Positions 1 through 64,000 of a DNA stretch of 64,000 nt are shown one piece after another. The stretch covers positions 2,542,001-2,606,000 of the forward strand of contig NZ_JABBYJ010000001.1 in the NCBI RefSeq assembly GCF_012932565.1, in the 5' to 3' direction. Source of the DNA: Sneathiella limimaris. Its GTDB lineage: Bacteria > Pseudomonadota > Alphaproteobacteria > Sneathiellales > Sneathiellaceae. The notes under the pieces are model-generated. The model ran no database searches and was not told the DNA's origin. It saw only the letters and a program-made list of their open reading frames with translations. Each line of letters opens with the position of its first letter. Position 1 is the stretch's first letter. The translations under genes were made by a program, and so were the position numbers.

Positions 1-104
1 CCAGTGAAGCTGTGGACAATCTCAGACCAGAATACAAGTGTAGCCAATACACTTGCGAAAACCACGAACTCAAAACCATTCTTCAAATAATTCCGTTTAG
101 ACAT
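1..104 (-). CDS. N-terminus of a small membrane protein (runs off the left edge)
   Basis: Only the first 34 codons are inside the window. The ATG at 104-102 follows a strong Shine-Dalgarno sequence (AAGGAGGATCAC). The product begins MSKRNYLKNGFEFVVFASV and continues with a hydrophobic stretch (about residues 11-26), so it looks like a single-pass inner-membrane protein with a short positively charged cytoplasmic start. I do not recognise the family. The promoter in front carries a LexA-type box, so it may belong to the SOS response. Some SOS genes of alphaproteobacteria encode small membrane-bound division inhibitors; that role is only a guess here because the C-terminus is missing. Confidence 0.7.
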   Translation of the reverse strand, partial: MSKRNYLKNGFEFVVFASVLATLVFWSEIVHSFT

Positions 105-133
105 GTGATCCTCCTTAATCTGCTTGGAAGTTA

Positions 134-162
134 GTTATGTTCCTATTTTGTTCTACAGTCAA
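134..162 (-). promoter_or_regulatory. Promoter with embedded LexA-type (SOS) box
   Basis: On the minus strand a -35 element TTGACT (162-157) is followed after 17 bp by CATAAC (139-134). Within the spacer lies GAAC-N7-GAAC (153-139; GTTC-N7-GTTC on the plus strand), the direct repeat recognised by LexA in alphaproteobacteria. Transcription would start near 127, about 20 bases before the ATG at 104. The box covers the spacer, the usual position for repression. The motif match is seen directly; control by LexA is inferred. Confidence 0.6.
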
Positions 163-277
163 ACAAAAAGAGAACAAAAATATTATTAATAAATATTTCA
201 ATGAGTTAGAAAGGAGGGTGGAATATCTATTGGAAGCTGATTCGATGAAAAAGAACGAATCAGATTAGTTATATGAA

Positions 278-967
278 TCAACGAACAGGATCGGAAACTA
301 ATTGGTGATCACGGATATGAACCACTCTATCCATTCGGCGTGCTAGGTCTATATTATGCGTCGCGACCAATGCAGCTACGTTATGTTGCTTCAGAAGCTT
401 CATGAAATTTTTGAAAACCATATCAGCTGTTTGTTCATCCAGATTACCAGTAGGCTCATCAGCCAAAAGTAAAACTGGATCATTGGCAAGAGCGCGTGCG
501 ATCGCGACCCGTTGCTGCTCACCACCTGAGAGTTTTGCCGGACGATGTTTTAGCCGATGTGATAAGCCCATCATTTCCAACAATTCAGTTGCTTTAGCTT
601 TGGCTTTAGATTTTGCGACCCCAGATATAAGATTTGGCATCATTACATTTTCCAGTGCGGAAAACTCGGGCAGCAAATGATGAAACTGATAAACAAACCC
701 TATATCTGTGCGTCTAGTTTCCGTTCTTTTCTTATCCCGGGCTCTAGCGCAATCAACGCCATTAATGATCACTTCACCCGAGGAAGGTGGCTCAAGCAAA
801 CCTGCAATTTGCAACAGTGTTGATTTACCGGCTCCTGACTGACCGAGCAACGCGACGACTTCACCAGCTTTAATCTGAAGGTTCACATCTTTTAGAACTT
901 CAAGCTTATCGCCGGCCTGCTCAAACACCCGTCCGACATGCTGCAGGTTGAGGACAACATCACTCAT
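278..967 (-). CDS. lolD: Lipoprotein-releasing ABC transporter ATPase LolD
   Basis: ATP-binding subunit of the Lol complex, which extracts mature lipoproteins from the outer face of the inner membrane and hands them to LolA. The 229-residue protein shows Walker [10 protein letters not shown] (42-50), a Q-loop region with [10 protein letters not shown] typical of LolD, the signature LSGGEQQR (146-153), Walker B LLLADE and an H-loop ATHN. It starts 8 bases inside the end of the lolC gene, so the pair is probably translationally coupled. It is the last gene of the proS-lolC-lolD block. MacB-type ATPases are the nearest alternative, but the FtsX-type LolC partner next door supports LolD. Confidence 0.95.
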
Positions 968-2207
968 AGCGAAGTGCCTCCACCGGATCGAGACGAGCAG
1001 CTCTCCATGACGGATAGATAGTCGCAGCCAGTGAAATGATGACCGACATTAAAACAACAGCTGTTACTTCTGCAGGGTCAACCTTTGCTGGGAGGTGAGA
1101 GAGAAAGTAAATCTCAGCCGAAAATAGCTCTGCCCCTGTTAAGCCTTCAATGAAAGATTTTATCCGATCGATATTGGCACAGAAACCAATCCCCAAGAGA
1201 AATCCAAACAAGGTTCCAACAAGACCGATACTGGCACCCGCAATGAAAAATACTCGCATGATCATCCCGCGAGTTGCCCCCATAGTTCGGAGAATTGCAA
1301 CGTCTCGACCTTTATCTTTTACGAGCATAATCAGACTGGAAATAATGTTGAAAGCAGCAACCAGGATTATGAGTGTAAGGATCAGGAACATGACGTTCCG
1401 TTCAACCTCCAGGGCATTAAAGAAACTGGCTCTTGATTGTTGCCAATCATATATGAAGGCCCGAATAGGAACTGCATTAATTACTTCGCGCCTAATCTTT
1501 AAAGCTTTGTCAGGATCCGTCGCAAAAACCTCAAGAGAGGTAACCCCTTCTCCGAGTTTAAAATATTTTTGCGCAGCCCCAAGTGACATATAGACATAGC
1601 CACTGTCATATTCATACATGCCCGTATTAAACAGCCCCGCCACCTTGTAGGTCTTAATTCGAGGTAATGAACCAACAACTGTCGAAGTGGTCTTTGGGGA
1701 AATCAACTTGATAAGATCGCCAGCCCTGATGCCTAATGATTGAGCCAGACGAAACCCGACCAGGACCCCTCTTCCTTCTTCAAAGCTCTCTTTACTGCCG
1801 TCGACGATATTTGCAGAAAGAGCCACCAGTTTATCCAGCTCTTCTGATGTGATACCCCGAACAAGGGCGCCGCTTGCGCTGCCACCGGCCGTTGTCATGA
1901 CCTGTCCTTGGACTAGCGGGGAGACACGAACAACCCCATCAACACGCTCCAGGCTGTCGATAACAGGCTGGAAATCGACCAAAGGCTTGTTTTCAGGGGC
2001 CTTGATCTCGTAATGACCGTTCATTCCAAGAATACGGTCCAGCAGCTCCGCACGGAACCCGTTCATCACGGACATGACGATAATCAGGGTTGCAACCCCA
2101 AGCCCAATTCCCAAAAAGGAAAATAGTGCGATAACCGAGATAAACCCTTCCTGTCGCCGAGCGCGAAGGTACCTGAGGGCCATTGTCCATTCAAAACGGG
2201 AAAACAC
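960..2207 (-). CDS. lolC: Lipoprotein-releasing ABC transporter permease LolC/LolE
   Basis: Inner-membrane permease of the lipoprotein sorting machine. The 415-residue protein has one N-terminal membrane helix after FEWTMALRYLRARRQEGF, a large periplasmic domain (about residues 50-270) and three C-terminal helices of the FtsX/MacB_PCD type ending near DPVEALRYE. Like many alphaproteobacteria there is a single LolC/E-type gene, so the permease is probably a homodimer, which is an inference. It uses a GTG start 5 bases after the proS stop codon, and its own end overlaps lolD by 8 bases. Confidence 0.93.
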   Translation of the reverse strand: MFSRFEWTMALRYLRARRQEGFISVIALFSFLGIGLGVATLIIVMSVMNGFRAELLDRILGMNGHYEIKAPENKPLVDFQPVIDSLERVDGVVRVSPLVQGQVMTTAGGSASGALVRGITSEELDKLVALSANIVDGSKESFEEGRGVLVGFRLAQSLGIRAGDLIKLISPKTTSTVVGSLPRIKTYKVAGLFNTGMYEYDSGYVYMSLGAAQKYFKLGEGVTSLEVFATDPDKALKIRREVINAVPIRAFIYDWQQSRASFFNALEVERNVMFLILTLIILVAAFNIISSLIMLVKDKGRDVAILRTMGATRGMIMRVFFIAGASIGLVGTLFGFLLGIGFCANIDRIKSFIEGLTGAELFSAEIYFLSHLPAKVDPAEVTAVVLMSVIISLAATIYPSWRAARLDPVEALRYE

Positions 2208-2212
2208 GCCGG

Positions 2213-3526
2213 TTAGCCTACCAGTCTTTGCAAAGCATCTTCGGGAGAGAGTTCAGTTTTTTCGCCAGTAGCCCGGTTCTTGAACTCGACAACACCGGAT
2301 TTTAATCCGCGTGGGCCAATCGTCACCTGCCATGGCAAACCGATCAAATCCATGTTGGCAAACTTACCCCCTGCCCGTTCATTTCGATCATCATAGAGAA
2401 CTTCGACGCCAGCAGACTGAAGTTTCCCGTAAAAATCTTCACAGGCTTGATCACAAGCTTCATCACCTGTCTTGAGATTGATCAACCCGACTTTGAATGG
2501 CGCAACAGCCTCCGGCCAGATAATCCCATTTTCATCATGACAGGCTTCAATGATACCGCCAACAAGACGGGAAACGCCAATACCATAGGAACCCATGGAG
2601 ACGGTTACATCCTTACCATCCGGTCCGGTTACATTCGCCTCAAAAGGGGCTGAATATTTTTGACCGAAATGGAAGATATGGCCTACTTCAATACCCCGGC
2701 GACTGACCAACTCATCACCAGATATTGGGCAATTATCTGCATCATGCATTTCATCTGCCGCGGCATAATAGCTTGTCCATTCATCCACTATGCCCTGCAA
2801 TTCGTCAGGGCTGTAGTCTTTGTCTTCTGGAGTTTTCAGTCCAAGAATATCTTTGTGGTAGAAAACTTCACTCTCTCCGGTATCCGCGAGAATAATAAAC
2901 TCATGGGAGAGATCACCACCAATTGGACCTGTATCAGCCCGAAGCGGGATAGCCTGCAACCCCATTCTTGCGTAGGTTTTCAAATAGGCCACAAACATCC
3001 GATTATAGGCGATCTTGGCGCCTTCATAATCCATATCGAAAGAATAAGCATCCTTCATCAGGAATTCACGGCCGCGCATGACGCCAAACCGGGGACGCAC
3101 TTCATCCCGGAACTTCCACTGGATGTGATAAAGGTTCAGCGGCAAGTCTTTATAGCTTTTGACATGTGTCCGAAATATATCAGTGACCAATTCTTCATTG
3201 GTTGGGCCATACAGCATTTCACGGCCATGGCGATCCTCAATGCGCAGCATTTCCTTACCATAATCGTCATAGCGATTGGATTGCCGCCATAAATCTGCTG
3301 ATTGAATGGTTGGCATTAGGATTTCAATAGCGCCAGCTTTATCCTGTTCCTCACGAACGATTTGTTCGATTTTTTTCAGGACCCGATGGCCAAGTGGTAG
3401 CCAAGAATAAATGCCGGCTGAGGCTTGCTGGATCATGCCGGCACGCAACATCAGTCTATGGGAAACGATTTGGGCTTCCTTGGGATCTTCTTTCAAGGTT
3501 GGCAGAAAATATCGGGAAAGACGCAT
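2213..3526 (-). CDS. proS: Proline--tRNA ligase, short alphaproteobacterial type
   Basis: Class II aminoacyl-tRNA synthetase that charges tRNA-Pro. At 437 residues it is much shorter than the roughly 570-residue bacterial type; the editing INS domain between class II motifs 2 and 3 is missing. Visible are the motif 1 region around [18 protein letters not shown], motif 2 ([17 protein letters not shown]), motif 3 ([12 protein letters not shown]) and a C-terminal anticodon-binding domain ([16 protein letters not shown]). Strains with this short enzyme usually clear mis-charged Ala-tRNA-Pro with a free-standing editing protein, which is not in this window. ATG start; the gene lies upstream of lolC in the same operon. 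Confidence 0.95.
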
Positions 3527-3638
3527 GGAACCCTCAGTAATTCACTTTATTCTTGAGATAATGTTTCACCACAAATGCGGCATTTTTCTGTTTTGTATAG
3601 GGATTTGAGAAGATTGCAAGTGCAATTCCAGATCCTCA

Positions 3639-4085
3639 TTACTCACTTTTTCCATCATAGACTTCATAGCATTTCTCACCAATCTTAACGAGCGCCGGAT
3701 TTCCAAGCTCCTGACCATTAAAGTCGAGACGACCGGTTTTAATGTCATAGGTAAGTTTACCAATGGAAACATCAGCATTCTGCAAGGATCTATTTGGAGC
3801 ATTATCTTCGGCGAAAAGATCTTTGAGCGGAAGGGCTAGATCAACAATAATCTGATCTGGAATTTTTATCTGACCCCCTACCGTATCTGCAGGAACAACT
3901 GGATTACCCCTTGCATCTACGCCTGGCTTGTAATTGACATCTGCCCGAGCCAAGTGTCTTTGAACCTTTTGACAGGTTTCTTTATCAACTTCCACCTGCA
4001 ATGTCTCAGCGTTGGCTGTTCCGCTCACCGCGAGGGCAGCTAACACCAAGTGAGTGCGTAATGCAGCTTTGATCATTCTTCTCAC
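3639..4085 (-). CDS. Small periplasmic protein of unknown function
   Basis: The 148-residue product has a clear Sec signal peptide: basic MRRMIKAALRTH, a hydrophobic core and the cleavage-like SGTANA-E. The mature part contains KPGVDARGNPVVPAD and ends with RLDFNGQEL...KIGEKCYEVYDGKSE; its two cysteines (in KETCQKV and EKCYEV) could form a disulfide. I know similar alphaproteobacterial proteins only as hypothetical ones and assign no function. The GTG start at 4085 shares one base with the stop of the acyltransferase gene in front (TAGTG); an ATG at 4076 is the alternative start and leaves the signal peptide intact. Confidence 0.75.
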   Translation of the reverse strand: MRRMIKAALRTHLVLAALAVSGTANAETLQVEVDKETCQKVQRHLARADVNYKPGVDARGNPVVPADTVGGQIKIPDQIIVDLALPLKDLFAEDNAPNRSLQNADVSIGKLTYDIKTGRLDFNGQELGNPALVKIGEKCYEVYDGKSE

Positions 4086-6049
4086 TAACGCTTAAACTCG
4101 TCTCTCAAGGCATCTACTATAGGACGTGCTCCTTCCAGACTCAAATGATCATCATCTGTGTAGAGGACGTTCCCGTTCTTGAAAACTTCACAGGAACCCT
4201 GATCACAGAGCAGATTATGCGGATATATAATATCAACGAGTTTTGTTTTCTCCAGTTTGGTCAGCGCGTTCATGACAATTGATTGGCGGACATCAAATTC
4301 GGATCGCTTCACAATCGGTAGATTTCCATAACCTTTTAGATGACGAATAACAGTATCCGGAACATGAAACTGAATTTCTGGAACCGGCCCAACAATGAGG
4401 ACATTCGCCCCGCGAGCCTTTATTTCCTTAACTGTTCTGTTAAGGGCGTCTTTAAATGAAATTTCCTTACCGTCGGCTTCTAGGTCAAAAATTGTGTGAC
4501 TACGCCCACCGTCACCCGGGGCTCTAACTGTCGAGGCAAGATTGGCCCACCGACTTGCAAGAACAACCATATCCACTTGATGGGTATCCAAGTAATTCAT
4601 CACCTCATTGACAAAAGTTGGACAAATATCCCTGTTTTTACGTCGGGTCGTTTCAACATCTGGAATGGGTGGACAGTCAGGCATTCCTGTTGACGAGATA
4701 TAATTCCCATCAGTCCCATAAAAATGATTAAATGCCTGTATCAACATACCTGAATGGGAGTCTCCCCAGAAAAGGATATGCTGTCCTTGTTGGTTTCCAG
4801 AACTACAAACACTGTACTTTTTAGGCAAACTATCGCTAAAGGGGATTACAGTCTCACATTCTCGTTTTGGAAGCTCTTTTTCTGCCTGTACAGCTTCGTG
4901 GATTTTCAATGCTTCTGCTGTCATACGAGCCGGGGCACCATTACTCAAACTAATCGCCCAAGCTGTCCCGCCAATAATAGCAAGAGCGCTGGCCACCCCC
5001 AGCAAGAGTGGTTTCATGCATACTCTACGGCGATCCAGCAAATAGCTTTCCATAAGATGCCACGATGCGACAGCCCACAATATGCCAAAAACAAAGATCA
5101 GCAGTTGCTCAGTGGGGTTAAAAGGCCGGGAGATGTAAAGCCGTACAAAAACGATAACCGGCCAATGAATAAGGTAAATTGAATAGGACAGTCGCCCCAG
5201 ATACCGAAAAGGGAAGCTTCCTAAAAACCGGGATGCTGGATTTAAAACTGTCTGCCCTGCTAAAATGATTAGGCCAGAGCCAAGAACCGGTAAAAGCGCG
5301 GCCTCTCCAGGAAAACGGATGGTATCATCAATCCAAAACAGGGAGAGACCGATTAATCCCAGGCCAAATATAAACACCAAAACGCTTATGAATTTATCCA
5401 ATTTGATCGCAGGCGTATAAAGCGCAATCAATCCGCCTAACCCCAATTCCCAAAAGCGAGACATTGGAAGATAAAATGCATTGGTTTCATCAATACGGAC
5501 AATCACCAGGTTATAGATGAAGGACAGAGCCGTGATTATAATTACGGCTTTTCGCGGTGACCATTTAAGGAGTTTATATATACCGATCAGGAGGAGCGGT
5601 ATTAGGATATAAAACTGCTCTTCAACCCCCAGGGACCAAGCGTGCAAGAAGGGTTTTTGATGAGAGACGTCTGCGAAGTAATCAGATCGATCATTGAAAA
5701 AGAAGTTTGCTGCGAAGCCCAGTGTAGCAAGTGCACTTAAAGCGAACTCTTTGTATTCTCGTGGACCTAAGAGGAAGTACCCCACAACAACAGAAAACAA
5801 GAGAACCAACAACAACGCTGGCAATATTCTTCGGATCCGTTTTTCAAAGAAACGAGCCAAGGAGAAATCGTTGGCTTCCAGGCCTTCAATTATTTTGGGA
5901 ACAATTAAATACCCTGAAATCACGAAAAAGATATCAACGCCGACAAATCCGCCAGAGAAACTGTCGAACCCCAAATGAAAAGCAAAAATAGAAAGGGCCG
6001 AGATTGCTCTCAGCCCGTCAATATCAGCGCGGTAACTTGTCGCTTTCAT
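4085..6049 (-). CDS. Acyltransferase 3 / SGNH-domain O-acyltransferase (OafA type)
   Basis: Integral membrane enzyme of the OafA/YrhL type that transfers acyl (usually acetyl) groups to sugars of surface polysaccharide or LPS. The N-terminal part (about 1-360) has about ten membrane helices and the family motifs YRADIDGLRAISAL and FSGGFVGVDIFFVISGYLI, plus HAWSLGVEEQFY. The C-terminal part (about 400-654) is a periplasmic SGNH hydrolase-like domain with FWGDSHSGM (catalytic Ser) and YTDDDHLSLEGA (Asp-His). I chose the ATG at 6049, preceded by GAGG, over the GTG at 6073. It sits between DUF1467 and proS, which are normally neighbours, so it looks like an insertion into a conserved block. Confidence 0.9.
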   Translation of the reverse strand: MKATSYRADIDGLRAISALSIFAFHLGFDSFSGGFVGVDIFFVISGYLIVPKIIEGLEANDFSLARFFEKRIRRILPALLLVLLFSVVVGYFLLGPREYKEFALSALATLGFAANFFFNDRSDYFADVSHQKPFLHAWSLGVEEQFYILIPLLLIGIYKLLKWSPRKAVIIITALSFIYNLVIVRIDETNAFYLPMSRFWELGLGGLIALYTPAIKLDKFISVLVFIFGLGLIGLSLFWIDDTIRFPGEAALLPVLGSGLIILAGQTVLNPASRFLGSFPFRYLGRLSYSIYLIHWPVIVFVRLYISRPFNPTEQLLIFVFGILWAVASWHLMESYLLDRRRVCMKPLLLGVASALAIIGGTAWAISLSNGAPARMTAEALKIHEAVQAEKELPKRECETVIPFSDSLPKKYSVCSSGNQQGQHILFWGDSHSGMLIQAFNHFYGTDGNYISSTGMPDCPPIPDVETTRRKNRDICPTFVNEVMNYLDTHQVDMVVLASRWANLASTVRAPGDGGRSHTIFDLEADGKEISFKDALNRTVKEIKARGANVLIVGPVPEIQFHVPDTVIRHLKGYGNLPIVKRSEFDVRQSIVMNALTKLEKTKLVDIIYPHNLLCDQGSCEVFKNGNVLYTDDDHLSLEGARPIVDALRDEFKR

Positions 6050-6073
6050 GCTGCGTTGGATCCTCGAAAGCAC

Positions 6074-6331
6074 CTAGTTTTGTTGCATGTAAGATCGAAA
6101 ATCGATCAATTCATACTCAACGACACTATAAAAGATCCCAAACACAATGCCAGTTACCACTGTCGTAATCAGAAGTTTTTTCCAGATCGCTGGGTTTACA
6201 GGAGCACTTCCTACTGTACCTGGTTCAACCTCACCCTCTTCCTCCTGAGTTCTGACACCCCAAGGCAGGACGGTAAACAGAATAATAAACCAGAGAATGA
6301 AATAGACAACAAGGCCTGTCGCTAGATCCAT
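6074..6331 (-). CDS. DUF1467 family two-helix membrane protein
   Basis: An 85-residue protein with two membrane helices (about 5-25 and 50-70) joined by an acidic linker (TQEEEGEVEPG). The segment LPWGVRTQEE and the fixed position behind mce identify the DUF1467 family, which is common in alphaproteobacteria and has no known role. It starts 9 bases after mce ends and stops just before the GTG/ATG start region of the acyltransferase, so it is part of the rnj-mce operon. Confidence 0.88.
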   Translation of the reverse strand: MDLATGLVVYFILWFIILFTVLPWGVRTQEEEGEVEPGTVGSAPVNPAIWKKLLITTVVTGIVFGIFYSVVEYELIDFRSYMQQN

Positions 6332-6340
6332 AAGACCCTC

Positions 6341-6745
6341 TTAAACCTGTTCCAGTTCCAAAAGTGTACCGTTGAAGTCTTTCGGATGCAGGAAGAGTAC
6401 TGGTTTTCCATGTGCACCAATCTTTGGTTCACCACTTCCTAAAATCCGAGCGCCTTCCTGAACCAGCTTATCACGAGCTGCCAGAATATCTTCTACTTCG
6501 TAACAGATATGATGAATGCCGCCTGTTTTGTTTTTTTCAAGAAAATTTGCAATCGGGGAGTCATCACCAAGCGGGTGTAAAAGCTCAATTTTTGTATTGT
6601 TGAGTTCAACAAAAACTACAGTGACACCATGATCCGGCTCATCCTGAGGAGGACGAACAATTGCTCCCAAAATATCCCGGTAGGTTTTGGATGCCGCCTC
6701 TAGATCTGGAACAGCGATCGCAACATGGTTCAAATTACCAATCAT
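6341..6745 (-). CDS. mce: Methylmalonyl-CoA epimerase
   Basis: Interconverts (S)- and (R)-methylmalonyl-CoA in the propionyl-CoA route to succinyl-CoA. The 134-residue protein is a VOC-fold (glyoxalase-like) metalloenzyme with two beta-alpha-beta-beta-beta modules. Likely metal ligands are H7 (NHVAIAV), E54 (KIELLHP), H79 (GIHHICYEV) and E130 (LLELEQV). It lies 22 bases behind rnj in the same direction, the usual alphaproteobacterial arrangement. The methylmalonyl-CoA mutase and propionyl-CoA carboxylase genes it needs are elsewhere. Confidence 0.93.
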   Translation of the reverse strand: MIGNLNHVAIAVPDLEAASKTYRDILGAIVRPPQDEPDHGVTVVFVELNNTKIELLHPLGDDSPIANFLEKNKTGGIHHICYEVEDILAARDKLVQEGARILGSGEPKIGAHGKPVLFLHPKDFNGTLLELEQV

Positions 6746-6767
6746 TTTTCTTCCCTATCCTCTCAAC

Positions 6768-8456
6768 TCAACCTTCTGCACGGGCTTCTTTCTCGATTTC
6801 ACGACTTACATATACATCGGTAATGGGTCGTCTTCCAGCCAACTTTCTAAAAAAACGTCTAATGGCTTGGCTTGCGGCCTTTTCAACTTCAAGATCCTGC
6901 TGACGATTTTTTGCCGACAAATCATAATGAGCTTTGATGATAGTATCCTGAAGATCTTTGTGAAGGGATGGAAAATTCCCTTCTTCCACCACACCCCTCA
7001 AACGGACCTCTGGCGGTTTTGTAATTTTGCCATCATAGGAAATCGTCAGATGCGCACTTGCCGATCCGTTAAAGATCATTTTTCGGCGCGTAGAGAGAAA
7101 ATCGCCATCCAACGAAGTTGTCCCGCCCGCATCGACGGCCAGGCGACCAGAAGGCACGCGATCAATAATTTCCGGGGCACCGGGGGCCAATTGCAAAACA
7201 TCCCCATTTCGGATCTCAATCGCAATTGGAACACCAAGGGAAAGCGCCAAATTACAATGTTCCGATAAGTGCCGGGCCTCGCCATGGACCGGAACTGCAA
7301 TTTGTGGTTTTACAATTTCATACATTCTTTCCAGCTCTTCACGAGCGGGATGGCCAGATACATGAACAAATTCATCAGATTCCGTGATGACATTAATGCC
7401 ATTTTCAGTCAGTTCATTATGAAGCCCAAACAAAGCCTTTTCATTTCCCGGTATGACCTTGGATGAAAAAATAACCGTGTCTCCCTTATCTAGGGTAACA
7501 TGAGGATGATCTTCCCTGGCGATACGGGCCATTGCTCCTCTTGGTTCTCCCTGACTCCCCGTACACAGGAGCAGCATCTTTTCCTTAGGTAGATATCCTG
7601 CATCCTGTTCTTTAAGAAAGCTCGGTAAATCACTGAGATAACCGGATTTTTTTGCCGCCTCAGTCATTCGGATCAAGGATCTACCCACAAGGACAACATG
7701 CCGATCATGTTTTTCGGCAATTTTGGCAATCGCGCTCACCCGCGCAATGTTGGATGCGAAAGTCGTAACTGCTACCCTGCCCGTTTTAAGACGACCCAAG
7801 AGCTCATCGAGGCTATCCTTCACATCTCCTTCAGAGCCTGAAACGCCATGTTTAAAGACATTTGTTGAATCACAGATCATTGCGAGAACATCGCCAGAGG
7901 TAACATCCTCCATTCGATCCATATCGCTCACGGGTCCTACCACAGGGTCCGGATCAAGCTTCCAGTCCCCGCTATGCATGACCTTCCCGTAAGGGGTCGT
8001 GATGAGAAGCGCCTGCATTTCAGGGATAGAATGCGTGAGATCAACAAAATCAAGATGGAAGTCCCCAAGTTGCAGAGAACTTCCGGGCGCAACGACATTC
8101 ACGTCCACTAGATCCAGAATTCCTTCTTCACTCAGCTTGTAATGCAGGATCTCCGACGTAAAAGGACTACAATAGACCGGACAGAGAAAATCCTTCCAGA
8201 GGCGGGCCACAGCTCCTACATGATCTTCATGGGCATGCGTAACGATCAAACCCAATAAATTTTCTTTATGTTCCGCAATGAAGGATGCATCCGGAACAAT
8301 TACATCAATGCCCGGCGCCCTTTCATCAGCAAAGGAAATTCCACAATCTACCATCAGCCATTTGCCATTACAGCAATACAGGTTGAGGTTCATTCCAATT
8401 TCACCGCTTCCGCCTAATGGCAAAAACAGGAGCTTATTTGCTGTATTCATAGTCAT
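6768..8456 (-). CDS. rnj: Ribonuclease J
   Basis: Metallo-beta-lactamase/beta-CASP nuclease that processes and degrades RNA, with 5'-3' exonuclease and endonuclease activity in the family. The 562-residue protein starts with FLPLGGSGEIGMN and has the metal-binding motif HAHEDH (74-79), the later ligands in HSGDWKLDPDP, the beta-CASP part with SSKVIPGNE and HVSGHPAREE, and PVHGEARHL. A short C-terminal domain follows. It heads the rnj-mce-DUF1467 group. Presence of RNase J in a Gram-negative is typical of alphaproteobacteria. Confidence 0.94.
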   Translation of the reverse strand: MTMNTANKLLFLPLGGSGEIGMNLNLYCCNGKWLMVDCGISFADERAPGIDVIVPDASFIAEHKENLLGLIVTHAHEDHVGAVARLWKDFLCPVYCSPFTSEILHYKLSEEGILDLVDVNVVAPGSSLQLGDFHLDFVDLTHSIPEMQALLITTPYGKVMHSGDWKLDPDPVVGPVSDMDRMEDVTSGDVLAMICDSTNVFKHGVSGSEGDVKDSLDELLGRLKTGRVAVTTFASNIARVSAIAKIAEKHDRHVVLVGRSLIRMTEAAKKSGYLSDLPSFLKEQDAGYLPKEKMLLLCTGSQGEPRGAMARIAREDHPHVTLDKGDTVIFSSKVIPGNEKALFGLHNELTENGINVITESDEFVHVSGHPAREELERMYEIVKPQIAVPVHGEARHLSEHCNLALSLGVPIAIEIRNGDVLQLAPGAPEIIDRVPSGRLAVDAGGTTSLDGDFLSTRRKMIFNGSASAHLTISYDGKITKPPEVRLRGVVEEGNFPSLHKDLQDTIIKAHYDLSAKNRQQDLEVEKAASQAIRRFFRKLAGRRPITDVYVSREIEKEARAEG

Positions 8457-8556
8457 CCTAAATGTTCAAGGCCTTTGACCTATCAACAAAACAGCCCTTT
8501 GACCAGAAATACTCTCACTTGGCTTCTTCCAGCTATAGGATTTTACGAGACTGAGC

Positions 8557-8994
8557 TTAAAAAGGTTCAAAAATGTCAGGGAAAATATAGTCTTTTGGGA
8601 GTTCCAACCATTCTTTCAAAGGCTGCTCAACAATCTCTTTGTCCGAATTAAAAACACGATAGCTGACATCATTTGTGGCTCTTGACTGGTAACTTCTAAA
8701 GAGGCCATGAGTTAAAAGACTATCCAGAATAACGGCTTCCCGATGTGTCCCCAAATTTGTTCTATATGACCCAATTTGAACCGCTAGTTCTTCGATTTCG
8801 TCGATTGTTTGATTTGTTTTCACACCCCTAAAATCCATACAACGCTTCATCCCTCTTTGATAAGAGGGATCGTTTAATGTTTGCGCTATGGTCTCAAGTA
8901 TAAGGTTGTTGTCGGCAACACCCTGCAGGTTGATGAAAGCGCAATTAACCGAGGGATCAATGAAATATTCAAACTTGGACTGCTTTTCAGCCAT
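8557..8994 (-). CDS. Uncharacterised protein, paralogue of the gene at 8996-9469
   Basis: A 145-residue cytoplasmic protein without signal peptide or membrane segment. It shares its architecture with the upstream gene: an N-terminal beta strand (CAFINLQGVAD), then the core MDFRGVKTNQTIDE, a middle block HREAVILDSLLTHGLFRSY and a C-terminal WLELPKDYIFPDIF. The alternating strand-helix pattern around D-[FL]-RGV recalls STAS/SpoIIAA-like folds, but that is inference from pattern only. Its ATG comes one base after the stop of the partner, so the two are translated together. Function unknown. Confidence 0.8.
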   Translation of the reverse strand: MAEKQSKFEYFIDPSVNCAFINLQGVADNNLILETIAQTLNDPSYQRGMKRCMDFRGVKTNQTIDEIEELAVQIGSYRTNLGTHREAVILDSLLTHGLFRSYQSRATNDVSYRVFNSDKEIVEQPLKEWLELPKDYIFPDIFEPF

Positions 8995-8995
8995 A

Positions 8996-9469
8996 CTAAT
9001 TCTTCAAATTCAAAAAACTTGGGAAATAGACATGTTGGGGTAATCTCACCCAATTTCTTAAATTTAAAGCGAGGTCCTCGTCAGAAGCCTCAAAAGCTTT
9101 AAATTGAACAACCAAACCACTAAAGGAACTGGCAAGATATTTTAGGATATTGTGATCAAGGCGATCCTCTAGGATCATGGCATGCCGATGTGGTCCAACA
9201 ACATTTTTTTCAGCATGTAGTTTATCGACAAATGCCTGGGCTTCTTTCACGGTCAGTTCAACTTCAACACCACGCAAATCGATAATGCGGTTTAAATTTG
9301 GTCTATGTTGAGGGACGCTTCTGATATATTCCGCCCGCTGCAGGAGTATTTCGCCGTTCACATAGTCAAAATGTTTAACGAATAGGCAACCGGTATCTTC
9401 GGCGATTTCAAACTGAAATCCATCCAGAAAACTTGGCTTCTGATTTTGCTGCCGGAGCTTCCAAACCAT
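8996..9469 (-). CDS. Uncharacterised protein, paralogue of the gene at 8557-8994
   Basis: A 157-residue protein whose blocks align with its downstream neighbour: CLFVKHFDYVNGE, then IIDLRGVEVELTVKE, HRHAMILEDRLDHNILKYL, and WVRLPQHVYFPSF. Roughly a third of aligned positions look identical by eye in the conserved blocks, so the two arose by tandem duplication followed by divergence. No catalytic motif is obvious. The pair sits between coaX and rnj, interrupting what is otherwise a conserved housekeeping run. ATG start at 9469; a 200-base AT-rich stretch separates it from coaX, so it probably has its own promoter. Confidence 0.8.
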   Translation of the reverse strand: MVWKLRQQNQKPSFLDGFQFEIAEDTGCLFVKHFDYVNGEILLQRAEYIRSVPQHRPNLNRIIDLRGVEVELTVKEAQAFVDKLHAEKNVVGPHRHAMILEDRLDHNILKYLASSFSGLVVQFKAFEASDEDLALNLRNWVRLPQHVYFPSFLNLKN

Positions 9470-9677
9470 TCTACGCTTCCAACCTCACCTTAAGCTCTAG
9501 TCTACCTGTGCACACCCAACTTATGTAATAAATAAATTACAAAAATTAGTTTTAATTGTTTGTGCTCATATAAGAGAAAACACAGGTATAGTTTTGTGAA
9601 ATTGAAACTCCAGTGAAAAATCTATTGATTTTCAATTATTAGTCTTCAACTAGATAGGCCGGAATATTGTTCTAAAA

Positions 9678-10448
9678 TCAATTTTTATTCTTGTAAAAAA
9701 TTTCGACCAAACCAGACAATGTCAGATCCTTATCAATAATATCTATCGAATCTGTACCTTTTGAAAACAAACTGGCGAGCCCACCGGTAGCGATAGTTTT
9801 CAATTCTCCACCATATTCAGCTTTCATTCTCTGAATAAGGCCTTCCACCATGGAAACATAACCCCAAAAAATACCGGATTGCATGCAGGTAACTGTATTT
9901 TTGCCAATGACCCGATCAGGACGCTCAACGGCAATTCGGGGAAGTTTGGCAGCTGCTGAGTGAAGAGCATCCAAACTCAAATTGACACCTGGCGCAATAA
10001 TACCTCCAGCGTAGTTTCCATTACTATCCACAACATCAAGAGTAGTCGCCGTCCCAAAATCAATAACGATGAGAGGCCCGCCATATTTGGAATGTGCAGC
10101 AACTGCATCAACAAGCCGGTCTGCCCCTGCCTCTTTCGGGTTATCAATTTGCGGAACCATTCCCAGATCCACATCTGGATCGCCGATAACAAGCGGCGTG
10201 CAGTTGAAATATCGCTTGCAAAGGCCGATCAAGTTAAAGAGAGCGCCAGGAACCACGGTCCCAATAATGACATCTTTGATATCTGATACACGAAGTTCAT
10301 CAATCGCCATCGCCTGACTGAGCCAAACTCCATATTCTTCTGCGGTGCGTGAAGCAGAGGTCGCAATTCGCCATTCTTTGACGAGACTTTTCCCTGAAAA
10401 AGCAGCGAACGTAATATTGGTATTGCCCACGTCAATTGCTAACAACAT
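9678..10448 (-). CDS. coaX: Type III pantothenate kinase
   Basis: Phosphorylates pantothenate, the first step of coenzyme A synthesis. The 256-residue protein belongs to the ASKHA superfamily: phosphate 1 motif DVGNTNITFA at the N-terminus, GADRLVDAVAAH, and the second nucleotide motif IDFGTATTLDVV with GGIIAPGVNLS. Type III enzymes are insensitive to CoA feedback and need a monovalent cation. It follows birA by 35 bases, the common alphaproteobacterial order nuoN-birA-coaX. Confidence 0.95.
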   Translation of the reverse strand: MLLAIDVGNTNITFAAFSGKSLVKEWRIATSASRTAEEYGVWLSQAMAIDELRVSDIKDVIIGTVVPGALFNLIGLCKRYFNCTPLVIGDPDVDLGMVPQIDNPKEAGADRLVDAVAAHSKYGGPLIVIDFGTATTLDVVDSNGNYAGGIIAPGVNLSLDALHSAAAKLPRIAVERPDRVIGKNTVTCMQSGIFWGYVSMVEGLIQRMKAEYGGELKTIATGGLASLFSKGTDSIDIIDKDLTLSGLVEIFYKNKN

Positions 10449-10483
10449 GCTTACACCTCAATAGATATTCTTTGTTCTTATTA

Positions 10484-11260
10484 TTATTTATAGGTTGGCA
10501 GGAATACTTCCCCTGCTGTCACCAGTCTTGTAGAGCCGTCAGGGAGTGTCAAGACTAATGCACCGTTTTCATCCATTCCGCTGAAAACCCCTTCAAACTG
10601 TTCATTTGAAAGTCTGACGGTGACAGGACCACCAACGCCGGAGGCACGTGCCAGCCATCGCTGACGTATTGGAGAAAAGCCTTCCTGTTTCCAGAGTTGA
10701 TATAGCTGCAACAGATTATCTAAATAGGACTTTAAAAGTTGATCTGTTGTCAGCTTCGCACCCACTTCTTCCAGCGAAATCGCGGGTAAACCGTCAGTTA
10801 CTTTTGGATAATGACGAATGTTAATACCTGTCCCAATGATTAACCAATCAAGACGACCGTCATTATTGCTTCGGCTCTCAAGAAGAATTCCAGCCGTTTT
10901 CCGACCATTTATCAGAAGATCATTGGGCCACTTTACAGCCAAATCAATGGATTCAGGTAAATATGGCTTTAGGGCGTCGAATAATGCGACAGCTACTAAG
11001 AAAGAAAGTTTTGCGCCTTCAACAGCGGAAACATTTGGTCTCAATAAAACCGAACAATAGAGGTTGCCTTCAGGGCTTGTCCATTGCCGCCCCCGCCGTC
11101 CTACACCGCTTTCTTGCTTTAACGCCCAGATAACTTGCCCTTCAGATGCCCCCTCGTCTGCAAGTTTTCTTGCAGCCAAGTTTGTGCTGTCGATTGTTTG
11201 AAAGGCTGTAAGGGTAAAGAAGGACGGCAAATCAATGCCGTCCGTCAAATTATAGCTCAC
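10484..11260 (-). CDS. birA: Biotin--[acetyl-CoA-carboxylase] ligase
   Basis: Joins biotin to the carrier protein of acetyl-CoA carboxylase and other carboxylases through biotinyl-AMP. The 258-residue protein has the catalytic loop GVGRRGRQWTSPEGNLY and KWPNDLLINGRKTAGIL, then a small C-terminal beta domain. There is no N-terminal helix-turn-helix domain, so unlike E. coli BirA it should not act as the biotin operon repressor. The GTG start overlaps the nuoN stop (GTGA), coupling it to the complex I operon. Confidence 0.93.
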   Translation of the reverse strand: MSYNLTDGIDLPSFFTLTAFQTIDSTNLAARKLADEGASEGQVIWALKQESGVGRRGRQWTSPEGNLYCSVLLRPNVSAVEGAKLSFLVAVALFDALKPYLPESIDLAVKWPNDLLINGRKTAGILLESRSNNDGRLDWLIIGTGINIRHYPKVTDGLPAISLEEVGAKLTTDQLLKSYLDNLLQLYQLWKQEGFSPIRQRWLARASGVGGPVTVRLSNEQFEGVFSGMDENGALVLTLPDGSTRLVTAGEVFLPTYK

Positions 11261-12693
11261 TGGAACAGAACGCTTGCTGCGGCGCTTGCACTGTCTGTCA
11301 ATGGTGATGGATATGCGACAAAGAAGACAACGAACAATCCGGTCACAACCATAATCGTCGCCAGGGACTTGGTCATCGGCTCAAAGCCTTCTGCAGCTTC
11401 ATCAAAATACATAATCTTAACGATGCGGATGTAATAGAAAGCACCCACAACTGAGGTCACAAGGCCGATAATTGCCAAAGGATACAGTCCTGCATCGATA
11501 GCCGCTACGAAGACGTAGAATTTACCAAAAAAACCTGCCAATGGCGGAATACCAGCCAAACTGAACATAAAGACCATCAAGACAAATGCCATGAACGGGT
11601 TGCTTTTCCCAAGACCAGCAAGTTCAGAAATATCTTCAACCATACCCTCTTTCTGGCGCATGGAAAGGATAATGGCAAAGGTACCGATATTCATGATCAC
11701 ATAAATGGTCATGTAAATCAGAACACCGCGAACACCGGCTTCACTCCCGGCGGCAAGTCCGACGAGTGCATATCCAATATGTCCAATGGACGAATATGCC
11801 ATCAAACGTTTGATGTTCTTTTGATTGATTGCCGCAAAAGCACCCAGGATCATAGACGCGATAGAGACAAACACTATGATTTGCTGCCACTGATCAACCA
11901 TATCACCGAAGGGCATGATAAAGGCCCGAATGAAGAGTGCCATACCGGCAATTTTTGGAGCAGCTGCAAAGAAGGCTGTTACAGGTGTGGGAACCCCTTC
12001 ATAGACATCAGGTGTCCACATATGGAATGGAACCGCAGATACTTTGAATGCAAGTCCCGCAATCAGGAAGACAATCCCTACCAGCAATCCAAGCCCCACG
12101 GTCTCTTCCGCAGAAATTGCATTGGCGATGAGATCGAAGTTGGTTGTTCCTGTAAATCCGTAAATCAACGAACAACCATAAAGCAACATACCGGATGAGA
12201 GGGCCCCAAGAACAAAGTATTTAAGACCGGCTTCCGTCGCACGGGTGCTATCCCGCCGAATTGCTGCTGTGACATAAAGCGACAAGCTCATCAGTTCGAT
12301 ACCTAAATATAAAGACATCAAATCGTGAGCGGAGATCATGACCATCATACCGAGTGAGGCGATCACAATCAGAACCGGAAACTCAAAGCGGTTGATTTTT
12401 TCCCGCTTGATAAAATCCATGCTCATGATGATAGCAACGGCTGAACAGCCGAGTGCCAGGATCTTCATGAAAACACCGAATGTATCAACCCGGTAAAGAT
12501 CCGAGAAGCTCGTACGTGTTCCCTCTTCTCCCAAAAGGACAAGAATTCCAGCAATGATCAGAACTGCAACAGACAACCATGAAACCGGCTGTAAGGCGTT
12601 TTCTTTCTTGAAAACACCAATCATCAACAGGGCCATTGCGGCAATGGCGAGAAAGATTTCCGCTGAAGCAATTGAAAATTCAGGCATACCCAT
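11257..12693 (-). CDS. nuoN: NADH-quinone oxidoreductase subunit N
   Basis: Antiporter-like membrane subunit of respiratory complex I. The 478-residue protein has about 14 membrane helices and the Mrp-type proton-translocation residues: the conserved Glu in YLGIELMSLSLYV and the Lys in FKVSAVPFHMWTPDVYEGVP and KNIKRLMAYSSIGHIGY. It is the last nuo gene; its end overlaps the birA start by 4 bases. A Shine-Dalgarno sequence (AGGTAGG) precedes the ATG. Confidence 0.96.
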   Translation of the reverse strand: MGMPEFSIASAEIFLAIAAMALLMIGVFKKENALQPVSWLSVAVLIIAGILVLLGEEGTRTSFSDLYRVDTFGVFMKILALGCSAVAIIMSMDFIKREKINRFEFPVLIVIASLGMMVMISAHDLMSLYLGIELMSLSLYVTAAIRRDSTRATEAGLKYFVLGALSSGMLLYGCSLIYGFTGTTNFDLIANAISAEETVGLGLLVGIVFLIAGLAFKVSAVPFHMWTPDVYEGVPTPVTAFFAAAPKIAGMALFIRAFIMPFGDMVDQWQQIIVFVSIASMILGAFAAINQKNIKRLMAYSSIGHIGYALVGLAAGSEAGVRGVLIYMTIYVIMNIGTFAIILSMRQKEGMVEDISELAGLGKSNPFMAFVLMVFMFSLAGIPPLAGFFGKFYVFVAAIDAGLYPLAIIGLVTSVVGAFYYIRIVKIMYFDEAAEGFEPMTKSLATIMVVTGLFVVFFVAYPSPLTDSASAAASVLFQ

Positions 12694-12707
12694 TTTTCAA
12701 AACCTAC

Positions 12708-14219
12708 CTATTTAGCCGCATGCATTGTTGATTTGACCAGTTCCATAGATGCTGCATGTTGATCCATCAGGTTTGTAACCGACGCATGCATAACATCCAG
12801 GAATGGGTCCGGATAGACACCGATCCAAAGGGCAACAAGGATCAGTGGAACGAAGATTGCGATTTCCCGTTTGCTAACATCCAGCATGGCCTTGACGTCC
12901 TCTTTAACAAGTTCACCAAAAACCACTCGGCGGTAAAGCCAAAGGCTATATGCTGCGCCCAGGATCACGCCAGTTGTCGCAAGTGCTGCCGTCCAGGTAT
13001 CAACCTGGTAAACACCCACAAGGATCAGGAATTCACCGACAAAACCGCTCGTCCCTGGAAGGCCAATGGTTGCCATGGTGAAGAACATAAAAATCACGGC
13101 GTATTTCGGCATGTTATGGACAAGGCCGCCGTAGCGAGAAATTTCCCGAGTATGTAGTCGGTCGTAGACCACACCGACGCAGAGGAACAAGGCACCTGAA
13201 ACGATACCATGACTGATCATCTGCAGGATACTTCCTTCAAGTCCCTGTTGGGTGAAAGTGAAGATCCCGATAGTGATGAAGCCCATATGCGCAACTGAAG
13301 AATAGGCAATCAGCTTTTTCATGTCTTTTTGCACAAGCGCGACCAAAGAGGTATAAATAATCGCGACAACGCTCAAACCAAAAACAAGCGGTGTAAAATA
13401 TTCAGAGGCCTCTGGGAACATGGGAAGAGAGAACCTGAGTAGTCCATATCCCCCCATTTTCAAAAGAACACCTGCCAAAATTACAGAACCTGCTGTTGGC
13501 GCCTGCACGTGAGCGTCCGGCAACCAGGTATGTACTGGCCACATCGGAACCTTCACTGCGAAGGAAGCGAAGAACGCGAGCCACAACCACAACTGTAGAT
13601 GACTGTCAAAGTCTGTTGCCATCAAGGTTGGGATATCAGTTGTTCCGGCAATCATATACATGGTGATCATGGCTGCCAGCATGAGAACTGAGCCGATCAG
13701 TGTATAAAGGAAGAACTTAAAGCTGGCATAAACACGGTTTGCACCACCCCAGATCCCGATAATCAGGAACATTGGGATCAAGCCTGCTTCAAAGAACAGG
13801 TAGAACAAAACCATATCCAGTGCGCAGAAAACACCAATCATCAGTGTTTCCATGAACAGGAAAGCAATCATGTATTCACGAACGCGAACTGTGATGGCGT
13901 TCCAGCTAGCCAGAATACAAAGTGGCATCAGGAAGGTTGTCAGGATGATGAACAGCATGGAAATGCCATCTACACCCATGTGATAATTAATTCCGCCGCC
14001 TAGCCATTCTGCTTTTTCAACGAACTGGAAACCAGCCTGACTGTTGTCAAAGTTAATCCAGATCAGCAGTGAAATCGCAAAAGTAGCGAGCGTTGTCCAC
14101 AAGGCTACTTGACGAGCGTTTCTTGCAGCTACCTCCTCTTTTCCGCCTGTTACCAGGATCAGAAGTGCGCCGACAAGCGGCAGGAAGGTCACGTATGAGA
14201 GAATATTCCAATCAAGCAT
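12708..14219 (-). CDS. nuoM: NADH-quinone oxidoreductase subunit M
   Basis: Second antiporter-like subunit of the complex I membrane arm, 503 residues and about 14 helices. Key regions: [17 protein letters not shown] with the channel Glu, [19 protein letters not shown] with the conserved Lys, and [18 protein letters not shown]. The ATG overlaps the stop of nuoL by one base (TGATG). The gene lies between nuoL and nuoN in the standard order. Confidence 0.97.
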
Positions 14220-16156
14220 CAGTGGCCACCACCTACGAGGAAGTAATAGGAAACGAAGGCTGCAACACCAATCATCATGGCGAAGGCATAGTGATATACA
14301 TATCCGCTTTGCAGCATTGAGGCCCGTTTGGCCAGATCAACGACCCGCGCGGCAATTCCATTTGGTCCCAGACCATCAATGATTTTGCCATCGCCAATTG
14401 TCCATAGTTTGGATCCAATCCATTTGGATGGACGGACGAAGACGTAATCATAGAGCTCATCAAAGTACCATTTATTCAGCAGGAACTGGTAAAGAGCAGA
14501 ATGTGTTTTCGCAAGCTGTACAGGAATGTCCGGACGACGGATATACATGTTCCAGGAAACCAGGAACCCGACAGCACCCGCAATAATAGGCAACGCAATT
14601 ACCCATGTAGGCGGATGATGGAAGTCTTCCATAATCGAATTTCCATCGCGGAAGAAAATCGCACCGTTCCAGAACTCTTCGTAATGAGATCCAATAAAGT
14701 AAGGGGCAAAGACCGCACCTGCGAGCAGTGCACCCACAGCCAAGACATACAGCGGGAACAGCATCACAAAGGGGCTTTCATGCACATGATGCATAACCTC
14801 TTCATCTGCACGAGGTTCCCCATGGAATGTCATGAAGACCAAGCGCCAGCTGTAGAAAGCAGTCAACACAGCCGCAATCACACCGCACCAGAAGGCATAT
14901 TCACCAACACCAGGACCAAAAGCGTATGCAGCCTCAATCACAGCATCTTTAGAATAGAAACCGGAAAGGAATGGGAAGCCTGTCAAAGCCAGGGTTCCGA
15001 TCATCATCATCACGTAAGTGATTTTGATGTGTTTCCAAAGACCGCCCATTTTTCGCATGTCTTGCTCATCGGAAACTGCGTGAATGACAGACCCTGAACC
15101 AAGGAACAGCAACGCTTTAAAGAACGCATGGGTAAAGAGATGGAAAATCGCCACAGGATAAGCACCGACACCAATGGCGAAGAACATATAACCAAGCTGT
15201 GAACAGGTTGAATACGCGATCACACGTTTGATGTCATTCTGCACAAGGCCGATCGTTGCTGCGAACAGCGCAGTCGACGCCCCAATTACCGTTACAAACG
15301 CAAGAGCCGTTGGGGAGAATTCGAAAATGGGCGAACAGCGGGCAACCATAAAGACACCTGCGGTCACCATCGTTGCTGCGTGGATAAGGGCAGACACTGG
15401 GGTCGGACCCTCCATCGCATCAGGAAGCCATGTGTGCAAGCCAAGCTGTGCAGACTTACCCATAGCACCCAAGAAGAGCAGCAAACAAATCGTTGTCAGA
15501 ATATCCACTTCATAGCCAAGGAAGTTAAAGGTCTTACCCGCTTCGCTTCCAGCAGCTGCGAAAACAGTGTCGAAGCTGATGGAATCAAATACTAGGTAGA
15601 TCGCCATAATCCCGAGGGCAAAACCAAAGTCACCCACACGGTTGACCACAAAGGCTTTCATGGACGCCGCATTGGCTGATGGTTTTTTAAACCAGAAACC
15701 GATCAGTAGGTAACTGGCAAGACCCACGCCTTCCCAGCCGAAATACATCTGCAGGAAGTTGTCTGAGGTCACCAGCATCAGCATGGCAAATGTGAAGAGT
15801 GACAGATACGCCATAAACCGAGGTTTATGCTGATCATGTGACATATAGCCGATTGAGTAGATATGAACGAGGGCCGAAACCGTGTTCACCACAACAAGCA
15901 TAACCGCTGTAAGACTATCAATCCGCAGGCTCCAACTCACGTCAAAGCTGCCAGAGCTAATCCATGTGAATAGTGTGACAATTTCAGCCTGACCGCCGAA
16001 AGTTACCTTAAAGAAGGCCACCCAAGATAAGATCGCACTAATAGCTACAGCACCGGAGGTTACAATCTGGCTACCGCGATCTTTGAGTTGTTTCTGGCCG
16101 AGCCCAGCTATCAAGGCTGCCAAAAGCGGAAGGAATACAATGAGGACGTACATCAT
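14219..16156 (-). CDS. nuoL: NADH-quinone oxidoreductase subunit L
   Basis: Distal antiporter-like subunit of complex I, 645 residues, with about 16 helices and the long lateral helix that ties the membrane arm together. Conserved stretches include [49 protein letters not shown] (split by the channel His and Lys residues) and [19 protein letters not shown]. The N-terminus starts with hydrophobic [18 protein letters not shown]. It lies 11 bases behind nuoK. Confidence 0.97.
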
Positions 16157-16167
16157 GGTTTTGAGCC

Positions 16168-16482
16168 TTAGCCTTTCATGTGATGGATGTCCTCAACCGC
16201 AATTGTTCCGCGGTTTCGGAAGTAAACAACAAGGATTGCAAGGCCAATTGCGGCCTCACCAGCAGCAACTGTCAGAATGAACAAGGCAAAGATCTGCCCC
16301 ACGAGATCATTCAAGAAAGTCGAAAACGCAACCAGGTTAATATTAACCGCCAGAAGCATCAGTTCGATCGACATCAAAATAACAATCACATTCTTTCGGT
16401 TCAAAAAGATCCCGAAAATACCCATGGTCAGCAGGATGGCTGACAGGGTCAGGTAATGTCCCAATCCAATTTCCATCATCAA
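16168..16482 (-). CDS. nuoK: NADH-quinone oxidoreductase subunit K
   Basis: Small membrane subunit (104 residues, three helices) that helps form the proton path next to NuoJ. It shows the two buried glutamates of the family in [17 protein letters not shown] and [17 protein letters not shown]. It is located 5 bases after nuoJ, and its length matches the family. Confidence 0.97.
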
Positions 16483-16487
16483 CCTCC

Positions 16488-17102
16488 TTACACACCTTGG
16501 CCAGGTTCAACTTTACGAACCTGCATTGAGTCTTCAGGACGGCGATAAACCTGATCAGCAATCACCTGTTTCTTAACACCAGGCCGTTGACGATGTGTCA
16601 GGACAATAGCGCCAATCATCGCGACCAGCAGGATCATGCCCGCAGCCTGGAATAGATACACATACTGTGTATAGAGCAGACCGCCGATCTGTTCAGTGTT
16701 TGTCTTGTCTCCAAGATCTGCAGCAGGCGCAGCGCCCATCTGTAAAGCTTCAGGGGACAGATGCCAGCCGCCAACAACAAGGATCAGCTCGATCATCAGG
16801 ATCAACCCGATAAGAGCACCAATTGGCAGATACTGTAAAAAGCCCTGACGCAATTCGGAGAAGTTGATATCCAGCATCATCACGACGAACAGGAACAGAA
16901 CTGCAACGGCACCCACATACACCACAACCAAAATCATGGCGATGAATTCGGCCCCTAGGAGGACGAATAGAGCCGCAGAGTTAAAGAATGCCAGGATAAG
17001 AAACAGTACGGAATGTACCGGGTTCTTGGACGCAATCACCATAAAGGCCGAAGCGACCGTCAAAGCTGCAAATAGATAGAACGCGAGCGTTGCAATAATC
17101 AT
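16488..17102 (-). CDS. nuoJ: NADH-quinone oxidoreductase subunit J
   Basis: Membrane subunit of complex I with five predicted helices and 204 residues. The segment [30 protein letters not shown] (read as two adjoining blocks) contains the conserved tyrosine and pi-bulge region that links quinone chemistry to proton pumping. The C-terminus ([20 protein letters not shown]) is hydrophilic. A 65-base gap separates it from nuoI. Confidence 0.96.
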
Positions 17103-17167
17103 TTCAATGCCCCCTTCTTCTTCGCAGTCTGTTGTTTGATCTTAAGATCCACTTTTCTCATCCTATC

Positions 17168-17656
17168 TTATCTGTATGGCGTATCGGCGTTCAGGTTTTG
17201 AGCAATTTCCTGCTCCCACCGATCTCCGTTGGATAATAACTTGTGCTTATCGTAGAAAAGCTCTTCGCGAGTTTCTGTGGCGAACTCAAAGTTCGGCCCT
17301 TCAACAATTGCATCAACCGGGCAAGCTTCCTGACAGAAACCACAGTAAATGCATTTCGTCATGTCGATGTCGTAACGGGTCGTCCGACGGCTGCCATCCT
17401 CGCGAGGTTCCGCATCAATGGTAATCGCCAGAGCCGGACAAGCTGCCTCACACAATTTACAGGCAATGCAGCGTTCCTCACCATTTGCATAACGACGAAG
17501 CGCATGTTCACCACGAAAGCGTGGGCTCAACGGTCCTTTTTCATAAGGATAGTTGATGGTCGCCTTGGTCTTGAACATGTAGCTGAAGGTCTTCGCCATT
17601 CCCACTACAATCTCCCCAAGGAGCAAGCTTCTTGCTTGTTTATCTATAAAGCCCAT
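17168..17656 (-). CDS. nuoI: NADH-quinone oxidoreductase subunit I
   Basis: Ferredoxin-like subunit carrying two 4Fe-4S clusters (N6a, N6b). Motifs [12 protein letters not shown] and [12 protein letters not shown] are present, together with [21 protein letters not shown] place the start at the ATG at 17656 ([15 protein letters not shown]), giving the usual 162 residues. A start at 17698 would add 14 residues ([14 protein letters not shown]) not seen in the family as I know it. It lies between nuoH and nuoJ. Confidence 0.95.
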
Positions 17657-17735
17657 ATCAAAACAGCCTTTTACTTCAGTTTCGGCTTCCCATCTCAATT
17701 CAGAAGAGAAGCCAGTTTTCAGTTATCACCTTCCC

Positions 17736-18758
17736 TTAAGCAGGAAGAAGATCAAATCCGACGAGTACGCCTGCTGTCAGCACCACCCAGAAGAGGGAGA
17801 ACGGCAGGAAGACTTTCCAACCCAAACGCATCAACTGGTCATACCGATAACGAGGCAGCGTAGCGCGTACCCAAATAAAGACGAACAGTAGTGCCGCAAC
17901 CTTAAGACCAAACCAGATCACGCCTGGGATCATGTTGAAAGGTGCGATATCAACAGGCGGCAACCAGCCACCCAGGAAGAGGATCGCGCACATACCGCTC
18001 ATCAGGATCATGTTCATGTATTCACCCAGGAAGAACAGGGCGAATGCCATTGATGAATACTCAGTCTGATAACCCGCAACCAGCTCTGCTTCAGATTCAG
18101 GTAGGTCAAACGGATGGCGGTTTGTTTCAGCCAAGATCGAGACGAAGAAGATAATGAACATTGGGAAATGGGGAATGAAATACCATCCCAACAAACCACC
18201 GCCGTCCTGAGCCCGTACGATATCAGAGAGGTTCAAAGATCCAACAGTGAGCAGAACGGTAATGATCACGAAACCAATGGAAACTTCGTAAGAAACCATC
18301 TGCGCCGCTGAACGAAGCGCACCAAGGAATGGATACCGAGAGTTTGACGCCCAACCGGAAATGATGATGCCATAAACCCCAAGAGAGGAAATCGCGAACA
18401 GGTAGAGAATACCAACATTGATGTCAGCCAGAACCCAACCTTCATCAAAAGGAATTACCGCCCAAGCAATCAATGCCAACAAGAAGGTAATCATTGGCGC
18501 CAGAAGGAACAGAAACTTATTCGCACCAGTTGGAATAATTGTTTCCTTGAAGAATAGTTTTGCACCATCCGCCAAAGGTTGCAGAAGACCGTAGAAACCA
18601 ACAACGTTTGGTCCTTTGCGCATCTGCATAGCGCCCATAACTTTACGTTCGTAAAGTGTGAGATATGCCATCGCAACCAGCATCGGGACAACAATCAGGA
18701 GGATTTTTCCAACAATGATCAGCGTCGGCAGCAGATATTGATCCCAGAACTCAACCAT
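17736..18758 (-). CDS. nuoH: NADH-quinone oxidoreductase subunit H
   Basis: Membrane subunit forming the quinone chamber with NuoB and NuoD. It has about eight helices and 340 residues from the ATG at 18758 ([14 protein letters not shown]). This start is preceded by GAGGGGA and overlaps nuoG by 8 bases; the longer frame to 18821 lies inside nuoG and lacks support. Family motifs: [40 protein letters not shown] and [17 protein letters not shown]. Confidence 0.96.
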
Positions 18759-20814
18759 TTGTACCGGTCCCCTCTTCGCTAGCACTGTTAAAGGCAGCAC
18801 TGCATTCCGCCATGATACCACTGGCTCGCGAAATAATATTGGTCAGGTAATTATCTTTAATCGGTGAGACGAAAGGAGCCTCATCCAGATCACCGTCTTT
18901 TCCAAACGCGGTCCATTCAGCGGCAACAATTTCATCGATTGTTCCAAAATGAGGTGCAGCCTCAACCATCTTGGCCCGCAACTCAACAAGGCTATTGTAT
19001 GGAAGGGTTTTTTCCACTTTATCTGACAAAGCGCGCAGGATCGCCCAGTCTTCACGGGCATCACCTGGTGCATGGACAGCCTTGAAACCGCGTTGGACAC
19101 GACCTTCGGTATTAACCCAGGTTGCATCTTTTTCGGTGTAGGCAGCTCCTGGCAGAATAACGTCTGCAACATGAGCACCAGCTTCACCATGCGATCCCTG
19201 ATAAATCACAAACGCTTTCTCTAGCTTCGACGCATCAATTTCATCAGCGCCCAAAAGATAGACAACCTCTATATCACCAGAAGCCGCGCCATCCAGAATA
19301 CCGGCAATATCACGGCCACCTTCGCCCGGCACAAGGCCAAGATCCAAGCCCGCTACGCGGCCACCCGCTGTATGCAATACGTTAAAGCCATTCCATCCTT
19401 CAGAGATGAGACCAAAATCGTCTGCGATTTTCTTGCAAAGTGCGAGAACAGCATCACCATCATCGCGAGACAAGGCACCTTGGCCAACAATGATCATCGG
19501 TTTTTTGGCATCCTTCAAGGTCTTGGCGAATGAATGTTTACCATCCGCAACTTCCTTCAAGGTCTGCGCACCTGCTCCGAGATAGTCGTGCGCATAAGTC
19601 AGATCAGCCTCTTCTCCAATCAAAGCAATTGGGAAGTTACCGCGTTTCCAACGTTTGCGGATCCGGGCATTGATCAGGGAAGCCTCAACACGTGGATTGG
19701 ATCCAACAATCAGCAAAGCGTCTGCTTCATCAATACCAGCGATCGTGCTGTTGAAAATATAAGAAGCGCGATTGGACGCATCCAGTTTTGCACCGTCCTG
19801 ACGACAATCAACGCTGATGACTTCCAAGGCATCCATTAAGTCTTTCAGAGCTTTCTGGCTTTCGCCACAAGCCAGATCACCAGAAATGGCTCCGATTTTA
19901 GAAGCTTCAGTTCCTTTTAGCTTGTCCGCAACCACATCTAATGCTTCAGACCAGCCAACGGCTTGTAGCTTACCATCAACCCGAACATATGGTGTATCGA
20001 GGCGTTGACGTTTCAGTCCATCATAAGAGAAGCGAGATCTGTCTGAAAGCCACTCTTCATTGATATCTTCATTAAGGCGCGGCAAAACCCGCATGACTTC
20101 AGCGCCTTTGGAATCAATCCGGATATTGGCGCCAACCGCATCCAATACATCTACACTTTCCGTTTTGCGAAGCTCCCACGGACGAGCTGTGAAAGCATAA
20201 GGTTTTGATGTCAGTGCACCTACTGGGCAAAGATCAATGATATTTCCAGAAAGTTCAGAATTCAGGGCCTGCTCGAGATAAGTCACAATTTCTGTATTCT
20301 CACCACGATTAAGGGCACCAAGTTCACTTACACCTGCAACCTCTGTCGCAAAGCGAACACAACGCGTGCAGTGAATACACCTCGTCATGGTGGTCTTAAT
20401 CAAGGGCCCCATGTTTTTCTCTTTTACAGCCCGCTTACTTTCCAGATAGCGACTGTTACCAGAGCCATAATACATAGACTGATCTTGAAGATCACACTCA
20501 CCGCCCTGATCGCAAATTGGACAATCCAGAGGATGGTTGATCAGAAGGAACTCCATAGCCCCTTCCCGACCATTTTTCACTTTTTCTGTGTTGGTGTGAA
20601 TGACCATACCATCACCAGCCGGCATTGCGCAGGAGGCAACCAGCTTTGGTGCTTTTTCCATCTCCACCAGGCACATGCGGCAGTTACCCGCAATGGACAA
20701 GCGTTCATGGTAACAGAACCGTGGAATTTCCGCTCCAGCCTCTTCACAAGCCTGAAGAATTGTGGCTCCGTTTTCTACAGTGACTTCAACACCATCTACC
20801 GTAAGTGTCGGCAT
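18751..20814 (-). CDS. nuoG: NADH-quinone oxidoreductase subunit G
   Basis: Largest peripheral subunit (687 residues), carrying one 2Fe-2S and at least two 4Fe-4S clusters. N-terminal ferredoxin domain: [20 protein letters not shown]; then [14 protein letters not shown], and the H-x3-C type 4Fe-4S ligands in [15 protein letters not shown] and [15 protein letters not shown] molybdopterin-oxidoreductase-like domain follows but is redox inactive in the family. The C-terminus overlaps nuoH by 8 bases; nuoF ends 26 bases upstream. Confidence 0.96.
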
Positions 20815-20840
20815 TCTTCGCTCCTTAAGTAGCGTGCCAA

Positions 20841-22121
20841 TCAGGCCGCTTTCACGGCTTTTCTATTCTTGATCCGATCTTCAATCACAGGACGGAAGTG
20901 TCGGACCAAACCTTGAATTGGCCATGCAGCCGCGTCACCTAGGGCGCAGATTGTATGACCTTCGATACGCTTGGAGACATTGATCAGCATGTCAATTTCT
21001 TCCAATTCCGCATCACCTGATACCAAACGCTGCATAACGCGCCACATCCAGCCGGTTCCTTCTCGGCATGGTGTGCACTGACCACAGCTTTCATGTTTAT
21101 AGAAGTGAGACAGGCGCTCAATAGCTGCAATAACGTCAGTGGATTTGTCCATGACAATAACTGCCGCAGTTCCAAGTCCACTTTGAACCTCTTTCAAGCT
21201 GTCAAAATCCATAAGAACGGTGTCGCAAATGGATTTGGGAAGCAATGGAACTGAAGATCCACCAGGAATGATTGCAAGAAGGTTGTCCCAACCACCCCGC
21301 ACGCCACCGGCATGTTTCTCAATCAGCTCCTTAAGAGGAATACCCATTTCCTCTTCCACATTACAGGGGTTATTTACATGCCCTGAAATACAGAAGAGTT
21401 TTGTTCCTGTGTTATTTGGACGGCCAAGCCCTGCAAACCAATCAGCACCCCGACGAAGAATTTCAGGACCGACGGCGATACTTTCCACGTTATTAACGGT
21501 GGATGGGCAACCCCAGGCTCCAACATTCGCTGGGAATGGAGGCTTCAGCCGTGGTTGACCTTTATTTCCTTCCAGGCTTTCAATCAAAGCAGTTTCTTCA
21601 CCGCAAATGTAAGCCCCTGCTCCGCGGTGAACATAGATATCGAAGTCATATCCGCTGCCGCAGGCATTCTTACCGATCAGGCCATCTGCATAAGCTTCCT
21701 GAATGGCCTCATTCAAGTGAATAGCCTCATTCACGAATTCACCGCGGATATAGATGTAAGCCGCAACTGCTCGCATGGCGAAGCCAGCAATCAAACATCC
21801 TTCCAACAACCGATGCGGATCAAAACGCATGATTTCCCGGTCCTTACAAGTTCCGGGTTCTGACTCGTCCGCATTCACAATTAGGTAGTTTGGACGACCA
21901 TCTGACTCTTTTGGCATGAAGGACCATTTCAGGCCAGTTGGGAAGCCAGCACCGCCACGTCCGCGAAGCCCACTGCCCTTAATCTGCTCGACAATCTCAT
22001 CCTGGCCCATTTCCATGAGCTTTTTGGTATTGTCCCAGACACCCCGTTTTTTGGCACCAGCAAGACGCCAGTCATGCTGTCCATAAAGGTTGGTAAAGAT
22101 ACGGTCTTTATCCTGAAGCAT
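20841..22121 (-). CDS. nuoF: NADH-quinone oxidoreductase subunit F
   Basis: NADH-binding subunit (426 residues) that holds FMN and the N3 4Fe-4S cluster. The Gly-rich site [15 protein letters not shown] binds [22 protein letters not shown] contacts FMN, and [12 protein letters not shown] supplies cluster cysteines, with the fourth in [13 protein letters not shown]. Its ATG shares a base with the nuoE stop (TGATG). Confidence 0.97.
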
Positions 22122-22723
22122 CAGGCGTCACCTCCCTTTTCAAGCAACGTGGTCTGTCCGCCTTCTGGAGCGGAGTTCAGACGATCAATCTGTGGCCCAT
22201 GCGCAGGAACATCATCCCTGGCAAGCTTATCCAGCAACGCTTCAAAGTTGTCAGCATTCAGATCTTCATAAAAATCGTCATTCACCTGAACAACAGGCGC
22301 ATTAACGCAAGCCCCTAGGCATTCAACTTCCAGCAATGTGAACTTGCCATCTTCGGAAGTCTCACCGTTATGAATACCAAGCTTGTTTTCACAGACCTTT
22401 ACAAGGTCGTCACAGCCCCGAAGCCAGCATGGTGTGGTTCTGCAAAGCTGCAGAAAATATTTTCCAACCGGTTTCAGGTTATACATCGTGTAGAAGGTTG
22501 CGACTTCCAGCACCCGCATGTACGGAACGTCCAGGAATTTACCAACATACTCCAAAGCTTCTTTGGACAGCCAGTTTTCGTTCTGACGCTGAGCAAGATC
22601 CAAAAGAGGCATGACAGCACTTTGCTGGCGACCCTCAGGATACTTCGCGACGAAGACCTTCGCTTTTTCAATATTTTCAGGCGTAAACTCGAACGCTTTG
22701 CCTGTTGCGATAACCTGGCTCAT
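22121..22723 (-). CDS. nuoE: NADH-quinone oxidoreductase subunit E
   Basis: Thioredoxin-fold subunit with the N1a 2Fe-2S cluster. Ligands are visible in [13 protein letters not shown] and [10 protein letters not shown]. At 200 residues it is somewhat longer than the E. coli protein because of a C-terminal tail ([20 protein letters not shown]), common in alphaproteobacteria. Start and stop overlap nuoD (ATGA) and nuoF (TGATG). Confidence 0.96.
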
Positions 22724-23898
22724 CGGTCAACCTCACCGAACACGATATCCAAACTTCCCAAAATTGCTGACGCATCAGCAAGCATGTGACCTCTCGTTAA
22801 GAAGTCCATCCCTTGCAGATGCACATACCCTGGCGCCCGAATTTTGCACCGGTAAGGTTTGCTGCTTCCGTCGGAAACAAGATAGACGCCAAACTCTCCT
22901 TTTGGAGCTTCAATGGCGACATAAGTTTCCCCTTCTGGGATGCGGACACCTTCTGTGTAATGTTTAAAGTGATTAATCAGAGCTTCCATGGATGTTTTCA
23001 TGTCAGCCCGGCGTGGTGGAGCTACTTTTGGATCCTCAGACAGAACCGGACCTTCCGGCATTTTGTCGAGGCATTGCTCCATAATATGCAAGGATTGGCG
23101 CATTTCTTCCATGCGCATCAAATAACGATCGTAACAGTCACCGTTTAAGCCAACTGGAATATCAAAATCCAGTTCCCCATAAACGTCATAAGGCTGTGAC
23201 TTTCTGAGATCCCAGGCCAAACCGGTCGAGCGAAGCATCACGCCAGAGAAGCCCCAAGCCATAGCTTCTTCCTGATTAACGACCCCGATATCAACGTTCC
23301 GCTGCTTGAAAATTCGGTTTTCAGTCAACAAGGTTGAAATATCGTCGAGAACTTTTGGAAATTCTTTGATGAATTTACGAATGTCATCAGCAAGACCCGC
23401 AGGCAGGTCCTGATGCACACCGCCAACACGATAGTAAGCGGCATGCATACGCGCACCGCAAACCCGCTCATAAAATTCCATCAAGGTTTCACGCTCAACA
23501 AAGCCCCAAAGCATTGGAGTTGTCGCACCAACATCCATGGCCTGCGCGCAAACGTTCATCAAATGGTTCATCAGGCGAGAAATTTCCGCATAGAGAACCC
23601 GAATGAACTGCGCGCGGCGCGGAACTTCACAATTCAACAACCGTTCTGCGGCAAGAACAAAAGCATGCTCCTGAGCCATTGGCGCAGAATAATCCAGACG
23701 ATCAAAATAGGGCATCGCCTGCATGTAAGTTTTATTCTCGATGAGCTTTTCTGTACCCCGATGCAGAAGGCCAATATGCGGATCAACCCGCTCAACCAAC
23801 TCACCATCCAACTCCAGTACCATCCGAAGCACGCCATGCGCAGCAGGATGCTGAGGTCCAAAGTTCAGGGTATAGTTCTTAATTTCGACTTCAGCCAT
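22720..23898 (-). CDS. nuoD: NADH-quinone oxidoreductase subunit D
   Basis: The 49-kDa type subunit (392 residues) that builds the quinone site with NuoB and NuoH. N-terminal [19 protein letters not shown] carries the quinone-contacting His; [12 protein letters not shown] and the C-terminal [10 protein letters not shown] are also typical. nuoC and nuoD are separate genes, unlike the fused nuoCD of E. coli. The ATG shares a base with the nuoC stop. Confidence 0.97.
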
Positions 23899-24506
23899 CA
23901 GCCCTGCTCCGTCGCTTTTTCGTCACCAGGCAGAACATAATCTGTTCCTTCCCAAGGGCTCTGGAAATCAAATTTCCGGAACTCCTGAACAAGCTTCACT
24001 GGCTCGTAAACTACACGTTTTTCATCTTCGCTATAACGAACCTCAACGTAACCCGTCAATGGGAAGTCTTTACGAAGCGGATGCCCATCAAACCCGTAAT
24101 CGGTAAGAAGTCTGCGTAGATCGGGATGACCACTAAACATGATGCCGTACATATCCCAGGCTTCCCGCTCAAACCAGTTTGCTGTCGGGAAAACCCCAAC
24201 AACACTTGGAACAGGTGTTCGCGCGTCCGTTTGAACCTTAACTGTCACCCGTTGATTCAATTTCAGGCTAAGGAGATTGTAAACAACATCAAACCGCTGC
24301 GCCCGTTCAGGATAATCGACACCACAAACATCACAGAGGATCTGAAATTTACAGGAGGAATCATCCCGCAAGAAAGTCAGGATCTTGATGATGGCATCAG
24401 CTCGCGCTTCCACAAAGAGTTCACCGTGTGCAACGGAGGTTCTAATCACTTCAGCGGACAGCTCACCCTCAATATGGGCTCCCAGTTCTTTTAAAGCGTT
24501 TTCCAT
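23898..24506 (-). CDS. nuoC: NADH-quinone oxidoreductase subunit C
   Basis: The 30-kDa type subunit (202 residues) of the connecting part of complex I; it has no cofactor. The signature [22 protein letters not shown] (from about residue 110) followed by [20 protein letters not shown] is clear. A family-specific N-terminal alpha/beta domain precedes it. It lies 21 bases after nuoB and overlaps nuoD by one base. Confidence 0.96.
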
Positions 24507-24527
24507 GTATCTTCCGATCGCCGTTCT

Positions 24528-25076
24528 TTATCTGACAAAAGTTCCGGTTCGACGAATCTTCTTCTGCAATTGGAAGATACCGTAAACCAAAGCCTCTGCA
24601 GTTGGTGGGCAGCCAGGAACATAGATATCAACCGGAACAATCCGATCGCATCCCCGAACTACTGAGTAAGAATAGTGGTAATAACCGCCACCGTTCGCGC
24701 AAGATCCCATTGAGATCACATAGCGTGGCTCGGCCATTTGGTCATAAACCTTGCGAAGGGCTGGGGCCATCTTATTGGTCAGCGTACCCGCAACAATCAT
24801 CACATCGGACTGACGAGGGCTACCCCGGGGAACAACACCAAGGCGTTCCATATCGTAGCGAGGCTGCCAGGCGTGCATCATTTCAACAGCACAGCATGCC
24901 AAGCCAAATGTCATCGGCCAGATGGAGCCTGTCCGCGCCCAGTTCACAAGTTTGTCTACTTGTGTAACGACAAATCCTTTGTCATCTAATTCACTGGAAA
25001 TCCCACGAAAAAACTCGTCCTGTTCTGTCCCGATAGCTCCAGACGCTGGAGTTTGTTGAGTGGATGTTACTCCCAT
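24528..25076 (-). CDS. nuoB: NADH-quinone oxidoreductase subunit B
   Basis: Holds the terminal 4Fe-4S cluster N2 next to the quinone site. Ligands: the adjacent cysteines in [13 protein letters not shown], then [11 protein letters not shown] and [13 protein letters not shown] place the start at the ATG at 25076 ([13 protein letters not shown]), which has a strong AAGGGAG Shine-Dalgarno sequence at good distance and overlaps nuoA by 10 bases, giving 182 residues. The ATG at 25097 would overlap nuoA by 31 bases and has no ribosome-binding site. Confidence 0.95.
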
Positions 25077-25432
25077 TCGAGAGCTCCCTTCTTCCATTCG
25101 TAAATAAATCCGATCGTCAGAATGCCTAAGAAGACAATCATAGACCAGAAACCGAATAATCCGATATCACCCAGTGACACAGCCCATGGGAACAGGAAGG
25201 CCACCTCTAGGTCAAAGATAATGAATAGAATCGCAACCAGGTAAAACCGCACATCGAATTGAGTACGCGCATCACCGAACGGCTCAAAGCCACATTCATA
25301 TGGAGAGAGTTTTTCCGCGTCCGGATGTTGGCGTGCAACAATCAAAGATGCCGCAACAATGACCAAGGACAGGCCAATCGCGATACCCAGAAAAATCAGG
25401 ATCGGTAGATATTCAAGTAGTAATGCTTCCAT
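25067..25432 (-). CDS. nuoA: NADH-quinone oxidoreductase subunit A
   Basis: First gene of the operon; a three-helix membrane subunit of 121 residues from the ATG at 25432 ([16 protein letters not shown]). A GTG at 25444 would add four residues. The family loop [22 protein letters not shown] is present, followed by [11 protein letters not shown] with conserved acidic residues. Promoter sequences should lie in the 200 bases before tRNA-Asp. Confidence 0.96.
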
Positions 25433-25504
25433 TCTCGACAACACCGCGCGGGATCGTTTGGGATGATCCTTGATGCGGCACTCCCTCTAGCTCTGTTAGT
25501 GCGC

Positions 25505-25510
25505 ATTATA
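25505..25510 (-). promoter_or_regulatory. Possible -10 element for the nuo operon
   Basis: On the minus strand a perfect TATAAT lies about 70 bases before the nuoA start. No convincing -35 hexamer is found 16-18 bases further up (the sequence there is T-rich), so only the -10 is supported. Confidence 0.35.
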
Positions 25511-25643
25511 GTGTGGGTTATAAGGAAAAAAAGGCATTTAGCAACAAAATTTCGCCATTTTCTTTTACGTGCGCTTGAGATGACACATAGCTTTCCCTGC
25601 CACAAATCGGACATTATAAACAGCGGAAAATTTTTGGGGAAAA

Positions 25644-25720
<77 letters not shown>

Positions 25721-26214
25721 GCTGTGAGGCCGTGTTTTATTGGAGGAGGCCCCCGCTGTCAAGCAACATAAATGTAAAAATGAAAGATTTTTTTCAATAC
25801 TATTTTAGAAGCACAAAAACGGCAGTTTTATGCCGCTTTAAACAAGCAGATCTGACCGACTAAATCCTAGAGCTAAGGAAATTTTCAAAAAAGATTTGGT
25901 AGGAAACAATAATTCGAAAAGACAAATCGCAAATCGCTTTGAATCATGATGCCAAACCAATTCAAAAATAATCCTGATTGGAGTGCTAATTCTGAATCAA
26001 AAGCGCCAATCATATTTTCTATATTAATTATATATCAGATAGTTACATCGAATCATTACTAGAAAGAATCAAGTAGCGTCAAAGATGCTTAACAAATATT
26101 TCGCATTACAGAAATCTGACTGAGTTAGTTTAAAGCGTAAAATTCGCACGCAGTCGAAAAACAAAAAACCGTTCCATAAGAACACATAATCAGCCAGCGT
26201 TTGCGCTGTAATCC
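25721..26214. other. AT-rich stretch without protein genes between two tRNAs
   Basis: About 490 bases between tRNA-Asp and the tRNA-Val terminator. No reading frame above 30 codons with a ribosome-binding site was found. It contains a terminator-like hairpin on the minus strand (25815-25838), and a promoter-like pair on the minus strand: TTGACG at 26082-26077 and AGTAAT at 26060-26055, 16 bases apart. Together they could define a small RNA of roughly 230 bases; see the findings. Confidence 0.4.
25815..25838 (-). terminator. Terminator-like hairpin with no gene in front
   Basis: Minus strand: stem AAGCGGCA / TGCCGTTT (one G-U pair), loop TAAAAC, run of five T. It is weaker than the other terminators of the window. 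tRNA-Val upstream already has its own terminator, so this one would serve an unannotated transcript. Confidence 0.4.
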
Positions 26215-26250
26215 CAAAAAGCAAAAGGCCCGCTGATTGCGGGCCTTTTG
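26215..26250 (-). terminator. Rho-independent terminator of tRNA-Val
   Basis: Perfect 12-bp inverted repeat CAAAAGGCCCGC / GCGGGCCTTTTG with a 5-base loop, followed on the minus strand by CTTTTT. It begins 9 bases past the tRNA-Val CCA end. Confidence 0.88.
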
Positions 26251-26258
26251 TGCTTGAA

Positions 26259-26335
26259 TGGTGGGTGATGAGAGATTCGAACTCCCGACCCCTTCGGTGT
26301 AAACGAAGTGCTCTAACCAGCTGAGCTAATCACCC
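26259..26335 (-). tRNA. tRNA-Val (TAC)
   Basis: A 77-nt cloverleaf with encoded CCA. Acceptor GGGTGAT pairs with ATCACCC, the D arm is AGCTCAGCTGGTTAGAGC, the anticodon arm is CTTCGTTTACACCGAAG with anticodon TAC, and the T arm contains GTTCGAATC. Discriminator A73. Located behind the HU gene on the same strand, the standard alphaproteobacterial position. Confidence 0.97.
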
Positions 26336-26386
26336 ATCGTGCGTTGCGAGGCAGTGTATAACAGGCCATTTGACCAAAGGGAAGAT

Positions 26387-26427
26387 AAAAAAAGAGGCCA
26401 GACCAATTTTTTTTGATCTGACCTCTT
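26387..26427 (-). terminator. Rho-independent terminator of hup
   Basis: Minus strand: stem GAGGTCAGATC / GGTCTGGCCTC (with G-U pairs), A-rich loop, then a run of seven T. It starts 25 bases after the hup stop codon. Confidence 0.88.
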
Positions 26428-26451
26428 CTATAAGAAGTAAACAGGTAAAAA

Positions 26452-26727
26452 TTACTTGTTTACAGCGTCTTTCAGGCCTTTGCCTGCTTTGAACTTAGGC
26501 TGTTTTGACGCAGGAATCTGAATAGTTTCACCAGTCCGAGGATTCCGTCCTTCTGAGGCTTTCCGTTCAGCTACGCTAAAGGTACCGAAGCCAACCAGGC
26601 GAACATCATCACCTTTAGTCAGAGCAGAAGAAACTGCATCAAGCACTGCATCCACACTTTTTGCGGCTTCTGTTTTGCCAAGACCGGTTGAATCAGCCAC
26701 TGCGGCAACGAGATCGTTTTTATTCAC
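26452..26727 (-). CDS. hup: DNA-binding protein HU
   Basis: Small histone-like protein (91 residues) that bends and compacts DNA as a dimer. The family signature is complete: N-terminal MNKNDLVAAVADSTGLGKTE, the GFGTFSVAERKASEGRNPRTGE region, and the arm IQIPASKQPKFKAGKGLKD. Position directly downstream of lon is usual. A strong terminator follows, so this is probably a highly expressed single gene. Confidence 0.97.
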   Translation of the reverse strand: MNKNDLVAAVADSTGLGKTEAAKSVDAVLDAVSSALTKGDDVRLVGFGTFSVAERKASEGRNPRTGETIQIPASKQPKFKAGKGLKDAVNK

Positions 26728-26883
26728 TATAAGCCCCCTTCAAGTTCTTAATGTAAATCATGTTGTTCAATTCATTTTCCAACAAAAGACCGGTGAATAC
26801 TAGAAGCGACGCTTTCAATGGTCAAAGGGAAATTTCAATTTATCCCCAGTTTTCTGCGCATTCACAACAGTTTAGTGAAAATT

Positions 26884-29295
26884 TTAGTGAGTCGTAACGC
26901 CATCCGTAGATTTTTGGGCGGATGCTGCACTTGCTAACTCCTGAGCGATGCGTTCTTCACTCCAGTCAAGCGGCTCTAGCGGCTTGGTAAGAGCTATTTT
27001 TAACACCTCTTCAACGTCAGAAACTGGAATAATCTTGAGTCCCTCTTTCACATTATCGGGAATCTCTTCCAAGTCCTTTTCGTTGTCTTTCGGAATCAGG
27101 ACAGTTCGAATACCACCTCGCAAGGCGGCAAGAAGCTTTTCTTTCAATCCACCAATTGGAAGTACTCGTCCACGGAGAGTTACTTCGCCTGTCATGGCGA
27201 CATCTTTATGGACAGGTATATTTGTCAACACGGAGATGATCGACGTTACCATTGCAATCCCGGCAGAAGGCCCATCTTTTGGCGTGGCGCCCTCAGGTAC
27301 GTGAACGTGAATATCATGGCGGTCAAAATCAGTTGGTTTGACGCCCATATCCAAGCAACGAGCCTGTACAAAACTTTTTGCAGCCTGCACAGATTCCTGC
27401 ATCACATCCCCAAGTTTACCTGTGATTTGCATCCGGCCTTTACCGTAAAGCTTCACAGCTTCGATAGTGAGGAGCTCACCACCAACTTCAGTCCAGGCAA
27501 GACCTGTAACCAAGCCGATCTGGTCTTCCTCTTCGATCATGCCATAGCGGAATTTCCGAACACCGGCAAAGTCTTTAAGGTTCTCAGGTGTGACGTGGAT
27601 ACTTTCGATACCATCGGTCGTGATTTTCTTTACAGCCTTCCGAGCAAGTTTCGCGATTTCACGCTCTAAGCTTCGAACACCAGCTTCCCGGCAATAATAC
27701 CGGATAAGATCCCGAATGGCGTCATCTGTTACTGACCATTCTTTCTCTTTCAAGCCGTGGTTCTTCATCTGTTTTTTCAACAAATGACGTTTGGCGATTT
27801 CGACTTTTTCATCTTCTGTGTAACCAGAGAGCTGAATAATCTCCATACGATCCCGAAGTGGTCCGGGCATATTCAGAGAGTTAGCTGTACAGATAAACAT
27901 CACTTCGGAGAGGTCATATTCGACCTCCAGATAATGATCGGCGAAATGGGTATTCTGCTCCGGATCGAGAACTTCCAATAATGCAGAAGATGGATCACCA
28001 CGGAAATCATTGCCAAGCTTGTCAATCTCATCAAACAAGAACAATGGATTGATTGATTTCGCCTTTTTCATGGACTGGATGACTTTACCTGGCATTGACC
28101 CGATATAAGTTCTCCGGTGACCACGGATTTCAGCTTCGTCGCGCACACCACCAAGGGCTACACGGACGAAATTCCGTCCAGTTGCTTTAGCAACAGATTG
28201 ACCAAGCGAAGTCTTACCAACGCCAGGAGGTCCAACCAAGCAAAGGATGGAGCCCTGATTTTTCCTGACCCGTTGTTGAACAGCAAGATATTCCAAAATG
28301 CGTTCTTTGACTTTTTCCAAGCCGTAATGATCATCATTCAGGATTTTTTCAGCCAGTTTCAGATCTTTCTTAACGCGGGTCCGCTTACCCCAAGGGATCG
28401 TCAGCAACCAATCCAGATAATTCCGAACAACAGTTGCTTCTGCAGACATTGGGCTCATGCTACGCAGCTTTTTCATTTCCTGCTGGCACTTTTCGCGAGC
28501 TTCTTTGGTCAGCTTTGTATCTGCGATCTTTTCTTCAAGTTCGCTTAACTCATCGCGACCATCTTCGCCCTCACCCAGTTCTTTCTGAATGGCTTTCATC
28601 TGCTCATTCAAATAATATTCCCGTTGGGTTTTCTCCATCTGGCGTTTGACACGGTTGCGAATTTTCTTCTCAACCTGCAGAACTCCAATTTCTTCTTCCA
28701 TCAGGCTGTAAATTCGCTCTAAACGCTCAGCAACATTCTCAATTTCAAGAAGTTCCTGCTTTTCAGCGATCTTAAGTGCCATATGAGAGGCCATAGTATC
28801 AGCCAGCTTTGATGGTTCATCAATCTGGTTAAGGGATACCAAAACTTCAGGCGGGACTTTCCGGTTCAGTTTCACATATTGCTCGAACTGTGTAATGACA
28901 GAACGCGCCAACGCTTCAAGTTCCGCACTATCATCATGATCTTCTGCAATGATTTCAGCATGCGCCTGGAAAAAATCTTCATTTGGAATGAATGAAGTTA
29001 TGCGGGCCCGCTCGACACCTTCAACAAGCACTTTGACAGTTCCGTCCGGCAACTTCAAAAGTTGCAAAACCGAGGCAACTGTCCCGACATTATGGATGTC
29101 GTCCTCACCAGGATCGTCTTTGCTCGCATCTTTCTGCGCAACGAGAAGAATTTGTTTGTCATCGTTCATAACATCTTCGAGGGCACGAACAGATTTATCG
29201 CGACCCACAAAGAGGGGAACAATCATATGAGGGAAAACAACAATGTCCCTCAAAGGCAAAACGGGAAAATCTTGTGATTGAGAAATTTCGTTCAT
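26884..29295 (-). CDS. lon: ATP-dependent protease Lon
   Basis: AAA+ serine protease that degrades misfolded and regulatory proteins. The 803-residue protein has the N-terminal LON substrate domain (FPVLPLRDIVVFPHMIVPL), a coiled-coil middle, the ATPase domain with Walker A GPPGVGKTS and Walker B LFLFDEIDK, and the protease domain with the catalytic Ser in PKDGPSAG and Lys in LPIGGLKEKLLAA. In alphaproteobacteria Lon also clears cell-cycle regulators such as CcrM and DnaA; whether it does so here is an inference. It follows clpX after a gap of about 100 bases holding a hairpin. Confidence 0.97.
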   Translation of the reverse strand: MNEISQSQDFPVLPLRDIVVFPHMIVPLFVGRDKSVRALEDVMNDDKQILLVAQKDASKDDPGEDDIHNVGTVASVLQLLKLPDGTVKVLVEGVERARITSFIPNEDFFQAHAEIIAEDHDDSAELEALARSVITQFEQYVKLNRKVPPEVLVSLNQIDEPSKLADTMASHMALKIAEKQELLEIENVAERLERIYSLMEEEIGVLQVEKKIRNRVKRQMEKTQREYYLNEQMKAIQKELGEGEDGRDELSELEEKIADTKLTKEAREKCQQEMKKLRSMSPMSAEATVVRNYLDWLLTIPWGKRTRVKKDLKLAEKILNDDHYGLEKVKERILEYLAVQQRVRKNQGSILCLVGPPGVGKTSLGQSVAKATGRNFVRVALGGVRDEAEIRGHRRTYIGSMPGKVIQSMKKAKSINPLFLFDEIDKLGNDFRGDPSSALLEVLDPEQNTHFADHYLEVEYDLSEVMFICTANSLNMPGPLRDRMEIIQLSGYTEDEKVEIAKRHLLKKQMKNHGLKEKEWSVTDDAIRDLIRYYCREAGVRSLEREIAKLARKAVKKITTDGIESIHVTPENLKDFAGVRKFRYGMIEEEDQIGLVTGLAWTEVGGELLTIEAVKLYGKGRMQITGKLGDVMQESVQAAKSFVQARCLDMGVKPTDFDRHDIHVHVPEGATPKDGPSAGIAMVTSIISVLTNIPVHKDVAMTGEVTLRGRVLPIGGLKEKLLAALRGGIRTVLIPKDNEKDLEEIPDNVKEGLKIIPVSDVEEVLKIALTKPLEPLDWSEERIAQELASAASAQKSTDGVTTH

Positions 29296-29359
29296 GTTAG
29301 GGCCTTCAGGGTCAGACGGGCGAACAGATTTGAGTTGGCCTCTGACCGGATAGAAAATG

Positions 29360-29384
29360 CCGAAGGAGGGCTTCCCTCCTCCGG
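29360..29384 (-). terminator. GC-rich hairpin between clpX and lon
   Basis: Minus strand: 11-bp stem CCGGAGGAGGG / CCCTCCTTCGG with a 3-base loop and one G-U pair, ten bases after the clpX stop. The following sequence (CATTTTCTATCC) is only moderately T-rich, so it may be a leaky terminator or an mRNA-stabilising hairpin rather than a full stop. Confidence 0.55.
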
Positions 29385-29393
29385 AAATAATGA

Positions 29394-30662
29394 CTAAGCG
29401 CTGCTGCCTGCTTCTTTGCGATCAGCATAGATGTAGAGGGGTTGACCTTCGCCAGCAACAACATCTGCGTTCACGACGATCTCTTCAACACCTTCTACAG
29501 TTGGTAAGTCATACATAGGTTCAAGAAGAATACCTTCAAGTATTGATCTTAGGCCACGGGCACCAGTTTTTCGTTCAATCGCTTTTTTCGCGATAGCAAT
29601 CAGGGCATCATCTGTGAAAGTTAGTTTAACTTCTTCCATGTCAAACAAGCGCTGATACTGCTTAACAAGTGCGTTTTTAGGACTTGTAAGAATTTCGACA
29701 AGAGCATCCTCATCCAAGTCTTCCAATGTCGCGATAACGGGGAGACGGCCAACAAATTCCGGGATCATTCCGAATTTAGTCAAATCGTCAGGCTCTACAT
29801 TCTTCAGAAGCTCGCCTGTTTTCCGATCGTCTTCGCTTTTTACATCCGCACCGAAACCAATAGATGTGTCCTGTCCACGTGAGCTGATAATCTTATCGAG
29901 GCCCGCAAAAGCACCACCGCAGATAAACAAAATATTTGTCGTATCGACTTGCAAGAACTCCTGCTGAGGATGTTTCCGACCGCCCTGTGGAGGCACGGAC
30001 GCAACAGTTCCTTCCATGATTTTCAGCAATGCTTGCTGGACACCTTCACCAGACACATCTCGTGTAATCGACGGATTATCTGATTTGCGGCTGATCTTAT
30101 CGACCTCATCGATATAGACGATACCACGTTGAGCCCGTTCGACATTGTAGTCAGCTGCCTGCAAAAGTTTGAGAATGATGTTTTCCACATCCTCACCCAC
30201 ATAACCGGCTTCTGTCAGTGTCGTTGCATCAGCCATTGTGAACGGAACATCAAGGATCCGAGCTAACGTCTGAGCAAGTAGCGTTTTACCGCAACCCGTT
30301 GGACCAACAAGCAAAATATTTGATTTCGCAAGTTCAACATCGTCAGATTTTGAACTGTGGTGTAATCGCTTGTAATGGTTGTGAACAGCTACGGACAATA
30401 CCTTCTTGGCGTGTTTCTGGCCAATTACGTAATCATCCAACACGCTGTTAATTTCGCTTGGAGAGGGAACACCGTCGCTTGACTTCACAAGCGTACTTTT
30501 ATGCTCTTCGCGAATAATATCCATGCAGAGTTCAACACATTCATCACAGATGAACACTGTGGGACCGGCAATCAGCTTTCTGACTTCATGCTGGCTCTTG
30601 CCACAGAAGGAACAATACAAAGTATTCTTCGAATCTCCGCCACTTAATTTGGTCATAGACAC
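29394..30662 (-). CDS. clpX: ATP-dependent Clp protease ATP-binding subunit ClpX
   Basis: AAA+ unfoldase that feeds substrates to ClpP. The 422-residue protein has the N-terminal zinc-binding domain ([14 protein letters not shown] and ICDECVELC), Walker [12 protein letters not shown], Walker [13 protein letters not shown], the IGF loop for ClpP docking (around SIGFGADV) and a C-terminal sensor 2 domain ([13 protein letters not shown]). It lies 199 bases behind clpP, long enough for its own promoter. Confidence 0.97.
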
Positions 30663-30861
30663 TCCAATTAATCGTTGGACATTACATATTAGCTATCGAC
30701 TTCGCCATCCACAACAAGAATGTTAAAATCTTATGCGAATTGCTGCAATGCCCGCAAGAAGGCCGATCAACTTTATATAGCTGACCGTCCTCAATTTTCC
30801 GTTAACAGCTCTATGAGACAAGACTGACAACGCAACCTAAAGGTGAAGGCAGATTTAAGTC

Positions 30862-31503
30862 TTATTCGCTATCAGCAGGCTTTTCAACAGGACCTACCCG
30901 TTTTTCAACAACTTCATCAATCAGCCCAAATTCTTTTGCTTCTTCGGCTGTCATGAAATTATCCCGCTCCATAGACCGTTCGATCACATCGAGAGGTTGT
31001 CCTGTATGCTGGACATATAGATCATTGAGTCGCGCCCGAATTTTCAGAATTTCCCGAGCTTGAATTTCAATGTCTGTCGCTTGTCCCTGAGCACCACCAG
31101 AAGGCTGATGGATCATCACCCGCGCATTTGGAAGCGCAAATCGTTGCCCTTTAGAACCTGCGGTCAACAAGAAAGAGCCCATAGAGGCTGCTTGTCCGAT
31201 ACACACCGTTGAAATTTCTGGCTTGATGTATTGCATGGTATCATACATGGCAAGACCAGATGTCACCACACCGCCAGGTGAGTTGATGTACATATTGATC
31301 GGCTTGTTTGGGTTTTCGGCTTCCAGGAACAGGAGCTGAGCTGTAATTAGGCTAGCCATTCCATCATGGACCTGCCCTGTTACGAATATAATTCTCTCTT
31401 TCAACAAACGTGAGTAAATGTCATATGAACGCTCCCCCCGGGCAGTCTGCTCGACAACCATCGGGATCAGGGTATTCATATACGTATCAATCACATCAGC
31501 CAT
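30862..31503 (-). CDS. clpP: ATP-dependent Clp protease proteolytic subunit ClpP
   Basis: Serine peptidase forming the 14-subunit proteolytic barrel. The 213-residue protein shows the catalytic triad S107 ([11 protein letters not shown]), H132 (VMIHQPSGG) and D181 (MERDNFM). The ATG is preceded by GAGGAAAATGAGC, which begins right after the T-run of the tig terminator hairpin. It sits between tig and clpX as in most bacteria. Confidence 0.97.
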
Positions 31504-31517
31504 TGCTCATTTTCCTC

Positions 31518-31573
31518 AAAAAAAATAGGTGGTCATTTCAATGTGCACATTGGCGCTGAAATTTCCACCTATT
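31518..31573 (-). terminator. Terminator hairpin between tig and clpP
   Basis: Minus strand: outer stem AATAGGTGG / CCACCTATT, inner ATTTCA / TGAAAT pairing and a central 12-bp palindrome AATGTGCACATT, followed by eight T. The T-run directly abuts the clpP Shine-Dalgarno sequence (GAGG), leaving no room for a promoter between them. Confidence 0.75.
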
Positions 31574-31604
31574 AAACAAAAAAATTTGTTTAGATCTGAA
31601 ACTT

Positions 31605-33077
31605 TTATTTTTCAGTCTTTTTCGCTGCTGTTTTCTTAGGAGCTGCTTTCTTTTTAGCTGCAGGCTTTTTCTCACCCTCGTCCTTATCAGCGGCTGCTTT
31701 CTTAGGAGCGGCCTTCTTCTTAGGCGCTGCTTTTTTCTTCGCTTTTGGCTTTTCCTGCTCGTCTGGATCAGCTGTCAGTTCTTCGAAAGAAACCTTCTTC
31801 TCGCTAACTGTTGCCAGTTCAGCAATAAAGTCGACAACCTTGTCTTCGAAGATTGGCGCTCTCAGCGAGTTCTGCATTTCCGGGTTCTGCTGGAACATCT
31901 GGAAGACCTGCTGCTCCTGACCTGGGTAGTTGCGAGCCTGAGCCATCATCGCCTGCTGCACTTCTTCATTGCTCACATCGATATTATTGATGCGTCCAAC
32001 TTCAGCCAGCAACAAACCGAGGCGAACACGACGCTCAGCAATTGTCTGATATTCAGCTTTCAGTTCTTCTTCAGACTGATCCTGATCCTCAAGCTTTTCA
32101 CCTGACCGCTCTAGCTCCTGCTGGAACTGTTCCCAGATGCTGTTGAATTCTGCTTCAGCCATTCCAGGAGGTACATCGAAATCATGCATATCTGCAAGCG
32201 CATCCAGCATGCTCCGCTTTAGTGTCTGGCGAGAGAGCTGATCGTAATCTTCCTGGATCCGGCTGCGAATGTTGTCTTTCAGTGTAGCAAGATCTTCAAG
32301 GCCCAGCTTTTTCGCAAACTCATCGTCAATCTCGACGTCTGCAGCTTCCTGCACTTCATGGACCGTCACATCAAACACAGCATCTTTGCCAGCGAGATGT
32401 TCTGCGCCATAGTTTTCAGGGAAAGTCACTTTAACTGCAACCTCGTCACCGCCCTTGGCGCCAACGAGTTGCTCTTCAAAGCCTGGGATAAACTGGTTTG
32501 AGCCCAGCTCCAGCTGATGACCTTCGGCAGAGCCGCCTTCAAAAGCCTCACCATCGACTTTACCGACAAAGTCGATAAGAACCGCATCACCTTCTTTGGC
32601 TTTACGGTTACGGGCAACTTTCTTGAAGTTCTTCTGGGAGCCCGCAATTTGCGTCAAAGCTTCATCAACTTTGGCATCCTCAACTTCAGCAACCTGTTTC
32701 TCAAGCTTCAACTTTGAAAAATCACCTGGCTCAAAGTCTGGCATCACTTCTAATTCAATTGTGAATTCCAGATCCTGGCCATCATCAAATCTTGTGATTT
32801 CAATTTTTGGCTGCTGAGCTGGACGAAGATCATTTTCTTCCAATACAGACTGGCTAGCTTCGTTTACAGTTCCTTCCAGAACTTCACCCAGCACGCTTTT
32901 ACCAAAACGCTGGCGCAAAATGGACATTGGAACTTTACCAGGACGGAAACCGGGAAGACGGACCTGACCACCTACTTCAACCAGTTTGTCTGTGATTTTG
33001 CCTTCAATTTCTGCCGCTTCAACTACGACTGTGAAATCCCGTTTCAGCCCTTCAGAGCTAGTTTGAGTAACCTGCAT
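31605..33077 (-). CDS. tig: Trigger factor with Lys/Ala-rich C-terminal tail
   Basis: Ribosome-bound chaperone and peptidyl-prolyl isomerase. Ribosome-binding signature GFRPGKVPMSILRQRFGKSV (about 43-62), the FKBP-type domain around EGDAVLIDFVGKVDGEAFEGG (about 160-180), then the helical C-terminal chaperone domain. At 490 residues it is about 50 longer than usual: the last 45 residues are repeats of KKKAAPKKKAAPKKAAADK type, strongly basic and histone H1-like. The ATG is at 33077, with tRNA-Leu immediately upstream. Confidence 0.95.
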   Translation of the reverse strand: MQVTQTSSEGLKRDFTVVVEAAEIEGKITDKLVEVGGQVRLPGFRPGKVPMSILRQRFGKSVLGEVLEGTVNEASQSVLEENDLRPAQQPKIEITRFDDGQDLEFTIELEVMPDFEPGDFSKLKLEKQVAEVEDAKVDEALTQIAGSQKNFKKVARNRKAKEGDAVLIDFVGKVDGEAFEGGSAEGHQLELGSNQFIPGFEEQLVGAKGGDEVAVKVTFPENYGAEHLAGKDAVFDVTVHEVQEAADVEIDDEFAKKLGLEDLATLKDNIRSRIQEDYDQLSRQTLKRSMLDALADMHDFDVPPGMAEAEFNSIWEQFQQELERSGEKLEDQDQSEEELKAEYQTIAERRVRLGLLLAEVGRINNIDVSNEEVQQAMMAQARNYPGQEQQVFQMFQQNPEMQNSLRAPIFEDKVVDFIAELATVSEKKVSFEELTADPDEQEKPKAKKKAAPKKKAAPKKAAADKDEGEKKPAAKKKAAPKKTAAKKTEK

Positions 33078-33120
33078 GAACGATTGCCCGTCAGTTTCTT
33101 AAGTCAGTTTGCAAATACGA

Positions 33121-33142
33121 CCGGCCAATCAAGGCCAGCCGT
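33121..33142 (-). terminator. Possible terminator of tRNA-Leu
   Basis: Minus strand: stem GGCTGGCC / GGCCGGTC with G-U pairs and loop TTGATT, followed by GTATTTGC. The T-run is poor, so tRNA-Leu may be co-transcribed with tig. Confidence 0.4.
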
Positions 33143-33152
33143 TTCGAATTCT

Positions 33153-33236
33153 TGGTGCGGGTAGAGGGAGTCGAACCCCCACACACAAGGTACTGGTACC
33201 TAAAACCAGCGCGTCTACCAATTCCGCCATACCCGC
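33153..33236 (-). tRNA. tRNA-Leu (TAG)
   Basis: Type II tRNA with a long variable arm and encoded CCA. Acceptor GCGGGTA pairs with TACCCGC, the anticodon arm is CTGGT-TTTAGGT-ACCAG with anticodon TAG, the T arm contains GGTTCGACTCC, and the discriminator A73 is the Leu identity base. Reads CUN codons. Confidence 0.97.
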
Positions 33237-33420
33237 ACGTGATGTCATCATTTTCATGATGTCCAAAAGGCGCAGTTTTACCGCACCCTGTCCTTGGAGC
33301 GGCGTTCTATAGCACAACAATTCCGGCTGTGCATAGGGGAATTCGACCAAAACTGAGAAGAAATCTCAAAATATTTTAAGTCGTTTGCCTGTAACCGTTG
33401 AAAAACCGCAGTTTTAAACA

Positions 33421-33451
33421 AAAAAAGCGATCCACTGGGATCGCCATTTTT
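33421..33451 (-). terminator. Hairpin terminator of the small gene at 33476-33709
   Basis: Stem GCGATCC / GGATCGC with a 4-base loop, flanked by A on the left (giving a T-run on the minus strand) and by CATTTTTTG on the right. It can act in both directions, but only the minus-strand gene ends next to it. Confidence 0.8.
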
Positions 33452-33475
33452 TGTCTCTAATTTGTATAAACTCGA

Positions 33476-33709
33476 TCAGTTCACTTGAAAATCTCGGGCG
33501 AACGTATCCAGAGAAAGGACCCTTGTACCCGCTGGCTCCTTGTAACAACTGCCGATCAAAGTCCGCTCGTAATGCACGTGGGAAATACCTTGTTCATCCT
33601 CAGACACATAAAGTACACGCGCTTCTTCGCGAGCATTTACTCTCATGGTCCGAAGAAAAACTGCGCCTTGAGAAATTTTCTCTTTTATATCCGATTTTTT
33701 GAACAGCAT
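33476..33709 (-). CDS. Small uncharacterised protein
   Basis: A 77-residue cytoplasmic product from the ATG at 33709 (MLFKKSDIKEKISQGA); an upstream TTG would add two residues. No membrane segment or cysteine motif. The pattern of short strands, ARVLYVSEDEQGISHVHYERTL, suggests a small beta-rich fold, perhaps nucleic-acid binding, but this is not recognised. It is supported as a gene by its own terminator and its isolation from other frames. Confidence 0.65.
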   Translation of the reverse strand: MLFKKSDIKEKISQGAVFLRTMRVNAREEARVLYVSEDEQGISHVHYERTLIGSCYKEPAGTRVLSLDTFARDFQVN

Positions 33710-33820
33710 TTTCAATCCAACTCTTCAAATACTTTGACTATGTTGTTCATTCTTATACGAAAAAAGTAAACAAACCCTTTACAGTAGAATTACCGGTTAA
33801 TGAAATCAAACGTCAAAATT

Positions 33821-35290
33821 TTAGAAGATTTCAGCGTATATCTGTGGAATTTGTTTCTCTATGTCTTCAGCAATTAAACCAGGTCCAAACGCATATGCCG
33901 CTTCTCCATGAATCCAGGCTGCTGCTGAGACTGCTAAGAACGTGTCCATACCTGTTGCTATCAGACCTGTGATGATCCCGGCTAAGGCATCACCCGATCC
34001 GGCGGTGGCCAGCCAAGGCGGCGCATGAGTGTTGATCACGGCCTCCCCATCCGGAGCGGCGATCACAGTGCTTGCTCCTTTCAACAGGACGATAGCGCCA
34101 CTCTTTGCTGCCGCTAAGCGGCATCTCTCCAGTGCGGTCCCCTCAACTTGAAAAAGACGCGCAAACTCAGCCTCATGCGGTGTTAAAACAACAGCCCCAC
34201 TCTTCTTCTGTTGGATAAGATCAAATAGAGTTTCATGATCCCCTTTAAAAACAGTGAGTGCATCGGCATCCAGAATAACTGAAGCTGAACTGGAAAGAGC
34301 CGCCTCCACCTTTTTGCGCGTTTGCTCAGTAACGCCATTACCGGGTCCAATTAGAACTGCTGAGATCCGCCGATCTGTCAAAAATTGAAAGAAAGCCTCA
34401 CTGTCTTCTACTGACTTCACCATTACGGCTTCCAGTGCGGCAGCGTAGGTTGTCAGTGCGGATGGAGGACTCAGTAAAGTAACAGCCCCTGCCCCGGCTC
34501 TTAATGCTATTCTCGCGGAAATACGAGCCGCACCGGTACTTGAGATGCCTCCCCCCATCACAGCAGCATGTCCACGAGTATATTTATGCCCTGTTGGTCT
34601 CGCTTGAGGAAAATCTTCTCCCCAGATATCCGGACTATTTAACACCGTTCGACAATTCAACTGGTCTATCACGGATAAAGGGATACCAATATCAACCACC
34701 TCAAGCCGTCCACAATAACCTCGGCCTGGATAAAGATAATGGCCTGTCTTGGGTCGGGCGAAAGTAACTGTCAAAGAGGCAGGGGGTGTCCCCTCTGAGC
34801 TTTCGCCAGTATTTCCATCAACCCCGGATGGGATATCAACGGCAATAAAATCCAAGGTCTTCTGAAGTTTGCCGAAAAGATCCGTTAGTTCACTCGGCAA
34901 TGTTCCCCGAAACCCAGCACCAAAGACCGCATCTACGACGATTCCCTCCGCTGGTATTTTAAGTTCTGATATGGGAACGAGATCCAGTGGACATCTATCG
35001 CGCATTGTCGCCGCATCACCCTTGAGTTTTGCAGGATCCCCAAAAACGCCAACTGTTACAGGCCAACCCACTTCCAATAGATGCCGCGCAATGACATAAC
35101 CATCGCCCCCATTATTACCTGGGCCACAAAGAACAAGCGCCGGGCAAATATCCCAATTTTCTGTAATATGAGCCGCGACCTGGGCTCCGGCATTCTCCAT
35201 CAGCTGCTCTCCTGGAATGCCAGCTTCTATCGTCAGTTGATCAGCTTTATACATTTCAGGGATTGAGAGAATTTCAGGTCCTTGCCACAT
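33821..35290 (-). CDS. nnr: Bifunctional NAD(P)H-hydrate repair enzyme
   Basis: Repairs damaged, hydrated NADH and NADPH. The N-terminal half (about 1-215, YjeF_N) is the epimerase with GPGNNGGDGYVIARHL and VDIPSGVDGNTGE. The C-terminal half (about 230-489) is the ADP-dependent dehydratase of the ribokinase fold with GGGISSTGAARI, VLIGPGNGV, VVLTPHEAEFARL and the catalytic GSGDALAGIITGLI. Length 489, normal for the fused form. It follows the amidase gene by 3 bases. In many alphaproteobacteria nnr lies next to glnB; here glnB is 6 kb away. Confidence 0.95.
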   Translation of the reverse strand: MWQGPEILSIPEMYKADQLTIEAGIPGEQLMENAGAQVAAHITENWDICPALVLCGPGNNGGDGYVIARHLLEVGWPVTVGVFGDPAKLKGDAATMRDRCPLDLVPISELKIPAEGIVVDAVFGAGFRGTLPSELTDLFGKLQKTLDFIAVDIPSGVDGNTGESSEGTPPASLTVTFARPKTGHYLYPGRGYCGRLEVVDIGIPLSVIDQLNCRTVLNSPDIWGEDFPQARPTGHKYTRGHAAVMGGGISSTGAARISARIALRAGAGAVTLLSPPSALTTYAAALEAVMVKSVEDSEAFFQFLTDRRISAVLIGPGNGVTEQTRKKVEAALSSSASVILDADALTVFKGDHETLFDLIQQKKSGAVVLTPHEAEFARLFQVEGTALERCRLAAAKSGAIVLLKGASTVIAAPDGEAVINTHAPPWLATAGSGDALAGIITGLIATGMDTFLAVSAAAWIHGEAAYAFGPGLIAEDIEKQIPQIYAEIF

Positions 35291-35293
35291 ACT

Positions 35294-36709
35294 TCACCCC
35301 AATTCATTCAGTTTCGGGCGGAGTTTTGCTCCTTCAAAATTGGCTTCAAAAGCCAGGGCAGCCGAGAGAACCATCTCGTCTTTATGCATAGGACCAACGA
35401 TCTGCAGCCCTACTGGCAATCCATTGTTTGCCAAACCGCAAGGGATTGAACATGCAGGTTGCTGGGTCAAGTTGAACGGGTAGCTAAAGGGTGTCCAGTC
35501 CACCCAATCAGAGACCTCTTTGTCACCAACAGTTGGCCCTAACTTTCCAACTTCAAAAGCCGTTACCGCCAAGGACGGCGTCAAAAGCAGATCATATGTT
35601 TCATGGAACCGCTTCATCAAGGCCCCTAACTCAGCCCGGGCGATATTGGCGTCAAATAGGTCTGTGGTTGTGACCTTTGACCCCTTTTCGAAAACCAACT
35701 GAAGGCCAGGATCCATTAATTTTCGAGCTTTTTCATCCGCAGGTTTCAATGCATACCAGGCACCACTTTGCCAAAGAGCACTAAAAATCTCCAATGGACA
35801 CTCAAAGCCTGGATCAACTTCCACAATTTCGGCCCCAAGCGACCGAAAACAATCAACTGCGCGATCAACGGCTTTGGCAACTTCAGGATCAACTTTAGCA
35901 TAACCAAGATCCCGGCTATAGGCGATTTTTCGTCCAGCAAACGTCATCGGTTTCAGATTTCGATACTGAATATCTGTTTCTGGCAAAGCATACCAGTCGC
36001 GGCTATCGTGCCCCTTCATCACATCTAACATGAGACAGGCATCTGCAACCGAACGGGTCATGGGACCGACATGGGACACTGTACCATAAGCGGATGCTGG
36101 CCAAGCAGGTACACGGCCGAAACTGGGTTTGTGCCCGAAGATACCGGCAAAAGCAGCGGGTATTCGAACAGATCCTCCGCCATCAGTTCCGGTATGAAGA
36201 ACCCCCATACCCGCAGCACAAGCAGCCGATGCGCCACCACTGGAACCACCGGGTGTTTTCTCAGGGTTCCAAGGGTTTCTGGTGATACCACTTAGTGGGC
36301 TATCCGTAACACCTTTCCAGCCGAACTCTGGTGTCGTGGTTTTTCCCAAAAAGACAGCGCCAGACTCACGCAACCGTTGCGTTGCAGGTGAATCTTCGGA
36401 CCAGTCGCCCTCAGGATCGACAAGCTTAGATCCTTTCAAAGTCGGCATGCCCTTCATCAGCATCACATCTTTGATCGTTGTCGGCACACCGTCAACAAGA
36501 CCTAAAGGCTCACCTTTATGCCATCTCGCCTCTGAGGCTGTCGCCGCTTCAAGAGCGCCATCTGGATCTGTTCGAACAAAAGCATTTAGAGCAGGGTTAA
36601 CTTTCTCAATCTGGTCCAGGGCTGCTTTAGTTGCTTCGACCGGGGAAACCTCCTTGGACTTGTAGAGTTCAACTAGTTCAACTGCTGTAATGAACGCCAG
36701 ATCTGACAT
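35294..36709 (-). CDS. Amidase (amidase signature family)
   Basis: A 471-residue hydrolase of amide bonds with the Ser-cisSer-Lys triad: Lys in TTIKDVMLMKG, the Gly/Ser-rich block TPGGSSGGASAACAAG holding the cis-Ser, and the nucleophile region GTDGGGSVRIPAAFAGIFG. It is not GatA: there are no gatB/gatC neighbours and the C-terminus differs. Substrate unknown. Probably translated together with nnr. No signal peptide, so cytoplasmic. Confidence 0.88.
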   Translation of the reverse strand: MSDLAFITAVELVELYKSKEVSPVEATKAALDQIEKVNPALNAFVRTDPDGALEAATASEARWHKGEPLGLVDGVPTTIKDVMLMKGMPTLKGSKLVDPEGDWSEDSPATQRLRESGAVFLGKTTTPEFGWKGVTDSPLSGITRNPWNPEKTPGGSSGGASAACAAGMGVLHTGTDGGGSVRIPAAFAGIFGHKPSFGRVPAWPASAYGTVSHVGPMTRSVADACLMLDVMKGHDSRDWYALPETDIQYRNLKPMTFAGRKIAYSRDLGYAKVDPEVAKAVDRAVDCFRSLGAEIVEVDPGFECPLEIFSALWQSGAWYALKPADEKARKLMDPGLQLVFEKGSKVTTTDLFDANIARAELGALMKRFHETYDLLLTPSLAVTAFEVGKLGPTVGDKEVSDWVDWTPFSYPFNLTQQPACSIPCGLANNGLPVGLQIVGPMHKDEMVLSAALAFEANFEGAKLRPKLNELG

Positions 36710-36827
36710 TTTGCTTCCCCTTGCTTATTTTTCTTCATCGAAACCATAGTCAGAGTTGTTAAAGGGTTCAATAGCTGCCTTCTTTCTGACATTGTCTGTA
36801 AACATCTCTTAAAGGGAACGGCTTAGA

Positions 36828-37115
36828 ATGCTGGAGGGGTTCAACTCAGGAATTATGACCAAAAAAAAGACGACTAAAAAACTAAAAGAAAAAGTCAAAA
36901 TCCCCGAAAATAAACTCCATCGCCAGATCCTAGGTTGGGCACTTGTTCTTGGTGGTTTGCTAGGATTTCTTCCCGTTGTTGGGTTTTGGATGTTCCCCTT
37001 AGGGATTGTTATTCTGTCCATTGATTATCCTTTTGCCCGACGCCTGAAAAGACGCGTTGGCGTCTGGTGGGGCCGCTGGCAACAAACCCGCCAAAAGGAC
37101 AGAAAGACTAATTGA
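36828..37115 (+). CDS. Small membrane protein with basic flanks
   Basis: A 95-residue protein: a lysine-rich N-terminus (MTKKKTTKKLKEKVK), two short hydrophobic segments (GWALVLGGLLGFLPVVGFW and FPLGIVILSID) and a basic, tryptophan-rich tail (RRLKRRVGVWWGRWQQ). It resembles small PGPGW-like alphaproteobacterial membrane proteins of unknown function. The ATG at 36828 follows AAGGGAA; an ATG at 36855 after CAGGA is a possible alternative start. Its stop codon overlaps the FNR-like box of the next gene. Confidence 0.72.
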   Translation: MLEGFNSGIMTKKKTTKKLKEKVKIPENKLHRQILGWALVLGGLLGFLPVVGFWMFPLGIVILSIDYPFARRLKRRVGVWWGRWQQTRQKDRKTN

Positions 37116-37152
37116 TCATAATCAAGTTCAAAACACGGCTATCGTGTAAAAT
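37112..37152 (+). promoter_or_regulatory. FNR/FixK-type box and -10 element upstream of hsp20
   Basis: A perfect TTGAT-CATA-ATCAA palindrome lies at 37112-37125, and a -10-like TAAAAT at 37147-37152. If transcription starts near 37159, the box is centred at about -40.5, the activating position for FNR/FixK-type regulators. No -35 hexamer is needed for this promoter class. The motif is seen; activation under low oxygen is inferred. Confidence 0.62.
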
Positions 37153-37204
37153 CCTTCTTAGTTGAGTTCTCTGTAGCTGTATTAATGATCAGAAGGAGTT
37201 TCTC

Positions 37205-37642
37205 ATGACCGATAGCCACAAAACTAAAACTGTAGAAAGATCAGATAATTTCTGGCCTCACCTTTTTGATCCATTCAAAGGCTTTGGAACTATGGTTTCC
37301 AACTTCTTTGCCCCGAGTGCCGATGCATCGAACAGTAAAGACCTCTATGAAATCAATATAGAGCTTCCTGGTGTCGATGAAAAAGACATCCATGTTGATG
37401 TGGAAGATAATGTTCTCACCATTCAAGGAGAGAAAAAGTCTGAAAGTGAAACCAAAGAAAAGAATTACTATTTCACTGAACGGCATTATGGATCATTTCA
37501 ACGCTCATTCAGACTACCGCCCGATGTCAAAACGGATAAGATTGATGCCCATTTTGATAAAGGTATTTTGAAAGTCACAATTCCGAAAAAAGCCCCGGCT
37601 GAGGACAAGGCCCAAAAAATCAAGATCCGGACCAGCTCTTAA
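37205..37642 (+). CDS. Small heat shock protein (Hsp20 / alpha-crystallin family)
   Basis: ATP-independent holdase that binds unfolding proteins in large oligomers. The 145-residue protein has an N-terminal region with WPHLFDPFKGFG, the alpha-crystallin domain (about 40-130) with YEINIELPGVDEKDI, the loop EKNYYFTERHYGSFQRSF, and GILKVTIPKK, the usual domain-end motif. The C-terminal tail is short. Strong Shine-Dalgarno sequence AGAAGGAG. A perfect terminator follows. The FNR-like box in front suggests induction at low oxygen rather than, or besides, heat. Confidence 0.95.
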   Translation: MTDSHKTKTVERSDNFWPHLFDPFKGFGTMVSNFFAPSADASNSKDLYEINIELPGVDEKDIHVDVEDNVLTIQGEKKSESETKEKNYYFTERHYGSFQRSFRLPPDVKTDKIDAHFDKGILKVTIPKKAPAEDKAQKIKIRTSS

Positions 37643-37659
37643 GACTTTCATGGAAACGA

Positions 37660-37686
37660 AAAAGCCCCGCTTATTGCGGGGCTTTT
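37660..37686. terminator. Bidirectional terminator between hsp20 and tRNA-His
   Basis: Perfect 11-bp stem AAAAGCCCCGC / GCGGGGCTTTT with a 5-base loop. T-runs form on both strands, so it serves hsp20 (+) and tRNA-His (-), which converge here. Confidence 0.92.
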
Positions 37687-37694
37687 TAGGAAAA

Positions 37695-37772
37695 TGGGGC
37701 GAATGACCGGGATCGAACCGGCGACCTCCTGAGTCACAGTCAGGCGCTCTAACCAACTGAGCTACATTCGCC
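37695..37772 (-). tRNA. tRNA-His (GTG)
   Basis: Cloverleaf with encoded CCA. Acceptor GCGAATG pairs with CATTCGC, and the extra G at -1 faces C73, the hallmark of tRNA-His. Anticodon arm CCTGA-CTGTGAC-TCAGG with anticodon GTG; the T arm contains GGTTCGATCCC. The feature includes G-1 at 37772. Confidence 0.97.
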
Positions 37773-37826
37773 ATCAAAGTGGCGCCCTATTTAGCCGCCA
37801 TCCAATGCCGGGTCAAGGCGCTTTCT

Positions 37827-38996
37827 TCATTTACTCTTAAAAAAATCGTCAAGCCTTGTAATCGCTTCTTTCAAAACTTCTTCACGCTTGCAAAAACAGA
37901 ACCTGACAAAATTCGTTTTGGCGCCTTCAGAAGCATAGAATGCACTAACTGGAACTGCCGCGACCCCTGCTTCAGTTGTAATCAATCGGCAAAAATCCAC
38001 ATCACTACCTTGAAAGCCAATAGACTGAATGTCAGCATTCAAAAAATAGGTCCCATCACAGTCAGCCGTTTCAAACCCAATTTCTCTAAGACCGTTCCGG
38101 AAATAGTCTCTTTTACCCTGCATGCTGTCTTTGAGATTCTCATAAAAGAAATCATCCTTATTGAGACCAAAAGCAACCGCATTCTGCAAAGCCGGAGGTG
38201 TTGTAAAGGTTAGAAACTGATGGGCCTTTGCAATTCGAGCAATCAGTTCATCTGCACCCGTTATGTATCCAACTTTCCACCCTGTCAGTGAAAAAGTCTT
38301 CCCCGCAGATCCAATCCGAGCAGTTCTGTCTCCCATTCCCGGCAACGTGGCAAGAGGGATATGGGAATTTAGTCCAAAAACAATATGCTCATAGACTTCA
38401 TCACATACGGCGTAAGCATCATATTCCTGAATTACCTCAGAGAGAAGTTCTAGCTCTTCGATGGTAAAGACTTTGCCTGTCGGGTTCATTGGGTTGTTCA
38501 ACAAGACCAATTTTGTTTTTTCCGAAAAGGCCGCCCGCAAGCGTTCTTCCTCCAGATCCCAATGAGGTGGGTCCAGACGAACAAACTTAGGAATACCCCC
38601 TGCCCGCAGAACTAGCGGCAAATAACAATCATATAGTGGCTCCAGCAAGACCACTTCATCGCCAGGATTAATAAACGCCATCAAGCAATCTGCAAGAGCT
38701 TCTGTTGCTCCGGATGTGATTAGAACCCCGCTTTCCGGTTGCACCGCTATTCCATAGAACCGGTGGTTGGCATCAGTAACCGCCTGACGCAATTCCATCG
38801 TTCCCATCATCGGCGGATATTGATTAGGTCCTTCCGTAAGACCTTTGGCTGCCATAGCACGGACATCTTCCGGCCCATCCTCATCAGGAAAGCCTTGCCC
38901 TAGATTGATCGCCTTGTGTTCAATAGCCAATTTGGACATCACTTCGAAAATTGTTGTCCCAAAAGCGGATAAGACTTTGTTTGCCTGCTTTACCAT
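37827..38996 (-). CDS. PLP-dependent aminotransferase, class I/II
   Basis: A 389-residue fold-type I aminotransferase. N-terminal INLGQGFPDEDGPEDV, substrate-binding NNPMNPTGKVF, VCDEVYEHIVF with the PLP-contacting Asp and Tyr, and the PLP Lys in SAGKTFSLTGWKVGY. The N-terminus is closest in style to kynurenine/methionine aminotransferases (YbdL/KAT type). Exact substrate cannot be read from sequence. Divergent from the second aminotransferase, 86 bases apart. Confidence 0.9.
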   Translation of the reverse strand: MVKQANKVLSAFGTTIFEVMSKLAIEHKAINLGQGFPDEDGPEDVRAMAAKGLTEGPNQYPPMMGTMELRQAVTDANHRFYGIAVQPESGVLITSGATEALADCLMAFINPGDEVVLLEPLYDCYLPLVLRAGGIPKFVRLDPPHWDLEEERLRAAFSEKTKLVLLNNPMNPTGKVFTIEELELLSEVIQEYDAYAVCDEVYEHIVFGLNSHIPLATLPGMGDRTARIGSAGKTFSLTGWKVGYITGADELIARIAKAHQFLTFTTPPALQNAVAFGLNKDDFFYENLKDSMQGKRDYFRNGLREIGFETADCDGTYFLNADIQSIGFQGSDVDFCRLITTEAGVAAVPVSAFYASEGAKTNFVRFCFCKREEVLKEAITRLDDFFKSK

Positions 38997-39082
38997 TCCT
39001 CGCCCTAATCTTCCCTTGCAGTCACTGAGCCATAAGGCCTATCTTCACACGAAATTTAACACAAGTCTTTAGGGAAGTTATC

Positions 39083-40258
39083 ATGGGTGTGTCTGAAAAA
39101 ATGTCCCGTCTTGGAACAGAAACTGCTTTTGACGTTCTGGCAAAAGCTGGCAGATTACAGGCACAAGGTATGGACATCATCAATCTTGGTATCGGGCAGC
39201 CGGATTTCCCCACTCCCGACCATATCGTTGAAGCCGGCGTAAAGGCGCTGAGGGATGGTCATCATGGCTACACGGGCGCAAATGGTATCCTGGAGCTGCG
39301 CGAGGCGGTTGCCAAAGATATTCTCGATCGTAAATCCGTTGAGATTAATCCAGACAATATCCTTATAATGCCCGGGGGCAAAGTGACCATGTCCTTTGCT
39401 ATTGAAATGTTTGGGGAAGCGGGCGCAGAAATCCTTTATCCAAACCCTGGGTTTCCAATTTACGAAAGTATGATCCGATACAGCGGCGCTAAACCAGTTC
39501 CCATCCCTCTACTTGAAAAGAACAAATTTTCTTTTGATGCAGATGAAGTCTTGTCCCTCATCACAGATAAAACCCGGTTGATTATCCTGAATTCGCCTGC
39601 AAACCCGACCGGGGGTGTGGTCCCTAAGGAGGAAATAGACAAACTTGTAAAAGGCCTACAAGCTTTTCCAGATGTCTACATTCTTTCCGACGAAATTTAT
39701 AGTCGTATGACTTATGACGGGCTCGAACATGTCAGTCTGTTAAGCTACCCAGAAATAAGGGACAGACTTATTGTGCTGGATGGATGGTCAAAAACCTACG
39801 CAATGACTGGGTGGCGACTGGGTTGGGGATACTGGCCGGACGCCCTCGTCCCGTTAGCGAATAGGCTATGTGTGAATTATCACTCCTGTGTAAACGCACC
39901 GACCCAATATGCTGGAATTGCTGCACTTGAGGGTGACCAAACACCTGTTGATGAGATGATGACCGCTTTTGATGCCCGCCGCCATCTTATTTACGAACGC
40001 TTGAACGCCTTAAAAAGTATTTCTTGTGTCATGCCCAAAGGCGCTTTTTATGCGTTTCCCAATATCTCAAAAACCGGACTTGATAGCCGCACATTTCAAA
40101 ATAGATTTTTGGAAGAGGAAGGTGTTGCAACCATTGCAGGAACAAGTTTTGGAGAATATGGGGAGGGGTATGTTCGTTTTTCTTATGCGAATTCTATTGA
40201 AAATATCAGTCTGGCCATGAGCCGTCTCGAAACTTTCCTAAACAAAATAAAAGGATAG
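39083..40258 (+). CDS. PLP-dependent aminotransferase, class I/II (AspC-like)
   Basis: A 391-residue aminotransferase with INLGIGQPDFPTPDHI, GYTGANGILELREAVA, NSPANPTGGVV, YILSDEIYSRM and the PLP Lys in GWSKTYAMTGWRLGWGYW. It belongs to the aspartate/aromatic aminotransferase subgroup by its N-terminal glycine-rich motif, but the substrate is open. The slyX gene follows 3 bases later, so the two are co-transcribed. Confidence 0.9.
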   Translation: MGVSEKMSRLGTETAFDVLAKAGRLQAQGMDIINLGIGQPDFPTPDHIVEAGVKALRDGHHGYTGANGILELREAVAKDILDRKSVEINPDNILIMPGGKVTMSFAIEMFGEAGAEILYPNPGFPIYESMIRYSGAKPVPIPLLEKNKFSFDADEVLSLITDKTRLIILNSPANPTGGVVPKEEIDKLVKGLQAFPDVYILSDEIYSRMTYDGLEHVSLLSYPEIRDRLIVLDGWSKTYAMTGWRLGWGYWPDALVPLANRLCVNYHSCVNAPTQYAGIAALEGDQTPVDEMMTAFDARRHLIYERLNALKSISCVMPKGAFYAFPNISKTGLDSRTFQNRFLEEEGVATIAGTSFGEYGEGYVRFSYANSIENISLAMSRLETFLNKIKG

Positions 40259-40261
40259 ATT

Positions 40262-40477
40262 ATGGGAACAGAGCCTGAAACACGCCTGACCGAGGTAGAA
40301 CTCAAGTTAATGGATCAGGAACAAGCAATTGCTGACCTCAGCGACATGGTCAACAAGCAATGGCAATTGATCGAAAACCTGACTGCTCAACTTACATCAG
40401 CTAAAAGCCGAATTGTTACACTGGAAAGCCATATGCCTGAAGGCGCTCAACAGGCCGAAAAGCCGCCTCATTATTAA
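40262..40477 (+). CDS. slyX: SlyX family protein
   Basis: A 71-residue coiled-coil protein: heptad pattern over ETRLTEVELKLMDQEQAIADL and QLIENLTAQLTSAKSRI, ending in the family tail PPHY. The function of SlyX is unknown in all organisms. Begins 3 bases after the aminotransferase gene. Confidence 0.9.
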   Translation: MGTEPETRLTEVELKLMDQEQAIADLSDMVNKQWQLIENLTAQLTSAKSRIVTLESHMPEGAQQAEKPPHY

Positions 40478-40567
40478 GGAGCTTGGCGGAATTAAGTAGC
40501 CTTTGATCAAGATCCAAGGTATGGATCGGAAAATTTATTGATCCCCTGATATACAGACACGATACCC

Positions 40568-40861
40568 ATGACCGATACAGAAAAAAAAGAACCCCCTCAA
40601 GACGATCCAATCGCGACCTATATCTTGGACGCGCTTTCTTCAGGTGAAGAAGTTTCTCCAAATACCATTGCCCAAACAATCGCTAGGGATAAACAGAAAG
40701 AAAGCTCACCTCGGGATTTCTGGCGAAAATTTATGACAGCCGTTCGTCAGCAGGCAATTCATCTTGCCCGGAACGGACGCATTGAAATCGTTCGCAAGGG
40801 GGAAGTTGCGGATCCAAACGATTTTAAGGGTCTATACAAACTGAGACTGCCTAGAAAATAA
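40568..40861 (+). CDS. DUF3253 family protein
   Basis: A 97-residue protein with the DUF3253 pattern: IATYILDALSSGEEVSPNTIAQTIA, then DFWRKFMTAVRQQAIHLARNGRIEIVRKGEV and GLYKLRLP. The fold is a predicted winged helix, so a DNA-binding or regulatory role is possible, but none has been shown. ATG follows GATACCC without a strong ribosome-binding site. Confidence 0.85.
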   Translation: MTDTEKKEPPQDDPIATYILDALSSGEEVSPNTIAQTIARDKQKESSPRDFWRKFMTAVRQQAIHLARNGRIEIVRKGEVADPNDFKGLYKLRLPRK

Positions 40862-41041
40862 TCAGACTATTGAATTTAAGCTTTTAGCCAGAAACGATTG
40901 CCTTGCATTTTTTGCGCATTATTTAATCATTTGCCTAATTTTTGATCTATTTTTTTGCCTGTTTTCGTGCCACCATTTGAGTGTATGAAGTGAAAACCTC
41001 TGAAAATGGGCAATTAAAAAAAATTAAGGGTTTTTTAAAAC

Positions 41042-41059
41042 TTGGCACGATTAGTGCTT
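41042..41059 (+). promoter_or_regulatory. Sigma54 (-24/-12) promoter of glnB-glnA
   Basis: TTGGCACG-N4-GTGCTT matches the sigma54 consensus, with GG (41044-41045) and GC (41056-41057) exactly 10 bases apart. Transcription would start near 41069, about 47 bases before glnB. This is the expected nitrogen-controlled promoter (RpoN with NtrC). I could not find clear NtrC sites upstream. Confidence 0.85.
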
Positions 41060-41112
41060 AAATATCGGACAGGCGCTTGTGCCACCTTTTGACGCAACTA
41101 CCGAAGAAGTGA

Positions 41113-41454
<342 letters not shown>

Positions 41455-41517
41455 TCCGGTTTGCACCACCTGCCCTGCAGGTAAAATAGAAATCATTGTT
41501 AACAGAGAGACACAAAT

Positions 41518-42930
41518 ATGACTGCAGAAATTTCTAAAGTGCTAGACATGATCAAGGAAAACGAAATCGAATATGTTGATCTTCGTTTTACAGATCCAAA
41601 AGGAAAATGGCAGCACCTTGCAATGCACGCTGATGCAATCGAGGAAGAAACATTCACTGACGGCATCATGTTCGACGGCTCTTCCATCACAGGCTGGAAA
41701 GCGATTAACGAATCTGACATGACTCTGAAGCCAGATGCATCTTCTGTCGTTATTGATCCATTTGCAGCACGCCCAACAATTATTTTGTTCTGTGATATTG
41801 AAGATCCAACTAGCGGTGAAGGTTACGAACGCGACCCACGCTCTGTTGCGAAGAAAGCTGAGGCTTACCTTGCCTCTACAGGTATTGGCGACTCTGCATT
41901 CTTTGGTCCGGAAGCTGAATTCTTCATGTTCGATGATGTTCAGTTCTCTAACGACAGCCACCACACATTCTTCAAGCTTTCAGATTCTGAAGCTCCATAC
42001 ATGTCTGGTGAAGATATTGACGGAGGCAACATCGGTCACCGTCCAGCAGTTAAAGGCGGTTACTTCCCTGTACAGCCTGTTGATAGTGGCGCAGACATCC
42101 GGTCTGAAATGGTTTCAGTCGCCAAAGAAATGGGCCTGAAAGTTGAAAAGCACCATCATGAGGTTGCACCTTCCCAGCACGAACTGGGCTTTAAGTTCAA
42201 CTCACTGGTTGGTGCTGCAGATGACATCCAGAAACAGAAGTATGTCATTCACAACGTCGCACACGCTTACGGTAAAACAGCGACATTCATGCCAAAACCA
42301 GTGGCTGGTGACAACGGCTCAGGCATGCACGTTCACCAATCTATCTGGAAAGAAGGCAAACCAGCTTTTGCAGGTTCAGGCTATGCTGGCCTTTCTGAAA
42401 CTGCTCTTTACTACATCGGTGGTATCATTAAGCATGCGAAAGCAATCAATGCTTTCACAAACGCTTCCACAAACTCTTACAAGCGTTTGATCCCAGGCTT
42501 TGAAGCTCCTGTTCTGTTGGCATACTCTGCACGTAACCGTTCTGCTTCTTGCCGTATTCCATTCTCTGGCAGCCCTAATGGTAAGCGTGTTGAAATTCGC
42601 TTCCCAGACTGTACTGCAAACCCATACCTCGCCTTCTCTGCAATGATGATGGCTGGTCTTGATGGTATTCAGAACAAAATCCACCCAGGCGATGCCATGG
42701 ACAAAGATCTTTACGATCTGCCAGCTGAAGAATTGAAAGATATTCCAACAGTTTGTGGTTCCCTGCGTGAAGCACTGGAAGCACTCGACGCAGACCGCGA
42801 ATTCCTGACCAAAGGTGATGTCTTCACAAACGACATGATCGATGGCTACCTGGCAGTGAAATGGGAAGATGTTTACCGCTTTGAACATGCTCCTCACCCA
42901 GCAGAATTTGCAATGTACTTCAGCGTATAA
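41518..42930 (+). CDS. glnA: Glutamine synthetase type I
   Basis: Makes glutamine from glutamate, ammonia and ATP; a dodecamer of 470-residue subunits. Conserved parts: [31 protein letters not shown] (metal ligands), [28 protein letters not shown], and the adenylylation Tyr in [11 protein letters not shown], so the enzyme is of the GSI-beta type controlled by GlnE and P-II. It lies 63 bases behind glnB and is followed by a strong terminator. Confidence 0.97.
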
Positions 42931-42956
42931 TCGGCGACTTACATTTCAACAAAAAG

Positions 42957-42984
42957 AAAGGCTGCGATCATTCGCAGCCTTTTT
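42957..42984 (+). terminator. Rho-independent terminator of glnBA
   Basis: Stem AAAGGCTGCGA / TCGCAGCCTTT with loop TCAT, followed by TTCTTTT. It lies 27 bases after the glnA stop. Confidence 0.92.
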
Positions 42985-43098
42985 CTTTTATGATTTCAGC
43001 TTAATCCGTTTCGTATCCTGCATCACAGCAATACCGAAAACCAGATGACAGCTCCCCGGTAACCGTTAAACTCAAATGAGTGTGTATGGGAGAAACCA

Positions 43099-43389
43099 AT
43101 GGAAACATCTGAAAAAGATTTGAGAGCGGCCCGGCGCAAAGTTCGCCACATACGTCACTTTTACAGACATCTAGCCACATACGCAGTTGTCATTGTGTTC
43201 CTGCATATCATTAACCTATTGACTTCAAGCTACTATTGGGCGATCTGGCCAACACTAGGCTGGGGGTTAGCCGTTGCTGCGCAGGCTATTCATGTATTTG
43301 GCTTTTTCAATTTCTTCGACGAAGAGTGGGAAGAAAGAGAAGTTCAGAAAATACTGGAGAAAAAACGGCTAAAAGCCCAAGGTTCCTGA
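43099..43389 (+). CDS. 2TM domain protein
   Basis: A 96-residue membrane protein: basic N-terminus (RAARRKVRHIRHFYRHL), helix ATYAVVIVFLHIINLL, linker with WAIWPTLGWGL, second helix AVAAQAIHVFGFFNFF, and a charged C-terminal coiled stretch (EEWEEREVQKILEKKRL). This is the 2TM domain found alone or fused to histidine kinases. Function unknown. The ATG is preceded by GGGAG. Confidence 0.85.
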   Translation: METSEKDLRAARRKVRHIRHFYRHLATYAVVIVFLHIINLLTSSYYWAIWPTLGWGLAVAAQAIHVFGFFNFFDEEWEEREVQKILEKKRLKAQGS

Positions 43390-43425
43390 TAAAACGTGCC
43401 AAATATTGAAAACTAATTAGACGCC

Positions 43426-43812
43426 TTATTCTTCATCCGAAGGTGGAACAACCCTTGGTTTTCCATCATCATCAATTGCGACAAAAATATAAGTCCCTTC
43501 GGTCACCTTGATTTCCTGGGGATCCAGCTTGCGAACAACAATGGTCGTCAGTTTCACATGCAAGGATGTCCGCCCAACTTTGCTAATTTCCCCATAGATA
43601 CTGACAACATCACCAACTTTAATGGGTTGATGAAATGTCATCGCTTCAACCGCAACAGTAACAACTCGACCTTTTGCGCGGCGTGAGGCTAGGACACCGC
43701 CGGCAATATCCATTTGTGATAACACCCAGCCGCCGAAAATATCCCCATTATTATTGACATCTCGGGGTTGAGGAGCCGTTCGAATAATCGGATCGCGATT
43801 TATTTTTGCCAT
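43426..43812 (-). CDS. Acyl-CoA thioesterase, YciA type
   Basis: Hot-dog-fold hydrolase of acyl-CoA esters. NNNGDIFGGWVLSQMDIAGGVLAS is the YciA signature with the catalytic Asp; further blocks are VEAMTFHQPIKVGDVV and VTEGTYIFVAID. From the ATG at 43812 (MAKINRDPIIRT) it has 128 residues; a further 11 codons upstream to 43845 (MTKKFLRHLNL) are unlike the family. Single gene, convergent with the 2TM gene. Confidence 0.9.
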   Translation of the reverse strand: MAKINRDPIIRTAPQPRDVNNNGDIFGGWVLSQMDIAGGVLASRRAKGRVVTVAVEAMTFHQPIKVGDVVSIYGEISKVGRTSLHVKLTTIVVRKLDPQEIKVTEGTYIFVAIDDDGKPRVVPPSDEE

Positions 43813-43932
43813 AAGATTCAAGTGCCTTAAAAACTTTTTCGTCAATCTGGAAATTATACATTTTTATTGGTATGAGAGAACAGTATTCTGAAACTCATAT
43901 TGTAATTTATTCCTGCAAAGTGAAATCCACAT

Positions 43933-45894
43933 ATGTCTGATCTCTTTCAGCAGCCGAAATCTGAAACTGGTGATTATTCCGCAAAGGATATTGAAGTCCT
44001 TGAAGGACTGGAGCCCGTTCGAAAACGCCCTGGTATGTATATCGGCGGTACGGATGAACGTGCCCGCCATCATCTGGCTGCCGAGGTTCTGGATAACTCC
44101 ATGGACGAAGCTGTCGCAGGGTTTGCAAGTCGGATTGATGTTGAACTTTTTGCAGATGGCTCCATCTCTATCCGGGATAACGGGCGGGGCATCCCTATTG
44201 ATCCTCATCCCAAATTTAAAGACAAATCGGCGCTTGAAGTTATCCTGACAACGCTTCACTCAGGCGGAAAATTCTCTAACAAGGTCTATCACACAGCAGG
44301 TGGCCTGCATGGTGTGGGTGTATCAGTCGTAAATGCCCTCTCCTCTAAAACCATAGTAGAGGTCGCGAGAGATAAAGAACTGTGGCGGCAGGAATATTCG
44401 CGCGGCCTTCCGGTAACGCCGCTTGAGAAAGTGGGCGCAGCGCCAAATCGGCGCGGGACTATGATTCATTTCCGTCCTGATGACGACATATTTGAAGAAG
44501 GCACGAAACTTCGCCCAAATCGGCTTTACAAGATGGTTCGCTCTAAAGCCTATCTGTTTAGAGGTGTCGAGATCAGATGGAAAGCGGCCCCTGAACTCAT
44601 TAAAGATGACACACCTGCAGAAGACACCCTGCACTTCCCGGGTGGACTTTCAGACTTTCTGGCTGCGACGCTCGAAAATCGGCAAACCGTAACCCCTGAG
44701 CCATTTTCTGGCCGGGTTGAGGTTGAAGGTGATCGCGGACGCGTTGAATGGGCGATTGCCTGGCCTGTTGATAATCTCTCTTTTCTGAGCTCCTACTGTA
44801 ACACTGTTCCGACACCGGAAGGCGGCACCCATGAAAGCGGCTTCAGATCCGTTCTTTTACGGGGACTGAAAGCTTATGGTGAGATGATCAATAATAAGAA
44901 AGCTGCCCAGATTACTGCCGATGATATCATGGGTGACGCAGCAGCTGTTCTCTCTGTCTTTATTCCAGAACCACAATTTCAGGGGCAGACAAAAGAAAAA
45001 CTGGCAACACCAGAAGCCACACGGCTTGTGGACGCAGCCCTAAAAGACCATTTCGATAACTGGCTTGCCTCAGCCCCTGATCAGGCGAATAACCTTCTCA
45101 ATTGGATTATTTCCAAATCAGAGGAACGTCTGCGGCGCCGCGCCGATAAAGACACAAGCCGCAAGACGGCGACAAACCGCCTGCGGCTTCCCGGTAAACT
45201 CGCAGATTGCTCTCAACAAAATGCTGAAGGCACTGAACTCTTCATCGTTGAGGGTGATAGTGCGGGCGGTTCTGCCAAACAAGGGCGTGACCGGAAAACG
45301 CAAGCCATTCTGCCCCTTCGCGGGAAAATCCTCAACGTGGCCTCCGCAGGTTCCAGCAAAATCAAAGCTAATCAAGAATTGTCTGATCTTATACAGGCAC
45401 TAGGTTGTGGTACCGGCGACAAATACCGTGAAAGTGATCTACGGTATGAAAAAGTCATCATCATGACTGACGCGGATGTCGATGGTGCCCATATTGCTAC
45501 GCTGCTGATGACGTTTTTCTATCAGGAAATGCGGCAACTTGTCCTGGACGGTCACCTTTATCTCGCACAACCGCCTCTGTACCGAATTACACAAGGCGGC
45601 AAGACTGCCTACGCCATGGATGACGCCCATAAGGATCGTCTTCTTGAAACTGAATTTACGGGCAGAGGAAAAGTAGACATCAGTCGGTTTAAAGGCCTAG
45701 GCGAAATGCCACCCGCTCAGCTTAAAGAAACAACCATGAATAAGGAAAAACGGGTTCTGCTTCAGGTTCGAATCCCCATGGAAGAATTTGGTGAGACCGC
45801 AGACCTTGTGGAAAGTCTAATGGGCAAGAAGCCTGAGCTTCGTTTCCACTTTATTCAGGAAAATGCCCGTTTCGCAGACAACTTGGATATTTAG
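43933..45894 (+). CDS. parE: DNA topoisomerase IV subunit B
   Basis: ATPase subunit of the enzyme that separates linked daughter chromosomes. The 653-residue protein has the GHKL ATPase (EVLDNSMDEAVAGF, IRDNGRGIPID, GGLHGVGVSVVNALS), the transducer, the TOPRIM domain (EGDSAGGSAKQGRDRKTQAI with the catalytic Glu and IMTDADVDGAHI) and a C-terminal GLGEMPPAQLKETTM. ParE rather than GyrB is supported by the length and by QALGCGTGDKYRESDLRYEK. The partner parC is not in the window. It ends 3 bases from the convergent hydrolase gene. Confidence 0.93.
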   Translation: MSDLFQQPKSETGDYSAKDIEVLEGLEPVRKRPGMYIGGTDERARHHLAAEVLDNSMDEAVAGFASRIDVELFADGSISIRDNGRGIPIDPHPKFKDKSALEVILTTLHSGGKFSNKVYHTAGGLHGVGVSVVNALSSKTIVEVARDKELWRQEYSRGLPVTPLEKVGAAPNRRGTMIHFRPDDDIFEEGTKLRPNRLYKMVRSKAYLFRGVEIRWKAAPELIKDDTPAEDTLHFPGGLSDFLAATLENRQTVTPEPFSGRVEVEGDRGRVEWAIAWPVDNLSFLSSYCNTVPTPEGGTHESGFRSVLLRGLKAYGEMINNKKAAQITADDIMGDAAAVLSVFIPEPQFQGQTKEKLATPEATRLVDAALKDHFDNWLASAPDQANNLLNWIISKSEERLRRRADKDTSRKTATNRLRLPGKLADCSQQNAEGTELFIVEGDSAGGSAKQGRDRKTQAILPLRGKILNVASAGSSKIKANQELSDLIQALGCGTGDKYRESDLRYEKVIIMTDADVDGAHIATLLMTFFYQEMRQLVLDGHLYLAQPPLYRITQGGKTAYAMDDAHKDRLLETEFTGRGKVDISRFKGLGEMPPAQLKETTMNKEKRVLLQVRIPMEEFGETADLVESLMGKKPELRFHFIQENARFADNLDI

Positions 45895-45897
45895 CAA

Positions 45898-46602
45898 TTA
45901 CCAGCTCAACCACTCCCGGAGAATGCTGTTACTTTCCATCGGTTTTTCCATAGTTGGTAAGTGTCCACAGTCGGCAATGGTATGAAATTCACTGTCTGGG
46001 ATTTTTTCTGACATTTCCGCCTGCAATTTTGCAGGAATGAGGGCATCATCTTCTCCCGACAAAACAAGCGTGGGGCAGTCGATTTGTCCCAATTCAGCAT
46101 TCCGATCTTTTCGGTCCATAATCGCGGTTTCCTGACGGATAAACCCATCACGCCCAATGTCCTGAGCCATCTGGTAAATGCGTTCTGTTAATTCTGAATC
46201 CTGAAAGCGACTAGGGTGAATTAACATTGGTAAGAGTGCTTCTGTCACTCCTTTGAAGGTCGTTCCCCGCTGAACCAACCTAATGAAATCCTGACGCTTT
46301 TTCTTGTCTGCAGCGCTATCGGCATCAGCACGTGTATCTATGAGCGCCAATCGCTCAACCCGTTTTGGTTGCCGCAAAACGATCTCTAAAGCGATATATC
46401 CCCCCATGGATAAGCCAGCCAAAGAAAATTTTTCAGGCGCAGTTTTCAGGATCTCGCTTGCGATCTCTTCAACACTGGCATGGTTGTCATGACGCGGTAC
46501 AGTCATGTTTGCCAGATCTGAAAGCGCGTGAAGCTGATCTCTCCAGAGGTCCTCCGTACAGAGTAAACCCGGTATTAAAATAAGGGACTGTTTCTCAGAC
46601 AT
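45898..46602 (-). CDS. Alpha/beta hydrolase
   Basis: A 234-residue cytoplasmic hydrolase. LILIPGLLCTEDLWRDQL provides the oxyanion region, LAGLSMGGYIALEI holds the nucleophile Ser, LSGEDDALIP the Asp and IADCGHLPTMEKP the His. The core resembles the 3-oxoadipate enol-lactonase/BioH-type group, but the substrate is unknown. Isolated gene, tail to tail with parE. Confidence 0.87.
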   Translation of the reverse strand: MSEKQSLILIPGLLCTEDLWRDQLHALSDLANMTVPRHDNHASVEEIASEILKTAPEKFSLAGLSMGGYIALEIVLRQPKRVERLALIDTRADADSAADKKKRQDFIRLVQRGTTFKGVTEALLPMLIHPSRFQDSELTERIYQMAQDIGRDGFIRQETAIMDRKDRNAELGQIDCPTLVLSGEDDALIPAKLQAEMSEKIPDSEFHTIADCGHLPTMEKPMESNSILREWLSW

Positions 46603-46839
46603 TTAGAATACAAACTTGTGAAAAATCATCATTATCGCCGAACTTAATCAACCGACGAGCAGACTTCAACCAGAATAAGAAGGTTTCATTTACATACACA
46701 AATTTGAAATAATTGTTGAGTATATAGCTTAAACCCTAGGAAAACCTTGGAAAAACACAGGAATAGTTTGACAGAACACCATATTTCACTAAATTGCCTG
46801 TGTTTTGAGTTTATGATAATTGGCGGTAGTTTTTAACGC

Positions 46840-48231
46840 ATGACATTTGCAGATCTTGGCCTAAGCCCTGAAGTCCTGAAAGCTGTTTCGGACTCAGGTT
46901 ACGACACACCAACCCCCATTCAGGAAAAAGCAATCCCGACAGTACTGATGGGACGGGACGTCCTAGGCATCGCCCAAACAGGCACAGGCAAGACTGCCAG
47001 TTTTACACTGCCAATGATAGATATCTTGGCTTCGGGCCACTCAAAAGCCCGCATGCCCCGCTCCCTTATTCTCGAACCAACACGGGAACTTGCAGCGCAG
47101 GTTGCCGAAAATTTTGAGAAATATGGCAAATACAACAACCTCAGCATGGCCCTTTTGATCGGTGGTGTGTCTTTTTCAGACCAAGAGACTAAGCTGGATC
47201 GTGGTGTTGATGTTCTCATTGCAACTCCTGGCAGACTGCTAGATCATTTTGAGCGCGGTAAAGTTTTGCTAAACGGCGTAAAAACACTCGTGATCGATGA
47301 AGCCGACCGCATGATGGATATGGGCTTTATTCCGGATGTTGAGAGAATTGTGTCCCTTATGCCGCCTCTTCGTCAGACTCTGTTTTTCTCTGCCACCATG
47401 TCCAAAGAAATGCGGAAACTGGCTGATAAGTTCTTGATGAACCCTAAAGAGATCAAGGTTGAAGCCCCTTCCAATGCAGCGGCTACAGTAACCCAAGGGT
47501 TGGTTCGAGTTAAAAAACGGGAAAAGCGCCCTGCTCTTCGCCATATGTTGAAAGACGAAGCTGTCAAAACCTCCTTTATCTTCTGTAATCGTAAGAAGGA
47601 TGTGGACATTGTTCTGGGGTCCCTGAACAAACACGGCTTTAATGCCGGCGCCCTTCATGGGGACATGACACAGTCGCACCGCATGGAAACTTTGGACAAG
47701 TTCCGCTCTGGTGAAATTGCCCACCTCGTCTGTTCAGATGTGGCCGCACGTGGCATCGATATCTCCAACGTCAGCCATGTCTTTAATTTCGACGTGCCCA
47801 CCCACTCTGAGGATTACGTCCATCGCATCGGTCGGACGGGCCGTGCCGGACAAGAAGGACATGCTTTTACGCTAACCTGTAAAGGTGATGAGAAATACCT
47901 GGATGCAATCTACAAAACCATCAATCAGGAAATTCCATTAGTCCAGCTTGAAGAGATGGAAGAGATTGAAGCCGAAGGCCGGGATATTGAACAACGGAGT
48001 AAGTCTTCTAAATCTGACAACTCCAGAAACCGTAAACCTTCATCTAAACGTGCGAACCCGCGAACTGAAGCATCTGCTTCAGAAGAAAACACTGAAGACC
48101 GTCGCCCCAAACGCCAGCCCCGTACCAGGAGATCTCGTTTTGGTCGGGAGGATGATTCAGCCCCAGTAATGGGACTTGGCGATCACGTACCAGCCTTCTT
48201 CAACATTCCTCTAAGGAAGTCTGCTGAATAG
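46840..48231 (+). CDS. DEAD-box ATP-dependent RNA helicase (RhlE type)
   Basis: RNA-unwinding enzyme of 463 residues. Q-motif GYDTPTPIQEKAIP, motif I AQTGTGKT, Ia PTRELAAQ, II DEAD (in VIDEADRMMDMGF), III SAT, and VI HRIGRTGRAG are all present. The last 80 residues are a low-complexity basic tail (SSKRANPR, RRPKRQPRTRRSRFGRE) likely for RNA contact. Preceded by a 237-base AT-rich leader; such helicase genes are often cold-regulated, which the sequence does not prove here. Confidence 0.93.
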   Translation: MTFADLGLSPEVLKAVSDSGYDTPTPIQEKAIPTVLMGRDVLGIAQTGTGKTASFTLPMIDILASGHSKARMPRSLILEPTRELAAQVAENFEKYGKYNNLSMALLIGGVSFSDQETKLDRGVDVLIATPGRLLDHFERGKVLLNGVKTLVIDEADRMMDMGFIPDVERIVSLMPPLRQTLFFSATMSKEMRKLADKFLMNPKEIKVEAPSNAAATVTQGLVRVKKREKRPALRHMLKDEAVKTSFIFCNRKKDVDIVLGSLNKHGFNAGALHGDMTQSHRMETLDKFRSGEIAHLVCSDVAARGIDISNVSHVFNFDVPTHSEDYVHRIGRTGRAGQEGHAFTLTCKGDEKYLDAIYKTINQEIPLVQLEEMEEIEAEGRDIEQRSKSSKSDNSRNRKPSSKRANPRTEASASEENTEDRRPKRQPRTRRSRFGREDDSAPVMGLGDHVPAFFNIPLRKSAE

Positions 48232-48336
48232 TTGCCCCAAACCAATTAGATGATGTTTTTGCTATCCTTTCGGTTTTACATTTCAAAGCCGATCATGTTA
48301 CCAATGCGAATAATCATCAGCTAAGGGCCTCTTCAG

Positions 48337-48579
48337 ATGCAGACAATTTTTATTCTGGTTAAATGTGAACTTGGCAAAGCCTATGTCGTCGCCAACGAAG
48401 CTGTCGAAAATGTCGAAAAAGTTTCCGAAGTTTATTCCATCTCAGGCAAATATGATCTGATGATGAAATGCTATCTGAGTGAAGATCAAGACATTGGTCA
48501 CTTTGTCAACGAGCAGATCCAGACCCTTCCCCATATTAAAGACACCTTTACGATGATTACCTTCAAGGCTTTTGCCTGA
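48337..48579 (+). CDS. Stand-alone Lrp/AsnC ligand-binding (RAM) domain protein
   Basis: An 80-residue protein made only of the RAM domain that binds amino acids in Lrp/AsnC regulators: FILVKCELGKAYVVANEAVE, then VYSISGKYDLMMKCYLSEDQDI and VNEQIQTLPHIKDTFTMITFKAF. There is no helix-turn-helix. Free RAM proteins form rings and can bind amino acids or partner with full Lrp proteins. The next gene, 18 bases away, is a DMT transporter, so the pair may concern amino acid sensing and export. Confidence 0.9.
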   Translation: MQTIFILVKCELGKAYVVANEAVENVEKVSEVYSISGKYDLMMKCYLSEDQDIGHFVNEQIQTLPHIKDTFTMITFKAFA

Positions 48580-48597
48580 TGAGGATTTAATCAAAAA

Positions 48598-49503
48598 ATG
48601 AGTGCCCCGCAGCAGCAACAAAGCGGCGTGCTGATTATGGCCATGGCTATGCTGGCTCTTCCTGTCATGGATCTATTTGCCAAGCTACTGACCGAAACCA
48701 TGTCCCCTGGGTCCGTCGCTTTTGCCCGCTTCTTTGCTCAGTCCCTCATTATGCTTCCTTTCCTGTTTATTTCAGGACAACAAGGGCGCCCTACTCTTCT
48801 TCATCTCTTGGCGGGTCTTTTCCTGGGAAGTGCATTGGTCGCCCTTAACACGGCATTGAAAGCAATGCCGATCGCCAATGCCCTTGTTATCTTCTTTGTA
48901 GAACCCCTGTTTTTAACAATTTTATCTGCGGTTATCTTAAAAGAGGGGTTTGGATGGCGGCGAATGATTGCTGTTTTCCTCGGCCTTATAGGTGCGATTG
49001 TCGTTTTACGACCTAATTTTCAGGCCTTCGGCATTGCGTCCATCTTTCCGCTTATCACCGCCCTTTGTTTTTCTTGTTATCTTCTGATCACGCGTTTTCT
49101 CTCGCAAAAAGGCAGCCGTGTCTCTCTTAATTTCTGGACTGGCTTTTTTGCAGCCTCAGTTCTTGGCCTTGCATTAATACCTGGAACCCTATTTGAAATT
49201 GATATTTTTGCATTCGACTTGCCGACAGGACATCAGTTTTTTTATGTACTTGGTATGGGAGCATTGGCAGGTGTTGGACACTGGATGATCGCTCTTGCCT
49301 TCTCAAGGACTGAGGCTGGCGTTTTGGCTCCCTTGCAGTACCTGGAAATCATCTCCGCGACCATATTAGGCTGGCTAGTCTTCAACGAATTTCCGGACCC
49401 AATGACCTGGCTTGGAACTGTTATCATTATTGGGGCTGGTTTTTATGTATTCTATCGGGAGCGTAAACTCTCCAAGCCACAAGGACCTATCGTTATTGAT
49501 TAG
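48598..49503 (+). CDS. DMT superfamily transporter (EamA family)
   Basis: A 301-residue inner-membrane protein with ten helices in two EamA repeats (about 8-140 and 150-290). Typical blocks: MDLFAKLLTETMSPGSVAFAR, FVEPLFLTILSAVILKE and LEIISATILGWLVFNEFPDP. Likely exports or imports a small metabolite; the RAM-domain gene in front suggests an amino acid. Its last 11 bases overlap the end of the convergent TRAP permease gene. Confidence 0.88.
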   Translation: MSAPQQQQSGVLIMAMAMLALPVMDLFAKLLTETMSPGSVAFARFFAQSLIMLPFLFISGQQGRPTLLHLLAGLFLGSALVALNTALKAMPIANALVIFFVEPLFLTILSAVILKEGFGWRRMIAVFLGLIGAIVVLRPNFQAFGIASIFPLITALCFSCYLLITRFLSQKGSRVSLNFWTGFFAASVLGLALIPGTLFEIDIFAFDLPTGHQFFYVLGMGALAGVGHWMIALAFSRTEAGVLAPLQYLEIISATILGWLVFNEFPDPMTWLGTVIIIGAGFYVFYRERKLSKPQGPIVID

Positions 49504-50752
49504 AGATCAGGGCGACCTCTGGCAAGAAAGTCACAATCAATAAAACAACAAGGATTATGCCCATGAAGGGAAGCACTGATCTACAGATCAAGCCCAGCTT
49601 TTCCTTAAAGGCTGACATCGCCACAAGAAGATTGATACCAACTGGCGGCGTCAAAAAACCGACCTCGAGATTGATCACCATAATAATTCCCAAATGAACC
49701 GGATCGATGCCAAAATTTAAGGCCAGTGGCAAAAGAATGGGGGCAAGAATGAGAATTCCGGCATTAATATCCAAAAAACAACCAATGAGAAGCAGCAGAA
49801 TATTAATTGCGAGCAAAAAGGCGATGTCACTCTCGACAAAGCTGGCGACCCACGACGTAAGGTTTTGAGGGACCTGCTCAGTCGTAAGAAGCAAATTCAG
49901 GCTCATGGCAATTGCAAGTAAAGGAAACAAGGCTCCTAAAAGCTTCGCCGTCTCAATCGAGATGCCGTAAAGATCCTTGAGCGTCATCTCCCTATGAACA
50001 GCAACCTCAACAACTATGGCGTAGCAGAACGCCACTGCGGCGGATTCAGTTGGTGTAAAATAGCCTGAATAAATTCCTCCAAGAAGAATGACTGGCATCA
50101 TCAGTGACCAAAAACCCGATTGGACTGAAGCTCCTAACTTTCTAAAGCTAAAACCAGCTTTTGGTAGAGCCCAGTTGACCCTTAAAGCATAAATAGACAT
50201 GAGAATAGTCATGATAATGCCTGGTAGGATCCCAGCCTTAAAAAGGTCAGTGATCGATGTTTCTGTCACAATCCCAAAGAGGATCATGGGGATTGAAGGC
50301 GGGATAACAACCCCCAATGTGCCGCCTGAAGTCAGTGCGCCAAGCGCGAATTTACGGCTATACCCAGCCTCACAAAGCGCAGGATAGAGAATAGCACCAA
50401 CTGATAATAGAGTAACAGCGGATGATCCCGAGATCGCAGCGAAAACAGCGCAGGATAAAATTGTTGCAATTGCAAGGCCACCAGGTAGTCCTGCGGTCAG
50501 TTCCTTCATAATATTAATGAGGCGGAACGCGATCTGCCCCTTGGTCATGACATTGCCGCAAAGAATAAACAAAGGAACAGATAGGAGAACTTCCTTATCC
50601 AGTCCAATCCACATGTCTTCAATGATATATTCAAGAACACCATCGCCATAAAAGAAGTGGATATAAGCAGCCATGGCGAAAAGGATCAGAATCAGGTTTT
50701 GCCGGAGGATCAGCAAAAGTATCGGGAGCGCAATTAAGCCAAGCTCACTCAT
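49493..50752 (-). CDS. dctM: TRAP transporter large permease subunit DctM
   Basis: Transport channel of a sodium-driven TRAP uptake system. From the ATG at 50752 (MSELGLIALPILLLIL, with AAGGG in front) it has 419 residues and about 12 helices; a GTG five codons upstream is less likely. DctM motifs: LSVPLFILCGNVMTKGQIA, ISGSSAVTLLSVGAILYPAL, TSGGTLGVVIPPSIPMILFG and NLEVGFLTPPVGINLLVA. It overlaps dctQ by 8 bases. Confidence 0.93.
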   Translation of the reverse strand: MSELGLIALPILLLILRQNLILILFAMAAYIHFFYGDGVLEYIIEDMWIGLDKEVLLSVPLFILCGNVMTKGQIAFRLINIMKELTAGLPGGLAIATILSCAVFAAISGSSAVTLLSVGAILYPALCEAGYSRKFALGALTSGGTLGVVIPPSIPMILFGIVTETSITDLFKAGILPGIIMTILMSIYALRVNWALPKAGFSFRKLGASVQSGFWSLMMPVILLGGIYSGYFTPTESAAVAFCYAIVVEVAVHREMTLKDLYGISIETAKLLGALFPLLAIAMSLNLLLTTEQVPQNLTSWVASFVESDIAFLLAINILLLLIGCFLDINAGILILAPILLPLALNFGIDPVHLGIIMVINLEVGFLTPPVGINLLVAMSAFKEKLGLICRSVLPFMGIILVVLLIVTFLPEVALISNQ

Positions 50753-51260
50753 GGCCGCGCCCTTCACTTTTCGCTAAAAGCTGGAAGTGTTCTTTGTCCG
50801 AGGGATAACAAGCAAAAATGACATACCTTAGTGTAAGAGCAAAGAAGCTATAAGGCAGCACCAATTGAATTGGCCATAACGGCCACTCAAGAACAGCCGC
50901 CGTCTCTCCATTTAAATAAGTGCTTTGGACAAACGAAATCGCAAGAACACCCAATGCTCCGTATAAAAGAGCTGCGACAAAATCTGACATTCTATCCACG
51001 GCCCAACTGAACCGAACAGAAACCACTTTATCAAGGAGTTGAGGTCTTATTTGCTCCCCACTTGCTGAAGATAGGGACATACCCAAAAAACCAGCACTTA
51101 TTGCAGCATATACCGCAAATCTTGGCGCGCCCCACACGCCGCTCCCAATGAGTTCACGACCAGTAATGTCAATGACGAGGCTTAAGGTTGCGGCACCATA
51201 CGCGAAGGTTGCAATCCAAGCCTCCAGACGGAAGTGAAAAATGAGAAATCTAAGCACCAT
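50745..51260 (-). CDS. dctQ: TRAP transporter small permease subunit DctQ
   Basis: A 171-residue membrane protein with four helices that holds DctM and receives the substrate from the binding protein. Conservation in this family is low; the assignment rests on helix pattern, the VIDITGRELIG and RFAVYAAISAGFLGMSLSS regions and the position between dctP and dctM. No strong ribosome-binding site before the ATG. Gap to dctP is 29 bases. Confidence 0.85.
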   Translation of the reverse strand: MVLRFLIFHFRLEAWIATFAYGAATLSLVIDITGRELIGSGVWGAPRFAVYAAISAGFLGMSLSSASGEQIRPQLLDKVVSVRFSWAVDRMSDFVAALLYGALGVLAISFVQSTYLNGETAAVLEWPLWPIQLVLPYSFFALTLRYVIFACYPSDKEHFQLLAKSEGRGHE

Positions 51261-51289
51261 CGGAGTATACTATTGCAAAAGTGAGCTTA

Positions 51290-52285
51290 TTAATTGGTAC
51301 AGGCCCGTTTCGCTTCCTCGATTTGTGCATAAATAGGTTTGGCGTCGCCCCCAAGATCTTCAATCAAACTATCTCGTGCGGCCTTGGCTGTCCTTCGCCA
51401 ATTCGCCATCTGGTCTGCATTAAGTTCGATGACACGTCCCCCATTCTCAGAAAACTTTGCAAGAGAGCTTTTTTCAGCACCCCTTACCATTTGGCGGAGT
51501 TTCACTGGACTTTGCCTTGCTTTGAGAAAAGCTGATTGCTGTTCGTCACTCAATCGTTTCCAAACTTTTTGACTCATGAGCACCATTCCAACCTGGTGAG
51601 AATGATTGGAAGCAATCCAGTTGGGAGCTATTTTTGAAAACCCAAGCGCTGTGTAAACTAAGCCCGGCAGATCAGCTCCTTCAACCAAACCCGTTTGAAG
51701 TGCTGAAGCGACTTCCGTTATAGGAAGAACTACCGCGTTTGCCCCAAACCCGTCAGCCGTCAGTGAAGAAGCTTTTGTCGGCGCAACACGCATTTTTTTG
51801 CCAGCTAAATCTGCCAATCCATTCACAGGGCTGGTGAAGGCGTAACCCCTATTGCCAACTTCCGTCCACCCAAGAATTATTAATCCTTTTTCTTCAAACT
51901 TATTTTGGAAAATAGAAAATAGATGATTATCCAAAGCACAATCCGCTTGCTCCAAGCTGTCCCAAATATAAGGAGCCGCCAATAACGCTATCTCCGGAAC
52001 CATAAGGCTGGCAGCGGTGTTGGAAAAAGAGCCCATATGGATACGCCCTCTAGCCACCTGCCGGATAACGTCCTGCTCATTTCCTAATTGGCTCCCTGAA
52101 AAAACCTGAACTTTTATTGTCCCGGAAGTATCTTTTTTAACTGATTCCGCGATTTGATGAGCGTATATCGCCCAGGGAGTTTTTTCTGGAGCAGCTGTAC
52201 TGAACCGAATTTCCGTTTCTGCCCTAACGGAACTGCCCCCGACAGTAAAAACCATCAAAAATATTAGAAAAAACATTCGCCCCAT
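51290..52285 (-). CDS. dctP: TRAP transporter substrate-binding protein DctP
   Basis: Periplasmic solute receptor, 331 residues, with a signal peptide (MGRMFFLIFLMVFTVGG, cleavage near SVRA-E). Family blocks: IRFSTAAPEKTPWAIYAHQI, GSQLGNEQDVIRQVARGRIHMG and GLADLAGKKMRVAPTKAS with the Arg that usually binds a substrate carboxylate. The ligand is probably an organic acid; the linked TauD-type dioxygenase suggests it may be the oxygenase substrate. Strong Shine-Dalgarno sequence GGGAGGG. First gene of dctPQM, divergent from tetR. Confidence 0.92.
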   Translation of the reverse strand: MGRMFFLIFLMVFTVGGSSVRAETEIRFSTAAPEKTPWAIYAHQIAESVKKDTSGTIKVQVFSGSQLGNEQDVIRQVARGRIHMGSFSNTAASLMVPEIALLAAPYIWDSLEQADCALDNHLFSIFQNKFEEKGLIILGWTEVGNRGYAFTSPVNGLADLAGKKMRVAPTKASSLTADGFGANAVVLPITEVASALQTGLVEGADLPGLVYTALGFSKIAPNWIASNHSHQVGMVLMSQKVWKRLSDEQQSAFLKARQSPVKLRQMVRGAEKSSLAKFSENGGRVIELNADQMANWRRTAKAARDSLIEDLGGDAKPIYAQIEEAKRACTN

Positions 52286-52460
52286 AAGACCGCCCTCCCC
52301 ATCAGTTGGTACACACCAAAAAGCAGCACATTATTTTAGACAAAAACACTTAATCAGTGCAATTATCCACCCCACAAACGCCCATCACCACACACTATCA
52401 GCGTTCGCTTGCATCATTCTTGACATTAATACTGGCATTTCAAAATTTACATCTTTTATA

Positions 52461-52482
52461 AATTATAATTATAGTTATAATT
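52461..52482. promoter_or_regulatory. Candidate TetR operator 1 (between dctP and tetR)
   Basis: A 22-bp near-perfect palindrome of two 11-bp halves, AATTATAATTA and TAGTTATAATT (10 of 11 positions pair). It contains the 13-mer ATAATTATAGTTA that recurs exactly at 53292-53304 in front of tauD. Parts of it (GTTATAAT) recur again at 52529 over the likely tetR -10 (TATAAT, 52531-52536) and at 52598. AT-rich sequence raises the chance of coincidence. Confidence 0.5.
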
Positions 52483-52603
52483 TTGGACTGCACAAGGTTT
52501 TTCTTATGAAGATAGTTTGTTTACTAACGTTATAATTGCTACTAGACTTTTATTGACGTAAGGAAATTAAGTAGAAAAAGAACAAGTATCAGGCAGTGTT
52601 ATA

Positions 52604-53248
52604 ATGGAAATTCAAGCAAAGGGTGTAAAACCAGCATTGCAAGGCAGAAGTCGGCAACGAAGAGATGAACTGATCAACGCCGGCATGATCCTTATGCAAG
52701 ATAAGAGTTTCGCTGATATATCTATTATCGACCTGACGGCTCATTGCGGATATTCAGTTGGCACCTTCTATAGCCGATTTGAGGATAAGGAAAGTTTTTT
52801 CAAAGCTGTTCAAGAAGCAGCAACGGCCTCGACACGAGCCCAGCTTGAAGAGGAATTTTCTAAACCTTTTTGGAAAACAGCTTCTCTTGAGGAAATCTTC
52901 ACCAAGCTAGTCAACACTCTTTTTGAACTCATAGCTGGCCCCCACAAAGGTGTTGTTAGAGCCTCCATCGTTTTGTCAGGTTCTGACCCAGAAATGTGGA
53001 AACCTATCCATGAGGCCGGCATTCACATTCGAAAAATGATCTTGGGCTTACTTGAAGAACGGTATTTAAAGTCAGATCCAGATAAATCCATTAAGAGTAT
53101 AGAGTTTGCCTTGCAGATGTTTTTTGGAACCGCAGTGCAGGCCATCCTGAATGATCCAGGACCAGTTCGCCTAACCGACCCTGAAATGCGACAAAACCTA
53201 ACACGTATGTTTCTCACTTATATTATTCTGGAGCCTGATAAAACCTGA
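52604..53248 (+). CDS. TetR/AcrR family transcriptional regulator
   Basis: A 214-residue repressor-type protein. The N-terminal DNA-binding domain reads SRQRRDELINAGMILMQDKS, then DISIIDLTAHCGYSVGTFYSRFEDKESFF, a standard TetR helix-turn-helix with the GTFYSRF recognition end. The remaining helices form the ligand and dimer domain. Divergent from dctPQM (318 bases between) and 65 bases ahead of the tauD start proposed here, so it probably senses the transported or oxidised compound and controls both units. Confidence 0.92.
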   Translation: MEIQAKGVKPALQGRSRQRRDELINAGMILMQDKSFADISIIDLTAHCGYSVGTFYSRFEDKESFFKAVQEAATASTRAQLEEEFSKPFWKTASLEEIFTKLVNTLFELIAGPHKGVVRASIVLSGSDPEMWKPIHEAGIHIRKMILGLLEERYLKSDPDKSIKSIEFALQMFFGTAVQAILNDPGPVRLTDPEMRQNLTRMFLTYIILEPDKT

Positions 53249-53286
53249 CAAACGAGGCCCCCAACTGAAAACTATGTCTTTTTATA

Positions 53287-53304
53287 TAACCATAATTATA
53301 GTTA
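53287..53304. promoter_or_regulatory. Candidate TetR operator 2 (directly before tauD)
   Basis: Inverted repeat TAACC-ATAATTAT-AGTTA; the arms TAAC/GTTA and the ATAATTAT core are perfectly symmetric, with only the bases between them unmatched. It shares a 13-base identity with operator 1. It ends one base before the GAGG ribosome-binding site of tauD and overlaps a -10-like TATATAAC, so binding would block transcription start. Confidence 0.55.
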
Positions 53305-53313
53305 GAGGAAACA

Positions 53314-54156
53314 ATAACTAAAGACTACAGCCATTTTACGGCCACCCCCCTTACTCCCACCTTGGGAGCAATGATTAGCGGAATAGATTTGACAAAAAAT
53401 AATCCGCCTGAAGCCTATCAGGCTCTGAGAAGAGCTCTAACGGATTACAAAGTCATATTTTTTCGCGATCAAGACATGTCCGACGAAAAATTTCTAAAAC
53501 TTGGACAGAGTTTTGGGGTCCTTGAAGTACATGAGTTTTTTCCCACCAAAGAAGGATTCCCGGAAATACAAGTCATCAGCACAACTGGAGGGAATACTGG
53601 AACCGATCGCTGGCACACTGACGTGACATTCAGAGAGCGCCCCTCCTCGGCAAGTATACTTAGAGCCATTGATATTCCCCCAGAAGGCGGCGGAGATACA
53701 ATGTGGCTTTGCACGAATGCAGCTTATGAAAACTTGTCCAAACCCATTCAGAAGCTGCTGCTTGTACTGGAGGGCGTTCATGACATCCGATTTGGAATGA
53801 CGGGATACCTGGACAACAAAACAGTCGAGAGGACAGTGAGTGAAAATCCTCCTCATACACATCCCGCTGTCATTGCCCATCCCATGACCGGGGCCCCTCA
53901 CCTTTTTATCAATTCCATTTGGACTAACGCGATCAAAGATTTGTCCAGAGAAGAAAGTCAGGCCCTTCTTCAACTGCTGTATGAACATGTCAAAAAACCA
54001 GAGTTTCAGGTTCGTTTTCGATGGGATATTAACTCAGTGGCCATTTGGGATAATATCGCCACCCAGCACTATGCGCTCGGAGACTACCAATATAACCGTG
54101 TGATGAATAGAATGATTGTAGATGGTGTACCACTTAACGCCTATGCCACCAATTGA
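53314..54156 (+). CDS. TauD/TfdA family 2-oxoglutarate-dependent dioxygenase with apparent ATA start
   Basis: Non-heme iron oxygenase that couples 2-oxoglutarate decarboxylation to hydroxylation of a small acid such as a sulfonate or aryloxyalkanoate. Fe ligands are the His and Asp of WHTDVTF and the His of ATQHYALGDYQYNR, whose Arg would bind 2-oxoglutarate. The frame is open from 53302. The family-typical N-terminus FTATPLTPTLGAMISGIDL lies upstream of every ATG, GTG or TTG except a TTG at 53362 with no ribosome-binding site. GAGGAAACA precedes ATA at 53314, which would give 280 residues. This is either a rare AUA start or a start-codon mutation. Confidence 0.82.
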   Translation: MTKDYSHFTATPLTPTLGAMISGIDLTKNNPPEAYQALRRALTDYKVIFFRDQDMSDEKFLKLGQSFGVLEVHEFFPTKEGFPEIQVISTTGGNTGTDRWHTDVTFRERPSSASILRAIDIPPEGGGDTMWLCTNAAYENLSKPIQKLLLVLEGVHDIRFGMTGYLDNKTVERTVSENPPHTHPAVIAHPMTGAPHLFINSIWTNAIKDLSREESQALLQLLYEHVKKPEFQVRFRWDINSVAIWDNIATQHYALGDYQYNRVMNRMIVDGVPLNAYATN

Positions 54157-54184
54157 AACAAAATTATTACATTTTAGTCTCAGA

Positions 54185-54360
54185 AAAGGATGAAAAGGAC
54201 TTTTGATTCCCTGAATTATTAAACGGTTTTCATGTCTGAAACCTAAAATAATCGGTCAAAATTCTAACTATGCTATTTATTTTTTATAACTTTCACGACT
54301 GATCAATTAATTATTTTGGTTTTACGGCTTGGGCAGGCTCTAAAGTTCTTTTCATCCTTT
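54185..54360. repeat. Inverted repeat with 19-bp arms
   Basis: Left arm AAAGGATGAAAAGGACTTT (54185-54203); right arm AAAGTTCTTTTCATCCTTT (54342-54360). They are reverse complements at 18 of 19 positions, about 140 bases apart. No target-site duplication is visible. Each arm contains, reading outward-in on opposite strands, AGG-ATG-AAA-AGR-ACT, i.e. the codons for R-M-K-R-T. Confidence 0.6.
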
Positions 54361-54467
54361 CAAATTCAAACTTTCTAGGAAAGTCACGGTTTATAAAAAG
54401 ATCTGTTTTCTGCCCTTCTGAGCTGAAGAAATAAATCTAAGGCACTGAGAATAAAAACATTATTCAT
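54311..54467 (-). pseudogene. Frameshifted small gene (unknown function)
   Basis: Two overlapping minus-strand frames fit one small protein. From the ATG at 54467 (after GGAAGAG) the product begins MNNVFILSALDLFLQ. In the next frame SSEGQKTDLFINRDFPR-KFEFERMKRTLEPAQAVKPK runs to a stop at 54311. The second frame has no start codon of its own, and its in-phase ATG at 54460 is followed by an amber codon after seven residues. A one-base shift around 54425-54435 would join them into a protein of about 52 residues. No homologue is recognised. Confidence 0.35.
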
Positions 54468-54724
54468 CTCTTCCAACTAACCTTAAGTAATTGAACCAAT
54501 ATTTAAGCATTATATTACGAATATAATAATATTAAAGAAATAATTAACCGTAGAATTTCCCCCATTACTAGTTAAATGAATGGAGTTTCAACGACAGAAG
54601 ATCCTGAAATTGTAATATTTTGTTATATTAGTTGTTAAACATTAACTTATTTGTAAGTTTTTCAATCAATGATGCGAGCCATTAGCACGATATATGCCCA
54701 TTTGGATAGAAGTGAGGTTCAGCT

Positions 54725-55768
54725 GTGAGCAAAGATGATAGCTTTGAAAAAGCATCTCTGAATGCCCAAAAGACAATGGCGTTACTGCAGGATCGCAAGA
54801 TTAAATCGATCCCACAGAACTTTACCATTTGGTATGAATATTTGAGCGGAGACAACCCCGCTATCATCAAGCTGGTCAATCGGCTGCTTTCTGAACATGG
54901 AAAATTTTCGGAAAGTGTTTCTAAGCAAATCTACAACGAGTTTTTCAGCCACGATCGGGAAAGCAAAGAAATACGTGAAACCAATCTCTTGGTTCAGCAG
55001 TCGATGGAAGCTGTTCTTAGAGAGCTGAGAAACTCTTCCAAAGGTCTAACAAACTATGGCGAAAAATTGGAAAACTTCGCTGGGAAAGCTGACGGCCTAA
55101 GTGTTGCGGATCTTCAAAACACAGTCCGGGATATTATCCAAGAGACACAAACCATGGCCTCTCAATCTCAGCATTTGAATGAGAATTTGAAGAAGGCTTC
55201 TGATGAAATTGAAGATTTAAAGAAGCGTTTGGAGTTGGTGGAAAACGAAAGCTTAACAGATCCTCTTACCCAAATTGCCAATCGCAAGAAATTTGATATT
55301 GAGTTGATGAATGCCATCTCAAGCGCTCAAGCCGAAAATAACAAGCTTTGCCTTGTGATGTCTGACATAGATCATTTCAAGAAATTTAATGATACTCATG
55401 GCCATCTGTTTGGCGATCAAGTTCTAAAACTGGTCGCTCGAATTTTGGAAAACAACATGAGGGGGGGAGCCCTTGCGGCTCGGTACGGAGGAGAAGAATT
55501 TGGTTTGATTTTGCCAAAGACTTCTCTCTCCGCTGCTTTCCAGCTTTCCGATAAAATCCGGAAAACAGTATCCTCAAAAAGCCTGGTCAACAGAAATACA
55601 GGTGACGAAGTCGGAAAGATCACCATGTCTTTCGGCATCGCTCAATATACACCTGGCGAAAATGTAGATGCTTTCATCGAACGAGCTGATGCGGTTCTCT
55701 ACTCCGCTAAAGAAAACGGCCGTGATCAAGTGCGCATGGAAACACAGGAAATGGCAGCAGCCGTTTAA
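54725..55768 (+). CDS. Diguanylate cyclase (GGDEF domain)
   Basis: Makes the second messenger cyclic di-GMP from two GTP. The 347-residue protein has an N-terminal helical sensor-like region (about 1-120), a coiled coil (about 145-178) and a C-terminal GGDEF domain with NxDIDHFKK-type metal site (SDIDHFKKFNDTHGH) and active-site GGEEF (255-259). The inhibitory RxxD site is altered (R246-G-G-A249), so product inhibition is probably lost. No membrane segment: cytoplasmic. Starts at GTG with GAGG seven bases before it. Confidence 0.93.
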   Translation: MSKDDSFEKASLNAQKTMALLQDRKIKSIPQNFTIWYEYLSGDNPAIIKLVNRLLSEHGKFSESVSKQIYNEFFSHDRESKEIRETNLLVQQSMEAVLRELRNSSKGLTNYGEKLENFAGKADGLSVADLQNTVRDIIQETQTMASQSQHLNENLKKASDEIEDLKKRLELVENESLTDPLTQIANRKKFDIELMNAISSAQAENNKLCLVMSDIDHFKKFNDTHGHLFGDQVLKLVARILENNMRGGALAARYGGEEFGLILPKTSLSAAFQLSDKIRKTVSSKSLVNRNTGDEVGKITMSFGIAQYTPGENVDAFIERADAVLYSAKENGRDQVRMETQEMAAAV

Positions 55769-55790
55769 GACTAAACCTTCAATTTTCTTG

Positions 55791-55824
55791 AAAATCAGCT
55801 ACTCTTTTGTGGCTGATTTTTTTT
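55791..55824 (+). terminator. Rho-independent terminator of the diguanylate cyclase gene
   Basis: Stem AAAATCAGC / GCTGATTTT with a 12-base loop, followed by TTTT. It lies 23 bases after the stop codon. Confidence 0.85.
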
Positions 55825-55920
55825 GGCCCTTTAACAAGCGATACAAATTTTCCTATTAATTGAAAATTTTTGTGTTACTTTAACCGCAAATATAAGAAAC
55901 AGATGCTGGGAGGCAGCGCC

Positions 55921-56703
55921 ATGGCTTACGAAACCATTTTATTCGACATTACCGATAGTGTCGCGACCATCACCTTGAACCGTCCGGATAAAATGAACTC
56001 TTTTAGTGAAAAAATGCACGAAGAGTTAAGAGCAATCATGCCGGAACTTGAAAGCGATGCTGTGCGGGCTGTACTGATTACCGGTGCTGGACGCGCGTTT
56101 GGAGCAGGTGCAGATCTATCAGAAAGTTCCGCTGAAAGTGGTAATTTTGACGCTGGTGAAACACTAGAGAAAAATTACAACCCTCTTATTCTGTTAATCA
56201 GAAACCTAGAGAAACCTGTTATCTCCGCTGTTAATGGTGTTGCCGCGGGTGCCAGTATGAGCCTCGCGCTAGCAGCTGATATATGTATCGCGGCCCGATC
56301 TTCCTATTTCCTACAGGCTTTTTGCCACATCGGCCTTATTCCAGATGCAGGCAGCACCTACTTCCTGCCAAGACTTGTCGGCTCAGGAAAAGCCATGGGA
56401 CTTGCCATGCTCGGTGACAAAATCCCCGCAGAGGAAGCTGAGAAAATGGGCTTAATCTGGTCCGTGGTGGATGATGAGGAATTAATGTCAACCGCAACTT
56501 CACTTGCGCGCAACATGGCAAAGGGACCAACCGCCGGTCTTGGAAAAATCAAAAAAGCGATGAATGCTAGCCTTTCCAATGACTTAAAAGCACAGCTTGA
56601 TGTTGAACGTGACCTGCAGCGAGAGGCCGCAAAATCAGAAGATTTCGCAGAAGGAGTTTCAGCTTTCGCTGAGAAACGTAAGCCTGTTTTTAAAGGAAAG
56701 TAA
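55921..56703 (+). CDS. paaG: 2-(1,2-epoxy-1,2-dihydrophenyl)acetyl-CoA isomerase (enoyl-CoA hydratase family)
   Basis: Crotonase-fold enzyme that opens the ring epoxide of phenylacetyl-CoA to the oxepin. From the ATG at 55921 (MAYETILFD, with GGGAGG in front) it has 260 residues. The oxyanion hole is formed around AGRAFGAGADL and GVAAGASMSLALAADI; GLIPDAGSTYFLPRLVG carries the PaaG-type catalytic Asp. First gene of a paaG-paaI-paaJ-paaK operon, which supports PaaG over a generic enoyl-CoA hydratase. Confidence 0.88.
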   Translation: MAYETILFDITDSVATITLNRPDKMNSFSEKMHEELRAIMPELESDAVRAVLITGAGRAFGAGADLSESSAESGNFDAGETLEKNYNPLILLIRNLEKPVISAVNGVAAGASMSLALAADICIAARSSYFLQAFCHIGLIPDAGSTYFLPRLVGSGKAMGLAMLGDKIPAEEAEKMGLIWSVVDDEELMSTATSLARNMAKGPTAGLGKIKKAMNASLSNDLKAQLDVERDLQREAAKSEDFAEGVSAFAEKRKPVFKGK

Positions 56704-56704
56704 C

Positions 56705-57157
56705 GTGTCCGACCCTTCAAAATTGTCTCCAGAGGAACTGGCCTCACAAGTTGGAGCAAAAATGTATGCTGAAGACGAAGCCAGCCAGCATCTCGGCATG
56801 ACACTCGTCGAAGTCACCCCAGGAACTGCAATAATGACCATGCGGGTCCAGGACTATATGTTAAATGGGCATAAAACCTGCCACGGAGGTTATATGTTCC
56901 TGCTCGCCGACTCCGCGTTTGCCTTTGCCTGCAATTCCTATAACCAAAGTACAGTAGCGCAGGCAGCACAAATCAACTTTCTTAAACCGGTATCTGTTGG
57001 TACCTTGCTGACCGCGACAGCTACTGAAGTCAGTAGAACTGGTCGAACTGGCCTCTACAATATAGATGTCACCAACGAAGAGGGCGCGCTTGTCGCCTCT
57101 TTCCGCGGAAATTCACACACAATCAAAGGTCAGATAATACCTGATCTCAATGACTAA
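56705..57157 (+). CDS. paaI: Hydroxyphenylacetyl-CoA thioesterase PaaI
   Basis: Hot-dog-fold thioesterase that rescues CoA from dead-end ring-hydroxylated phenylacetyl-CoA. GTG start at 56705 preceded by AAAGGAAAG, 150 residues; a longer frame back to 56597 lies inside paaG and is not supported. Signature HLGMTLVEVTPGTAIMTMRV, then NGHKTCHGGYMFLLADSAFAFACNS with the catalytic Asp. One base separates it from the paaG stop. Confidence 0.92.
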   Translation: MSDPSKLSPEELASQVGAKMYAEDEASQHLGMTLVEVTPGTAIMTMRVQDYMLNGHKTCHGGYMFLLADSAFAFACNSYNQSTVAQAAQINFLKPVSVGTLLTATATEVSRTGRTGLYNIDVTNEEGALVASFRGNSHTIKGQIIPDLND

Positions 57158-57174
57158 GAAAAAGAACTAGACCT

Positions 57175-58377
57175 ATGAAAAACGCATATATCTGTGACGC
57201 AATCAGAACCCCAATTGGCCGATATGGCGGCGCCCTTTCTGCTGTCAGAACAGATGATTTGGGTGCAATTCCAATAAAGGCGCTTATGGAGCGAAATGCC
57301 GGCGTCGACTGGACAAAAGTTGATGATGTTATTTATGGCAACGCTAACCAGGCTGGCGAAGACAATCGAAACGTAGCGCGCATGAGTGCCCTGCTTGCGG
57401 GTCTTCCGGATGCCGTTCCAGGCTCCACTGTCAATCGGCTATGCGGATCCGGCCTGGATGCAACAGGCTCAGCTGCCCGTCAGATCATGACTGGAGAAGC
57501 TCAACTGACCATCTCAGGTGGCGTTGAAAGCATGAGCCGTGCTCCCTTCGTGATAGGCAAAGCTACAACCGCATTCTCCCGCAATGCTGAAATTTTTGAC
57601 ACGACCATCGGCTGGCGTTTTGTCAACAAGCTGATGAAGGAACAATATGGCACTGACAGCATGCCAGAGACAGCTGAAAATGTGGCAGACGACTATGGTG
57701 TCAATCGTGAAGATCAGGACCTGTTCGCACTTCGCAGTCAGGACAAAGCGGCAGCTGCTCAGGCAAATGGCAACCTGGCGGAAGAAATTGTTGCCGTCAC
57801 TATCCCGCAGCGTAAAGGCGATGCCATTGTCGTTGAAAAAGATGAACACCCTCGGGCGACTTCAATCGACAAACTTTCAGCACTTCGCCCAATTGTTAGG
57901 GCGGATGGGACCGTTACAGCGGGCAATGCATCTGGCGTGAATGACGGCGCCTGCGCCCTACTCCTTGCATCTGATGAAGCCATTAAGACATACAACTTAA
58001 CGCCAAAAGCACGGGTTGTGGCGACCGCTGTTGCAGGTGTCCCACCCAGGATCATGGGTATCGGCCCTGCCCCAGCGACCAAAAAAGTTCTCGCCCTAAC
58101 GGGCCTCAGCATCGATGACATGGATGTGATTGAGCTAAACGAGGCTTTTGCGGCACAAGGACTGGCAGTGACACGGGAACTCGGCATTGCCGACGATGAT
58201 CCACGAGTTAATCCCCAAGGCGGCGCAATAGCACTAGGCCACCCTCTTGGAATGTCGGGTGCGCGTCTGGCAACTACAGCCACCTACCAACTTCAAAGAA
58301 CAGGCGGCAAATATGCTCTCTGCACCATGTGTATTGGTGTTGGCCAAGGGATTGCCATGATAATCGAAAAGGTCTGA
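57175..58377 (+). CDS. paaJ: 3-oxoadipyl-CoA thiolase
   Basis: Cleaves 3-oxoadipyl-CoA to succinyl-CoA and acetyl-CoA, the last step of phenylacetate (and, as PcaF, of protocatechuate) breakdown. The 400-residue protein starts MKNAYICDAIRTPIGRYGGA. The nucleophilic C90 is in STVNRLCGSGLDA; the C-terminal GHPLGMSGARLA and CIGVGQG supply the catalytic His and second Cys. Operon position favours paaJ over pcaF. Confidence 0.93.
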   Translation: MKNAYICDAIRTPIGRYGGALSAVRTDDLGAIPIKALMERNAGVDWTKVDDVIYGNANQAGEDNRNVARMSALLAGLPDAVPGSTVNRLCGSGLDATGSAARQIMTGEAQLTISGGVESMSRAPFVIGKATTAFSRNAEIFDTTIGWRFVNKLMKEQYGTDSMPETAENVADDYGVNREDQDLFALRSQDKAAAAQANGNLAEEIVAVTIPQRKGDAIVVEKDEHPRATSIDKLSALRPIVRADGTVTAGNASGVNDGACALLLASDEAIKTYNLTPKARVVATAVAGVPPRIMGIGPAPATKKVLALTGLSIDDMDVIELNEAFAAQGLAVTRELGIADDDPRVNPQGGAIALGHPLGMSGARLATTATYQLQRTGGKYALCTMCIGVGQGIAMIIEKV

Positions 58378-58421
58378 CCAAAACGGCAGACCAGTAACAA
58401 GTATAGATAGACGGAGGAAAC

Positions 58422-59723
58422 ATGTCTCGCTTAACCCCCCCAAAAAAGGAAGAGCTGGACCCAATTGAGATCGCTAGTCGGGACGAAATTTCGGCACTGC
58501 AGCTGGATCGTATGAAATGGTCCGTGAAGCATGCCTATGACAATGTCCCACTCTTTAAAAAGCGGTTTGATGAAGCTGGTGTTCATCCGTCTGATCTGAA
58601 AGCTCTCGAAGATCTTGGAAAGTTGCCTTTTTGCTATAAACAAGATCTTCGGGATAACTATCCATTTGGAATGTTTGCAGTTCCTCAAAAAGATATCGTT
58701 CGACTTCATGCTTCCTCTGGCACGACAGGCAGGGCAACTGTTGTCGCCTACACAAAGAACGATATAGATAATTGGGCTGATATGGTTGCCCGCAGCATTC
58801 GGGCATCTGGTGGTCGACCTGAACATATGGTTCATGTCACTTATGGATATGGATTGTTTACAGGTGGTCTTGGTGCTCATTATGGAGCTGAAAGACTGGG
58901 TTGTACTGTTGTTCCTTTTGGCGGAGGTCAAACGGAAAGGCAGGTTCAACTGATCACGGACTTCAAGCCTGATATTATTATGGTAACCCCTTCTTATATG
59001 ATGGCAATCGCAGAAGAGTTTAAACGGCAGGGTTTGGATCCCGCCGCAAGCTCATTGAAAGGCGGTATCTTTGGTGCTGAGCCCTGGACTGAAGCTATGC
59101 GCCAACAAATCGAAGCCGTGTTCGATATGGATGCGTTGGACATTTATGGGTTGTCCGAAGTCATGGGGCCTGGCGTTGCAAACGAATGCATCGAAACCAA
59201 AGACGGCCTTACGGTTTGGGAGGATCATTTCTATCCAGAAATCATTAATCCAGAAACAGGCGAAGTCCTGCCGGATGGAGAAACTGGAGAATTGGTTTTC
59301 ACAACCCTTGCCAAGGAAGCCTTCCCTGTCATCCGCTATCGGACAGGCGATTTAACACGATTACTTCCTGGCACAGCACGTTCCATGCGCCGGATCGAAA
59401 AAATTACAGGGCGCGTGGATGATATGCTGATTATCCGGGGCGTAAACCTTTTCCCAAGCCATGTTGAAGACTTGGCCGTCGCGACATCAGGCTTAACAGC
59501 TCATTATGTGCTAGAAGTCACACGCGAAGGTGTCATGGACGAATTGACTGTTAAGGTTGAGCGTGATCCAATTGGCGATCGCGATGAGTCTGTTGGCCAT
59601 GAACTCCAAAAAAGAATTAAGTCAGTTCTCGGCGTGACTTCAAAGGTCATCGTTTGTGAACCTGGTGATTTGGAACGTTCTGCCGGGAAAGCAAAAAGGG
59701 TGATTGATCATCGCAAACTCTAA
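58422..59723 (+). CDS. paaK: Phenylacetate--CoA ligase
   Basis: Activates phenylacetate to phenylacetyl-CoA with ATP, the entry step of the pathway. The 433-residue adenylate-forming enzyme has the P-loop ASSGTTGRATVVAYT, YGYGLFTGGLGAHYGAE, FGAEPWTEAMRQQIE, and the hinge/C-terminal KITGRVDDMLIIRGVNLFPSHVE. Strong Shine-Dalgarno sequence GGAGGAAAC. Last gene of the cluster; the epoxidase genes paaABCDE and the hydrolase paaZ are not in this window. Confidence 0.95.
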   Translation: MSRLTPPKKEELDPIEIASRDEISALQLDRMKWSVKHAYDNVPLFKKRFDEAGVHPSDLKALEDLGKLPFCYKQDLRDNYPFGMFAVPQKDIVRLHASSGTTGRATVVAYTKNDIDNWADMVARSIRASGGRPEHMVHVTYGYGLFTGGLGAHYGAERLGCTVVPFGGGQTERQVQLITDFKPDIIMVTPSYMMAIAEEFKRQGLDPAASSLKGGIFGAEPWTEAMRQQIEAVFDMDALDIYGLSEVMGPGVANECIETKDGLTVWEDHFYPEIINPETGEVLPDGETGELVFTTLAKEAFPVIRYRTGDLTRLLPGTARSMRRIEKITGRVDDMLIIRGVNLFPSHVEDLAVATSGLTAHYVLEVTREGVMDELTVKVERDPIGDRDESVGHELQKRIKSVLGVTSKVIVCEPGDLERSAGKAKRVIDHRKL

Positions 59724-59741
59724 TAATGAGTTGGGGGATCA

Positions 59742-60437
59742 ATGAACGCGTCATTTAGCGGTTTTTCAAAAGACCTGATTAAGTTCTACGAAGACTTAGT
59801 CCAGAATAACAATCGGGATTGGTTTCAAAAAAACAAGCAGCGCTATCGTGAGGTAGCCCTGCTCCCGATGTGTGACTTTATTGAAGCTTTTGCGCCATAC
59901 CTTGAAGATATTGCCCCCTACTACATAGCTGATCCAAGGCCTAATGGTGGCTCCGTTTTCAGGATTCACCGAGATGTCCGTTTTTCAAGGGATAAAAAAC
60001 CCTATAAAGAACATCTGGCATGTCAATTTCGACATCAGGCTGGAAAAGATGCCCATGCGCCCGGTTTTTATCTGCACATTGATCTGGAAGGTGTTCGCTT
60101 CGGCGGCGGCCTCTGGCTTCCACCTGCCCCTAAACTTGCCAAAATTCGTGCTGCAATTGATGAAAAACCGGATCAATGGCACGCGATTACGAGCGAGCCG
60201 AGCATTATGCAAGAATTTGGATCCGTACAAGGTGACGGCCTAAAAACAGCACCGAAAGGTTATGCGAAAGATCATCCAGATATTATCGATCTTCGCCGCA
60301 AAACATTCTTTTTAATGAAACGAGTGCCAGTTGAAACAATATTCCAGCCTGACTTTTTGGAGGTTGTCGCGAACAGTTATCGTACAGCGAGCCCCTTTAT
60401 GAAGTTTATGACAACTGCTGTGGATCTACCTTACTAA
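59742..60437 (+). CDS. DUF2461 family protein
   Basis: A 231-residue protein with the DUF2461 (TIGR02453) pattern: LIKFYEDLVQNNNRDWFQKNKQRYREV, then VFRIHRDVRFSRDKKPYKEHLACQFRH and GGGLWLPPAPKLAKIRAAI. The function is unknown in general; the many conserved Arg, Lys and Trp residues suggest binding of a nucleotide or nucleic acid, which is unproven. It begins 18 bases after paaK and may be co-transcribed. Confidence 0.92.
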   Translation: MNASFSGFSKDLIKFYEDLVQNNNRDWFQKNKQRYREVALLPMCDFIEAFAPYLEDIAPYYIADPRPNGGSVFRIHRDVRFSRDKKPYKEHLACQFRHQAGKDAHAPGFYLHIDLEGVRFGGGLWLPPAPKLAKIRAAIDEKPDQWHAITSEPSIMQEFGSVQGDGLKTAPKGYAKDHPDIIDLRRKTFFLMKRVPVETIFQPDFLEVVANSYRTASPFMKFMTTAVDLPY

Positions 60438-60551
60438 CAGTCCCCTAACTATAGCGGCGCTTAAAGTTGGTTTAGTAGACTAACTAGATCTTAATACATT
60501 CTGGATATGATGAAGACAGTAAGTAGTGAGTTTCCTGTAAGGAGCTGTTCC

Positions 60552-60773
60552 ATGATGAATGTAATTGAGTTTCAACCAGACTCCACTGTTGACCTTTATA
60601 GCACTGCACATTTCATGATTATGCAGCAAGGTGAACAGGCGATCGATTTATTGGACAAAGAAGCACAGTCTCTCCGCCAAAAAGGGGCAACCGATGAACT
60701 TTATGTTTGTCTGGACCTATTACGCGTAGTCAGAGAACTTATCGATATGGAATATAAAGGACCAATCCACTAA
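60552..60773 (+). CDS. Small uncharacterised helical protein
   Basis: A 73-residue acidic protein from the ATG at 60552 (or the adjacent ATG at 60555), preceded by AAGGAG at good distance. Predicted mostly helical (FMIMQQGEQAIDLLDKEAQSLRQ and ELYVCLDLLRVVRELIDMEYK). No signal peptide and no known family recognised. A terminator right behind it supports a genuine gene. Confidence 0.75.
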   Translation: MMNVIEFQPDSTVDLYSTAHFMIMQQGEQAIDLLDKEAQSLRQKGATDELYVCLDLLRVVRELIDMEYKGPIH

Positions 60774-60795
60774 TACAGGGTCTTCTCCACACACC

Positions 60796-60826
60796 AAAGG
60801 CTTCGGATTTTCGAGGCCTTTTTTTT
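60796..60826 (+). terminator. Rho-independent terminator
   Basis: Stem AAAGGCTTCG / CGAGGCCTTT (one G-U pair), loop of six, T-run of eight. It ends the small gene at 60552-60773; the convergent histidine kinase gene stops 10 bases further on. Confidence 0.88.
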
Positions 60827-60835
60827 ATGCTGCAT

Positions 60836-63547
60836 CTATTCGGAGATAACCTTTCCATACTTTGCTAGCATTATCATCAACTGTTCTTTGGTAAAAGGTT
60901 TCGTCAAGACATCGTTCATTCCAACTTTACGAAACTCGATAATCCGATCGTTAAAAGCTTCTGCCGTCACACCAATGATTGGTAGATCCTCCTTAGAGTG
61001 CGTTTTTCGAATTATTTCAGTCGCTTCGATGCCGCTCATTTCCGGCATATGTATGTCCATTAGCACCATATCAACAGCATTAGCCTTGAAACAAGAAACA
61101 GCTTCCTTGCCATTTACAGCAAAAGCAACCTTATGGCCCTGCTGTTCCAACATGGTTTTGGCAATCAGGGCATTCACCTGATTATCTTCTGCGACCAAAA
61201 TCCTGAGAGGATGGATATCCGTAATAATCTTTCTCTGGCGTTGCTTTCCATATCCCTCTATCTGACTATCACTGGCAAGAGGGAGTGTAATCTTAAAGCT
61301 GAAACAGGAACCTCGCCCTAATTCACTCATGACAAATACATCCCCGCCCATCAGCTGCGCGAGGCTTTTGACGATGGAAAGGCCAAGACCTGAACCGCCA
61401 AACTTTCGGGTGATACTATTGTCAGCCTGAACGAACACCTCAAAGATAGTATCAAGTCGATCCGCAGCAATTCCGGTACCCGTATCGATGACATCAATCT
61501 GAATTTCTCTTAAACCAGGATTTGAACTGGGCAGATCGTCATTATTTCTCACGCGTATGCTGACAGTTCCCTCGTCCGTAAATTTGAAGGCGTTACTCAA
61601 GAGATTTTGAACAATTTGGCGAATTCGTGTTTGATCCCCAACATAGAAACGGGAATCTTCATTGAGATATTCTATGCTATACTGAATTCCCTTTTGCTCA
61701 GAAAGTGTCTCAAAAGGAGCGGAAATAGAAGTAATCAACTCCTTTAAATCAAACACATTTTCTTCAATCAGGATATTTCCGGATTCAATCTTCGACATGT
61801 CCAGGACATCGTTTACGATTTCCAGCAATGCTCGACCAGAAGATAGAATATTACCAACCCGTTTTTCCTGCTCATCTTCCAATTCCGTTCCGATAAGCAG
61901 TTCCGCCATTCCAAGGATGCCGTTTAATGGCGTTCTAATTTCATGGCTCATTGTCGCAAGAAAACTTGATTTTGCTTTATTCGCTGCCTCAGCTTTATCC
62001 TTTGCTTCAATAAGTTGCTCTTCAAGTTGTTTACGTTCCGTGATGTCAGAATAAGTCGTGACAAAACCACCGCCCTGCATAGGCCTGCCAACGATCTGAA
62101 TGGTTTTCCCATCGTTAAGTGTGCGATCGAAACTGTGCGGAACAGGATTTTGCGCAAGAAGAACGCGCTCTTGGACTAATGCCTCGATATCACCGGGGCC
62201 ATATTCACCACGCTTTGCATTATATCGAATGATATCTTCATAACGAGTTCCCACCTGATTTAAATGTTCGGGAAGATCGAGGATCTCACCGAAGTGTTTA
62301 TTGGTGACAATAAGTACCAAGTCCTTGTTAAAAACCGAGAGGCCCTGGCTCATCGTTTCAGTGGTAGTCGCCAACAGTTGCCGCTCTGTTTGTAATTCAA
62401 CAGAAGCCTGCTTTTGATCAGTGATGTCTGTGCGAATAGTCACAAGCTGTATCGGGCGGCCTTCCTCATCCACGATAGGGACAATGGTCGCCATCGACCA
62501 ATAGGGCTCACCTGTTTTACGAAGTGTCTGGATTTCACCTTTCCAGATCTTACCTGCCCGCAAATTCTCCCAAATCTTATCATATTCGTCATCACTCATG
62601 TCTGGGGATCGCAAGACACGCTGATTTTGCCCAATAAGATCTCTTTCGCTATAGCCACTTACGTTAAGGAAATTCTGATTACAATATTCAATGGTTCCGT
62701 CCATATCCGTAAAAATAACCATTGAATGCTCATCCAGTGCCCGGCGTTGGTTTTGCAATCTAGAAATCATTCTACGATCTTCACCGAATTTCTTGTAAAC
62801 GGTCAGCAGAACACCGATTAACACAAACAAATAGGCAAATAGTTTGAGTAAATAGGCCTCTGGCAACACCGCCAATAGAAATTTCTTTTCCATGACAAAA
62901 CTGGCAACACTCGGCACAGAAAGAGCTGACAGTGCATAATAAAGAAACCAATCAAGTCGGGATTTTTTTCTGGAAGTTGTCAGGAATAAAGCGATGGCGG
63001 CCCCAAACATCCCAACAATTAATACATTTAGGATACTGACCTTGGGAATTATGTGATCAGCAAATGATGGAAGTGGTGCAACCAATATAAACACAAGAAC
63101 AGAAAGGGCTATCACAGCCGATACCACAATTGACCTTAAAGCTTTACGGCCAATAACCCTTTCATCTTCATAAGGTGTCAGAAAGAGAAATAATATGGCA
63201 AGAAAAGCGTTTGTGGTTGCCCAAATCCAGTGTGAGGTGGTCGCGAGGTCACCGGATGGTTCAACCACCGCCATAAGAGAAAAGTATGAAAGGCTCCCCT
63301 CTAGCAGGCCTATATAACTGAAACCAAGGCCTATCAGTAAAAATTTTACCGATTTTCCATAGTTAAAAATGAGAAAGCAAATGACGGCAACTGTCAGGCA
63401 TATAACGAAATTCAGAGGCCCTAATAGGATTATAAACTCAAACGTGTTTACAAAATTGCTTAAGACCGAATAGAGATAAAAACTCAGCAACCCCAAAAAG
63501 AGGATTGGACCCAGAGTTAAAGGGCTAATCTTGTTTTTACCTACCAT
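60836..63547 (-). CDS. Hybrid sensor histidine kinase/response regulator with membrane sensor and two PAS domains
   Basis: A 903-residue signalling protein from the ATG at 63547 (a TTG at 63583 would add 12 residues). About eight membrane helices (10-255) form a MASE-like sensor. PAS domain 1 (about 270-380) ends with the PAC part VTIRTDITDQKQ; PAS 2 (about 395-505) carries FNKDLVLIVTNKHFGEI. HisKA has the phosphorylated His in MSHEIRTPLNGILGMAELL (about 535). The HATPase shows LLSNAFKFTDEG, DTGTGIAADRL and GGSGLGLSIV. The C-terminal receiver has the phospho-Asp in MVLMDIHMPEMSG. No partner regulator nearby; orphan. Confidence 0.9.
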   Translation of the reverse strand: MVGKNKISPLTLGPILFLGLLSFYLYSVLSNFVNTFEFIILLGPLNFVICLTVAVICFLIFNYGKSVKFLLIGLGFSYIGLLEGSLSYFSLMAVVEPSGDLATTSHWIWATTNAFLAILFLFLTPYEDERVIGRKALRSIVVSAVIALSVLVFILVAPLPSFADHIIPKVSILNVLIVGMFGAAIALFLTTSRKKSRLDWFLYYALSALSVPSVASFVMEKKFLLAVLPEAYLLKLFAYLFVLIGVLLTVYKKFGEDRRMISRLQNQRRALDEHSMVIFTDMDGTIEYCNQNFLNVSGYSERDLIGQNQRVLRSPDMSDDEYDKIWENLRAGKIWKGEIQTLRKTGEPYWSMATIVPIVDEEGRPIQLVTIRTDITDQKQASVELQTERQLLATTTETMSQGLSVFNKDLVLIVTNKHFGEILDLPEHLNQVGTRYEDIIRYNAKRGEYGPGDIEALVQERVLLAQNPVPHSFDRTLNDGKTIQIVGRPMQGGGFVTTYSDITERKQLEEQLIEAKDKAEAANKAKSSFLATMSHEIRTPLNGILGMAELLIGTELEDEQEKRVGNILSSGRALLEIVNDVLDMSKIESGNILIEENVFDLKELITSISAPFETLSEQKGIQYSIEYLNEDSRFYVGDQTRIRQIVQNLLSNAFKFTDEGTVSIRVRNNDDLPSSNPGLREIQIDVIDTGTGIAADRLDTIFEVFVQADNSITRKFGGSGLGLSIVKSLAQLMGGDVFVMSELGRGSCFSFKITLPLASDSQIEGYGKQRQRKIITDIHPLRILVAEDNQVNALIAKTMLEQQGHKVAFAVNGKEAVSCFKANAVDMVLMDIHMPEMSGIEATEIIRKTHSKEDLPIIGVTAEAFNDRIIEFRKVGMNDVLTKPFTKEQLMIMLAKYGKVISE

Positions 63548-63655
63548 TCGAAATTGCACTTCATGCCTATTTGAATATAACAAGTTTCCAAAATCGAAGC
63601 TTAAGTCATTAAAGCTAAAGATTGCTTAAAGTGGTCGAGGGCAACAGATGACATA

Positions 63656-63682
63656 AAAAAACCCGCTAAAAGCGGGTTTTTT
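63656..63682 (-). terminator. Terminator of the alcohol dehydrogenase gene
   Basis: Perfect 12-bp stem AAAAAACCCGCT / AGCGGGTTTTTT with a 3-base loop, T-runs on both strands. It lies 21 bases past the stop of the minus-strand gene at 63704. Confidence 0.92.
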
Positions 63683-63703
63683 AAAATAGAGGTGGAGGGA
63701 AAA

Positions 63704-64000
63704 TCAGCTGTTTTGCAGAACAACCCGCCCCATTACTCGGCCATTAGCTAAATCCTTCAAAGCAGCATCAGCTTCACTCATCGGCCGTTGATCCAGTTTC
63801 AAGCCTTGCAACTTACCCGCTTTTGCCAGATCAAGCAGTTCATTCATTTCTTGAAGTGAACCAACGAAGGATCCTTCAACCGCTATTGCTTTCATCGGGA
63901 ACAGTGGTACAGGCATCGAGAAACCACCTCCAAAGAGGCCAACGATCACTAGCTTGCCCCCTTTGGCCAAAATGCTGGTTCCAAATTTAGCGCTGCTTTC
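63704..64000 (-). CDS. C-terminus of an NAD(P)-dependent alcohol dehydrogenase (runs off the right edge)
   Basis: The last 98 codons are inside the window. The frame is open to the edge: ESSAKFGTSILAKGGKLVIVGLFGG is the end of the Rossmann domain of medium-chain dehydrogenases, followed by IAVEGSFVGSLQEMNELLDLA and the C-terminal MSEADAALKDLANGRVMGRVVL. The zinc-binding N-terminal domain is beyond the edge, so the subfamily cannot be fixed. The TTG at 63970 is an internal codon, not the start. Confidence 0.85.
   Translation of the reverse strand, partial: ESSAKFGTSILAKGGKLVIVGLFGGGFSMPVPLFPMKAIAVEGSFVGSLQEMNELLDLAKAGKLQGLKLDQRPMSEADAALKDLANGRVMGRVVLQNS

Follow-up and report, generated by a model that had tools for sequence, protein, structure and literature searches.

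A TauD-type dioxygenase gene of Sneathiella limimaris with an ATA codon at the position of the ancestral ATG start

The window analysed here, a 64,000-nucleotide stretch of the Sneathiella limimaris genome, carries a TauD-type dioxygenase gene (tauD) next to regulator and transporter genes. The TRAP transporter genes dctM, dctQ and dctP lie on the minus strand, followed on the plus strand by tetR, tauD, a GGDEF gene and an enoyl-CoA hydratase gene. The features of the locus are as follows:

49493-50767, minus strand: TRAP transporter large permease DctM (TIGR00786, E 3.2e-112)
50745-51260, minus strand: TRAP transporter small permease DctQ (Pfam DctQ, E 1.4e-14)
51290-52285, minus strand: TRAP transporter binding protein DctP (Pfam DctP, E 5.5e-54)
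52460-52477, no strand assigned: second operator candidate, in the dctP-tetR gap (3 mismatches)
52604-53248, plus strand: TetR-type regulator gene (Pfam TetR_N, E 1.8e-07; present with 52-62% identity at each of the five orthologous loci)
53287-53304, plus strand: near-palindromic operator candidate TAACCATAATTATAGTTA, abutting the ribosome-binding site on its upstream side
53305-53308, plus strand: GAGG, Shine-Dalgarno core, 5 nt before ATA (pairing -6.0 kcal/mol)
53314-53316, plus strand: ATA in place of the ancestral ATG start (ATG here in four of five orthologs, two codons later in the fifth)
53314-54156, plus strand: gene for a TauD/TfdA-type Fe(II)/2-oxoglutarate dioxygenase, read from ATA (Pfam TauD, E 1e-54)

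For comparison, we used five orthologs with 63-68% identity, from UBA6062, S. glossodoripedis, the Sneathiellales MAG.259 and two same-genus genomes (G016 and G010); the set combines the three best (L034-L036) of 64 loci with L005-L008, of which L005 and L006 coincide with L034 and L035. The tetR and dctP genes (some of them cut) are present at all five orthologous loci and the GGDEF gene at four; dctQ, dctM and the hydratase gene were found at the three longest loci, the remaining ones being too short to tell. At up to three mismatches, the operator candidate occurs at just two places in the window (53287 and 52460), where 0.03 would be expected. All five orthologs carry operator-like sites (2-4 mismatches) between dctP and tetR, and four also carry them, with at most 3 mismatches, ahead of tauD, where G016 has none by this rule; UBA6062 has one additional 4-mismatch site elsewhere. 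It is probable from this arrangement that the TetR-type regulator acts on both operator candidates flanking its gene, controlling the TRAP transporter as well as tauD. The neighbouring genes also suggest that the locus would serve to take up and oxidize a sulfonate or similar acid.

TauD/TfdA dioxygenases are defined by an HxD...H iron triad and a C-terminal Arg. Both are present in the protein encoded here: WHTDVTF, ATQHYAL and NRMIVD, which we take to be the metal-site motifs with catalytic roles, were located and aligned with their counterparts in E. coli TauD. The match to PF02668 (186.7 bits, profile positions 2-266 of 267) extends over the whole length of the family, and the fold is covered by solved homologs, as the E. 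coli TauD structure 1gqw matches with E 1.5e-65 and aligns with residues 8-270 of the ATA-started protein. We left the substrate unassigned, since the score against the NCBIfam taurine dioxygenase model NF007104 (E 1.2e-77, 260.9 bits) falls below the equivalog cut-off of 313. Thus, despite the alignment with E. coli TauD, taurine is not assigned as substrate, and, unlike the E. coli gene, the one described here adjoins TRAP transporter and TetR genes.

Downstream of a TAG stop at 53299-53301, frame 53302-54156 (plus strand) runs uninterrupted to a TGA at 54154-54156 and, when translated from 53302, reads LEETITKDYSHFTATPLTPTLGAMISGIDL. A preliminary description of this DNA had stated that the conserved N-terminal strand is encoded upstream of any normal start, and this is indeed the case: no ATG, GTG or TTG precedes the conserved first block TPLTPTLGAMISGIDL, and the earliest canonical in-frame codons, TTG 53362 and then ATG 53371, both lie within it. 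Equally as described, ATA 53314 is the sole start-like codon between the stop and the block, with GAGG positioned five bases upstream across an A-rich AAACA spacer. At tauD, the absence of a canonical in-frame start ahead of the conserved N-terminus thus goes together with an ATA at the homologous start position and a ribosome-binding site at the usual spacing, as would be expected of an AUA start.

We calculated Shine-Dalgarno energies by pairing alone, against an assumed 16S anti-Shine-Dalgarno tail. By this crude measure, pairing at the tauD ATA (-6.0 kcal/mol) falls within the range of the orthologs (-4.2 to -10.2 kcal/mol), four of which pair more strongly, and of ten other starts in the window (-0.1 to -9.1 kcal/mol). 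Translation might instead begin at TTG 53362 or ATG 53371 and yield a protein lacking the first strand. The TTG shows no pairing (+2.9 kcal/mol), in agreement with the preliminary description, but, against the picture given there, GGGAG is located 2 nt upstream of the ATG and, by pairing alone, is even slightly better than the site at ATA (-6.5 versus -6.0 kcal/mol). A 2-nt spacing is tighter than usual, however, none of the five orthologs has a start codon at either position, and the block that would be lost aligns with E. coli TauD from TauD residue 5 onward. Such a downstream start is, in our view, very improbable. A further conceivable route is coupling, in which a short frame from ATG 53274 to TAA 53319-53321 would feed ribosomes to the ATA. 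Its overlap with ATA 53314 is visible in the sequence, but the sole GAGG ahead of the short frame (53254-53257) is 16 nt away from ATG 53274, and no equivalent frame was seen by eye in the five orthologs; we give coupling next to no credence. A promoter scan returned six promoter-like sites compared with a shuffle mean of 2.5, and a terminator scan zero sites. As a separate observation, the inverted repeat TAGTTA/TAACTA (53299-53304 with 53315-53320) might fold into a small hairpin that has the Shine-Dalgarno site within its loop and two of the ATA bases in its stem. This hairpin (53299-53320) was set aside because 14 of 200 shuffles fold equally well.

The upstream alignment with close relatives that had been proposed for this site bears on its history. 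All five orthologs start with ATG, four at this very codon and that of S. glossodoripedis two codons later; G010 has an extra in-frame ATG six codons upstream, within its operator. The leader alignment agrees, as illustrated by UBA6062 (ATAACCATAATTATAATTAGGAGGAAAAATG) versus the window (ATAACCATAATTATAGTTAGAGGAAACAATA). Judged from these alignments, the ancestral tauD start is ATG, and an ATG-to-ATA change is present in this assembly. As none of the five orthologs has ATA at the tauD start, we do not regard it as an old regulatory device; conservation of a near-cognate start among relatives, a feature of IF3-regulated starts of the infC kind, is not seen at tauD.

We also asked how often a gene of the window lacks a canonical start. 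Twenty-three likely genes were hand-picked from the window frames, the rest being mostly shadow frames, and set against 80 kb of S. glossodoripedis sequence, a canonical start being sought up to 8 codons into the match. Two frames had none in that range, namely tauD, with its first canonical codon 16 codons into the matched stretch, and 37830-39038 (minus strand). Since the latter has an ATG 9 codons in, giving an ordinary 389-aa gene, tauD stands alone among the 23.

A change of one base in one assembly, at a site where the orthologs have ATG, naturally raises the question whether sequencing or assembly introduced the A in error and the base is really G. No second copy of the start site was found in this species, nor was a second same-species genome, and an exact DNA pattern across the start site (third base A or G) had zero matches in viral_contigs. 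On the other hand, the genome comprises 3 contigs with a total of 3,658,464 bases, at completeness 100 and contamination 0.01, and each of the 23 compared window frames is unbroken, although the latter is not a test for systematic errors. We consider an error unlikely.

More weight has to be given to the idea that the ATA is effectively silent and that tauD is a very young pseudogene caught before decay. The ATG in all five orthologs would fit such a recent loss, as would the accessory character of the gene: an ortholog with more than 60% identity was found in 4 of 23 other same-genus genomes, and the own genome encodes three more distant relatives (38%, 31% and 29%). The protein itself argues in the opposite direction. 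Of the 2520 single-base changes possible in its 280 codons, 94 would create a stop, yet the frame has none. When each protein was left out in turn and departures were counted at positions invariant in the rest, the window TauD departed at 4 of 122 positions, the fewest of all six (6/124, 7/125, 7/125, 10/128 and 9/127 for the others). In the same test, the neighbouring proteins of the window gave 4/78 for TetR (others 3-5), 8/172 for the enoyl-CoA hydratase (others 8-13), 15/176 for DctP, the highest of four (others 11-14), and 16/161 for the GGDEF protein, the second highest of five. TauD thus shows no sign of decay at the sequence level, with the reservation that this test can do no more than limit how old a loss might be. 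Together with the evidence from infC considered below, which suggests that AUA is usable, this leaves recent loss as a possible but rather doubtful explanation.

In the same genome, infC, which encodes IF3, appears to start with ATA as well. It reads TAAGGAGAAGGTAA ATA GCA CGT CCA, with the ribosome-binding word AAGGAG ahead of the ATA; upstream of the conserved block, canonical codons are limited to one ATG, which follows 8 codons after the ATA and lacks a ribosome-binding word. Pairing amounts to -9.1 kcal/mol and is thus stronger than at tauD. A search of 23 genus genomes gave 22 infC loci, own genome included and G016 giving none; under a permissive rule that asks for a 4-letter ribosome-binding word upstream and includes no chance control, all 22 have ATA plus such a word at the same codon. 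No canonical codon precedes the block in 17 of them, and a later ATG is present in 5. The class-wide search covered 31 genomes including the window's own and retrieved loci from 29 of the other 30. By the same permissive rule, these 29 loci of other alphaproteobacterial families divide into 22 with ATA plus word near that position, 3 with ATC only, 1 with ATT only and 3 with none; 17 of the 29 lack a canonical codon before the block, and one of the remaining loci (L137) has a GTG with its own ribosome-binding word. The ATA at infC in this genome and at all 22 genus loci argues that this organism can probably use AUA as a start, though one disfavoured by IF3. A limited literature library yielded no paper on an ATA start of alphaproteobacterial infC.

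Published work offers several points of reference. In S. aureus, non-canonical starts are described as reaching about 10% of AUG, with ccpN AUA up to 30% in rich medium, and AUA starts are documented for infC, ccpN and citZ (PMC13009471). In view of these cases, and of most class infC loci looking alike, the emphasis that the preliminary description placed on the rarity of AUA starts was slightly too strong. The citZ start of the NCTC 8325 lineage resembles that of tauD in being a lineage-specific AUA start of a metabolic gene; it operates at about 10% of AUG and was found by ribosome profiling and measured with reporters, whereas the tauD start is known from sequence alone (PMC13009471). The identical single-base start-codon change is reported for rpoS, where the ATG>ATA mutant had RpoS lowered up to 5-fold (PMC12864459). 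In contrast to tauD, that change arose during laboratory cultivation, affects a regulator gene and was followed by measurement of the protein level; the same paper credits an AUA efficiency of 'up to 1%' to Hecht et al. 2017. For Listeria monocytogenes rsbW, an anti-sigma factor gene, reporter activity followed the order ATG > ATA > ATT, and ATG>ATA was found in two closely related strains among ~60,690 genomes (PMC13068326). Here, the likeness to tauD lies in the change itself, the difference in its having been acid-selected in the laboratory as well and in the kind of gene affected. Autoregulation of infC via a near-cognate start is described for E. coli (ATT) and Streptomyces (ATC) (PMC5472188) and for S. 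aureus (AUA) (PMC13009471); as at tauD, that codon follows a ribosome-binding site, but it is a conserved regulatory start, which the tauD ATA is not. Drawing on this range in other bacteria, the yield from the tauD AUA may perhaps be 1-30% of that from AUG.

We consider an ATG-to-ATA substitution with weak, IF3-dependent translation from AUA the best explanation, and hold it with reasonable, though far from complete, confidence. According to this model, a single substitution would have struck the tauD start codon in this Sneathiella lineage; ribosomes would still initiate at AUA, positioned by GAGG, the initiator tRNA reading the codon with a third-position mismatch; and intact enzyme would be made at a lowered level set by IF3 activity, as expected of infC in the same cell. 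The dioxygenase is then probably made weakly. The preliminary description had posed an AUA start and a silencing or weakening ATG-to-ATA change as alternatives. Both ideas gain support and are not mutually exclusive, and we favour weak translation over silence because the protein is intact without excess changes and infC apparently starts with ATA in the same genome.

It is also imaginable, though we think it improbable, that the AUA was fixed because it is useful, bringing an accessory dioxygenase, like infC, under the control of IF3, with TetR control on top. The enzyme would then be held low and tied to the state of the ribosome. Quite apart from this, genes of this type will be missed or truncated by gene finders that look for starts at ATG, GTG or TTG. 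The locus represents an apparent natural ATG-to-ATA start change for which the ancestral state is known, the protein is intact, and a conserved, apparently ATA-started infC serves as internal reference; tauD would make a clean test case for AUA-start yield in an alphaproteobacterium.

The frame comparison with S. glossodoripedis gave some minor observations beyond tauD. The alignments of dctM and of 41503-42927 are broken, and these breaks lie on the S. glossodoripedis side, since the window frames are unbroken. In the draft of S. glossodoripedis JCM 23214, dctM (L035, ~137-139) is in two pieces in different frames, reflecting a frameshift or a draft error, and frame 58407-59720 of the window aligns to S. 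glossodoripedis in three pieces.
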